From Methanosarcinaceae archaeon (GTDB lineage: Archaea > Halobacteriota > Methanosarcinia > Methanosarcinales > Methanosarcinaceae): 40,776 bases of DNA. The notes under the pieces were generated by a model, which saw nothing but the letters and a program-made list of their open reading frames with translations, was not told the DNA's origin and made no database searches. Below, in pieces: positions 1 to 40,776 of this stretch. Position 1 is the stretch's first letter. The number at the start of each line of letters is the position of its first letter. The position numbers were made by a program, and so were the translations under genes. Location: NCBI GenBank assembly GCA_030611265.1, contig JAUWQD010000023.1, positions 1-40,776 of the forward strand. The letters are read 5' to 3'.

Positions 1-201
1 CCATGTTGTCCACTAAGCAATATTATTACAGCATGGTATAATTATTTACCTATTGTAATATTATTGTGGATTAAATCATAACTGGATTATGGAATTGTGC
101 CTTCCTTCTTTATGGGACAATTGCTATGGGGTTTAATAGTAGTGCTTCAAATAGCTATTTTATGTGCACTCATTTATCTCATATATAAGAAAGTAAAATA
201 A
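1..201 (+). pseudogene. C-terminal remnant of a small membrane protein, cut by the window edge and by a stop codon
   Basis: Frame 1 is open from the window edge to a TAA at 79-81 and then, in the same frame, open again to a TAA at 199-201. The second part encodes a hydrophobic segment (…GQLLWGLIVVLQIAILC…) followed by a basic end (YKKVK), which looks like a last transmembrane helix. The first part is also hydrophobic. This fits one membrane protein interrupted by a nonsense codon, but two unrelated short frames cannot be excluded because the 5' part lies outside the window. The family is not recognised. Confidence 0.35.
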
Positions 202-278
202 TCAACTGGAATTGCTGTTTTATCTGTAAGTCAAATTACAACAAAGTTAATTTCATAATAATATTCTCCTATTTTTGA

Positions 279-454
279 TTTGAGTTTTTCAATTCGATCT
301 CGCTGTTCCTGATGGGAATCGGTTCGATTTCGCTTCTTGTTGCAGGTGTCAGCATCCTGAATGTGATGCTCATGTCCACTATGGAGCGAAACAAGGAGAT
401 AAGCATTATGAAGCTGCGAACATGCAGCCTTTGGATGCGTTGCGGTATGAGTGA
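279..454 (+). pseudogene. MacB/FtsX-type ABC transporter permease remnant A
   Basis: The first part reads FNSISLFLMGIGSISLLVAG and then SILNVMLMSTMERNKEISIM. That is the transmembrane helix and the cytoplasmic E(R)xKEI motif typical of MacB/FtsX-family permeases. The reading then jumps, with a frame change near 408-412, straight to the family's C-terminal end, AANMQPLDALRYE followed by TGA at 452-454. Roughly the last two transmembrane helices of an intact permease are missing. The same tail occurs twice more in this window (2148 and 8788). It ends about 40 bases before the stop codon of the leftward ATPase gene at 495-1886. It is certainly not functional; the family call is confident, the substrate is unknown. 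Confidence 0.75.
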
Positions 455-494
455 AGTTGTTTTTAGCAGGTGGGGCACTAATCAGTCTGCACAT

Positions 495-1886
495 TCATTT
501 CATCTTCTTCAATAATTCCGCCAGATCCCATCCCTCGATCCCGTTGTCATCCATGAAGGCTTCAGCACTCTTTGTAAATCCGGCTTTTGATATCATCACG
601 AAATGTTCCTCTCGTTTGTCGTTGTACCAGTCCACAAGAATACGCTTATCCAGTAATTTCTTGACTTCATTTACTCCCAGGGGCCTGCTGTTCCATTTTA
701 CCTCGCCAAGAAGTGCCCTGTAAGGCTTTTCTCCTATGACTGCAATGTCGATCTCATCACCCCTGCGGTTCCACCATGCACCCACCTTTACTGGTGAAAA
801 CGGCAGATTATCAAACACAATATTTCTCGTAATCTCTTCAAAAACGGGGCCTGTAAAGGATGAAAGTGACGTTTTTATTCTGTCAAAAACCATGTCATAC
901 TTGCCTGATTCAGTGAATGACATATTCGGATTTATGAATCTGAACCAAAAGTGTACCATCTGGTCTTTTATTACATATCGTCCCATTTTTGTTCCTTTGA
1001 TTATGGGTGCTCTGCGCTGAATGATCTCATAGGTGCTCACAAGGTCATGCAGGTAACGGCTCAGGCTTTTCATTTCGATGCCTGTTGTGTCAGATATCTC
1101 TTTTAGTGTGCCTTTGCCGAACGATACTGCTTCAAGCACGGAAAAATATGTTGTGTAGTTGTTTCCGAATTCGCTTATTAGTATTTGCTTTACTTCATCC
1201 TTCAAAATGGCATTCTCACTTAAGATGAGAGTTCTGATTGCATCTTCGTAGGTGGTTATCCCGTAGTCTTCGATCAATTGATAATATCTGGGTACGCCTC
1301 CAAAGGTTGCATAGAGTGCGATAATTTCTTCTTCATTCGTAAATCCCAGATTCTGGCAAATCGTTCTGATATATTTATATGAAAGGGGTTTTAGGTCAAT
1401 ACGTGAAGTTGCCCTGCCATAGAGCGGTTCTTTTGCGTTTGTGAATATCTTTTTCATAAGTCCAATGTATGATCCTACAAAGACCAGCAATATTGGAGTA
1501 TCAACATGATATATATCCCAGTATTTCTGGAATATGGAAAAGATTGCAGGATCAACATATGTGAAGTTCTGGAATTCATCGAATACGATTTTGAGATGAT
1601 TTTCTTTTGAATATTCGAACAGGAACCTGACAAAATCGTCCCAGTTCGAGAATTCGGGTACAAACCCGCTTAATTCAGTTTTTAATATATCGGAATATTC
1701 CCTAAGAAGCAGTGAACTTGTTTTCTTGTCTACAAAAAAGTAGATGGAATCCATGGATTCAATTATAAGTCGGGTTTTGCCCACGCGCCGTCTTCCAAAC
1801 ATCACAAGCATGTGGGCATGCTCTTCACTGAGTTGCTCAAGGTTTCTGATCGCCTGTAGTTCGTTTGTTCGATTTTGAAATTCCAT
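495..1886 (-). CDS. Archaeal AAA+ type ATPase with C-terminal DUF234 (nuclease-fold) domain
   Basis: The 463-aa protein starts MEFQNRTNELQ, as is common for the archaeal ATPase/DUF234 family, and has a Walker A GRRRVGKTR at residues 31-39 and a Walker B-like stretch KIVFDEFQNF near residue 100. A winged-helix-like middle (LKEISDTTGIEMKSLSRYLHDL) precedes the C-terminal DUF234 region with a PD-(D/E)xK-like core: GDEIDIAVIG, then LLGEVKW. These proteins are abundant in archaea, often near mobile DNA, and their cellular role is not settled. No Shine-Dalgarno precedes the ATG, but an AT-rich box A-like stretch lies at about 1901-1917, so a leaderless transcript is likely. The gene lies between two permease remnants of opposite orientation, suggesting it arrived within or between decaying transporter genes. 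Confidence 0.85.
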   Translation of the reverse strand: MEFQNRTNELQAIRNLEQLSEEHAHMLVMFGRRRVGKTRLIIESMDSIYFFVDKKTSSLLLREYSDILKTELSGFVPEFSNWDDFVRFLFEYSKENHLKIVFDEFQNFTYVDPAIFSIFQKYWDIYHVDTPILLVFVGSYIGLMKKIFTNAKEPLYGRATSRIDLKPLSYKYIRTICQNLGFTNEEEIIALYATFGGVPRYYQLIEDYGITTYEDAIRTLILSENAILKDEVKQILISEFGNNYTTYFSVLEAVSFGKGTLKEISDTTGIEMKSLSRYLHDLVSTYEIIQRRAPIIKGTKMGRYVIKDQMVHFWFRFINPNMSFTESGKYDMVFDRIKTSLSSFTGPVFEEITRNIVFDNLPFSPVKVGAWWNRRGDEIDIAVIGEKPYRALLGEVKWNSRPLGVNEVKKLLDKRILVDWYNDKREEHFVMISKAGFTKSAEAFMDDNGIEGWDLAELLKKMK

Positions 1887-1900
1887 GCATATCTAATTCT

Positions 1901-1917
1901 ATTTTATAGTATAATAC
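1901..1917 (-). promoter_or_regulatory. Putative box A promoter of the DUF234 ATPase gene
   Basis: Read on the minus strand this is TATTATACTATAAAAT, with two overlapping TATA-like stretches centred 18-27 bases upstream of the ATG at 1886. The spacing suggests that transcription starts at or next to the start codon. Confidence 0.4.
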
Positions 1918-1940
1918 TGTTTTGTAGAATTAGGTTCCAG

Positions 1941-2148
1941 TATGAAGATGTGCAAATCTTAGTCGGCGGCGGCTTCGTGGTAAATATCCTGATATTAAAG
2001 GAGAGTTCCTACTTTTTCGCGCCGTCCAACTTTTTGTACATCATTGCAGGCGTGCTGTTTGGAGTTGTCACAAGTCTTGTCGGTGGGATGTATTCGGTGG
2101 TGGAAGGCTGCGAATGTGGGGAAGTTGGATGCGCTGCGGTATGAGTGA
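1941..2148 (+). pseudogene. MacB/FtsX-type ABC transporter permease remnant B
   Basis: The frame reads YEDVQILVGGGFVVNILILK, then FAPSNFLYIIAGVLFGVVTS and LVGGMYS. These are the final transmembrane helices and the G(L/M)YPAWKAA region of MacB/FtsX-type permeases. A one-base frame change near 2095-2102 is needed to reach the proper tail, WKAANVGKLDALRYE, ending in TGA at 2146-2148. The beginning of the gene is missing. The tail and about 40 bases of 3' flank resemble remnant A, so the two were once DNA-level duplicates. The gene is not functional. Confidence 0.75.
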
Positions 2149-2342
2149 AGTTGTTTTTTGGGGATGGAATGGAGCACTGGTCAAGATACGCCGTCAACGA
2201 CCCCAGACTGCTTCGGAAAATCCGGGGTATTTAGATGGTGCATAAATCTCGTAAAACAATTTATCATTTTGAAAATAATGATATCAAGGGGGCACGTTTT
2301 GCCATTTAACTAAGATTTTAAAAATTTTTAGGGGAAATTCAG

Positions 2343-2900
2343 TTAAATAGATTCGATTTCATTATTCTTACTAAAATTAATTTTGAAAGATTTTCTTATT
2401 TCCTTAGCATTTTCTGCGGTTACTCTTATTTTCAAAATTAAATCCGAATTTATAGTTATTTTAGTAAGCCCATTCCATCCATTTTCTGTGGGAAAACAAA
2501 TTTTATTTGTAAAATTATTACCTTGCATAATTATACCATAAACATCTAAAAATGAATGATCACCTCTATTTATGGTAATTGATGGGACATTCCCTTCATA
2601 CCAGCAAATTCTCCTTTCAGATGGTTCCTCAACAAATTCAATTGTTCCACAAACATTTTTAGCAGCCGTTTTTCCTTTGTTCACGACTTTAATTCGATAA
2701 GCATAGATATTGACTCTTTGTTCCATCACTGAAATTACACTATCAATATTATTTAAAATATTTAATCCTGCGGTAGATGTAACTGGAATAGGTCTATCGC
2801 ATATTTCCAATTTTGGCCTATAAATCCAATTTATGGCAATATTGCTTGCGATTGCTGTAAAAAATCCTACAATAAACGATAATAGTTCAAAACCTGACAT
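2343..2900 (-). CDS. Membrane-anchored protein of unknown function, partner of the PIN protein gene
   Basis: The 185-aa product starts with one hydrophobic helix (about residues 4-25, LLSFIVGFFTAIASNIAINW) followed by a soluble domain rich in beta-strand patterns. The stretch AYRIKVVNKGKTAAKNVCGTIEF resembles the 'conserved additional' or Ig-like beta-sandwich repeats seen in many membrane-tethered prokaryotic proteins. No catalytic motif is visible. It begins 18 bases after the stop of the PIN/zinc-ribbon gene on the same strand, so the two very likely form one operon. I do not recognise the family. Base composition is very AT-rich, like its neighbour and unlike the metabolic genes further right, which fits recent transfer. 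Confidence 0.6.
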   Translation of the reverse strand: MSGFELLSFIVGFFTAIASNIAINWIYRPKLEICDRPIPVTSTAGLNILNNIDSVISVMEQRVNIYAYRIKVVNKGKTAAKNVCGTIEFVEEPSERRICWYEGNVPSITINRGDHSFLDVYGIIMQGNNFTNKICFPTENGWNGLTKITINSDLILKIRVTAENAKEIRKSFKINFSKNNEIESI

Positions 2901-2918
2901 GATAGCAATTATTATGAA

Positions 2919-3914
2919 TTATTCTTGTGTTTCACTAATCCACTTGTCATTGAATTTTGATACTTCAATTGGAGATATTGAATTATCATACTCCAGCGAT
3001 GTTACTTTAATATCATATCCAAAATCGTTGCTAATTCCATTTATTATGCAAAATTTGCTTTTCAATTTTCTCTCAAAAAGATCTATAATCACCCCTCTAT
3101 CAAGAGCTTCATTAGCCATGGAGACAGCTTTTTCTACTGTCAATTCAAAATATTTTTCAATATCTTCTTTTTCAAAAGTAACTTGAACTTCGAAAAAACC
3201 ATTATACGCTATGGCACTCAAACCAAGGTCATAATATCCCTTAACTTTTTGATGTTCTGAACAATAACCTTTTTTTAGAACATGATTACATAATTCACAT
3301 CTTTTAAATAAACCAGATTCATAATCGGATTCTAAAATTTTTACAATTATTCCTCGGAATTCCTCTAATTTTCTTGATATACTAATTTTTTCTTTATCTA
3401 ATAAACCCATTAAATTCATCGGATTCGAAATTTGTATCAATTTTTCTTTTTTAATATTTCTCATCAAATCAGTATCATTCGTAATGAAAATATCACATTT
3501 AGATTCGATTGCAACTGCAAGATGAATTAAATCTTTTGCTGATATATTTATTAACTTGGATAATTCTATTGCTTTATTCCAACCACTTTCATTTAGATCA
3601 TATAGAATTATTTTATTTCCGAATGTGTTGAAAAATATTTCAACCTTTTTTGCAGTTGTAGATAATTCAGATTTGGTTAAATTCCTTTGATTTCGTGTTC
3701 TGGTAATTTCATCTAAAGTCCTATTTTCTTTTATCGCCAAATTTGCCATATGATCTAATGATTGCAAATTATCTATGAGTTCAAGTTTTGTAAATGAAGA
3801 AGTACAACCAATCCAATCCTTATTATCTTTCAAATTTTCTAAAAATTGAATTGATTTTGTATTTCTACTTTTTATATAATCTAAAATTATTACAGTATCG
3901 AGATAAAATTTCAT
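2919..3914 (-). CDS. PIN-domain nuclease fused to an RPA-like zinc-ribbon/OB domain
   Basis: Translation from the ATG at 3914 gives 331 aa. The upstream TTG (3923) is less likely because MKFYLDTVIILDYIKSR is the normal beginning of a PIN domain. The PIN acidic set is complete: D6, E45 (KLELID), D128 (SAKDLIHLA) and N146/D147/D149 (ITNDTDL), so metal-dependent RNase activity is expected. After about residue 160 a helical linker leads to CX2C-X8-CX2H (C206, C209, C218, H221) followed by about 110 residues that resemble the C-terminal zinc-ribbon/OB part of archaeal RPA-type single-strand-binding proteins. A box A-like sequence at 3939-3947 lies about 30 bases upstream, so the leader would be very short. 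It heads a two-gene operon with a membrane protein. The fusion is unusual; a toxin or defence nuclease is an inference. Confidence 0.75.
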   Translation of the reverse strand: MKFYLDTVIILDYIKSRNTKSIQFLENLKDNKDWIGCTSSFTKLELIDNLQSLDHMANLAIKENRTLDEITRTRNQRNLTKSELSTTAKKVEIFFNTFGNKIILYDLNESGWNKAIELSKLINISAKDLIHLAVAIESKCDIFITNDTDLMRNIKKEKLIQISNPMNLMGLLDKEKISISRKLEEFRGIIVKILESDYESGLFKRCELCNHVLKKGYCSEHQKVKGYYDLGLSAIAYNGFFEVQVTFEKEDIEKYFELTVEKAVSMANEALDRGVIIDLFERKLKSKFCIINGISNDFGYDIKVTSLEYDNSISPIEVSKFNDKWISETQE

Positions 3915-4051
3915 GCTAATCAATACCCGTGTGATGTGATTTTATACTTAAGTTACTATGCTAAAACTTCTTTATTAATTCGTGTTCGTTTTCGAAGTCA
4001 TAAAATTTCTATGGTTTTACTAAAAAATGCGCATGATAGTCATCCCGCAGT

Positions 4052-4093
4052 CACTATACCCCAGACTTAAGTCCAAAGTCTGTATGATATAGT
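4052..4093. repeat. Imperfect palindrome, possible end of a mobile element or hairpin
   Basis: CAGACTT (4062-4068) pairs with AAGTCTG (4076-4082) across a 7-base loop, and the outer arms ACTATA (4052-4057) and TATAGT (4088-4093) are also complementary. It lies in non-coding DNA, is not followed by a T-run, and its role is unknown. Confidence 0.4.
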
Positions 4094-4267
4094 CAAGCTT
4101 GTGATTTTCCATCTTGTCCGTCAATCTACATTTCATCAATTTAAAATCAGGCTCAAATTTCAATAAGCAATGGCAATAAGAATTCATTATATATAGAATT
4201 ATTTAAAATGTCCAGAGGCAACCAAAAGCCTGCCTCAACACCATAATTTCATGTTGCCTTTTTAAAG

Positions 4268-4452
4268 AGAATACTGGCTGACATAAAAAGAAAAACGTCC
4301 GATCAACAAAAGAGATCAAGGAGCAGTTCAAAAAACAAAACCCACATGCTGCCACCTAAAATCACCGGCTCCACGCCGGATGAGACACATCAATTAAATT
4401 TGATTGCCGACCTGACTGAAGAAGAGTATCTTGAATTTGCAGGCATGTGCGG
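4268..4452 (+). pseudogene. Decayed copy 1 of the 114-aa zinc-finger-like gene
   Basis: This stretch aligns along its length with the last 185 bases of the intact gene at 8379-8723. Shared landmarks are ATACTGGCTGACA at the start, CGCCGGATGAG in the middle, and TTTGATTGCCGACCTGAC followed by GAAGAAGAGTATCTTGAATT at the end. The reading frame is broken by many changes, and the first half of the gene is absent. Confidence 0.8.
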
Positions 4453-4687
4453 TTTTGGTTTGAATGCTTATTGATGATTGACAATTGATCGCACCCTGAA
4501 ATCCGGCATCAACAAATTCTCATAATGATCAAAAATAAAACAACAGATTATGAGCGTATCACTCACACCGTTATAATATGATCTCGCTTACGCAGCACTT
4601 AATCTCCTATGGTTTCATTATCGCGATGATACGAACCATGGGGGCACGGAGAATTAAGCCTTTAGAACGCGAGCCTGATATATTATA

Positions 4688-4948
4688 TTACGCGCCAACC
4701 CTTTGAGGATGTTTGAGGTTAAACCCGTCTTCAAAGACCTTCTTAAGAAGATCTTTTCCGTGGGGCTGTGGGATGATTTTTCCTGTTTTTGTTGCAGTTT
4801 CTAACCAGAGTTCCATGGCAATCTTGACCTCTTCTAACGCTTCTTCTTCAGTATCCCCAAATGCAGAGCATCCACGTAGCTCAGGAACCACTGCTATATA
4901 GCCCTCATCATCTTCACTGTAAAAGATTTCTATTGCATACTTATACAT
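4688..4948 (-). CDS. hicB: HicB-family antitoxin
   Basis: The 86-aa protein has the degenerate RNase H-like HicB fold: YAIEIFYSEDDEGYIAVVPE, then LRGCSAFGDTEEEALEEV and an amphipathic helix. HicB antitoxins bind and neutralise HicA mRNA interferases and usually repress their own operon. The ATG overlaps the stop of the preceding hicA by 8 bases (ATGTATAA), so translation is coupled. No clear DNA-binding C-terminus is visible; after the HicB core there is only a short tail (about residues 55-86). The pair lies among degraded genes in the accessory region, as is common for toxin-antitoxin loci. Confidence 0.88.
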   Translation of the reverse strand: MYKYAIEIFYSEDDEGYIAVVPELRGCSAFGDTEEEALEEVKIAMELWLETATKTGKIIPQPHGKDLLKKVFEDGFNLKHPQRVGA

Positions 4949-5201
4949 CGTGTTCGAACTCCTCTAAGAGATTGTATTTTTCAACAATTTTTATAAACTG
5001 TTTCACTTGATATGGTTTTGCTTTTCCACCTACATTTTGGAAATTCAGCATTTCCCCGATTTCTTCCTGAACATAAATACGATGACTACCTTTTCCACCT
5101 TTAAATCTAAAACCAAAAGCTTCTACAATTTTACATAATTTTTCAAAACGAACGTTTTTTGGATTATTTTTTAACTCCTCAAACAAACGACGCTTTTTCA
5201 T
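4941..5201 (-). CDS. hicA: HicA-family mRNA interferase toxin
   Basis: From the ATG at 5201 the product is 86 aa, starting MKKRRLFEELKNNP; a TTG 15 bases upstream would add five residues but is less likely. The core FEKLCKIVEAFGFRFKGGKGSHRIYVQ contains the double-stranded-RNA-binding-like fold with the catalytic histidine in GSHRIY, as in HicA toxins. These cleave mRNA in cells when HicB is lost. No good Shine-Dalgarno is present, but an AT-rich box A-like stretch (about 5221-5232, minus strand) lies about 25 bases upstream, consistent with a leaderless transcript. The product is somewhat longer than many HicA proteins (about 60-80 aa). Confidence 0.85.
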   Translation of the reverse strand: MKKRRLFEELKNNPKNVRFEKLCKIVEAFGFRFKGGKGSHRIYVQEEIGEMLNFQNVGGKAKPYQVKQFIKIVEKYNLLEEFEHDV

Positions 5202-5216
5202 ATAAATACAACCCAA

Positions 5217-5526
5217 ACATTAAATTAAAACTTTTCGCACCATATACCATAGCAACTTTTGCATACAATTTAAACTTTTATTGCTGACGTGAATATATGT
5301 TTCAGTCGTTTTCCATACTTATGTCTCAATCGCTCGTGCATATATCTCAAATCCACGCCGGGTGAAATACATCAGGTGGATTTGATTGCCGACCTGATTG
5401 AAGAAGAGTATCCTGGATTTGCAGGCATGTGCGGTTGAACATTGTGGGGATGACAACGTTTGCTATTTATACATCGTCCGATATTTTTAGAAAATATAGA
5501 AAGACGTACCATAAGAAGCGATTTTA
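5217..5526. other. Non-coding stretch between hicA and the 80-aa gene
   Basis: It holds the divergent promoters of hicA (left) and of the rightward gene at 5527, plus broken copy 2 of the 114-aa gene at 5351-5438. No other gene is supported. Confidence 0.5.
5351..5438 (+). pseudogene. Decayed copy 2 of the 114-aa zinc-finger-like gene
   Basis: Aligns with the last about 88 bases of the intact gene at 8379-8723. It keeps CACGCCGGGTGAAATACATC, GATTTGATTGCCGACCTGAT and GGATTTGCAGGCATGTGCGG and ends at the same TGA. The upstream part of the gene is absent. Confidence 0.75.
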
Positions 5527-5769
5527 ATGGAAATACATAAAGACAAACAAGAAACCTTTACTCTTGTTGTATCAAGAGATGAGCTCATAGAAATAAATGA
5601 TGCTATTGGATTACGATGTCTTTATTTCGATGCACTAAACAGGAAGAAAGCTGCAATAGCAAGGTCAAAAGCTGTGTCAGATGATGGTGTAACAATACAA
5701 AACGACAAACGTTTTGTCGAAGACAAAATTCGTAATATGTACTCACAAATAACCAAGGTTATGGAATAA
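5527..5769 (+). CDS. Small protein of unknown function, first gene of an operon with a J-domain protein
   Basis: The 80-aa product reads MEIHKDKQETFTLVVSRDEL and continues as a charged, mostly helical protein with a predicted N-terminal beta-strand. No cysteines beyond one, no signal peptide and no transmembrane segment are visible. I do not recognise a family. It is followed after 130 bases by the J-domain gene on the same strand and in the same AT-rich composition; the two may be co-transcribed, though the gap leaves room for a second promoter. The ORF is supported by its codon pattern and by the presence of a paired neighbour, not by homology. Confidence 0.5.
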   Translation: MEIHKDKQETFTLVVSRDELIEINDAIGLRCLYFDALNRKKAAIARSKAVSDDGVTIQNDKRFVEDKIRNMYSQITKVME

Positions 5770-5899
5770 TGAGGAATGATTAATTTTTTCTGCAATTTCA
5801 ACCATATATGGGGATAACGGTTATTCTGGAATATACATATTGTTTTATAAAGGAGCATAGTACTAGTGAAGTCTTCAAAAACGAAAAAGAGTGAATTAA

Positions 5900-6433
5900 A
5901 TGGTAAAAATAAAAGGACACGAAATTGGTTCAATAGTCGTTACGGGTGCCAGTAATCGAAGAGCTATACAATTTAAGAATAATATTATTAAGGTCTTAAA
6001 AAAAATCGGTGTTATCGAAGATGACATTAATATCCCTCTTGAAAGAATAGCGATAAAAAAAGCCAAAGCTTCTGCAACCTGGTATATATCGGATCATAGG
6101 ATGCATTACAGTCATAACCTGCAAAACAAATATGTAGAAAATCTTTATGTTTTATTTAAGGTAATTGAAACCGAAGCAAATCTTGTACTTTCAGGTCAAA
6201 ATACATTGCGCGATTTTATTTCAGAATTCAAAGAGGATTCAGACGTTTATAATAAACGCAAAGAAGCGCGAGAGTTTTTTGACTGTGACCATGACGAACA
6301 CGATTTTGAGATCATCAACAAAAAATACAAAGTGATGGCAAAAGAATTGCATCCGGATATGTCAACAGGAGACACTGAGAAATTCAAACAGCTAAATATC
6401 GCACATAAGATACTGAAGAGAGAATTGACCTAA
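5900..6433 (+). CDS. Protein with a C-terminal J domain (DnaJ-like)
   Basis: The 177-aa protein ends with a compact J domain: helix II KYKVMAKEL, the diagnostic HPD tripeptide at residues 151-153, then TEKFKQLNIAHKIL as helix III. HPD stimulates the ATPase of DnaK/Hsp70. The N-terminal about 120 residues (KIKGHEIGSIVVTGASNRRA…) are not a recognised domain and would give the protein its specificity. Chaperone-type DnaJ proteins carry the J domain at the N-terminus followed by a G/F region; neither is present, so this is a specialised (class III-type) J protein. Many such C-terminal J proteins occur in accessory or plasmid DNA. Start chosen at the ATG with a weak GAGTG six bases upstream. Confidence 0.7.
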   Translation: MVKIKGHEIGSIVVTGASNRRAIQFKNNIIKVLKKIGVIEDDINIPLERIAIKKAKASATWYISDHRMHYSHNLQNKYVENLYVLFKVIETEANLVLSGQNTLRDFISEFKEDSDVYNKRKEAREFFDCDHDEHDFEIINKKYKVMAKELHPDMSTGDTEKFKQLNIAHKILKRELT

Positions 6434-6561
6434 GATTATTTTGGAACCTCAAGTTTTCACTATTTCGTTTTACAGCTATATTCAATAACTTCGTCTAAGT
6501 TCCATAAAACTGTGCTAAATCCATGTCCGGCAAACTAAAAACCAATCGCCTCAAAAAACAG

Positions 6562-7938
6562 TCAATCATTCCTGAATGATGCCGGCTGGCCTGTCATTTG
6601 CAGCACAGAATGCCACAACTGGGAATCCAGATCGACCTTTTTTCTTTTCGAAGTCACAATTTCCATGGGCAGATGAGTGAACTGGCCGTTGAAGATCCCC
6701 ACCAGCATACCCGTTCTTCCAGACATGCCGGCATGAACCGCCATCTGTGCCAGTTGTAAACAGAAGATCGAATCATTCGGCGTCGGAGGGCGGCTGCGGA
6801 TGCTGTAACTAGGGTCGAGATACTTGATAGTGGTCGGGATATTTTTCATTTTCAGGTGGGCTTCTATACGCTCCTTCAAATAGGTCCCAAAATCAAGGAT
6901 TTTCACATTCCCGGACTCGTCGTATTGAAGATTATCAGGGTCAGAAACATATTTTTGCCCTACCCCTTCCGAAACCACAATAACTGCATGCTTGCGGTCC
7001 AGAAGACGTTCTTCCAATTGTCTTAAAAACCCCTTCTCACCTTCCAGTTCAAATTCCATCTCAGGTATCAGACAGTAATTCGCATCATTCGTTGCAAGCG
7101 TGGCATTCACAGCAATGAAACCAGACTCTCTCCCCATCACCTTCACGATGCCTATGCCGTTAACGGCAGACCTGGCCTCAACATGCGCCGCATAGATAGA
7201 AACACAAGCTTCCGAAAAAGCGGTTTCCATGCCAAAGGATTTATCGATGAAATTGATATCGTTGTCAATGGTCTTGGGGATGCCGATTACGGCTATCTTC
7301 AAACCGCGCTTTTCGATCTCCTCCACGATCTCCAGAGCTCCCCGGAGGGTACCATCGCCGCCAATGGTGTAAAGGATCTTCACCCCCAGTTCCACCAGCC
7401 GATCGACAATCTTTATTGTGTCCTGAGGCCCTCTGGATGAACCAAGTACCGTACCGCCCTGAGTGTGAATGAATTCCACAAATTCCGGCGTCAGAGGCAT
7501 TACTTCGTGACCGTTTTCCTTGATGAAACCGGCATAGCCATAGCGGATGCCGTAACCCACCTTATTATTATAACGAAAATAATTCAGCATGACGATTCCA
7601 CTGATCACAGAATTGACCCCAGGGCAGAGTCCTCCGCAGGTCACAATGGCATATGTGGCTTTGCCTAGCTCAAAAAAAAGCTTTTTCTTTGGCCCTGCTT
7701 TCTCAAACGCAGGCAAAGCTATGCCTTTTTCCAAAAGAGCTTCCACCGAACTTTTATCGATCACAGCCAGTATCTGCTCGTTGTCAGGCACATAGAATTG
7801 CTGGTTTTCGAATTTATTGTTCAGATAAATGTCATTAAATTCGTATGAACATTCACCCAATTTTCTCACTGACAGGTCATACCCCAGAAGTTCTTTCTCG
7901 ATAGGATGCAATTCATGAATCTCTGGCAGTGGTGGCAT
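6562..7938 (-). CDS. pfkA: 6-phosphofructokinase, ATP-type of the PfkA superfamily (long form)
   Basis: The protein (458 aa from the ATG at 7938) converts fructose 6-phosphate to fructose 1,6-bisphosphate. The ATG is chosen over the upstream GTG (7953) because GAGGAG lies the right distance before it. Motifs: CGGLCPGVN at 101-109, GGDGT at 193-197, PKTIDND at 221-227 with the catalytic Asp, and MGRESG at 268-273. Glycine, not aspartate, at the fourth place of GGDGT predicts ATP rather than pyrophosphate as donor, while Lys in PKTIDND is the state seen in plant and trypanosome ATP-PFKs. Methanogens usually use an unrelated ADP-dependent PFK, so this gene probably came from bacteria. It is transcribed towards the J-domain gene and is not in an operon. 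Confidence 0.9.
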   Translation of the reverse strand: MPPLPEIHELHPIEKELLGYDLSVRKLGECSYEFNDIYLNNKFENQQFYVPDNEQILAVIDKSSVEALLEKGIALPAFEKAGPKKKLFFELGKATYAIVTCGGLCPGVNSVISGIVMLNYFRYNNKVGYGIRYGYAGFIKENGHEVMPLTPEFVEFIHTQGGTVLGSSRGPQDTIKIVDRLVELGVKILYTIGGDGTLRGALEIVEEIEKRGLKIAVIGIPKTIDNDINFIDKSFGMETAFSEACVSIYAAHVEARSAVNGIGIVKVMGRESGFIAVNATLATNDANYCLIPEMEFELEGEKGFLRQLEERLLDRKHAVIVVSEGVGQKYVSDPDNLQYDESGNVKILDFGTYLKERIEAHLKMKNIPTTIKYLDPSYSIRSRPPTPNDSIFCLQLAQMAVHAGMSGRTGMLVGIFNGQFTHLPMEIVTSKRKKVDLDSQLWHSVLQMTGQPASFRND

Positions 7939-8378
7939 ATCTCTTCTCCTCACTCTTCATAAAACATTTCAAACTATAGCTCAGCTTTGATTATATCCGT
8001 TAACGAAGGATAGATCAAGTCACTGATGGTGTCCTCAGTACAATATAATATAGAGCCTGTATAAAACGTTATCATCACAATTGTTCGTGACACTTATTTG
8101 AGTCTATTGAACTTTCATAAATTTCCATGATTGATCCCTGCTCTAATTTTTAATAGCAGGATACTATTTTCAAATCGGGGAATTGCCAATCACTACAAAA
8201 TCGCACGAGGGACTCAATGGACAAAATGTATGTGAAATTGCCGGATCCACGCCGGATGAGATAGATCATGTGAATTTGATTGCCGACCTGAAATCTAATA
8301 TAATATTTCAACCATATTGAGTTAACAATCAATTTACTAATACCCCTAAAAAATCCAACCTCGTTAACCGTGATACAA
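7939..8378. other. Intergenic stretch before the 114-aa gene
   Basis: Contains the promoter side of pfkA (TATA-like GGATATAA on the minus strand at 7990-7997), broken copy 3 of the 114-aa gene at 8225-8290, and otherwise AT-rich DNA in which I see no gene. Confidence 0.5.
8225..8290 (+). pseudogene. Decayed copy 3 of the 114-aa zinc-finger-like gene
   Basis: Matches the intact gene's stretch from ATGTGAAATTGC through CGCCGGATGAGATAGATCA to TTTGATTGCCGACCTGA, then stops abruptly where the intact gene continues. It lies just 90 bases before the intact copy, in the same orientation, so it looks like a leftover of a tandem duplication. Confidence 0.7.
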
Positions 8379-8723
8379 ATGACATACACATGCCCGGATT
8401 GTAATATGACCTATGAAGTAGCCCCAAAATGGTGCGGATGTAGCCCTTATCCGCAATCGGAAGATTCCTACATACTGCAGTCAGAGGACCCATGGAAATA
8501 TCACCTTATTGCCCCGGGGCAGTATGACTCGTTCATGGGAATACTGGCTGACAGGAAGGGGAAAACGGTTGATGAACTGACAAGGGAGGAGCAGGACAGG
8601 GGGAAAGGGTACATGCTGGTATGTGAAATTGCGGGATCTGCGCCGGATGAGGTGCATCAGATGATTTTGATTGCCGACCTGACAGAAGAAGAGTATCTTG
8701 AATTTGCAGGCATGTGCGGTTGA
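8379..8723 (+). CDS. Small protein with N-terminal CxxC…CxC zinc-finger-like motif, parent of several broken copies
   Basis: From the ATG at 8379 the product is 114 aa: MTYTCPDCNMTYEVAPKWCG followed by a third cysteine pair (CGC). This motif probably binds zinc. The remainder is acidic and ends TEEEYLEFAGMCG. A GTG nine bases upstream would add three residues. No signal peptide or transmembrane helix is visible. I do not recognise a named family. Three degenerate partial copies (4268-4452, 5351-5438, 8225-8290) show that the gene has been duplicated repeatedly within 5 kb, and all copies carry the 3' half. It is isolated, with remnants on both sides. Confidence 0.65.
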   Translation: MTYTCPDCNMTYEVAPKWCGCSPYPQSEDSYILQSEDPWKYHLIAPGQYDSFMGILADRKGKTVDELTREEQDRGKGYMLVCEIAGSAPDEVHQMILIADLTEEEYLEFAGMCG

Positions 8724-8749
8724 GCATGGCGGGATAATGCACGAGGACG

Positions 8750-8788
8750 GCAAATGTGCGGCCGTTGGATGCGTTGAGGTATGAGTGA
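8750..8788 (+). pseudogene. MacB/FtsX-type permease tail, remnant C
   Basis: The last 12 codons read ANVRPLDALRYE followed by TGA, the same C-terminus as remnants A (454) and B (2148). Nothing of the rest of a permease is visible upstream, where the 114-aa gene ends 26 bases away. Confidence 0.6.
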
Positions 8789-8882
8789 GTTGTATCTCAA
8801 AAACTAAAATTAAATGATAATTAATAAAAAAAGGTTGTTGGGCAGTGATATGTTTAACATATTTGCCCTTCCTGTTTAAAAT

Positions 8883-9050
8883 CTAATACTTTTTTGGTGG
8901 CCTATGACTTTGGAAGCATTCTCTGCAGTACACCGGTCTATCAGGATCGGGTACAAAAGGTACTTCAGTTTCCGCACCACAGTCGGCACATTTTGCTTTG
9001 TGCATCTCTCTAGGGCCTCCGAAGCTGCCTCCTCTTCTATCATCTCTCAT
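8883..9050 (-). CDS. Small zinc-ribbon protein (CxxC…CxxC)
   Basis: A 55-aa protein: an N-terminal arginine/glycine-rich tail (MRDDRRGGSFGGPREMHK), then CADC at residues 21-24 and CREC at 42-45, spaced by 17 residues, with VPDPDRPVYC in between. The two CxxC pairs would bind one zinc. Short proteins of this layout, with a disordered basic N-terminus, are widespread in methanogens and are thought to bind nucleic acid; the role is not established. An excellent Shine-Dalgarno (AAAGGAG) lies 9 bases before the ATG. Because of its length it is easily missed by gene finders. Confidence 0.85.
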   Translation of the reverse strand: MRDDRRGGSFGGPREMHKAKCADCGAETEVPFVPDPDRPVYCRECFQSHRPPKKY

Positions 9051-9168
9051 ATCTTAATCTCCTTTGTTCTTTTTAGTTTGTCTAAGCCAGAGTTGCAATT
9101 GTGAATTTTCGCATGACTTGTTCAATCTTTATCTATTAAATCAATTAACCTAAAATAAGCCTATATAG

Positions 9169-9231
9169 ATGAGTTGACCCCATTCTATAAGTGATCAAAT
9201 AAGTTAACTGTTATTGTATTAGACAACTCAT
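9169..9231. repeat. Inverted repeat with 8-bp perfect arms
   Basis: ATGAGTTG at 9169-9176 pairs with CAACTCAT at 9224-9231; the 47 bases between are AT-rich. It could be a tiny inverted-repeat element or chance; no target duplication is evident. Confidence 0.3.
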
Positions 9232-9510
9232 TTGTATATAAGTTCTTGGCAATGATTTTTTTAAAATCGCCGAAGACAATCACCTACCATGGAGTTGAGT
9301 GCATGTTCCAGCTCGCGTTCGGAATGCTCTTCACTCATTTCGAGAAAATCCTCGCTATGCTCGAATTTACTCGAACTATATGTTTATAAAACATATACTA
9401 CAAGAAAGTCGAATGTATATTCATCTTTTAACCCACCTTTCCTACCCAAAAATCAAAATCACCACCGTGTGACTGCATGCCTCCAAAATAGAGGAACAGC
9501 AAATTCGCAG

Positions 9511-9520
9511 GCTTATAAAA
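9511..9520 (+). promoter_or_regulatory. Box A of the pspC-pentapeptide operon
   Basis: GCTTATAAAA preceded by a purine-rich BRE-like stretch. Transcription would begin near 9545 and give a leader of about 80 bases that includes the palindrome at 9585-9600. Confidence 0.45.
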
Positions 9521-9584
9521 GATAAATTGTAGATATTTTGAGGACACCATAATTATTAATAACATCGAATATGATTTTTTGTTG

Positions 9585-9600
9585 CAGGAACATTTTCCTG
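9585..9600. promoter_or_regulatory. Perfect palindrome in the pspC leader, possible operator or RNA hairpin
   Basis: CAGGAA-CATT-TTCCTG: two 6-bp arms and a 4-base loop, 12 bases before the GAGGTG ribosome-binding site of the PspC gene. Placement suggests a repressor site or a translation-controlling hairpin. Confidence 0.4.
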
Positions 9601-9623
9601 TAAACCAAAATAGAGGTGTTTGA

Positions 9624-10151
9624 ATGGATGAAAGTGGTGAGACATACAATCATGTGAAAACACGATTGACCAAGAGTCGGGATGATCGTGTAATTGATGG
9701 GGTATGTGGCGGTTTAGCTGAGTATTTCGGAATTGATACTGTTATTGTCAGACTTGCATTTGTTGTATTTACATTAATAAACGGTTTTGGAATATTGCTT
9801 TACATAATTTTAATGATAATAATGCCCAAACCGGAAAGTGACGAACAAGTTCCAATATCGAAAACGATTGAGGAAAACGTGCAGGGGATGGCAGAGCAGG
9901 TAAAGGACATAATAGAAGAAGTTGGCAAAGATGTTGACAAAAATGCATCTGATAGCAAAGTAACAAGACAACAGAAAATAAAGGAATCGCATCAACGTTC
10001 CAAATGGCTCGGAGCAATTCTTATCATACTCGGGATCGCATTTCTTTTTGATGAACTGAACATGTTTTGGTGGTTTAAGGATGATTTTTTTTGGCCAATA
10101 GTGCTGATCTTTATCGGCCTATGGATGTTGATCAAGCGTGGGGGAAAGTAA
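9624..10151 (+). CDS. PspC-domain membrane protein
   Basis: The 175-aa protein has an N-terminal PspC domain: LTKSRDDRVIDGVCGGLAEY, then a transmembrane helix around residues 45-70 (LAFVVFTLINGFGILLYIIL). A charged linker (about 80-125) is followed by two hydrophobic C-terminal helices of the LiaI/LiaF-like type (WLGAILIILGIAFLF, and FWPIVLIFIGLWMLI). PspC proteins sense envelope stress in bacteria; archaeal members are known but not well studied. A strong GAGGTG sits six bases before the ATG. The stop codon is one base from the next gene's ATG, so the two are one operon. Confidence 0.85.
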   Translation: MDESGETYNHVKTRLTKSRDDRVIDGVCGGLAEYFGIDTVIVRLAFVVFTLINGFGILLYIILMIIMPKPESDEQVPISKTIEENVQGMAEQVKDIIEEVGKDVDKNASDSKVTRQQKIKESHQRSKWLGAILIILGIAFLFDELNMFWWFKDDFFWPIVLIFIGLWMLIKRGGK

Positions 10152-10152
10152 A

Positions 10153-10758
10153 ATGAGCGGGAGACAGGGGATAACGGGACCTCTGATCCTGATAACATTT
10201 GGCATACTCCTGATCCTCAATAATCTAAAACAGCTTCCAGATGGGTTCTTTGGTTCACTGTGGCATTTTTGGCCGGTTGTACTGATACTTTTAGGTCTGG
10301 ATGTCCTGCTAAGTCACAATAAATCGATAATTGGTTATCTTACACAGATATTATTTGGAATAGCTGTGATTTTTGGAATCATCACTCTTGCCTGGAGTGG
10401 AATTCCTGCATCGGAGTCCAATATACAAATAACTCCCATTGATAACCAGGGAGCAGATCTTCGAAATGCACATCTTGAGGGAACGAATCGATTCTTTGTC
10501 GATCTCAGTCATGCCAACATGAGTGGTGCATACCTAAATGGTGCAAACCTGTTCTTTGTTGACCTCAGCAATACTGATATGGAAGGAGCACAACTAAATG
10601 GCGCAAACATATTCTTTGCAGACATTACTGATGCTAACATCAGATATGCGGATGTCAATGGTGCGAATATATTCTTTGCGGACTTTAGTGGTTCCGATCT
10701 TGAAGGAACGGATATTGGAGCTGCAAACATGATGTTTACCATAGGAATTGGAAAATAA
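10153..10758 (+). CDS. Membrane protein with LiaF-like helices and a pentapeptide-repeat domain
   Basis: Taking the ATG at 10153 (a GTG at 10138 lies inside the previous gene), the product is 201 aa. Residues about 10-85 hold hydrophobic helices matching the end of the PspC protein (GPLILITFGILLILNN, and FWPVVLILLGLDVLL). From about residue 105 there are four near-identical 20-residue units of the form GAN(L/I)FF(V/A)D(L/I/F)S…LN. Twenty residues is exactly one turn of a pentapeptide right-handed beta-helix, so the tail should fold as a short rod on the cell surface or cytoplasmic face. Together with the PspC gene this suggests an envelope-stress module. Which side of the membrane the rod faces cannot be told from sequence. 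Confidence 0.8.
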   Translation: MSGRQGITGPLILITFGILLILNNLKQLPDGFFGSLWHFWPVVLILLGLDVLLSHNKSIIGYLTQILFGIAVIFGIITLAWSGIPASESNIQITPIDNQGADLRNAHLEGTNRFFVDLSHANMSGAYLNGANLFFVDLSNTDMEGAQLNGANIFFADITDANIRYADVNGANIFFADFSGSDLEGTDIGAANMMFTIGIGK

Positions 10759-10800
10759 CGCAGATCCGCATTGAATGGGGATGTTTAAAAATCGATATGC

Positions 10801-11295
10801 TTAACTCCAAAATTCTTTTTCGTAATCATCCGGCAGGTCGAGGTTCATCACATCATCGATGCTTTTACTTTTCTTTTTTTCTGTTTTAGCATTATCATTA
10901 TCACTGACATCAGCAGGTTTGACTGCCGCCCCATCGGATGCATGGTTTGACTCAATCACTGTTGTGTTCCTGTCAGAGGTCACAACCTCTTCAATAATGG
11001 TTTCGGGATTGTCAAGAATCTGATTTACTACAGTTTCCTCTCTGGTGGTTTCTGCCACATTTTGCACTGGTGGTCGAATTTGCATTGTAGTTGGGATTTT
11101 CCTTCCAAGACGTATGCTTGTATTTTGTGCATAGGTATCCTGCAATGGATCCGCTTTGGACAATGACTTTTTAGTCGCACCATAATCGATCGAGCAATTT
11201 TCTTCGCCGGAACGCCAGTCCACATGATACAAATGGCATTCACTGGTTTTGCATCCGGATTTTTTGTCAAGTGGGCATAATTCAGGTAGCGACAT
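10801..11295 (-). CDS. Cysteine-rich N-terminal domain protein of unknown function
   Basis: The 164-aa protein has four cysteines in its first 34 residues (LCPLDKKSGCKTSECHLYHVD, …ENCSID), which could bind a metal or iron-sulphur cluster. The rest is low-complexity and charged, typical of a disordered linker, and it ends with a short acidic motif (VMNLDLPDDYEKEFWS). I do not recognise a function. It is the last gene of the leftward run nnr - 61-aa gene - moaC - prs; it begins 48 bases after prs and has an AAGGT before the ATG. Confidence 0.6.
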   Translation of the reverse strand: MSLPELCPLDKKSGCKTSECHLYHVDWRSGEENCSIDYGATKKSLSKADPLQDTYAQNTSIRLGRKIPTTMQIRPPVQNVAETTREETVVNQILDNPETIIEEVVTSDRNTTVIESNHASDGAAVKPADVSDNDNAKTEKKKSKSIDDVMNLDLPDDYEKEFWS

Positions 11296-11343
11296 GATAA
11301 AACCTTCTTATGATTTTGTATTATGACTTTGTATGTTATGATA

Positions 11344-12195
11344 CTACAAATTCCTAACCGCATCCGCGATCAGTGGAGCAACGCTCACACAACTCTGTGC
11401 TTTTTCAATTGTATCCGTTGCAAAGATGTCGCGTACGCCTGCATTGAAGAGCCGAATAACCGCATTTCGTGTTAAGACCGGATGTACACATGCAAGATAC
11501 ACATCCTTTGCACCCTGATCCCGCAGTAGCCTGATAGACTCTGCCATCGTGCTGCCGGTCGAGATCATATCGTCTATCAGGACAACATCCCTGCCAGTAA
11601 CATCAAGGTTCTTTGTTTTAATGGTGACCGTGTCACTGCTATGTCTTGTTTTTTCCAGATAGTCATAATCCATTCCAAGATCTGCTGCAGCACTCTTTGC
11701 CAGGGATTCAGCACTGGAATCTGGTGCCAAGATCAAAGTATCTGTTAGGTTAAGCGACTTTAGATGGGAACCCAGAAGTTTAGTTGCATCAAGGTCAGAT
11801 GCAGGAGCACTAAAATAATCAAGTACACTCTTCTCGTGTATGTTGACTGTGAATACCCTATCCGCATTGATGGTTCTGGCAACCGCACGCGCACTGATGG
11901 GCTCGCCGGTCTTGAACTTCTTGTCCTGCCTCGCATATCCCATGTAGGGAATGACAACATTGACGCTGGATGCATCCTCACAGGCATCGATCATCTGCAA
12001 AAGATAAATAATATCCGAATCTGTCGTCGTGCTTTGGATGATCGTTACGTCTTCGAGCTGCTCGTCCTGAATGCAAGTATATACCTCACCGTCCGGGAAA
12101 CGATTAAAATCGCAAAGGGTAGGATTTGTGCCTAGTTCCCTTGCCACTCGTGATGCCAATAATTGTGATGCAGGTCCGCCTATGATCTTCAACAT
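11344..12195 (-). CDS. prs: Ribose-phosphate pyrophosphokinase (PRPP synthetase)
   Basis: The 283-aa enzyme makes PRPP from ribose 5-phosphate and ATP, needed for purine, pyrimidine, histidine, tryptophan and, in methanogens, methanopterin synthesis. Visible features: N-terminal FPDGEVY, the ATP-binding loop VVIPYMGYARQDKKF, the catalytic flexible-loop region, and the PRPP-binding signature DVVLIDDMISTGSTM near residues 202-216. The length is close to other archaeal (class III-like) members, which lack the allosteric loop of bacterial forms. GAGGT lies five bases before the ATG. It sits in the run after moaC. Confidence 0.93.
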   Translation of the reverse strand: MLKIIGGPASQLLASRVARELGTNPTLCDFNRFPDGEVYTCIQDEQLEDVTIIQSTTTDSDIIYLLQMIDACEDASSVNVVIPYMGYARQDKKFKTGEPISARAVARTINADRVFTVNIHEKSVLDYFSAPASDLDATKLLGSHLKSLNLTDTLILAPDSSAESLAKSAAADLGMDYDYLEKTRHSSDTVTIKTKNLDVTGRDVVLIDDMISTGSTMAESIRLLRDQGAKDVYLACVHPVLTRNAVIRLFNAGVRDIFATDTIEKAQSCVSVAPLIADAVRNL

Positions 12196-12241
12196 TTATA
12201 CCTCGTTTTTACCATGATTATGGTGTAACTGTAACACGCAC

Positions 12242-12727
12242 TTATAATACATTGTTTTTGGTTGACTTGTACTTTTCAACAACCCTAATATTTCGGATAA
12301 AAGTATTCGGATAATTCCCAGTGTCATCCTTTTCCACAGATTTGACCATATCCCAGATGGTGAGCAAAGCAGTAGATACACCTGTCAATGCTTCCATTTC
12401 AACACCGGTCTTACCCACAGTTCTAACTTCTACTTCTGCGGTTATTGAATCGACACCGATTGTAAAATCCACATTAATTCCCGTAATTGGGATCTGGTGG
12501 CACATTGGTATTGTTTCAGGGGTCTTTTTAACAGCCAGAATTGCTGCTGTTGTGGCAGTTGCAAGCACATTTCCCTTTTCAACATTACCGTCACGTATCT
12601 TTTCTATCGTTTCTTTGGTGAGAACGATCTCACCTGATGCGATCGCACGTCTTACAACGTCGCCCTTCTCACTTATATCGACCATCCGTGCGTGGTCACC
12701 TGCAATATGTGTAAATTCTTTTGTCAA
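12242..12727 (-). CDS. moaC: Cyclic pyranopterin monophosphate synthase MoaC
   Basis: The 161-aa protein carries out the second step of molybdopterin synthesis. It shows the MCHQIPITG signature and the active-site run KTGVEMEALTGVSTALLTIWDM with the catalytic Lys. In methanogens the cofactor serves the tungsten/molybdenum formylmethanofuran dehydrogenase. The start is a TTG (12727-12725); a Shine-Dalgarno AGGTGA lies about five bases upstream and no ATG or GTG in frame fits. It lies between the 61-aa gene and prs, all on the minus strand. Confidence 0.92.
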   Translation of the reverse strand: MTKEFTHIAGDHARMVDISEKGDVVRRAIASGEIVLTKETIEKIRDGNVEKGNVLATATTAAILAVKKTPETIPMCHQIPITGINVDFTIGVDSITAEVEVRTVGKTGVEMEALTGVSTALLTIWDMVKSVEKDDTGNYPNTFIRNIRVVEKYKSTKNNVL

Positions 12728-12771
12728 TATATCACCTGGGTAAAATTAAAACACATGTCCTATGTGATCAA

Positions 12772-12957
12772 TCAATCGATTCGCTGGTGCTTTCTTTGTT
12801 CATAATCTTCCAATGCGCCATCTATCTTACCGATCAGGTCACGTGCTTCGTCAAGTGTCAACTTGATAACTTCCTTGTCTTCTCCATGACTTATTACCAC
12901 ACGTACCCTGTTTCTTTCAATATCAACACTTAGTTCACGATCTTTGTTCTTGTCCAT
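12772..12957 (-). CDS. Conserved-looking 61-aa protein, function unknown
   Basis: A small charged protein (MDKNKDRELSVDIERNRVRV…) with an N-terminal beta-hairpin pattern and a C-terminal amphipathic helix (TLDEARDLIGKIDGALEDYE). It starts 13 bases after nnr ends and has a good GGGAGTG site seven bases before the ATG, so it is probably translated. I cannot assign a function. Confidence 0.7.
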   Translation of the reverse strand: MDKNKDRELSVDIERNRVRVVISHGEDKEVIKLTLDEARDLIGKIDGALEDYEQRKHQRID

Positions 12958-12970
12958 TATTTACACTCCC

Positions 12971-14446
12971 CTATTTCATTATTTCAGTTATATTATCAAT
13001 AACATCAGTAGCAAGCAACCCATACCCACGCGATCCAAATGCAATATCTCCTGCCGCGCCGTTTATAAACGTGCCACAGGATGCCGCATCCATTGGCTTG
13101 TTGACTGCAAAAAGCGCACCCACAATACCAGCAAGTACATCCCCAGTTCCCCCGACTGTCATGCCCGGATTGCCGGTCCTGTTCAATAAGAAAGAATCGC
13201 CGTCAGATATCACATCGGTGTTTCCCTTAAGTAATGTCACGACATGGTTTCGTTTTGAGAATTCCATGACCGCTTCGACGCGTGTGTCCGGATCGCTTTC
13301 GGTTTCCGTGCCACGAAGGTGTGCAAATTCCCCTGCGTGCGGTGTTATTATCATCTCACATCCGGCGGCTGGCGGCAGTGTCAACCCATAAAGTGCATCG
13401 GCATCGACCACAACCCTCTTGCAGTGTGGAATTATTTCTGAGATCGCTGCTTTTGTTTGACCATCCATGCCAAGTCCCATTCCAATAACAACAACGTCAT
13501 GCGACCTTATCAGTTCCAGTACCTGCGGCACGTCTTCGGGACACAGGATGTCTGATGAGAGTGCGCGGACTATCAGGTTTGGTGAAAAGGACGCGACAAT
13601 GTCAGCCACGTTGTTTGGCACAGCCAGTGTTACTATATCCGCGCCGGTTCGGAGTGCTGCAAGTGCAGCAAGTGCAGGTGCGCCGGAATACGCGCCGCCG
13701 CCTATTATCAAAACTCTGCCGGAATAGCCTTTGTGACTTTCTGTACTGCGGCAGGTGAGGGTTTGAAGATTACCAATGCCGACATATTTTTCGGCATCCT
13801 CACAGACTCCTATGTCAACCACCCTGACATCGCCAGCGTAAGTATTGGCATCCGGTGTTGTCAGTCCTGTTTTCATTTTGTGGAATGTAAGTGTTGTATC
13901 CGCACGTACGGATCTGTCGAACGGTTCACCATCAGGGCTGAACCCTGACGGCACATCCACTGCGATAATATATGCTTCGGAATCGTTGATGAGGTCGATA
14001 GCCGTGGATTCAGGCTCTCTTATCTGTCCTTTGATGCCGGTTCCGAATATGGCATCCACGATGATGTCAGCGTCCTTGAACCAATCCGATCGCAAAAATT
14101 GTGTTGATTCAACAACCTCTAATATCTCAACATCACTGTGTTTTAGTGCATCAAAATTTCGGCGTGCTTCCTCGGTTTTGATCTGGAAGGCGCGACTGAG
14201 TAGGATTACTTTTGGTCTGATATTACGACCAGATGCGAGATGACGGGCCGCAACAAAGGCATCGCCTCCGTTGTTGCCCCTGCCTGCGATAAATATGACG
14301 TTACCCTCCTGCCCGCTATCGATCTTATCACTGACTGCTTGTGCGATCGCAACGCCGGCATTTTCCATAAGTTGAAGGCGGCTAAGACCCAAGTACTCGC
14401 AGTTCGTATCGATCGCATTCATCTGTGCTGATGTTATTGCATCCAT
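12971..14446 (-). CDS. nnr: Bifunctional NAD(P)HX repair enzyme (epimerase NnrE + ADP-dependent dehydratase NnrD)
   Basis: The 491-aa protein (ATG at 14446; a GTG four codons upstream lacks a site) joins two domains. The N-terminal YjeF_N domain (about residues 1-210) holds GRGNNGGDAFVAARHL and the conserved Asp of the epimerase. The C-terminal ribokinase-like domain holds YSGAPALAALAALRTGAD, ITPHAGEFAHL and the signature GNPGMTVGGTGDVLAGIVG, whose Asp is catalytic. Together they restore hydrated NAD(P)H. The fused architecture is the usual one in bacteria and archaea. It is the first gene of the leftward run; its upstream region (to 14882) is shared with the glycosyltransferase cluster. Confidence 0.93.
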   Translation of the reverse strand: MDAITSAQMNAIDTNCEYLGLSRLQLMENAGVAIAQAVSDKIDSGQEGNVIFIAGRGNNGGDAFVAARHLASGRNIRPKVILLSRAFQIKTEEARRNFDALKHSDVEILEVVESTQFLRSDWFKDADIIVDAIFGTGIKGQIREPESTAIDLINDSEAYIIAVDVPSGFSPDGEPFDRSVRADTTLTFHKMKTGLTTPDANTYAGDVRVVDIGVCEDAEKYVGIGNLQTLTCRSTESHKGYSGRVLIIGGGAYSGAPALAALAALRTGADIVTLAVPNNVADIVASFSPNLIVRALSSDILCPEDVPQVLELIRSHDVVVIGMGLGMDGQTKAAISEIIPHCKRVVVDADALYGLTLPPAAGCEMIITPHAGEFAHLRGTETESDPDTRVEAVMEFSKRNHVVTLLKGNTDVISDGDSFLLNRTGNPGMTVGGTGDVLAGIVGALFAVNKPMDAASCGTFINGAAGDIAFGSRGYGLLATDVIDNITEIMK

Positions 14447-14882
14447 GTTATTGACCACTTATTTTTGTACACTTTATATGTCTTTAAACAATCATATATT
14501 CTTTCCCATTTTGGTGGAAGGACTTATTGTGAAAACTTGATCTAAAGTGTACAATACTTGCAGGGTAAGTATTTGCTTTGTCGAAATTAGGCAACATATT
14601 CAATCCTGAAGATGGTGCGATTTGCAGGATAACTTATAAACTCGGGCAAAAGAGATTACAGCAAAAGACATGTCTGATATGATTATAATATTTGGTTAGC
14701 GATTATGGAGGAGATTAAGCCTCATTGACCTAAAAAGGGTGATGAGTGAATTTTGTCCCAAGGCCGAGCCATTGGAAATGATAATCTCCGCAATCTATAT
14801 AATCTTGTTATACATTAATCTTCACGGGGTACATGTAGTAATTCGTACTAGTGTAACTAATTAAAAGGGAGTAGGGTAAATA
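14447..14882. other. Divergent promoter region between nnr and the polysaccharide cluster
   Basis: No ORF is supported. A box A-like TCTATATAATC lies at about 14794-14804, which would start transcription near 14825 and leave a leader of about 60 bases before the first glycosyltransferase. Confidence 0.45.
14794..14804 (+). promoter_or_regulatory. Putative box A of the glycosyltransferase cluster
   Basis: TCTATATAATC in otherwise featureless DNA, about 90 bases before the first start codon. Assigned by match to the archaeal TATA-box pattern only. Confidence 0.35.
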
Positions 14883-16052
14883 ATGGAATCACTACGTATA
14901 GGAATGTTTTCCTGGGAGAGCCTGCATTCTGTAAAAGTTGGAGGCATTTCCCCGCATGTAACAGAAATTGCCGAGACGCTTGCAGATAAAGGGCATGAAG
15001 TACATGTTTTTACAAGAAAAGGTTGTTACAGGGATTATGATGAGATCAAAGGCGTTCACTACCAGCGATGTTCACACGACCAATCAGGTAATATCGTACA
15101 ACAGATGGATAATATGTGCAACTCGATGTTTGAGAAATTTAGTGAAGTAAAAAAAGAATATGGGGATTTTGACATATTGCACGGCCATGACTGGCACCCT
15201 GTGACTGCGCTAAATAGTATAAAAAAGGAGTATGATCAACCGTATGTTCTTACGTACCATAGTACAGAATGGGGACGTAACGGCAACCAACTGGGTTGGT
15301 GGGATGAAGCCCGTGAGATCTCACACAGGGAATGGCTTGGAGGATATGAAGCATCCGAAGTAATTATAACTACAGACCATTTCAAACAGGAAGTTCAGCA
15401 TCAATACAATATACCGGACTACAAAATATCGGTAATACCAAACGGTATATTCCCGGGAAAGATCGAAAAGGAAGTTAATGAGGGTGAGGTCAAAGAACAG
15501 TTTGGTATTCATCCGCTTGCACCAGTTGTATTGTTCGTAGGTCGTATGAGTTACCAAAAGGGTGTAGACATGTTGATCCGTGCCATTCCGCAAGTATTGC
15601 GTGACAATTGGGATGCACATTTTGTTTTCATTGGCGATGGTGAAATGAAAACATATTGCGAGCATCTTGCATGGCAACTTGGAATTCAGAATTCATGCCA
15701 TTTCCTTGGATATGCATCAACTGAAGTACTCATGGATTGGGTAAATGCATGCAACATCGTAAGTGTACCAAGCCGCAATGAACCATTTGGTATTGTTGTG
15801 CTTGAAGCATGGGATGCAAGCAAACCCGTCATTGCGACCGATGCTGTTCACTTAGTTGATAACTTTTCAAATGGTATAGTAGGTTACAAAAGTTCAGAAT
15901 CAATAGCATGGGGAATTAACTACGCAATTGGCGGACTGGATTCATCAACTAAACAGATGGGTGTAAATGGTAAAAAATTGATCAATACGAAATATAATTG
16001 GGATATCGTTGCACAGGATACTGTTAAAACATACAAGAATATTGTCAACTGA
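14883..16052 (+). CDS. GT4-family glycosyltransferase, glycogen-synthase-like (copy 1)
   Basis: The 389-aa enzyme has the two-Rossmann GT-B layout. The N-terminal glycine motif VGGISPHVTEIAETLADKGHEV binds donor phosphate region, then DILHGHDWHP and TYHSTEWGRNGN; the C-terminal half holds VLFVGRMSYQKGVDMLIRAI and the nucleotide-sugar EPFGIVVLEAWDASKP with the E-x7-E pattern. The likely substrate is UDP- or ADP-glucose for glycogen or a similar polymer, judging from the neighbours. It is the first gene of a rightward cluster and is strikingly similar throughout to the last gene of the cluster (20485-21645), so the two are paralogues flanking the set. GGGAG lies before the ATG. Confidence 0.87.
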   Translation: MESLRIGMFSWESLHSVKVGGISPHVTEIAETLADKGHEVHVFTRKGCYRDYDEIKGVHYQRCSHDQSGNIVQQMDNMCNSMFEKFSEVKKEYGDFDILHGHDWHPVTALNSIKKEYDQPYVLTYHSTEWGRNGNQLGWWDEAREISHREWLGGYEASEVIITTDHFKQEVQHQYNIPDYKISVIPNGIFPGKIEKEVNEGEVKEQFGIHPLAPVVLFVGRMSYQKGVDMLIRAIPQVLRDNWDAHFVFIGDGEMKTYCEHLAWQLGIQNSCHFLGYASTEVLMDWVNACNIVSVPSRNEPFGIVVLEAWDASKPVIATDAVHLVDNFSNGIVGYKSSESIAWGINYAIGGLDSSTKQMGVNGKKLINTKYNWDIVAQDTVKTYKNIVN

Positions 16053-16083
16053 ATTTGCACTATAGGAACAAGGAGGAGGTACT

Positions 16084-16305
16084 ATTAATGAACCATCAGA
16101 TTTAAATTTAAAAATAGGAGAAGCTGCTGGTGTCGTTTATAACGAACTGAAAAATGGGGAATGTAATTTGACCCAGTTAAAGAATCATCTCGTTGGAAAT
16201 GGGTTTGATGCGCAGACCTATATCATGTCCATTGGATGGCTTGCAAGAGAAGACAAACTTGACATTTCCAGAGTCGGTAAAAAGTGGTATATAAAACTTA
16301 AGTAG
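16084..16305 (+). CDS. Small winged helix-turn-helix protein (DUF2582-like) with no ordinary start codon
   Basis: The frame reads NEPSDLNLKIGEAAGVVYNE… to AREDKLDISRVGKKWYIKLK. The core IGEAAGVVYNEL…LTQLKNHL…YIMSIGWLAREDKL is the DUF2582 winged-helix pattern of small archaeal and bacterial proteins. It lies between two synthase genes in the same direction and could regulate the cluster. A strong GGAGGAGGT at 16072-16080 precedes it, but the only codon at the right distance in frame is ATT (16084); an ATG (16088) exists one frame off, so either AUU is used or one base was lost near the start (for example ATGGAACCA becoming ATGAACCA). If the loss is real and not a sequencing error, translation would stop early. 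Confidence 0.75.
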   Translation: MNEPSDLNLKIGEAAGVVYNELKNGECNLTQLKNHLVGNGFDAQTYIMSIGWLAREDKLDISRVGKKWYIKLK

Positions 16306-16347
16306 ACAATACCAACTTGCATCAATACGTAAATGGAGGTTGATCGA

Positions 16348-18147
16348 GTGTTAGAGCGTAAGTGGATTATTCTTACAGGCGAAGAGGCGGGGCCGAAATC
16401 CAATAAGATGGGGGGTATCTGGAACGTCATTGATGCTGAGGCGATGACTCTTGCATCCCTTTTTGATTCCGGGGCGATAAAGGAAGACGATAATCCAAGG
16501 ATCCTTGTTGCAGGACCATATTATGGGCATAGCGGGGCAGACTGGAATAAAGGATTGAATCGTATCACCGATATGAGTGAGTTCGACGAGTTTGACATTA
16601 ATGGAGAATTGATGGCGGCGATAGATGCTGTCAAGATCGAGGGTGTCGAAATCATCACAGGCATCAGGAAAGTCGGTGAGACTAAAATAGGTTATCTGAT
16701 GTTTAAGACCGAGAAATTCGGTAAGATCACTACTGACTATAAAGGCACCAGTATGTCGCTTACAAACAAAATAAAATCCGAAGCCTATGACTTGATCGGT
16801 CTTGATTCGCTAAAATACGAAAACATGGGGAACGGTGCAGAATATTCTCATTATCTAAACCTGTCCTATGCAATATCAGAGTTCATACGTGCTCTTATTA
16901 CAATAAATGAGGAGAAAGCCAAAGAATACCATGACACGACAATCACGGATTTTGCAAAGTCGCTTATGCCAAGCATGCAGGTTTCTCTGCACTGCCACGA
17001 ATTCGGGGTGTTTTATGCAATTGCTCGTCTTGAAAAACTAAGCATACCTGTTAAGTCGGTTGCCACGTTCCATGCCACATTGCCAGGCAGGTCGGCAGGG
17101 CATCGTTCCATACAAATGATACGCAACAATGACAGTTCGTGGGTAGAGGGTGTTCCCCTCGCGTTTGCGAAACTTGAATCACTTTCGTGTTATTCCGATG
17201 TGGTCACGGCTGTTGGTGATTCGACAAGTAAGGAAGGTAAATTGTTCTATGGCATTGATTCAATTTTAGTCCGAAACGGCGTATTCCTTGGAGATGGTGA
17301 AACTGATTGGGACAAAAAAAGACAGTTTCGCAAAAAAATCCAGAGTTTCCTTTCTGAAAACCTGCATAAATACCATAATGGTGAACAGATACCTCGTGGC
17401 AAAATCATACCATTATTCTCGATATCACGTATAGAAGTGGAGAACAAAGGTTATCCTGACCTGCTTGATTCACTTGTATTGCTTGACCGCATGGTAAAGA
17501 CACAGATGCTTGGTGGGAAACTTGATGAAGATGTCAGGATCGTGTGTTTCATAATTGCAGCACATGGACCAAAATCAAACTTACCGGATGGTTTTCCAAT
17601 AAATCTCCCAAAAGAGGTGCTTGTCGGGGATGAACTCCGGCTGCAAAGTATGATCGAAGAGAGAGGGCTTGATTGTTCCAAACTCCCAAGTGGAAAAAGA
17701 TGCGTCTCAGCTGTGCTATATCCGCAGTGGATATCGGCTGATGATGGCGGTCTTAATATGACTCTGGAGGAGTTGATGTCAGGATGTGTTGCAGGTATAT
17801 TCCCATCCAGATATGATCCATTCCTGCTGACCGGACTTGAGGCAGGCAAGGAATCCACTCCGAGCATTGTCAGCAAGGTATGTGGATTCAGTGATGCGTT
17901 AAAGACGCTAAAGCGTCTTGTAATGGGCATGGGCGGTGTGATCGTTGTGGATAATATCGATATTTCCTACAATGAGACCATTGTGGATTATGCACTTGCG
18001 ATGGATTATTTCATTGACACATATTTCCATGATAAGGTCAAGTACAATCTTCTTTGTGAAGAAGCCCGTCTCCTTGCCAAAGAGATGAACTGGGAAATGC
18101 CTGCGAAAGAATATTATGAACTCCTGACCGGCATTAAGGTCACATAG
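16348..18147 (+). CDS. Glycogen synthase, GT3-like (eukaryotic-type)
   Basis: The 599-aa protein (GTG start at 16348) is longer than the GT4 members of the cluster and resembles eukaryotic/archaeal GT3 glycogen synthases: N-terminal EEAGPKSNKMGGIWNVIDAEA, SLHCHEFGVFYAIARLE, then TFHATLPGRSAGHR, and C-terminal FPSRYDPFLLTGLEAGKEST with the catalytic Glu region. It would elongate alpha-1,4-glucan from UDP-glucose. The apparent ATG at 16333 contains the GGAGGT that serves as ribosome-binding site for the GTG seven bases further on, so GTG is the better start. It is followed after nine bases by the next synthase-like gene. Confidence 0.85.
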   Translation: MLERKWIILTGEEAGPKSNKMGGIWNVIDAEAMTLASLFDSGAIKEDDNPRILVAGPYYGHSGADWNKGLNRITDMSEFDEFDINGELMAAIDAVKIEGVEIITGIRKVGETKIGYLMFKTEKFGKITTDYKGTSMSLTNKIKSEAYDLIGLDSLKYENMGNGAEYSHYLNLSYAISEFIRALITINEEKAKEYHDTTITDFAKSLMPSMQVSLHCHEFGVFYAIARLEKLSIPVKSVATFHATLPGRSAGHRSIQMIRNNDSSWVEGVPLAFAKLESLSCYSDVVTAVGDSTSKEGKLFYGIDSILVRNGVFLGDGETDWDKKRQFRKKIQSFLSENLHKYHNGEQIPRGKIIPLFSISRIEVENKGYPDLLDSLVLLDRMVKTQMLGGKLDEDVRIVCFIIAAHGPKSNLPDGFPINLPKEVLVGDELRLQSMIEERGLDCSKLPSGKRCVSAVLYPQWISADDGGLNMTLEELMSGCVAGIFPSRYDPFLLTGLEAGKESTPSIVSKVCGFSDALKTLKRLVMGMGGVIVVDNIDISYNETIVDYALAMDYFIDTYFHDKVKYNLLCEEARLLAKEMNWEMPAKEYYELLTGIKVT

Positions 18148-18156
18148 GGTGCTGTA

Positions 18157-19449
18157 ATGAACGCTAACAATCCAACCGATGATGCATTGACAATCGCGTT
18201 TGTCAGTATAGAATACCCCCCGCGTCTGTTTGGGGGACTCGGGGCATATGCCACAGATATCACAGATGCGTTCACAGGACTTGGACATAATGTTATAATC
18301 ACAACTCCAAACGAGAATAATTCTCTCCCGATTCATGAAATGCGGAACGGCGCGATCGAAGTATTCCGTCCGCAGTCACTGTCTGACAGGGACACGCTGG
18401 AACTGTTCTTGTCGCAGGAAACATGGGACACATGGGGTGATCAGGGTGTTGATTTCCTGTGCGACCTGTTCTCATACAACCATATTGCAGCGTCCCGCAT
18501 CGTAGAGTTGGTACGAAACGGCAGGTCGGTTGATATCTGTGTGGGACATGACTGGCTTGACCTGTCTGCTGCAATGACAGTCAAAAAAGAGACCGGTATC
18601 CCGACTATATTTCATGTACACAGTACAGAAGCAGGTCGTTCGCTCGGGAACCTGAATCCCCAGATACAGCGTTTTGAGAACAGGAGTGCAAATTATGTTG
18701 ACGCCCTTATTACAGTGTCCAATGCAATGAAGGATGAACTTATCTCAATGGGGTTGCCGCAGGATAAGATATACGTGTGCTACAATGGTGTGGACGTTAA
18801 AAGATTCGATCCAAAGAACGCACGCCCGTCCAATATCAGCAGATTGAGGAAGCAGTATGGGATGGGAGAGGACGACCGTGTGGTGCTTTTCATCGGACGG
18901 CTTGAAGAAGTTAAAGGTGCGGATAAACTTGTACTTGCAATGCCGTACGTACTTGAAAAACATCCCAATACCAAACTCGTGCTGGTTGGAAGCGGCACAC
19001 AGGAGGGATTGATACGCGGCATTATTTCTGACAATGGTCTTGAAGATTCGGTTGTGCTGAACACTGATTTTCTTGCTGATGATGAGAAGATAGATCACTA
19101 TGCAATGTCTGATATATGTGTATTCCCGAGCCTGTATGAGCCTTTCGGCATCGTTGCAATCGAGGCGATGGCAATGGAAAAACCTGTTGTTGTGGGTGCA
19201 AAAGGAACGAGCGGGTTTCGTGAGATCGTTGTGACGCCGCCATCCGGTGACCCGACAGGTATGCATGTGAATCCCCATGATCCGCAGGATATCGCATGGG
19301 GAATTACTGAACTTTTTGATGGTGGACATGAGATCGAATGGGGTAAGAACGGGCGCAAACGGGTGCTTGAGATGTTCACATGGGATGAGGTGGCCCGGCA
19401 GACACTTGATGTGTATATGGATGTGATCTCTAAGGTCAAAGGGATATGA
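18157..19449 (+). CDS. GT4-family glycosyltransferase, glycogen/starch-synthase-like (copy 2)
   Basis: The 430-aa GT-B enzyme starts IAFVSIEYPPRLFGGLGAYA (donor-binding glycine loop), has CVGHDWLDLSAAM and HVHSTEAGRS in the middle, and ends with VLFIGRLEEVKGADKLVLAM and EPFGIVAIEAMAMEKPVVVG. The last motif carries the E-x7-E nucleotide-sugar signature. It is clearly related to, but more distant from, the two near-identical copies at 14883 and 20485. Spacing of nine bases after the GT3 gene and of 19 bases before galT supports one operon. Confidence 0.86.
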   Translation: MNANNPTDDALTIAFVSIEYPPRLFGGLGAYATDITDAFTGLGHNVIITTPNENNSLPIHEMRNGAIEVFRPQSLSDRDTLELFLSQETWDTWGDQGVDFLCDLFSYNHIAASRIVELVRNGRSVDICVGHDWLDLSAAMTVKKETGIPTIFHVHSTEAGRSLGNLNPQIQRFENRSANYVDALITVSNAMKDELISMGLPQDKIYVCYNGVDVKRFDPKNARPSNISRLRKQYGMGEDDRVVLFIGRLEEVKGADKLVLAMPYVLEKHPNTKLVLVGSGTQEGLIRGIISDNGLEDSVVLNTDFLADDEKIDHYAMSDICVFPSLYEPFGIVAIEAMAMEKPVVVGAKGTSGFREIVVTPPSGDPTGMHVNPHDPQDIAWGITELFDGGHEIEWGKNGRKRVLEMFTWDEVARQTLDVYMDVISKVKGI

Positions 19450-19468
19450 TATTGATGGCTAAAGGGGT

Positions 19469-20461
19469 GTGAAGAATCTGTCAGAGATCAGGAAGCATTA
19501 TTTTTTGGATGAATATTGTATCATTGCATCGGAGCGTGGTAAGCGCCCGTCAGATTTTGCATCGGAAAAACCGGTCAGGTCGGTTTCGGATTGTGTGTTC
19601 TGCGCAGGAAATGAAGATAAGACACCACTGGCGACTGCGGTTTATAAGGAGGGAGGGGTGCTGGTGGATACAGAGGGATCGCTTGTTACCGGATGGGATA
19701 TACGGTGCATTCCAAACCTGTTTCCTGCGTTATCTCCTAAACCCGCAATTTTACCGGAAGACCTTGCCGTTTCGCAGTGGTCGATACAGGAAGGTTTCGG
19801 GTATCATGAGGTGATCGTTGAATCTTCCATACATGGCAGGATGATCTCGGATTTCTCGGACGATGAGATGTCGTTGCTTATGCGCGTTTACAGGGACCGT
19901 GTGTCCCACTATCGCTCGCAGGATGGCATTGAGCACGTGTCGCTTTTTAAGAATTGGGGCGAACGTGCAGGGGCATCGCTTGACCATACCCATTCTCAAC
20001 TTATTGCTCTTCCAATCCTTCCGCCATCATTGAAGCGTGAGCAGGATGCGATCCATGCTGCCAGTGGGTGTCCGTATTGTGACATTGTGGGTACGGAAAG
20101 CGAATCTGTGCGACTGTTGTATGAGAACAGCGGGGCTGTTGCGATATGTCCTCATTTTTCGATGTCTCCGTTTGAGGTGTGGATATTGCCAAAGCAGCAT
20201 GTGAACCATCTGGCAAACTGTACGGATGAGATGCTGCGGTTGATTGGTGATGCGATACGTTTTGTGGTTTCGCGGTATGATGTGGTTCTTGGTTCTCCGT
20301 CATACAATTACATGTTCCATGGGATATTTGATGACGATTCATATCACCTGAATGTGAGGCTCCATCCTGTGCTCTCAACTCCTGCGGGATTTGAGAAGAA
20401 TACCGGGATTTACATTAATACTGTGGTGCCTGAAGCGGCGGCTTCGTATTTGAAAGGATAA
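19469..20461 (+). CDS. galT: Galactose-1-phosphate uridylyltransferase-family nucleotidyltransferase
   Basis: The 330-aa protein has the GalT/HIT fold: FLDEYCIIASERGKRPSDFA near the start, a zinc-type CVFCAGNEDKTP, then the active-site DHTHSQLIALP with HxHxQ (the second His is the nucleophile in E. coli GalT), and CPYCDI. It would move a nucleotide between hexose-1-phosphate and UDP-glucose, or act as an ADP-glucose-type phosphorylase, feeding the neighbouring synthases; family members differ in specificity, so the exact substrate is open. Starts with GTG; the spacing to the preceding AAAGGGG is short, which makes the start uncertain. No galE is present in the window. Confidence 0.83.
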   Translation: MKNLSEIRKHYFLDEYCIIASERGKRPSDFASEKPVRSVSDCVFCAGNEDKTPLATAVYKEGGVLVDTEGSLVTGWDIRCIPNLFPALSPKPAILPEDLAVSQWSIQEGFGYHEVIVESSIHGRMISDFSDDEMSLLMRVYRDRVSHYRSQDGIEHVSLFKNWGERAGASLDHTHSQLIALPILPPSLKREQDAIHAASGCPYCDIVGTESESVRLLYENSGAVAICPHFSMSPFEVWILPKQHVNHLANCTDEMLRLIGDAIRFVVSRYDVVLGSPSYNYMFHGIFDDDSYHLNVRLHPVLSTPAGFEKNTGIYINTVVPEAAASYLKG

Positions 20462-20484
20462 ATTATTGTAATGGTGGTCATCAA

Positions 20485-21645
20485 ATGGGGAAACTTCGAA
20501 TCGGCATGTTCGCATGGGAGAGCCTGTATTCAATAAAGGTCGGCGGAATCGCGCCGCATGTTTCGGAACTCTCAGAGACTCTTGCAGCAAAAGGGCATAA
20601 GGTTCATATATTCACCCGCAGCGGCGGGCTTGGTGACTATGAGGTCATAAATGGTGTGCATTACCACAGGGTAACGCATGACCAGTCCGGCAGCATCGTT
20701 TATCAGATGGATAGAATGTGCGATGCGATGTACTCTCGTTTTCTGGAAATCAGGGACATTTATGGGGAGTTTGATGTGCTTCATGGGCATGACTGGCACC
20801 CTGTGAATGTACTGTGCCGGATCAAGAATGAGTTTGGTGTGCCTTTTGCGATCACATATCACAGCACGGAGTGGGGCAGGAACGGAAACCGGCACGGTGG
20901 CTGGTGGGAAGCGCAAGAGATATCGCATCGGGAATGGCTTGGTGGTTATGAGGCAAAGGAAGTGATCTCAACGTCTGCTGTCCTGAAAGATGAGATCCAG
21001 CATCTCTACCAGATACCGGATACCAAGATTACTTTGATCCCGAATGGGATACATGCAGGTAAGATCCGAAAAGATGTTGATGCCGGTAAGGTCAAGGAAA
21101 GTGTCGAAATACATCCTCTTGCACCGGTTGTGCTATTCATCGGGCGCATGAGTTACCAGAAAGGTCCCGACCTTTTGGTTGAGGCGATCCCGAAGGTGCT
21201 GGACCATAATCGGGATGTAAAGTTCGTGCTTATCGGGGAAGGGGAGATGCGCCAGAGTTGTGAAGAGATGGCGGGTGCACTGGGTGTACCAGATGCCTGC
21301 CGCTTTTTAGGATATGCTTCAGATGACATTGCACGGGATTGGTATAATGCCTGCGATATTGTGTGTTTGCCAAGTCGCAATGAGCCGTTCGGGATCGTTG
21401 TGCTTGAGGCGTGGGATGCGGGAAAACCTGTGGTCGCCACGGATGCTGTTCGTCTTGTTGACAATTTCAAGACAGGGGTTACTGTCTATCAGGATTCTGA
21501 TTCGATCGCATGGGGCATCAATTACGTACTCGATGGGGTTGCTGAGAATTCGATGGGGGAAGAGGGCAGGCGCATGGTTGAAACGTGCTATGACTGGAAA
21601 ACAATAGTAGATGCTACGCTGGATGTGTATGGGAAGGTTGTTTGA
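20485..21645 (+). CDS. GT4-family glycosyltransferase, glycogen-synthase-like (copy 3, paralogue of copy 1)
   Basis: The 386-aa product tracks the one at 14883-16052 from end to end: RIGMFAWESLYSIKVGGIAP, DVLHGHDWHPVNVL, TYHSTEWGRNGNRHG, VVLFIGRMSYQKGPDLLVEA and EPFGIVVLEAWDAGKPVVAT. The two clearly descend from one gene duplication, and differ mainly in the surface-exposed positions and in base composition (this one is GC-richer). Two copies of the same enzyme at both ends of a five-gene set may give different primers, lengths or conditions. GGTGGT is well placed before the ATG. Confidence 0.87.
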   Translation: MGKLRIGMFAWESLYSIKVGGIAPHVSELSETLAAKGHKVHIFTRSGGLGDYEVINGVHYHRVTHDQSGSIVYQMDRMCDAMYSRFLEIRDIYGEFDVLHGHDWHPVNVLCRIKNEFGVPFAITYHSTEWGRNGNRHGGWWEAQEISHREWLGGYEAKEVISTSAVLKDEIQHLYQIPDTKITLIPNGIHAGKIRKDVDAGKVKESVEIHPLAPVVLFIGRMSYQKGPDLLVEAIPKVLDHNRDVKFVLIGEGEMRQSCEEMAGALGVPDACRFLGYASDDIARDWYNACDIVCLPSRNEPFGIVVLEAWDAGKPVVATDAVRLVDNFKTGVTVYQDSDSIAWGINYVLDGVAENSMGEEGRRMVETCYDWKTIVDATLDVYGKVV

Positions 21646-21670
21646 TTAGATGCTAAAACGAATGTCGAAA

Positions 21671-21683
21671 CCGCCGTAGGAGG
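21671..21683. repeat. Short GC-rich imperfect palindrome, shared with 40575-40587
   Basis: CCGCC-GTA-GGAGG, 26 bases after the glycosyltransferase stop codon. Nearly the same unit, CCGCC-GCA-GGCGG, follows the mtr operon. It could be a terminator hairpin or a short dispersed repeat. Confidence 0.4.
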
Positions 21684-21786
21684 CGCATTTCCTCACTACT
21701 GATTAGAAACAGATACATAAGATCATTATCTGCCATTCCATGACACACTTTTTTGGGATGGGAGTGCATGAAGACAACACCTATCA

Positions 21787-22158
21787 TCACATTGCTACCA
21801 AAAACACCCACATGGGCACAAATATTATTTCCTTGCCATCATAACTTTCTTTTTTGAAAACATTCCGTGTTACAAGCATACCTTTATCCACATCGAATTT
21901 ATTCATGAATTTTAGTACGCTTTTCACGTCCTGCTTGGTTATCTTTGACTGGTATTTTACTTCAATTGGCACAACTTGTTTGTGCATGTTAAGTATAATG
22001 TCCACTTCAGATTTACTTTTATCACGCCAGTATGCGAGTTTGTAATTCTGCATTTCAGCAAGCGTTAAAATATGGTTAAATACAACGGTTTCAGTCAGAT
22101 GCCCAAGGTACGTGCCATCTGAGAGCAGGGTTTCATTTCTGTAATTTAGCATATTCAT
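21787..22158 (-). pseudogene. C-terminal fragment of a DUF4143-type ATPase
   Basis: The frame reads GHLTETVVFNHILTLAEMQN, then LAYWRDKSKSEVDIIL and VVPIEVKYQSKITKQDVKSV. This is the C-terminal nuclease-like part of the AAA ATPase/DUF4143 family. The AAA domain is missing, and there is no such sequence to the right, so the gene is a remnant. A short frame with ATG could still be translated. Confidence 0.7.
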
Positions 22159-22244
22159 GATGCCTGCAAAAGTAACCGAAAAATAATGTCGTAGATCAAA
22201 AAAGCCATCGCGAAGCGTATCTGCGGCAATCTACAGTTCTTTTT

Positions 22245-23012
22245 TTACTGCGCTCCTGCAACCATATTAGCAATCCTCGCCGCAAACGCCCCGGCAACGA
22301 ACCCCGCATCGATATTGACAACACTAATAACTGAACAGGATTGCAACATCGACAAAAGCGCAGCCTCACCGCCGCCGCCTGCGCCGTATCCTGTCGATAC
22401 AGGAACACCGATCACAGGAGCATCTATAAGTCCTGCAACAATGGTCGGAAGTGTACCCTCGCGCCCTGCCGCAACCACAACAGCACCAACGCCACGCTCT
22501 TTGAGTTTTGATATCTGTGGCATCAACCTGTGGATTCCCGCGACACCCACGTCATAGATAGCCACAACCTCGCACCCCATCTCGCGCGCCACCACTCGCG
22601 CTTCCTCGGCAACACCAACATCAGCTGTACCGGCTGTCAAAATGCCAACCACGCCGCCTGAACTTGGACGCGGCGTGCCGTTGTGAACAACAGCCGCACG
22701 GGCGCGTTCGTTCCACTCAATATTATCGGGATCAAATGCATTCCGCACAGCTTCGATCTGCTCATCAGACACGCGCGTAAGCAGCGCTCTTCCGGCATGT
22801 TCCACCTGCATTTTTGTAATATCTACCAGATCGTCAGGGCGCTTGCCTTCGGCAAGCACCGCTTCCAAAACACCGGTGCGGTGCATGCGATGTGTGTCGA
22901 TCTTCGCAATCTCAGAAACCGGTGTAAAACCCATGGACTTGATCTGCATGGTCGCAGAATCAACATCCAACTGCCCGCTTTTTAATTTTAGTAAGATATC
23001 TTCCAATTCCAT
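22245..23012 (-). CDS. larB: LarB, nickel-pincer cofactor biosynthesis (AIR-carboxylase-like)
   Basis: The 255-aa product carboxylates and hydrolyses nicotinic acid adenine dinucleotide in the making of the nickel-pincer nucleotide. It has an N-terminal helical part (LKSGQLDVDSATMQIKSMGF) and a PurE-like C-terminal domain: VGILTAGTADVGVAEEARVV, VAAGREGTLPTIVAGLIDAP, IGVPVSTGYGAGGGGEAALL. The ATG at 23012 is preferred to the TTG two codons upstream. Its start codon is just six bases after the stop codon of a decayed nadK copy, so it was once downstream of nadK in an operon that is now split by an inserted element. LarC and LarE are not in the window. Confidence 0.92.
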   Translation of the reverse strand: MELEDILLKLKSGQLDVDSATMQIKSMGFTPVSEIAKIDTHRMHRTGVLEAVLAEGKRPDDLVDITKMQVEHAGRALLTRVSDEQIEAVRNAFDPDNIEWNERARAAVVHNGTPRPSSGGVVGILTAGTADVGVAEEARVVAREMGCEVVAIYDVGVAGIHRLMPQISKLKERGVGAVVVAAGREGTLPTIVAGLIDAPVIGVPVSTGYGAGGGGEAALLSMLQSCSVISVVNIDAGFVAGAFAARIANMVAGAQ

Positions 23013-23018
23013 GATCAA

Positions 23019-23150
23019 CTACGCCAGTTTACTTTGAACCTTTTTATAGAACTCGCTGATCGTTGTCCTCACAAAACGTGCAGGATATTTTGCCTTTGTC
23101 AACGTAATAACATCGTGTTCACTGATAGTATAATTGTGTTATCCATTAAT
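23019..23150 (-). pseudogene. 3' end of a decayed second nadK
   Basis: Read on the minus strand it gives ING*HNYTISEHDVITLTKA, then KYPARFVRTTISEFYKKVQS and KLA, then a stop. The intact nadK (25976-26818) ends DGQHTYTIVEHDIITLTKA, then EHPARFVRTTISGFYTKVQS and KLA. The match is close, and the stop codon replaces the Gln of DGQH. It abuts larB and is cut at 23150 by the inserted element. Confidence 0.85.
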
Positions 23151-23200
23151 GGGCTTTGTGTATAAAGTATATCCTGTGTCTAAAGTCGGGATATGTTACG

Positions 23201-23561
23201 ATTTTTAAAAAAAGCCATTAAGACATGCCGTCACAGACCTCGGTTTTCGCTTCGCTCAAATCCGAGGCATCGAGGCCGATGCTCATGGATTTAATATTAC
23301 CATCAGAATGCTTTGTGGATTCAGGGTTGTTGGAAGGACTGTGTTCATGTGTCGGAAGAGAGTGACGGACATCAAGTTTGGAAATGTGTTTGCATTCTTG
23401 AGCATGGGGTCGATGGGGTGAAAAGTTAATTTATTGGGATCTCCCAAATATTGTGATTGTGAGAGGTGGTTTACATGAAGTGGGTGGTTTTTTTTAATTT
23501 AGGAGGGGGGGTCGATGATGCTCGGTATATTTCATTATTGGCTAGCCTAGTTTTTGCATTT
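23201..23561. other. Left non-coding part of the inserted element
   Basis: No gene is visible in any frame. One imperfect hairpin (CCTCGG at 23238-23243 with CCGAGG at 23262-23267) and a few G-rich stretches are present. It lies downstream of the HEPN gene. Confidence 0.4.
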
Positions 23562-24041
23562 TCAATCCTGCTCAAGATCTTCGTTGATAACATCATAAAG
23601 TATATCTAAAATTTTATGACCTTCTTCATAATATCCCATTAAATCATTAAATGTTAAATTTGAACCAGAGTCGTGTGCGGTAAAATGTCTATCATTTACA
23701 ATACTATTATAATCGTTTTGCATTTTGGTTCCATTTATTTTATCATTGAATTTTTCTTTATATTCCTTCCCAAAATAGTTTAAAGTCCCTGCAATACCAC
23801 TGGTACTAATTTGTCTAAATGTAGCTCTGAGGCTTGATTCAACATATGAATGAATAAATGGATCATTGACTTTCGATGCTCTTTTTACTATTATTTCTTT
23901 AATTTCATTTTCAAATACAGCACAAATGTAGATTAGTAGATATCGTGTAATAAACACTTCAATTTCTGTTCCTTTTGCATAATTTTCTTCTAAATGGTTA
24001 TTGCACGTCTCTAAAACATCATCGATCTTAGAAATCTTCAT
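23562..24041 (-). CDS. HEPN-domain protein, predicted RNase (RiboL-PSP-HEPN/MAE_28990-like)
   Basis: The 159-aa all-helical protein has the HEPN active-site signature RHFTAH (R118, H123; R-x4-H) in NDRHFTAHD, with an extended N-terminal helix bundle (EIEVFITRYLLIYICAVFEN) typical of the RiboL-PSP-HEPN group. Proteins of this kind have been predicted as toxin RNases in defence and toxin-antitoxin loci. It starts four bases after the DUF262 gene, with the GGAG of that gene's end as its ribosome-binding site, so the two are translationally coupled. Substrate and trigger are unknown. Confidence 0.8.
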   Translation of the reverse strand: MKISKIDDVLETCNNHLEENYAKGTEIEVFITRYLLIYICAVFENEIKEIIVKRASKVNDPFIHSYVESSLRATFRQISTSGIAGTLNYFGKEYKEKFNDKINGTKMQNDYNSIVNDRHFTAHDSGSNLTFNDLMGYYEEGHKILDILYDVINEDLEQD

Positions 24042-24045
24042 TTAG

Positions 24046-25152
24046 TTACTCCATGAAAAGAATATTTTCAGCCATATTCAAACGGTTTTTCACATTTTTT
24101 ACATCAGTTGTAGAACGGCTAGTGTAAATGTAAAATTCATTATCATCCACTAAATTTGAGAATCTATCTTTAATATCATCTGGGATATTATTCAAATTCT
24201 TAGCGAATGCAACCATGATTGAATCATATGCAGAAGAATTTAAACCAGCTCTGATATGAAATGGTTTTTCACCTAAATATTTGTATACTGCATCACAAGT
24301 TTGTTGAAATAAATCTTTCATTTTATCGATAGATTCCGACGGTGCATTCCGATTATGCTTCATAAATTTCGATAAATGGTCTTTTAACGGTTTTTCATAT
24401 TGGGAGGGGTCATAAAGCGCTAGAAAACGTAAAATAAGTTCTATATCTTTTTGGCGGGTATCAAATTTCGTTTTTCCCAAAATAGAACGCCAAGATGGAT
24501 ATTGATTTAAATCAATTAGCAAATCATTGAATTTACCACCATATACACAATTTCTCACCTCTTGATTTGTTAATAGTGTACCACCAGTGTTTAACCTTTC
24601 AAATATATGATAAATACTCGTATCATCGTCTGGATCTTGCTGATTTACAATAAAAGATCTCAAAACACAATTATTAAGTTTTCTTTTATCGTCTTCGTCA
24701 AAATCATTGAATGTTTTTCCATTCCAGTTACTCTTTTCACTCAATCCCTTCAATCTAAATATTCGCCTTTTTTGATTACTTTCTTCTCCAAAATAACCAT
24801 CAAAAAAATAAAAAATACTTTTTAATCTTTGCTGACCATCTATTACTAAATATTTTTGACTTTTCTTTTCAGTATAAAAAAAGACCGCTGGAACGGGCAA
24901 TCCAACAAGAAATGATTCTATCAATTTACTAGCTTGAGCCTGTTTCCAAACAAATTGACGTTGAAATTTTGGAATTTCAATATCTCCAGCTTTCCATTTT
25001 GTAAATAATCCTTCTAATGTAAAATCTGCAGGATATGTTGATATTTCATATTCAGGAGGGCTGCTTGTATAGTCATCTTCTTCAGATTCAATTTTTTCAA
25101 TCTCAATGCTTTCGTTAACAGATTTTTCATCTTCAGTTCTTATTTCATACAT
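24046..25152 (-). CDS. DUF262-domain protein (ParB/Srx-like NTPase or nuclease)
   Basis: The 368-aa protein holds the full DUF262 core: FTLEGLFTKWKAGDIEIPKF, then QRQFVWKQAQASKLIESFLV with IPKFQRQFVW at 60-69, DGQQRL at 105-110 and FERLNTGGTLLTNQEVRNCVY further on. The acidic N-terminal 40 residues are disordered. In GmrSD restriction systems a DUF262 domain is joined to a DUF1524 nuclease and cuts modified DNA; here DUF1524 is absent and the partner is HEPN. DUF262 + HEPN pairs are known from comparative genomics as predicted defence modules. GGAGAG precedes the ATG. Confidence 0.87.
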   Translation of the reverse strand: MYEIRTEDEKSVNESIEIEKIESEEDDYTSSPPEYEISTYPADFTLEGLFTKWKAGDIEIPKFQRQFVWKQAQASKLIESFLVGLPVPAVFFYTEKKSQKYLVIDGQQRLKSIFYFFDGYFGEESNQKRRIFRLKGLSEKSNWNGKTFNDFDEDDKRKLNNCVLRSFIVNQQDPDDDTSIYHIFERLNTGGTLLTNQEVRNCVYGGKFNDLLIDLNQYPSWRSILGKTKFDTRQKDIELILRFLALYDPSQYEKPLKDHLSKFMKHNRNAPSESIDKMKDLFQQTCDAVYKYLGEKPFHIRAGLNSSAYDSIMVAFAKNLNNIPDDIKDRFSNLVDDNEFYIYTSRSTTDVKNVKNRLNMAENILFME

Positions 25153-25602
25153 GATTGCTCTCCATATCGACTATCAAAATTATATAATGATTCCATAAAT
25201 TTCAATTTATAATAATTTTTCTCATGAAAATAGTATCATTTTGTCTTTTTCTTATTGGCGCCTATTAATGACATATAAAAATTTATTTTGGTTTTGGCTG
25301 TCAATTCATTTTGTGTTGTGACATCTTAAATTGTTACATTTATATTGCATAATGATAACATTTGCGTTCATATGCGGTCGATTTTTAGTTGAATTTACCG
25401 CAGATTTGGTTGTATTGTTTCTGTAACAGCAAACTTTTTGACAGCCCCTTTTGATTTATTGCCTTACCGAGCATGAAACCTCTATCGTCCGCAATAACTA
25501 TCCCTGTACTGAATTGTACAGGGTCTTCATATACTTAAATAAAACGATTTCTTACTTTGAATGCTGAGGTGGTTATCAACCCTTACCCAAATCCCGTGTG
25601 TA
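25153..25602. other. Right non-coding part of the inserted element, upstream of the DUF262 gene
   Basis: AT-rich, no gene visible. It contains the promoter of the DUF262-HEPN operon and an 8-bp perfect hairpin at 25502-25523. Confidence 0.45.
25502..25523. repeat. Perfect 8-bp hairpin
   Basis: CCCTGTAC (25502-25509), a 6-base loop, and GTACAGGG (25516-25523). It lies within the element's right flank. It may be a terminator, a regulator site or an old insertion-element end. Confidence 0.45.
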
Positions 25603-25670
25603 GGGCTTTGTGTACAAAGTACAGCCTGTGTATAAAGTCGAGACATAATTCGACTTTATACACAAAGCCC
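25603..25670. repeat. 68-bp near-palindromic unit at the right end of the element
   Basis: Begins GGGCTTTGTGTACAAAGT and ends ACTTTATACACAAAGCCC. Internally TGTGTATAAAGTCG repeats the arm. The first 45 bases resemble 23151-23197. This is the structure of a small inverted-repeat element (MITE). Confidence 0.7.
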
Positions 25671-25740
25671 CATCAATGACAATAACAACTTCATTTACAG
25701 TAGATTGAAGCACCTTACCACTCAGGCCATTTGCACCGCA
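25671..25740 (-). pseudogene. Internal fragment of the decayed second nadK
   Basis: Minus-strand reading LSGKVLQSTVNEVVIVID matches intact NadK LNGEALPSATNEVVI and then jumps to the VIVID that precedes DGQH. The copy therefore has an internal deletion as well as the insertion, and its 5' half is gone. Confidence 0.75.
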
Positions 25741-25763
25741 TCAGGGGAGGTAATAGCTACGTA

Positions 25764-25958
25764 TTATGCGAATGATTTTGATTCGGGGATGGAGAGATCA
25801 TCCTCAATCAATCCCTGCACATGCAATTCTATGGCTTCATGCATATTCCGCTCTATTTCTTCACGGGTAACTCCCGTAGCAACACAGCCTGATAAATCCG
25901 GTGAATACGCCGAATAATTATTGTTTGCTTTCTCGATTACAACAAGGAAACGATACAT
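25764..25958 (-). CDS. Orphan HicB-family antitoxin, truncated at the C-terminus
   Basis: The 64-aa product has a typical HicB core: YRFLVVIEKANNNYSAYSPD, LSGCVATGVTREEIERNMHE and AIELHVQGLIEDDLSIPESK. It ends …SFA with TAA, but the frame continues beyond that stop as YVAI…, which is the usual family ending (…SFAEYVAI). So a nonsense codon removes the last few residues. No hicA gene is next to it: to the left lies the nadK remnant, and the intact nadK ends 17 bases upstream. It may still be functional as a solitary HicB, a common situation in archaea and cyanobacteria. Confidence 0.8.
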   Translation of the reverse strand: MYRFLVVIEKANNNYSAYSPDLSGCVATGVTREEIERNMHEAIELHVQGLIEDDLSIPESKSFA

Positions 25959-25975
25959 ATCTATTTCTCCATTAA

Positions 25976-26818
25976 CTACGCCAATTTACTTTGAACCTTA
26001 GTATAGAACCCGCTGATCGTTGTTCTCACAAAACGTGCGGGATGTTCTGCCTTTGTTAATGTAATAATATCATGCTCAACGATGGTATAAGTGTGCTGCC
26101 CGTCAATTACAATGACCGCCTCTTTTTCAGGATTTGTCAACTCAACCCTAAGAGTACTGTCCAAAGGAACAACCCAGGGTCGTGACGATAACTTGAACGG
26201 TGCCAGAGGCACGATCAATGCAGCATCCACGCGCGGGTCGATGATAGGCCCGCCTGCGCTCATGGCATAGGCAGTCGAACCCGTAGGGGTTGCAAATACT
26301 ACACCATCCGCGCGTAGTTCACCAAGTTCCCACTCATCCACACTGATCTTGTATGTAAGGATCTTCGCGGGTTTAGCCGTGATTATAACCACTTCATTGG
26401 TAGCGGATGGAAGCGCCTCACCATTCAATTGAACCGACAATCTTTGTCGTTCACCATATTTGAAACCGGCCAGCACATTTTCGATTGTCTCGATCGCATC
26501 TTCAGGATCCACATCAACCAAAAAACCAAGTGTGCCCATATTTACAGCAAGGATTGGAAGAGGATCATCCATTTTTGAGATATTACGAAGCACCGTCCCA
26601 TCACCGCCAACAGATATTATGAACTCTACACCATCCTCTCGCATCTTATTCACAGGCACCACAATGTCGCCTTCAACACCCAATGCCTTGGCTGTCATTG
26701 GTGCGAGCGCAATATCAACTTTAGGTTCAAACCTTTTCAAAATAGTCTTAACCATCTCAAGAGCATCCACATGGTCACATCTTGACACAATACCAATCTT
26801 GTTTACCATATTTACCAT
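25976..26818 (-). CDS. nadK: NAD kinase
   Basis: The 280-aa enzyme phosphorylates NAD+ to NADP+. It has GGDGT at residues 71-75, NE at 141-142, and the ribose-binding TPTGSTAY at 177-184. It starts four bases after the IMPase gene; a strong GAGGGGG overlaps that gene's end and is seven bases before the ATG, so translation is coupled. NAD kinase and an inositol-phosphatase-like protein are fused in Methanocaldococcus, and here they are adjacent. A second, decayed copy of the gene follows to the left, split by an insertion. Confidence 0.95.
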   Translation of the reverse strand: MVNMVNKIGIVSRCDHVDALEMVKTILKRFEPKVDIALAPMTAKALGVEGDIVVPVNKMREDGVEFIISVGGDGTVLRNISKMDDPLPILAVNMGTLGFLVDVDPEDAIETIENVLAGFKYGERQRLSVQLNGEALPSATNEVVIITAKPAKILTYKISVDEWELGELRADGVVFATPTGSTAYAMSAGGPIIDPRVDAALIVPLAPFKLSSRPWVVPLDSTLRVELTNPEKEAVIVIDGQHTYTIVEHDIITLTKAEHPARFVRTTISGFYTKVQSKLA

Positions 26819-26822
26819 TAAA

Positions 26823-27632
26823 TTACCCCCTCGAATTCAATTTCAAAATATCCATGTGGGCATGTCCATTGGATGCAACCATATCCACACGATTCATAAG
26901 ACCATTGGGCAGTTTAAGCGGGTCACCAAGTTCATTGGAAACCATCCCTCCTGCCTTTTCAAGTATAAAGTTCCCTGCCGCAACATCGGTCAGCCGCAAA
27001 GCCCTGCGAACGTCAACAAATGCATCCATCCTGCCGGATGCAACATAACATAATTCCAGCGCCACACTGCCAAGTATCCTTATCCTTCGAACCCCTTTGC
27101 ATAATATAGACGTTCGTTCAACATGAGGACGATAACCATATGCACTTATACAAAAATCATGAATCTCCGAATTATCAGATGGACTTATCGACTTGCCATT
27201 CAAGTATGCACCCTTGCCGGACCCTGCATGATATGTATCCCCATTTGCAAGATTCGTTACGTAGCCAAATGAAACGTCGGATAGGTCAGGTTTTGCTATA
27301 GCAATGGATACACTGTAGAATGGAATGCCAAAAGCCGCATTGTATGTCCCATCAAGAGGGTCAAGTATAATAGAGACTTCAGGTTCATCCTCCTCCCCGA
27401 TCATTATATCCCCTGCTTCTTCGCTGAGGAGCCGCATCGACCTGCCGTCATCCTTCAAAATCGTGAGTATTGCATCTTCGGCTACTGCATCGATCTTCTT
27501 TGTTGGGGTTCCGTCAGCCCCCATATAAACAGTGCTGTAGGCATCACTGCTACCTACCATGTCTTCAATAGCATCTGCTGCAGCCTGCGATGCGCGGTTG
27601 CATAATTCCAAAAGATCAGGATCGGATGCCAT
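26823..27632 (-). CDS. Inositol-monophosphatase/fructose-1,6-bisphosphatase (archaeal type IV)
   Basis: The 269-aa Mg-dependent phosphatase contains DAVAED (48-53), SEEAG (70-74), the metal motif DPLDGT (91-96) and, in the C-terminal half, LRLTDVAAGNFILEKAGG with the last ligand Asp. Archaeal members dephosphorylate both inositol phosphate and fructose 1,6-bisphosphate, giving the gluconeogenic counterpart to the phosphofructokinase at 6562. No clear Shine-Dalgarno precedes the ATG, which lies 52 bases after a terminator-like hairpin; the gene therefore probably has its own promoter and short leader. It overlaps functionally with nadK, which follows after four bases. Confidence 0.9.
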   Translation of the reverse strand: MASDPDLLELCNRASQAAADAIEDMVGSSDAYSTVYMGADGTPTKKIDAVAEDAILTILKDDGRSMRLLSEEAGDIMIGEEDEPEVSIILDPLDGTYNAAFGIPFYSVSIAIAKPDLSDVSFGYVTNLANGDTYHAGSGKGAYLNGKSISPSDNSEIHDFCISAYGYRPHVERTSILCKGVRRIRILGSVALELCYVASGRMDAFVDVRRALRLTDVAAGNFILEKAGGMVSNELGDPLKLPNGLMNRVDMVASNGHAHMDILKLNSRG

Positions 27633-27673
27633 AAATTGTGGGGAAATGATAATGATAAATGTAAAGTTAAAAA

Positions 27674-27698
27674 CAATGGGGATATTAAATGCCCATTG
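27674..27698 (-). terminator. Intrinsic terminator of the GAPDH gene
   Basis: CAATGGG and CCCATTG form a perfect 7-bp stem with an 11-base loop around the GAPDH stop codon. On the minus strand it is followed by GTTTTTAACTTT, a T-rich tract, which is the arrangement of a terminator. Confidence 0.6.
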
Positions 27699-28692
27699 CC
27701 TTGTTTGTTTTCGCTATCGATTTTGCACCGTCTGACTCCATCTCCATCATAGCACGGATGGCATCCACATTTTCGGGGATCACATCGGATTCCTGATGGA
27801 TAGCCTGGAAGAAGTACAATTCATCTTCATACATAGTAATAGATTCATCCCAGACGCAAGTCTCCCACATGTCACTTCTTGGACGGTCAAGATCCCTTGC
27901 AAGTTCCATTATCTCGGCAGTCGATGTGATTCCCTGCCCGACAAACCTAACACGGGACTGCATTGCAAGAACACTCTCAACGTCCTGTGCCGTGCACTCG
28001 TCCCTGAATTCCATATTAAGGGTATGCATGTGCATCAATGTAGTTGGAAGTTTGACAGCCGTTGTCGCAATATCAATATGCGGCAAAATAGTATTCACAT
28101 CAGGACCGTGGTGTGATGGAAGTGTTATTGGATTTGGAATAATCGCATTGATCGGACCGTGTTTGATATCACCGGGATCGGCTGCCCTTCTAAGGAGCGT
28201 CACACGAACTTTCTTGATACCAAATTCCTTGTCAAGAGGCGAAATTACCCTGCAAAGACCGGTCGTGTTGCATGAGACAACCCTGACAAAGTCTTTTCCA
28301 AGGGATTCACTGTAATTTGCATCAGCATTGAAAGAACAGTCTGCAAGTTTATGGTCCTCTCCACCCTGCCATATTGCTTTGACTCCTGCTTTCTCATAGA
28401 GAGATTTGTTCTTCTCTCCAATACCGCCAGGTGTACAATCAACAACAACATCGGCACTATTGATCATATCATCCACTGTACCGGCTGCTTCTATACCGGC
28501 ATTTTTGAAATCATTGACCCTGTCAGCAAGCGTATAGACATCATACCCTTTATCGTGTGCCATAGCAGCCTCGAAATTAGGTCTTGTCTTTGCAACGCCT
28601 ACAACTTCCATATCATCCTGCAGACGAACAGCATCTGCAACCCTCTTACCTATAGTGCCATATCCATTTACTGCAACTTTCACTTTTGCCAT
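27685..28692 (-). CDS. gap: Glyceraldehyde-3-phosphate dehydrogenase, archaeal type II
   Basis: The 335-aa enzyme has the Rossmann loop NGYGTIGKRV at 9-18 and the catalytic cysteine in SCNTTGLCR (C141). The archaeal type is distant from the bacterial and eukaryotic enzyme and uses NADP+ or NAD+. It serves gluconeogenesis in methanogens. GGGAGG lies seven bases before the ATG. The neighbours IMPase/FBPase, and the more distant PFK and glycogen cluster, place it in sugar-phosphate metabolism. Confidence 0.95.
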   Translation of the reverse strand: MAKVKVAVNGYGTIGKRVADAVRLQDDMEVVGVAKTRPNFEAAMAHDKGYDVYTLADRVNDFKNAGIEAAGTVDDMINSADVVVDCTPGGIGEKNKSLYEKAGVKAIWQGGEDHKLADCSFNADANYSESLGKDFVRVVSCNTTGLCRVISPLDKEFGIKKVRVTLLRRAADPGDIKHGPINAIIPNPITLPSHHGPDVNTILPHIDIATTAVKLPTTLMHMHTLNMEFRDECTAQDVESVLAMQSRVRFVGQGITSTAEIMELARDLDRPRSDMWETCVWDESITMYEDELYFFQAIHQESDVIPENVDAIRAMMEMESDGAKSIAKTNKAMGI

Positions 28693-28883
28693 TTAAAATC
28701 CTCCCATACGTATTTGCCACAATTTTAACTAATTGGGCAGTTAATTTGGATAACCAACTGAAATCAATTACATTAATGTTGTGTTAACTGTCAGTTATTA
28801 ATAAATAAGTGTCGATATCGCATCGGCTCCCGCGAAATTATTCAATAATTATTCTATTCAACACGCACCCCAATACGTTATAT

Positions 28884-29072
28884 TTACTTTTCAATAATTA
28901 TAGTTTCCCCTTTAGTGAAATCGACTTCCTTTATCGAACCCGAAATAACTTTTTTGTCCCCGAATATCCCGGTCAGTTCGACGGAATCACCATTAACAAT
29001 CATTCTTGTCACAGACTCCATAACCACTTCCCGCTCATCACCACGAACAAGTATAGCATTTAGTTCACACAT
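28884..29072 (-). CDS. cooT: CooT-family nickel-binding protein
   Basis: The 62-aa protein begins MCELNAILVRGDEREVVMES, the CooT pattern in which Cys2 binds Ni(II) as a dimer. The rest is a beta-rich fold (VELTGIFGDKKVISGSIKEV). CooT helps mature carbon monoxide dehydrogenase with nickel in Rhodospirillum, and archaeal homologues occur in methanogens, though their client is not proven. GGAG is nine bases before the ATG. It lies between GAPDH and the DUF89 gene on the minus strand. Confidence 0.85.
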   Translation of the reverse strand: MCELNAILVRGDEREVVMESVTRMIVNGDSVELTGIFGDKKVISGSIKEVDFTKGETIIIEK

Positions 29073-29118
29073 TTTTTATATCTCCACTACTTAGCCATTA
29101 AACATAATAGATTGGACA

Positions 29119-29997
29119 TCAAACGTTCACTAACTTTGCGACTGAATAGCCCACCTCAAGTCCCATGTCTTTTGCCACACTTTCGCACTTTGTGCGAAGC
29201 AAATAAGCGATCGGACCTAAGTTTCTCTCTGAAAGTGTCTCATAATTTGCCATTCCCTTACTCATAATAAGTGATGCATTCTCAAACGCATCCATAAGTT
29301 CTTTGGGAGCCTCATCAAAACAAACACCAATCGCATGTGAACCCGTAGTCAGTACACGATCGACCATTTTATCGATCTCAAACTCATGCACATCATCCAT
29401 TGTTACATCATTGAGTATTGGAGCACCACGAACTACCAAAGTGATATTTCCACCCATCTTTTTGATAATATCAAATACCAGTGTATCAAGCAGTATCTCA
29501 CCGCAATTGTCAACAATATAGACCACGTCATCAAGCATATCGAGCATTTGTGGAGTGTCATCAACATCCAGCCCGCGCCTGAACAGTTCTGTGAAAGTCT
29601 CATCGAATACATCAGGCGCAACGTCAAATCCCATTACCCCAAAATCAAAATAATTACCTATTACAGATGCGAGTACGGCACGACTGAATATCTCCCCATC
29701 TTCCGGCTCACCTTCATATATCAGCTTCTTCGCAATAGGCAACACTTCATTTACAACCTTGTTGCTGATTTGTTTCAGTTTTAGATATGGATCAACATCA
29801 CCTAAAACCTCATACGCCTTGCGGTGCATTGCCGTTGAAAGATACCCGGCAGGAGTATCAGGTTTGTATTTACGGTTTAGTACATCAATTCCTGCCATGA
29901 CAGTCTTGTGTATCAATTGTTCATCGTCGGTCGATAATTTTGCTTCGTAGTGTACTCTTGAGAGCATACAATGTGGACAGCGTGCGTCAATTTTCAT
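29119..29997 (-). CDS. DUF89/ARMT1-like metal-dependent phosphatase (damage-control phosphatase)
   Basis: The true start is the ATG at 29997 (GGGATAA just before it); a longer reading from 30090 is an extension with no ribosome-binding site. The 292-aa protein begins KIDARCPHCMLSRVHYEAKL (CxxC, typical of subfamily II), has GNYFDFGVMGFDV, and the metal-binding run VDNCGEILLDTLVFD (Asp/Asn ligands), and RGAPILNDVT. Such enzymes remove phosphate from damaged sugar or cofactor phosphates. It is 46 bases upstream of cooT on the same strand and divergent from the secreted phosphatase. Confidence 0.85.
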   Translation of the reverse strand: MKIDARCPHCMLSRVHYEAKLSTDDEQLIHKTVMAGIDVLNRKYKPDTPAGYLSTAMHRKAYEVLGDVDPYLKLKQISNKVVNEVLPIAKKLIYEGEPEDGEIFSRAVLASVIGNYFDFGVMGFDVAPDVFDETFTELFRRGLDVDDTPQMLDMLDDVVYIVDNCGEILLDTLVFDIIKKMGGNITLVVRGAPILNDVTMDDVHEFEIDKMVDRVLTTGSHAIGVCFDEAPKELMDAFENASLIMSKGMANYETLSERNLGPIAYLLRTKCESVAKDMGLEVGYSVAKLVNV

Positions 29998-30096
29998 GTG
30001 ATTATCCCTTTTGGTCCCCTTTATTGTTAAGGATACTACAAATGACCGCATGTAAAATAAGTGTAACCTTGGTAAAACCGCAATACACATAGCATA

Positions 30097-30106
30097 TTTT
30101 TTATAC
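30097..30106 (+). promoter_or_regulatory. Box A of the alkaline-phosphatase-like gene
   Basis: TTTTTTATAC about 26-30 bases before the ATG at 30129, with no Shine-Dalgarno, so the mRNA is probably leaderless. Confidence 0.5.
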
Positions 30107-30128
30107 AGAGTGTTTTATTTTACTTCCA

Positions 30129-31586
30129 ATGAACCAAAATACATCACATTCTAGCTCCACAAGAATCCTATTATTAACACTGATATCATTACTATTATTC
30201 TCATTTTTACCCATACCAGCCATTGCATCAACCCTTGTAGAAGTAAATCCCGTAAACACACCGGATGGCGCAGTTATCCTGATTATAGACGGACTTAGTG
30301 CCCCATATATCTATCCCGAACTTACCCCTTACGCAATTGATGGAATGGTACTCAATAAAGCAGTCGTACATAATATTTCACAAATTGCTCAAAACAGTGC
30401 GCGTGTTGTGGATATCCGCGCACCCCGGACTTACACAGAGGCAGGACATTCTGTCATTGTAACCGGAAATTCCGGTGCAGATGGTGAAGTAGTCGGCTGT
30501 TCCGATGCTACCATCTATGACATGGCGCATGACAATGGATATCTTGCCCTTGCAGTGCTTGAGATGGGTGATTTTTATGAAATGCGCGCCGAGCAGGACA
30601 TTATCCTGTATGATGAAACAAATTCTATCAACAATCCAACGATCATGATGTCTACATCAAAACATATCGATGTCGATGTTCCACAGTATGTTGTTGAAGC
30701 GATGGAAATGCGCGCAGAAGGAGCATATGATTATGTCAACCGATTTCCCGAAAGTTCGGGGGAACGATATGATGCATACAACAGGTGGGCGATCGATACT
30801 GCTGGCGACATCATCATATCGATGAGTGAAAGTGCGCCCGGACAAAAGTATATTCTTACCATAAACGCAGGCGCGATTGATAGTTCCGGACACTATCGAA
30901 GGAACAGCGGATATATTGAGAATATCGAGGGTATCGATACAGCGATTATGCCACTGTATGAACTGTGCATCGAAAACAATCTTGTATTCATACTTACGGC
31001 AGACCATGGAATGGCATTTGCGACAGATGATGTTCGCGGAGGTCATCAGGCTGAAAAGTATGCGGTCACTTCCGAAGCGCAGATGATACCGTTCATTGTT
31101 CATGCACCCAATGTTGATGCTCAAGTTATCGATGGTGAATTCGGACAGGAGGATATTGCCCCGACGATTCTCAGCCTATTGAACATCCCGAACGGATTAG
31201 GATTTGCGGATGGTAGCGACATTGGTCTGAAAGATTACGTGAACATAAAAGTCGATGCGCCGGCTTCAAGTAGTGTGGAACTGGTGCGCGATGGAGTGAT
31301 TATTGCATCCGCATCCGATGACGGTGACGATGAATATCTATTTGTTGGAATTGAACCGGAAGTTAACTATACCGTGCGCACAGGTGGTGCACTCGGTGCA
31401 CAAAATGGCATGATGGAACAAGAAGTGTTCGCAGATTCAGATATGATGATCGAATTTACGGCACAGGCTGTGACTTCTGAAAATGGGGGTTTTTTCCAGA
31501 ACATGCGACACCTCATCGGCGGGGTTTTGATCGTGTTGATAAATGTTATTGGATTGGTGATTATTGTGAGGATATTGAAGGAATAA
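30129..31586 (+). CDS. Secreted alkaline-phosphatase-superfamily hydrolase, membrane-anchored at the C-terminus
   Basis: The 485-aa protein has an N-terminal signal helix (residues 12-32, LLLTLISLLLFSFLPIPAIA) with a possible cleavage after AIAS, and a C-terminal transmembrane helix around 460-482. Between them are the metal-site motifs of the superfamily: LIIDGLSAP (D54), AGHSVIVTGNSG with the Thr nucleophile (T112), DSSGHYR, ILTADHGM and GGHQAEKY. It should hydrolyse phosphate or sulphate esters outside the cell, or act on phosphodiester lipids. An Ig-like segment (…SSSVELVRDGVIIASASDDG) follows the catalytic domain. Substrate unknown. Confidence 0.83.
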   Translation: MNQNTSHSSSTRILLLTLISLLLFSFLPIPAIASTLVEVNPVNTPDGAVILIIDGLSAPYIYPELTPYAIDGMVLNKAVVHNISQIAQNSARVVDIRAPRTYTEAGHSVIVTGNSGADGEVVGCSDATIYDMAHDNGYLALAVLEMGDFYEMRAEQDIILYDETNSINNPTIMMSTSKHIDVDVPQYVVEAMEMRAEGAYDYVNRFPESSGERYDAYNRWAIDTAGDIIISMSESAPGQKYILTINAGAIDSSGHYRRNSGYIENIEGIDTAIMPLYELCIENNLVFILTADHGMAFATDDVRGGHQAEKYAVTSEAQMIPFIVHAPNVDAQVIDGEFGQEDIAPTILSLLNIPNGLGFADGSDIGLKDYVNIKVDAPASSSVELVRDGVIIASASDDGDDEYLFVGIEPEVNYTVRTGGALGAQNGMMEQEVFADSDMMIEFTAQAVTSENGGFFQNMRHLIGGVLIVLINVIGLVIIVRILKE

Positions 31587-31831
31587 GTAGATGTAATTGG
31601 GATTTTACCCACATAAACAGTATAGTGAACAGGTGTACGACATCCATTCTACAATACAAGTTTTGTAAAACCTAAATCCCACACATCCTCAGCGCGCACC
31701 CATCTTTGCACAAAAAGAGAAAAGGCATGGATTTGCCGATCAATACTGTCGTAAAATCTTCTTTAGAAAACGTTAAAGTATTGTCAGATATAAAATACCA
31801 CTTGATAAAATGAGTGAAGTAAAGACAACAG

Positions 31832-32110
31832 TTAGTCTTCCATCAAGTTTTCCATGATCCCTGAATAGAACTCGCACCACTCATCAAAATCGCATCCTGA
31901 GTTCCATGGCATGCCGTTCCTGAACTTAATAACAAGATCGTAATATTCCTGCGACATCCATGGTGCCTTAAAGTCCACCTGGTCAAAGTCGCCCCAGTCT
32001 CCAAGGGTCTCAAGAACTGGCAATCCACACTCAACGGCCGTCCGGTAGAGCGGAGTATTCGGGTACGGCGTGAAGAACGAAAGCAATACATCCATGCGGT
32101 TAAGACAGTC
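31832..32110 (-). pseudogene. C-terminal remnant of a B12-binding radical-SAM protein
   Basis: The reading from about 32095 gives MDVLLSFFTPYPNTPLYRTA, then VECGLPVLETLGDWGDFDQV and …KAPWMSQEYYDLVIKFRN. This is the tail of the B12-binding radical-SAM family. The N-terminal cobalamin and CxxxCxxC domains are absent; the reading frame runs on to the right only into the promoter and body of the tRNA gene on the other strand. The truncation point thus lies immediately upstream of the tRNA promoter. Confidence 0.7.
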
Positions 32111-32147
32111 AAATAATAGCATTGCGGTCACTTTTGTGTAGAAAACT

Positions 32148-32154
32148 TTAATAC
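32148..32154 (+). promoter_or_regulatory. Box A of the tRNA-Arg gene
   Basis: TTTAATA preceded by a BRE-like GAAAAC, 29-35 bases before the tRNA's first base. Confidence 0.6.
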
Positions 32155-32182
32155 ATCTTATCTCTATCAAGAGGTACCATGT

Positions 32183-32282
32183 GGGCTCGTAGGGTAGCCA
32201 GGACATCCTAATGGGCTTCGAAATAATTGCATTGCAGTTATGAAGACACCCATTGACTCGCGTTCGAATCGCGGCGGGCCCG
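32183..32282 (+). tRNA. tRNA-Arg (anticodon TCG), intron-containing
   Basis: The acceptor arms GGGCTCG (32183-32189) and CGGGCCC (32275-32281) pair with one G-T, with G as discriminator at 32282. The anticodon loop is CTTCGAA with TCG anticodon; stem ATGGG pairs with CCCAT at 32249-32253. The T-arm is TCGCG-TTCGAAT-CGCGG (32258-32274). The D-arm is acceptable, with a wobble pair. After removing the intron (32222-32247) the mature tRNA is 74 bases. No CCA is encoded, and the gene is followed by a T-rich stretch. It reads CGA/CGG-type arginine codons (wobble 34 T). Confidence 0.93.
32222..32247 (+). other. 26-nt intron of tRNA-Arg with canonical bulge-helix-bulge
   Basis: The exon helix CTTC (32216-32219) pairs with GAAG (32242-32245), four base pairs. 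Each side has a three-base bulge, GAA (32220-32222) and ACA (32246-32248), cut after its second base. Inside, ATAATTGC (32223-32230) pairs with GCAGTTAT (32234-32241) around a three-base loop. This is exactly the substrate of the archaeal splicing endonuclease, at the classic position 37/38. Confidence 0.92.
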
Positions 32283-32364
32283 TTTCTTTTGTTTTTTCGA
32301 TCAAAGGTTTCTGGATCATACACATTTAGACGTCAATAGCAACATACAAATACTATGATTAATA

Positions 32365-32901
32365 ATGATAATCGAAAACATGTTAAATGTCGTAAATGTG
32401 GTAATTACCACTGAACTTGGCATGTCATTGGATTTATCAGACATTGCCAATAAACTCAATGCACCATACAATCCAAAAAAGTTCAATGGTGTAGTACATC
32501 GCATTCCGAATCCAAAGTGTACAACTCTTTTTTTAAAAAATGGCACAGTCGTATGCAATTTGAAGATTTTTGAAGATATCGAGAAATGGCAACAGATATT
32601 TTTGGATGTATTGAAGATGATCGGCATCCATAAGACAGCAATCAGTATCAATATCCGAAACATCGTTGCTGCGCAGGATCTGGGTTTCTCCCTCAACCTG
32701 ACGCATCTGGCATCAGAACTTGGATTTGAGAATGTGGAATACAACCCGGAAAGTTTTGTCGGACTGGTCTATAAAGTGCCCGAATACGATGCAACCCTTA
32801 TGATCTTCAGAACCGGTAAGGTCAACATCGTAGGTACAAAAACACTAGAAGATGCCCAATTTGCGTTCGATAAGTTGAAAAAAGTGTTAAACATCGGCTG
32901 A
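32365..32901 (+). CDS. Divergent TATA-binding protein paralogue
   Basis: The 178-aa protein has the two-repeat TBP fold. The second repeat is normal: YNPESFVGLVYKVPE, MIFRTGKVNIVGTKT, with both intercalating phenylalanines (F131, F148). The first repeat is degenerate: NPKKFNGVVHRIPNPK keeps F40, but the second Phe is Leu57 (LFLKNG) and the GK(V)VCTGAK run is GTVVCNLK. That is unlike a housekeeping archaeal TBP, which keeps both. It is probably a specialised TBP with altered DNA or TFB contact, or a decaying copy. The protein is slightly shorter than full-length archaeal TBPs (about 180-185 aa). It faces the DUF2193 gene and is downstream of the tRNA. Confidence 0.82.
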   Translation: MIIENMLNVVNVVITTELGMSLDLSDIANKLNAPYNPKKFNGVVHRIPNPKCTTLFLKNGTVVCNLKIFEDIEKWQQIFLDVLKMIGIHKTAISINIRNIVAAQDLGFSLNLTHLASELGFENVEYNPESFVGLVYKVPEYDATLMIFRTGKVNIVGTKTLEDAQFAFDKLKKVLNIG

Positions 32902-32936
32902 CGAGCCGATGCCATTCTTATTCGATTTATATATAC

Positions 32937-34421
32937 CTACAGTTTCAGGTTCTTTGCCCAGCAGTATGCACATTGTGCAGGTGTGGCGCGTGATGTTGCG
33001 CAGTTCTTACATAACTCGATCGGAGCTGCAGGCTTGTCAGCCGCAAGTGCGCAGGCGTTCACCATACCGGTAATGCTTGGAGGCTCTGGAGCCAGCAAGC
33101 ACGGCATGTCCAAAAATCGCATGAGTGCAGTAGCTCTGGTCGTGACAGCGCAGAACGGATATGCATACTTCTCCGGATGGTTGATCTCATCATTAGTGTA
33201 GATTGGTTCATGGTTTATCTCCACTCCGCCAACCTTGGCGGTTCCACCGCGTGTTTTTGGTTTGTTGATGTTCTCGCCACGTGAAGCAAAGTCGAGGAAA
33301 TCATTGATGTGAAGTTCGCCTACCATCGGGCGTGTGAATGGATACTTCTGCACGTAGTTGTCAAAACGGCGTGACAGGAAGTTTATCAACATATCCACCG
33401 TAAACCCATCAAGTGCCAGGATCTCAGCGATCGCTGACGCCGATGCACCGGTTGCCACGTTCATCATCTTGTATACGCTGTCAAGTTTGCCATCTGCAAG
33501 TGACTGCTGCAACGTATTAACAGTAACATCTGTAACAGACTGCAATATCTGCATTGCCATCTCGTCCTTGCATATATTATAGTATGCAGGTCCGATATGG
33601 TGTCCCACATCCCCCACATGCGTTGGTAGCATCACGATGTTTGCGATATGCACTCCTGCGTCATGTGCCGCCTCGATATATGGGGTGAAATGCTTGCGAT
33701 AGGTCGCAAAATACTTGTCAATATCGTATGAACTGTGCCCGAACGAACGCATGATCTCTGTCTGTGTCTTTACAGGTGCAAGCCATGCCCGCTTCATCCA
33801 ATCCTGTTCGATCGTGATGGCTTCGGCCACAGTCTTGCCGGCACCCAATGCGGCAGTGAATTTGTCGCCAAATACATACGTGGTATTAAGTCCCCACGAT
33901 TTGGATGACAGGATTGCCTGTTTGTATTTCTTGGCCATGTCGGAACGTGCGATTACCTGTGCGATCACATTGAACGTGCTGCCCGGAATTGCAGCGAAAT
34001 CCTTGGCAGAGATGATGCCATAGAAACCACAGTGAATCCGCATTGCTTCAAGACCGATGATATCTTCGGACTCATCAACTGCACGCGTAAATTCCTCAAC
34101 AGATTCCCTGAAGTCAGGATCGAGTCCATACATCACCTCAAGCGCGACCGGTGTCTGCTGCCATTCAAGAAAAGCAGTGTCAATTGGCGTGATAGTGTCC
34201 GTTAATGAACATAATGTATCATAATGGATGGATAGGGATTGAGTATAGAGGTCAAGTGCCTCTTTCGACTGGTCAGGATGCACCTCCATCTTTTTGACAG
34301 TCTCAACAAAGGGGCGTGCATGTTCGAGTTTAAATTCCTCATACCTGTGTTTCTTGATCGCATCTACAGCAGCATTCTGGGCTGCAATTGACTCATTTAC
34401 TACTTTTTCTACAATATCCAT
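32937..34421 (-). CDS. DUF2193-family protein of methanogens
   Basis: The 494-aa protein matches what I recall of DUF2193, a family known almost only from methanogenic archaea. It has no transmembrane segment; the C-terminal end has two cysteine pairs (CKNCATSRATPAQCAYCW) that look like a zinc or iron-sulphur site. No function is established. GGAGGT lies eight bases before the ATG. It starts 70 bases after mer on the same strand, and mer is divergent from mtr, so it may act with C1 transfer in the cell. The family call rests on sequence memory and not on a search. Confidence 0.65.
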   Translation of the reverse strand: MDIVEKVVNESIAAQNAAVDAIKKHRYEEFKLEHARPFVETVKKMEVHPDQSKEALDLYTQSLSIHYDTLCSLTDTITPIDTAFLEWQQTPVALEVMYGLDPDFRESVEEFTRAVDESEDIIGLEAMRIHCGFYGIISAKDFAAIPGSTFNVIAQVIARSDMAKKYKQAILSSKSWGLNTTYVFGDKFTAALGAGKTVAEAITIEQDWMKRAWLAPVKTQTEIMRSFGHSSYDIDKYFATYRKHFTPYIEAAHDAGVHIANIVMLPTHVGDVGHHIGPAYYNICKDEMAMQILQSVTDVTVNTLQQSLADGKLDSVYKMMNVATGASASAIAEILALDGFTVDMLINFLSRRFDNYVQKYPFTRPMVGELHINDFLDFASRGENINKPKTRGGTAKVGGVEINHEPIYTNDEINHPEKYAYPFCAVTTRATALMRFLDMPCLLAPEPPSITGMVNACALAADKPAAPIELCKNCATSRATPAQCAYCWAKNLKL

Positions 34422-34491
34422 AACTTATACCTCCAATAAGATCATAATAATAAATTCCAAATCATAATAATACACAATAATAGGTCACAGT

Positions 34492-35487
34492 TCACTGTTC
34501 CTTGAAATATGGGATAACCTCTTTTCCTATCAGTTCGATAGCATTTTTCTTTTTCGGTCCCAGAGGTGAACCTGTGATGATTTGGGTAACGCCGGCTTTG
34601 ATCAATTCCTCTATCCGCCCTATGCACTTATCCGGTGTGCCGCATATCGAGAACGCATCCACCATATCATCAGTGACTGCAGCAACTGCATCTCCAAATC
34701 CTTTCTTAAAGCCTCTGCGCACCTTTCCCACATCATCAAGCGATATTCCGTGTTTTTCGAACACCGCATCAGGTGAACCTGCAACAATAAAAGCGGTTAC
34801 AGGGCGTGCGGCTTTCATTGCAGCTTCCGATGTATCTGCAACGGAAAAACTGGTGTAAGCACCAACATCGAACTTTGAGAAATCACGGTTAGCACTCTCT
34901 GCACCCGCTTTGATGGCGCGAACAGCATATTCAAAATCACGCGGATGGGACGCATTCACAAGAGCACCATCCCCGATGGCACCTGCAAGTGCAAGCATCT
35001 TCGGACCCTGCGCACCAATATATACAGGAATATCACCTTCCCCGAAGTTCAGTTTTGCACCTTTAATCCGGCACACATCCCCGTCGTAACTTACCTTTTC
35101 ACCACGTATGAAGGCACGCACAACTTCCACGGTTTCCTTAACCGTCGTAAGCGGCTTTTCCCATTCGATCCCCAATGAATCGAACGTTACCTTATCACCG
35201 GGACCGATCCCAAAGACCGCCCTGCCACCTGAAACCTCATTCACGGTCGCAATCGCTGATGCCAGTTGTGCGGCTGTGCGTGTGTATGGGTTCGTAACAC
35301 CGGGTCCAAGTTTGATCTTATCTGTCCGTGCTGCTATATAGGTCAATAATCCGTAAGCATCCCGGTTGTTATAATGATCTGTGATCCATGCGTATTCCAG
35401 ACCATTGTCTTCCGAGAACTTTATAAGTTCTGCAAGGGTCTGCGCATCTTCATTTGCCAGAAATTCGATTCCAAAAGTAAGTTCCAT
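34492..35487 (-). CDS. mer: 5,10-methylenetetrahydromethanopterin reductase (F420-dependent)
   Basis: The 331-aa enzyme (ATG at 35487; a TTG three codons upstream is less likely) belongs to the luciferase-like TIM-barrel family. Markers are FGIEFLANEDAQTLAELIKF, TDHYNNRDAY, KLGPGVTNPYTR, and GIGPGDKVTFDSLGIEW with a non-proline cis peptide region typical of Mer. It reduces methylene- to methyl-tetrahydromethanopterin or -sarcinapterin. It is divergent from mtrE, whose product takes the methyl group on, which makes the pathway order a gene-order too. Confidence 0.95.
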   Translation of the reverse strand: MELTFGIEFLANEDAQTLAELIKFSEDNGLEYAWITDHYNNRDAYGLLTYIAARTDKIKLGPGVTNPYTRTAAQLASAIATVNEVSGGRAVFGIGPGDKVTFDSLGIEWEKPLTTVKETVEVVRAFIRGEKVSYDGDVCRIKGAKLNFGEGDIPVYIGAQGPKMLALAGAIGDGALVNASHPRDFEYAVRAIKAGAESANRDFSKFDVGAYTSFSVADTSEAAMKAARPVTAFIVAGSPDAVFEKHGISLDDVGKVRRGFKKGFGDAVAAVTDDMVDAFSICGTPDKCIGRIEELIKAGVTQIITGSPLGPKKKNAIELIGKEVIPYFKEQ

Positions 35488-35496
35488 GCATTTCAA

Positions 35497-35709
35497 CGTC
35501 CTGTATTGTTATTGTCCTGTAGTAATAATGTACTGTGATTATCTAAAGTATTTCTCGGGTAAGTTACCGATATACGTTTTGGTATTGTTCATACATACAA
35601 TTTACAGAATTATGTACTTATGTTAATCAGCCGCAATGGAAAATTAACTTCCCATCATTATTATACAAACCGAAATGTATATCGGGTACATGCCGGTTTT
35701 AATTTGCAC
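35497..35709. promoter_or_regulatory. Shared control region between mer and mtr
   Basis: A 222-base divergent region. On the plus strand CCGAAATGTATAT (35670-35682) resembles BRE plus box A, placing transcription near 35704 and leaving only about six bases before the mtrE ATG. On the minus strand TTTAGATAATC (about 35536-35547) may serve mer. No clear operators. Confidence 0.45.
35673..35682 (+). promoter_or_regulatory. Box A of the mtr operon
   Basis: AAATGTATAT about 28-37 bases before mtrE's ATG with no Shine-Dalgarno, so the mRNA would have a very short leader. Confidence 0.5.
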
Positions 35710-36603
35710 ATGGAACCCATTACTATATTCGCAGTCGCTCTTGCCGGTGCTCTTGCAATTCTTGCAGGCATCTTCGAAGATCTTGAATCGGATACCGGCT
35801 CGCAGAGTAATCCCAATTCACAGGTCCAACTTGCACCGCAGATCGGACATTTGCACAGATACTTCAACAAAGCAATCTCAGGAGAACCACCAGCATATGG
35901 ATTCTGGTCAGCCACAGGAGCAACAGTTGCAGTGCTTCTCCAGACCCGCTTCTTAAGCGGTTTTGGCGAAATGCATTCAGTCATTCTTGCATCCATATTC
36001 GGAGCACTTGTCGCAGCATCAATATTATCATTCTACGCGATCTTTGCCCACATCTCAAGAACTGCAAGCATGCGTCCATTCAAACAACCACTACAACTTG
36101 ATGTAATACTATCCCCCCTTCCACTTTTTTTCGCATACGGATTCCTGGCAGTCCTGTGCATCACATTGATATCATTCATCACGAACATGGTACTCTTAAA
36201 TCCTTTCCCGGTACCACTGATCGCTCTCCTTTTCGGAATTACGCTCGGTACAATTGGTTCATCCACAGGAGATATACACTATGGTTCAGAGCGCCTCTAC
36301 CAGACTTTCATCTTTGGTTCAGGAATACCGATCTCAAAGCAGGGAGATATTGACGTCAAGGCAGAATACGGATTCCGCAACTCAATAGATACACCTTATT
36401 TCACTTCACGATTCGGCGGTCCGGTCACAGGTCTTTGTTTTGGTGCAATTGTTTTTCTCGATAACTGGAGCAGACTCTTCAACTTTGCAGGCAAATGGAC
36501 TCCGATACTACTGGGGATTATCATAATAATCCTATTATTCATAATCAACCTCTCAATTGAAATATACACAAGGAACAGGTTCAACGAATTCACAAAGGAG
36601 TAG
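35710..36603 (+). CDS. mtrE: Methyl-H4M(S)PT:CoM methyltransferase subunit E
   Basis: The 297-aa integral membrane subunit with about six helices (for example PITIFAVALAGALAILAGIF; PLPLFFAYGFLAVLCITLIS). It forms the sodium-translocating core with MtrD and MtrC. The longer reading from 35620 contains an unlikely leader; the ATG at 35710 starts EPITIFAVALAG as in other MtrE. Ends in TAG; the next gene follows four bases on. Confidence 0.96.
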   Translation: MEPITIFAVALAGALAILAGIFEDLESDTGSQSNPNSQVQLAPQIGHLHRYFNKAISGEPPAYGFWSATGATVAVLLQTRFLSGFGEMHSVILASIFGALVAASILSFYAIFAHISRTASMRPFKQPLQLDVILSPLPLFFAYGFLAVLCITLISFITNMVLLNPFPVPLIALLFGITLGTIGSSTGDIHYGSERLYQTFIFGSGIPISKQGDIDVKAEYGFRNSIDTPYFTSRFGGPVTGLCFGAIVFLDNWSRLFNFAGKWTPILLGIIIIILLFIINLSIEIYTRNRFNEFTKE

Positions 36604-36607
36604 AAAA

Positions 36608-37297
36608 ATGGACCCAATTATCGCATTATTCGGAATTATCATAGGCGGCACGCTTGTTGGCGTTTGCGTGCATTTCATACCATGCAGTGCCGTTGGTGCC
36701 ATGTCAGCAACAACCGGTATCGCAACAGGTCCGACCATGCTGGCATCAGGTGCAGGCATGATGGGACTTATGGCAGCCGCATATAACCTCGACAACGGAT
36801 TGGCATTAATGCTGGCATCCGGTGCCATAGCATCCATGCTCATGATAGCACTTACAAGCGTAGTTGCGAACATCACCTACGCTTTTGGTGTAGGTGTCGC
36901 ACCCACATCAGGACAGAGTGAATACGACCGTTTCACAGGATTTGAGCAGAAGCAGTGCCTCACACCAGGTACAGACGGACACGGCATACCAACCCAGTCC
37001 TTCATAAGCGGTGTAATAGGTGCTGCAATGGGTGGGATCGGCGGTGTACTTGTATTCTATTCAGTATACACACTTATCAGCCCTTCAATTGCACAAGCAA
37101 CAGCGATTGCAATGGCAGGGATCATTGCAGTTGGCATCTACATCATAAACGGCGTACTTCCTGCATACACACTTGTCGGAAAGACCGAAGGTATGACAGA
37201 TGAGAAGTTCAGAACAACACCAAAAACGCTCTATTCATGTCTGATAATGTCAACAGTATCCGGAATATTCATTTATGCCGCATCGGTGGTGATATAA
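36608..37297 (+). CDS. mtrD: Methyl-H4M(S)PT:CoM methyltransferase subunit D
   Basis: 229-aa membrane subunit: MDPIIALFGIIIGGTLVGVC, then CSAVGAMSATTGIATGPTML. The ATG at 36608 is chosen because AAAGGAG ends mtrE right before it; a frame from 36557 lies inside mtrE. Stop TAA is directly next to mtrC. Confidence 0.96.
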   Translation: MDPIIALFGIIIGGTLVGVCVHFIPCSAVGAMSATTGIATGPTMLASGAGMMGLMAAAYNLDNGLALMLASGAIASMLMIALTSVVANITYAFGVGVAPTSGQSEYDRFTGFEQKQCLTPGTDGHGIPTQSFISGVIGAAMGGIGGVLVFYSVYTLISPSIAQATAIAMAGIIAVGIYIINGVLPAYTLVGKTEGMTDEKFRTTPKTLYSCLIMSTVSGIFIYAASVVI

Positions 37298-38074
37298 ATG
37301 AGCGCACAACCAACCGGACAACCGGCAGCAAACAGTGGTAAATACACCACCACAGTCTCACTTTTCCTAATCGCGATCGTATGTAGCACCGTAGCAATAA
37401 TGATATTTAAAGTCACACCACACGCTGTGATCTTATCAACAATCCTTATATGGCCTGCCTTTGCTTCAGGTGCAAGCGCTGTAAAAGATATCTCATCCTA
37501 CGGGATCGGGACAGGTGTTGCATCTATCGGCATGCTCGGAGCAGGCGTGGGTACGATATCAGCATTCAGTTCAATATTCATTGATATACCGTTCTCTGCC
37601 CTGATAGGAATTATAGCAGCCTTTGTGATCGGATTTGTCACAGGTCTTTGTGCAAACAAGATAATTAAGATGAAAATCCCTCGGATGGAACTTAAGATCG
37701 CCATCATGTCTGCATCTGCGGCCATGATCGCAACCCTGTTCGTATCCATCTTCTCAAACAACATCGATATGCTGCTGACAGATGTATACATCGTATTACC
37801 CTTGATATTCATAGCCACAGCCCTTGCGATAATCCATCCCTACAACGGAAGTATGGGCGCAGGCGAGAACCAGCCCCGTACACTCAAACTCGCATTTGCC
37901 GAGGCATCACTTACCACTCTCTTGTTTGGATTGATATCTCTTGCATATACTGACATCATTACATCGATCGAGATACTTCTTGTAAGTGGTCTTGGATTTG
38001 TAATATTTACAACCATTTTTCTTCGCGCTATCAATGCCGAGATATATAAACTTGAATGGAGCGGGGTGGTATAG
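37298..38074 (+). CDS. mtrC: Methyl-H4M(S)PT:CoM methyltransferase subunit C
   Basis: 258-aa membrane subunit of seven or so helices, with ILIWPAFASGASAVKDISSY and GTGVASIGMLGAGVGTISAF. GGTGGT before its ATG lies inside mtrD. Its stop codon is adjacent to mtrB's ATG. Confidence 0.95.
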   Translation: MSAQPTGQPAANSGKYTTTVSLFLIAIVCSTVAIMIFKVTPHAVILSTILIWPAFASGASAVKDISSYGIGTGVASIGMLGAGVGTISAFSSIFIDIPFSALIGIIAAFVIGFVTGLCANKIIKMKIPRMELKIAIMSASAAMIATLFVSIFSNNIDMLLTDVYIVLPLIFIATALAIIHPYNGSMGAGENQPRTLKLAFAEASLTTLLFGLISLAYTDIITSIEILLVSGLGFVIFTTIFLRAINAEIYKLEWSGVV

Positions 38075-38377
38075 ATGTACGTAAAACTTGATCCGCACAC
38101 AAATGTAGCACTTGATCCTGAAAAAGGTGTTATCGGAGAGATGGATGAGCGAATAATCGCAGACATTGGGGTTCTTCACAGCAGTATTGAGAAACTTGAT
38201 AGGATCTCAATGGAAATATACAATTCACTCGACCCCACAACTGCACCATTTGAATCACACCCCGGACGCGAAGGTTTGTTCAGGAACATGGGTAAGGTGA
38301 CCAATTTTATCTACGGGCTTATCGCAGGTATGTTGTTCATGGCGCTTGTAATGGCTGCAGCAGGAGGTCTGGTATGA
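38075..38377 (+). CDS. mtrB: Methyl-H4M(S)PT:CoM methyltransferase subunit B
   Basis: 100-aa subunit with a soluble N-terminal part (YVKLDPHTNVALDPEKGVIG) and one C-terminal membrane helix (FIYGLIAGMLFMALVMAAAG). Overlaps mtrA by four bases. Confidence 0.94.
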   Translation: MYVKLDPHTNVALDPEKGVIGEMDERIIADIGVLHSSIEKLDRISMEIYNSLDPTTAPFESHPGREGLFRNMGKVTNFIYGLIAGMLFMALVMAAAGGLV

Positions 38378-39078
38378 GCGGGAAAATTACACAAAAATGG
38401 CCACAGGTCTCCGGGAGTTATACAGTCGGCAATCCTGAAAAACAGGTACTTGTTATCACACTCGGAAGTCATCTGGATGAAGGACAGATCGCACCTCACG
38501 TTGCTCTTGTCGGTCCTTGCAAAACAGAGAACATAGGTCTTGAAAAAATAATCGCAAACACGATTTCCAATACCAATATTAGATATCTGCTAATGTGCGG
38601 TGCAGAGGTTCACGGGCATCTGGTGGCAGGAAGTACTAAAACCCTTTTTGCAAATGGTATCGATGATGAAGGAAAGATCATAGATGCCCCCGGAGCAATC
38701 CCATTCCTTTCAAACATCTCACCGGATATTGCCAATATATTCAGGGATCAAGTCGAACTTGTTGACCTGCTGGGAATTGAGGACATTGACGAGATCTTGC
38801 GTGCGGTTGAGAACTGCGAGCCGAAAGACCCCTATGAAGGAGAACCTATCACGATCGACTTCTCAGGAGGGAAAGGAGGCACTAGAGATGAAAGCGGTCT
38901 GGTTGCACTCACACCTGATGTCGTGTCCATAGAGAGCAGGATACGCGCTCTTGATGCTGATGTAAAAGACCTTGGAAAATTATCGAAGTTCATGTCAGGT
39001 GTCTATTCAGGACTGATCCAGGGCATAGTCTTAGGATTTGTACTGGTGATGTTGATATACTTAATAAAAGGTGTGTGA
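38374..39078 (+). CDS. mtrA: Methyl-H4M(S)PT:CoM methyltransferase subunit A, corrinoid carrier
   Basis: The 234-aa subunit carries the corrinoid. Histidine 82 in CGAEVHGHLVAG corresponds to the known cobalt-ligating His84 of Methanothermobacter MtrA; His80 is a nearby alternative. The core WPQVSGSYTVGNP starts at residue 9. A C-terminal helix (GLIQGIVLGFVLVMLIYLIK) anchors it. ATG overlaps mtrB by four bases; GGAGGT lies five bases before it. Confidence 0.96.
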   Translation: MSGKITQKWPQVSGSYTVGNPEKQVLVITLGSHLDEGQIAPHVALVGPCKTENIGLEKIIANTISNTNIRYLLMCGAEVHGHLVAGSTKTLFANGIDDEGKIIDAPGAIPFLSNISPDIANIFRDQVELVDLLGIEDIDEILRAVENCEPKDPYEGEPITIDFSGGKGGTRDESGLVALTPDVVSIESRIRALDADVKDLGKLSKFMSGVYSGLIQGIVLGFVLVMLIYLIKGV

Positions 39079-39083
39079 ATCGC

Positions 39084-39290
39084 ATGAGCGGAAAAAGTAA
39101 TATTGAAACTATACCGACCCTTGCGGCACCCAATACCCGCGAGATCGATCGGATGTCTGAAGATATGCACAGAAGGGCGATGATACTTGGAAGGGATGAA
39201 AGATCACTATCCGGCATCCTGACAGGCAGGGTTGAATTCGTAATCGGTTTTTTGACTGCTGTGATACTTATCGGGATCAGTTTGATATAA
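39084..39290 (+). CDS. mtrF: Methyl-H4M(S)PT:CoM methyltransferase subunit F
   Basis: 68-aa single-helix subunit (MSGKSNIETIPTLAAPNTRE…; helix FVIGFLTAVILIGISLI). A GTG at 39075 overlapping the mtrA stop would add three residues; either start is possible, with AAAGGTG ten bases before the ATG. Confidence 0.88.
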   Translation: MSGKSNIETIPTLAAPNTREIDRMSEDMHRRAMILGRDERSLSGILTGRVEFVIGFLTAVILIGISLI

Positions 39291-39306
39291 TCATTGAGGT
39301 ATGATC

Positions 39307-39471
39307 ATGGATGAATACGAATCAATAATGCGCAAGCTGGATACGATCGAAGAGCGAGAGGAATTTGCAACAGCAGAGATCCTCCAGCGACGCGGAACAC
39401 ACATCGGACGGTTAATCGGAATACTCTACGGTGCAGTAGCGGCAATGATACTAATGCAGATAATTATGTAA
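39307..39471 (+). CDS. mtrG: Methyl-H4M(S)PT:CoM methyltransferase subunit G, short form
   Basis: The 54-aa product reads MDEYESIMRKLDTIEEREEF, then ATAEILQRRGTHIGRLIGIL and YGAVAAMILMQIIM. The RxGxxxGRxxGILYG run and single helix are those of MtrG. The known subunit is longer at its N-terminus (about 70-75 aa in related species), but an in-frame TGA at 39295-39297 blocks any extension. GAGGT at 39296-39300 gives the right spacing to this ATG. This gene is below 60 aa and easily missed. Confidence 0.9.
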   Translation: MDEYESIMRKLDTIEEREEFATAEILQRRGTHIGRLIGILYGAVAAMILMQIIM

Positions 39472-39488
39472 TATCATTTTAAATTGAA

Positions 39489-39498
39489 ATATAAATTG
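39489..39498 (+). promoter_or_regulatory. Possible internal promoter for mtrH
   Basis: AATATAAATT in the 59-base gap before mtrH, about 33-42 bases ahead of its ATG. mtrH also has GAGGAG in front. A separate transcript for mtrH is possible. Confidence 0.35.
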
Positions 39499-39530
39499 AA
39501 AACATATCGGATTATTTTGAGGAGTTTGTC

Positions 39531-40448
39531 ATGTTCACATTCACAAGAGAGCAGCAGGTAATAGATATTGACGGAGTAAAGATTGGTGGGCAACCGGGAG
39601 AGTACCCCACAGTCATCATTCCAACGATATTCTACGACGGGCACAACATCGTTGATGTCGAAAGTAACGATTTTGATAAAAAGAAAGCAGAGGATCTTAT
39701 CAATTTGGTGGAATCACACAGTGATATCACCAAGAACCCATGCATGTTCCAGGTGGTTGGTATAACACCAGAGATCATGCCAAAGGCGCTTGATTTTGTG
39801 GCAGACCATACTGATTTCCCTCTTATCATAGATTCGGCAGACCTGAATGCCAGGCTTGTAGGTCTTGACCATGTCACTGAAGCAGGATATGGACACCGCG
39901 TCATGTACAATGCGATCAATATGCTCATTGAGGAAGATGAGATCGATGCACTCACGCGTTCTGAGATCGACGGAGTTGTGATTCTGGACTTTAACCTTCA
40001 GGACACATCTGTCGAGGCGAGAATGGCACTGCTGGAAGATGGCGGCGAGTTCATGGACCGTGGAATGCTGGATATCGCAAAGTCATGCGGATTTGAAAAG
40101 ATACTCTTCGACCCCGGCGTACAGCCAATAGAACAGGGCGCAGGCGCATCATTCAGGCTCATGTATTCGGTCAAGGCGAAATACGGCCTTCCAACCGGTA
40201 TAGGTGCGCACAATATCCCATCATCATGGGCGTGGCTGAAATCACAGGAGAGCACGGTCAGAAAATCATGTGATATGTCATCCAATGCAGCAGGGATAAT
40301 CCTTGGTGCGGATTCACTGTTCATTGGTCCTATTGAAAATGCACCGTATGCATTCCCAACAGCAGCCATGATCGATATGCTGTGTGCTGATTCAGCACTG
40401 GATTTCGGAATTAAACATATTGAAGAACATCCGTATTCACTTGCATGA
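39531..40448 (+). CDS. mtrH: Methyl-H4M(S)PT:CoM methyltransferase subunit H
   Basis: 305-aa cytoplasmic subunit that takes the methyl group from methyl-tetrahydromethanopterin/sarcinapterin to the MtrA corrinoid. TIM-barrel of the pterin-dependent methyltransferase family: QVIDIDGVKIGGQPGEYPTV, GAHNIPSSWAWL, FIGPIENAPYAFP. It ends the operon; a terminator hairpin and T-tract follow. Confidence 0.96.
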   Translation: MFTFTREQQVIDIDGVKIGGQPGEYPTVIIPTIFYDGHNIVDVESNDFDKKKAEDLINLVESHSDITKNPCMFQVVGITPEIMPKALDFVADHTDFPLIIDSADLNARLVGLDHVTEAGYGHRVMYNAINMLIEEDEIDALTRSEIDGVVILDFNLQDTSVEARMALLEDGGEFMDRGMLDIAKSCGFEKILFDPGVQPIEQGAGASFRLMYSVKAKYGLPTGIGAHNIPSSWAWLKSQESTVRKSCDMSSNAAGIILGADSLFIGPIENAPYAFPTAAMIDMLCADSALDFGIKHIEEHPYSLA

Positions 40449-40452
40449 TTGA

Positions 40453-40474
40453 GATGTGATGTGAGTATCACATC
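40453..40474 (+). terminator. Hairpin after mtrH
   Basis: GATGTGA (40453-40459) and TCACATC (40468-40474) form a 7-bp perfect stem with an 8-base loop, four bases after the mtrH stop codon. Confidence 0.5.
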
Positions 40475-40508
40475 CAAGTGTCAAATATTCAATATTAAAA
40501 GTGTGATT

Positions 40509-40558
40509 GCAGAGGATGACATACATCTCCTGCAAGTTTATTTTTATTTTTATTTTTT
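40509..40558 (+). terminator. Terminator of the mtr operon
   Basis: An imperfect stem (GCAG…GATG with CATC…CTGC) at 40509-40533 is followed by a long T-rich tract (40537-40558), the usual archaeal termination signal. Confidence 0.65.
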
Positions 40559-40776
40559 AAAAACAACATAGTAACCGCCGCAGGCGGCACTTTTCATAAC
40601 CAACGCCCATAAACCACATACCGACTCTAATTTTTAGACTTGACTTTCAAAGATAACTGAAAAACATCTTATTTTTTAAAAAAACCCACATCATGCGCCT
40701 TCGTTGCACATCCCTATACTTAGTCCCTAACTATTTAATTAAATATCTTGGCTATATTGTACTTGAAATATAACAA
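40559..40776. other. Intergenic end of window
   Basis: No gene is supported. A 13-base GC-rich palindrome at 40575-40587 resembles 21671-21683. Confidence 0.5.
40575..40587. repeat. Short GC-rich palindrome, shared with 21671-21683
   Basis: CCGCC-GCA-GGCGG, a 5-bp perfect stem with a 3-base loop, after the operon end. It resembles the copy at 21671. Confidence 0.45.

Follow-up and report, generated by a model that had tools for sequence, protein, structure and literature searches.

Mobile insertion cassettes (MICs) have been described as MIC231 of Bacillus cereus, mic-qnrD (PMC3913671) and the Aeromonas qnrS2 mic (PMC5444012), and mic-qnrD and the pVERM mic have common ends with different interiors. 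Among the defence systems, PD-T4-2 gives E. coli protection from T4 (PMC9519451); its listed components are DUF262 and HEPN, without DUF1524 (PMC10952713). The routes by which small single-locus defence systems pass from genome to genome are little studied in archaea. In integrons, small exchangeable cargo lies between conserved boundaries, one of which bears a variable hairpin.

The window, which is the whole stretch of 40,776 nucleotides analysed here, is contig C27 of a 2.86-Mb genome in 108 contigs (labelled G000). The host genus is taken as ANME-3, a group of methane-eating archaea, judging from its relatives. The end motif of the cassette described below is also present in records named 'Methanosarcinaceae archaeon isolate HMMV ANME3', as found by a scan of named genomes.

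A cassette inserted in a duplicated piece of nadK

The cassette occupies 23151–25670 of the window. The features of the locus are the following.

22245–23018, minus strand: larB-like gene with an AIRC domain (PF00731, E = 2.8e-15)
23019–23150, minus strand: nadK', a second copy of the 3' tail of nadK, into which the cassette inserted
23143–23151: left copy of the target duplication, 9 bp, CCATTAATG
23152–23280, plus strand: left end (LE), with the 17-bp TIR GGCTTTGTGTATAAAGT, subterminal repeats and a hairpin-like stretch
23562–24041, minus strand: HEPN RNase-fold gene, 159 aa, R118-x4-H123 (PF18735, HEPN_RiboL-PSP, E = 8.3e-13; motif RHFTAH)
24046–25152, minus strand: DUF262 (GmrSD_N) NTPase-fold gene, 368 aa (PF03235, E = 8.9e-32; IDGQQR at residue 104)
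25493–25602, plus strand: right end (RE), inner part, 110 bp, starting at the cargo junction AATAACTATCC
25502–25523: palindrome CCCTGTACTGAATTGTACAGGG beside the cargo junction, kept in most REs
25603–25669, plus strand: RE, outer part, palindromic, 67–68 bp
25670–25678: right copy of the target duplication, CCATCAATG
25670–25724, minus strand: remaining piece of nadK', encoding NEVVIVID
25764–25958, minus strand: hicB-like antitoxin ORF, 64 aa, between nadK' and nadK (PF15919, E = 5.2e-11)
25976–26818, minus strand: intact nadK (PF20143, E = 6.3e-37; PF01513, E = 4e-16)

The larB-like gene is the left chromosomal neighbour of the insertion site, and the same neighbour, with 94.5% identity, is found in the related genome G001. 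The stretch 23019–23150 and the 3' end of intact nadK are 86% identical, with the match at 25971–26095. On the right flank the nadK' piece continues with nadK sequence that lies some 275 bp further up, so that the copy has an internal deletion. A sequence-only reading of this DNA had placed the cassette inside a second nadK; nadK sequence does lie on both sides, but as a short 3' fragment with that deletion and not as a whole gene. The hicB-like ORF is outside the cassette and within the duplicated region. That reading had also proposed a comparison with strains without the insertion at larB, and two related genomes are of this kind: in G005 and G002 larB lies directly against intact nadK, and the duplication, hicB and the cassette are all missing.

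The inverted ends read in the first analysis are exact: GGGCTTTGTGTATAAAGT is found at 23151–23168 (plus) and at 25653–25670 (minus) with 18/18 matches, while 0.01 matches are expected in the window by shuffling. The functional end starts GGCTTTGTG and its first base varies between copies, so the target duplication, first put at about 8 bp as ATTRATG(G), is real and is 9 bp long with one mismatch (CCATTAATG and CCATCAATG, 8/9 identical). A third copy of GGGCTTTGTGTATAAAGT (17/18) is found at 25603–25620 (plus). It is no separate insertion, since its own outer flanks agree at only 2/9 positions and it belongs to the conserved right end, about 180 bp long, of other copies. The outer part of the RE thus holds an inner TIR copy (25604–25620) and the outer TIR (25653–25669, minus). 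In the LE, the hairpin-like stretch varies in sequence from cassette to cassette, and the window LE bears site-type variants common to the same site (site A, see below) in G001 and G004.

The DUF262–HEPN cargo

Only the DUF262 and HEPN genes are contained in the cassette, both on the minus strand with DUF262 first and with 4 bp between the DUF262 stop and the HEPN start. Both the R-x4-H HEPN assignment and the lack of a transposase inside agree with what was first read from the sequence. In PADLOC the DUF262 protein matches NsnA (1.4e-73) and PD-T4-2_A (2.2e-58), and the HEPN subunit has no match. The two marks of PD-T4-2, a DUF262 gene with (I/V)DGQQR and an adjacent PF18735 HEPN gene with R-x4-6-H, are present in the window pair. 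Judged by these motifs and profiles, the window cargo resembles a DUF262–HEPN pair of the PD-T4-2 type, a known kind. Like PD-T4-2 and the NsnA-type pair (PMC9519451, PMC10952713), it has a DUF262 with IDGQQR beside a PF18735 HEPN gene and no DUF1524 domain detected. Unlike PD-T4-2, it is archaeal, and its DUF262 has 42.6% identity to the nearest plasmid-borne relatives found, in E. coli (one of them confirmed to precede a PF18735 gene), and at most 36% to relatives among the Methanosarcinaceae searched. Four of these Methanosarcinaceae relatives (29–36% identity) each directly precede a gene with R-x4-H, and a search of their loci gave no cassette-end motif. From its families, the DUF262 protein is predicted to sense a foreign signal, perhaps modified DNA, and to hydrolyse NTP; this would release the HEPN RNase, which would then cut RNA and stop the infection.

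A family of cassettes with common ends

The cassette end sequence can be written as the search motif GGCTTTGTGTA. When up to 3 mismatches are allowed, the TIR motif is found 41 times in the window genome; a reversed control pattern gives 8 matches. Separate searches with each end give two asymmetric classes. The LE (about 80–130 bp) is composed of the TIR, subterminal repeats and the hairpin-like stretch, and the RE (about 180 bp) of a conserved 110-bp piece followed by the palindromic 67-bp piece, and is longer in some copies. LE–RE pairs are present in G000, G001, G004 and G030, while G028 and G115 hold TIR units that are more distant. Altogether about 28 units can be read in the window genome and in ANME-3-type Methanosarcinaceae MAGs, with interiors of roughly 0.4–7 kb. 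The end motif (up to 1 mismatch) occurs in 11 of 60 genomes of sampled relatives, and an exact 17-mer with one free base in 16 of 186 genomes of the order. In Rfam nothing beyond a sub-threshold CRISPR-repeat match is found. Viral contigs show no extended end sequence and only 14 scattered matches to the short motif. A search of the literature on the end sequence and on defence-carrying non-autonomous cassettes found nothing matching.

Target duplications recur with these ends, and in most complete units they are exact or nearly so. They are exact over 9 bp in five complete units identified by script (L034, L110, L117, L133 and L137), in L229 of G115, where GCAGCAGCC is found twice, and in L033, where CACACCATC was read by eye on either side. 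They agree at 8/9 positions in the window, L039 and L107 and at 7/9 in L108, whereas mismatched pairings of end motifs, used as control, mostly show 5–9 differences in 9 positions. A solo miniature copy of 86 bp (L148) has CAATACACA on both sides as its own target duplication. Three features of a MIC are present: inverted repeats, a target duplication, which matches at 8/9 positions in the window and fully in seven other units, and a passenger gene without a transposase.

The same ends enclose quite different cargo in this genome and its relatives, as the proposed search for such pairs could show. We find an SLFN_AlbA_2 ATPase of 670 aa (G001:C316), a SIR2/ThsA-like protein (G001:C135), ThsB-TIR with an 8xMP membrane protein and a TIR-like effector (G000:C58), a DUF4062 protein (G000:C78), a McrB-like AAA_5 (G000:C5), AbiL with AAA_21 and RloB (G002:C20), an N6-methylase with specificity domains (G001:C309), a TIR-like effector (G030:C100), PARP-like and SecB (G115), HicB with an OGG-like protein (G004:C74), and RHH–GNAT (G000:C29 and G004:C79; GNAT by profile, RHH by ORF reading). 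The interior is often a single small defence or toxin–antitoxin locus. Such families are found in 13 of the about 28 readable units, a count judged from profile hits without a background rate and excluding DUF4062 and ATPase_2 units. The remaining cargos are uncharacterised genes, often for membrane proteins or lipoproteins. A profile scan of the cargo proteins recognised no transposase inside the cassettes read.

The sequence-only reading had the unit mobilised in trans by an insertion sequence with the same ends. A multi-copy TIR unit with 9-bp duplications is borne out, and the insertion sequence was not found: no element with cassette ends was found among the five transposase families searched in these incomplete MAGs, so that mobilisation in trans is putative. 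The three Transposase_mut/MULE loci lack cassette ends, and one of them shows clear ends of a different kind, CATGGCGTCAAG. Cassette ends are likewise missing from the examined DDE_Tnp_1 and IS1 loci, and the IS1595 and ISL3 profiles each match only one of ten genomes searched. The TIR-like motif adjacent to an IS1634-like element (G000:C16) is a cassette end which that IS had entered.

Different cargo at orthologous sites

We call the larB–nadK' locus site A. In G001:C316 the order is again larB, nadK', cassette, hicB and nadK with the same next genes, and the 9-bp duplication is an exact pair of CCATCAATG. Three cargos are found at this site, DUF262–HEPN in the window, the SLFN_AlbA_2 ATPase in G001:C316 and RHH–GNAT in G004:C79. 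In G004:C79 the LE lies at the same base and an RE was not found; in G006:C214 an RE adjoins nadK. Five further sites have orthologous flanks.

Site B: G000:C43, G001:C135, G004:C232
Site C: G000:C46, G001:C277, G004:C226, G003:C189
Site D: G000:C58/C42, G001:C138
Site E: G000:C1, G002:C20
Site F: G000:C78, G002:C142

Where comparison is possible, the interiors differ, at sites B, C, D and E. The GNAT cargo of site A in G004 recurs at another site, G000:C29, with 91% identity over 976 aligned columns including the LE. This G000:C29 cassette sits inside a contractile-injection-like operon.

Pairwise, end identity clusters clearly by site only for A, D and part of C. Because this simple all-site test is ambiguous, the inner and outer parts of the RE were analysed apart. 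Over its outer 68 bp the window RE has 98.5% identity to the RE that adjoins this flank in G004:C74 and 94% to that of G001:C316. Over its inner 110 bp it has 96.4% identity to the G003:C122 RE and about 86% to these site-A REs. The window RE is a mosaic, and a crossover near 25602 would fit. The interior at site A was probably swapped between species while the ends stayed put, so the present window cargo probably arrived by recombination and not by a fresh jump.

Whole composites may have moved as well. G004:C74 has two cassettes with a hicB–nadK' stretch between them, and TGACTTAAA is found after the second cassette in G001:C45 and before the first cassette in G004:C74. This fits a composite that would have jumped from site A with a 9-bp duplication, its two ends coming from two assemblies.

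Discussion

We consider it likely that these are non-autonomous, MIC-like TIR cassettes that are moved by a transposase in trans and whose interiors are exchanged by recombination in the shared ends. A transposase acting in trans would move complete cassettes, and also composites made up of two cassettes and the intervening host DNA. For a cassette already fixed at its site, the mosaic ends and the orthologous sites suggest that its interior would be replaced through homologous recombination inside LE and RE. The outer ends and the target duplication would remain during the replacement, and the site would become a socket for rotating cargo. The first reading as a mobile cassette was right about the unit and missed this exchange of the interior at a fixed site. 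Neither of the two outcomes that it took to speak against a unit was seen: the nearest DUF262–HEPN relatives are without these ends, and other cassettes that have them hold other cargo.

A bolder form of this explanation, which we hold to be unlikely, sees in these sites a set of ANME-3 sockets in which a dedicated mechanism would swap defence cargo precisely between two fixed boundary elements; together they would form an integron-like platform, bounded by transposon ends, on which immune genes rotate. In a related reading, which is distinctly unlikely, cargo would enter between two fixed inner junctions, the variable LE hairpin and the conserved RE palindrome, via a dedicated recombinase and not by general homologous recombination. 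The cargo–RE junction AATAACTATCC speaks for such exchange: in 24 REs whose cargos are unrelated, conservation sets in at one and the same base, and the mean majority-base frequency per ten bases is 0.37–0.47 over the 80 bases ahead of the junction, against 0.93 and 0.90 in the two tens that follow it. The inside score is inflated, as the first 18 bases of the RE served as the search anchor, while the outside drop is unaffected. The LE hairpin also changes with the cargo, even at one site, but gives only a weak signal (mean z −0.92, with 3 of 23 below −1.65). Furthermore, a few REs are shortened or have a shifted junction (C30a, C36 and g4B), no integrase or recombinase gene was recognised in or beside the cassettes read, and ordinary recombination can explain the mosaic RE. 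General recombination accounts for the exchange; it does not by itself account for the first joining of each cargo at AATAACTATCC.

Independent re-insertion, with the nadK' site as a hot target where complete cassettes of different cargo were inserted separately at the same base, would explain the 9-bp duplications and the differing cargo at one base position. We regard it as improbable. One 9-bp site would need to be reused, at site A and at other sites, and fresh insertions would bring unrelated ends. Instead, ends share variants across species while interiors differ at sites A and D, with site-specific variants at site A in both the LE and the outer RE, and the window RE changes its identity in mid-end.

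The exchange would be false if assemblers had joined different cassettes at their shared ends. The compared genomes are MAGs, in which repeats can render assemblies chimeric, and several contigs end in or near cassette ends. A false join at the window is nevertheless unlikely, since the longest exact runs common to it and the other examined copies of the same genome are 19 bp in the LE and 32 bp in the RE. In addition, the G000 and G001 contigs each span both flanks of the site. For G001 chimerism is less firmly excluded, as two site-A-type ends share 62–75 bp there. As an explanation of the exchange, we judge such an artefact highly improbable. It is hardly credible that the 2.5 kb are no unit but ordinary chromosomal DNA that happens to lie between two MITEs inserted independently. 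The palindromic 67-bp RE piece does resemble a solo MITE, the LE in the same orientation has 81% similarity to this piece, and there are solo copies (L148) with target duplications, but the target duplication pairs the outer ends and not those of the inner piece, the LE–cargo–RE order recurs with unrelated cargo, and this site has empty alleles.

Comparison with known systems

Cassettes moved in trans and refilled by recombination would make visible a vehicle for small defence loci: short ends, a 9-bp duplication, interchangeable cargo and a site that is empty or differently filled by species. The family shows how ANME-3-type cells may rotate their immune genes. Since many cassettes hold uncharacterised genes in the slot of known defence families, the end sequences are a direct handle on unknown defence genes by position.

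The cassettes share with Tn7-like transposons (PMC8649781) the carriage of diverse defence systems, but they are small and non-autonomous, generally with one small locus per unit. Like the Tn3-derived TIMEs (PMC4133298), they comprise miniature units and larger composites without a transposase and with diverse modules, and here as well a composite of two cassettes and host DNA seems to have moved. They differ from TIMEs in having a 9-bp instead of a 5–6-bp duplication and 17-bp instead of 38-bp ends, and no relation to Tn3 is seen. Exchangeable small cargo, conserved boundaries and a variable hairpin at one boundary are common to them and to integron cassettes; here, by contrast, no integrase is seen in the cassettes read, and the units carry TIRs and target duplications. 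The likeness to MICs extends to inverted repeats, target duplication, lack of a transposase, one passenger gene or operon and presumed mobilisation in trans. The family is distinguished from known MICs by its scale (about 28 readable units), its archaeal host, its frequent defence cargo (most of the cargo where assignable) and the exchange at several fixed, orthologous chromosomal sites, together with long asymmetric ends, a 9-bp duplication and a common cargo junction.

Cassette ends

A palindrome conserved in most cassettes lies in the right end (RE), 9 bases inside the sharp boundary at which variable cargo meets conserved RE:
25502-25523 of the window, palindrome CCCTGTACT...AGTACAGGG

The left end (LE) carries a hairpin-like stretch (23220-23290 in the window, and in the LE of other cassettes), which is bounded by GTCACGGACC and GGCATC...GATGC. 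Its sequence varies from cassette to cassette, even within one site, and the flanking bases are conserved. Folding z-scores of this stretch are weak, with a mean of -0.92 (n=23). At about 1-1240 of locus L189 (G000:C16:1-5000), in the window's genome, a cassette end holds an inserted IS1634-like element, with TTATACACAAAGCC left adjoining the IS.

Cargo and chromosomal setting

The same small lipoprotein (86% identical) is found adjacent to RE in two cassettes, L032:5110-5403 and L045:1807-2106, while the partner genes differ between them. In the window, the only matches of a 123-aa ORF adjoining larB (21787-22158) are to Mrr_cat and to the C-terminal portion of DUF4143, and the ORF is apparently what remains of a larger ATPase gene. 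Elsewhere in this genome (L041, G000:C29:17000-28000), an LE with the GNAT cargo interrupts a contractile-injection-system-like operon with sheath and tube-like ORFs. The ends of a 7.3-kb unit in a congener MAG (L113, G001:C299) resemble LE and RE, and the contents of this unit, peptidase-like, TPR-like and membrane genes, contrast with the small defence units.
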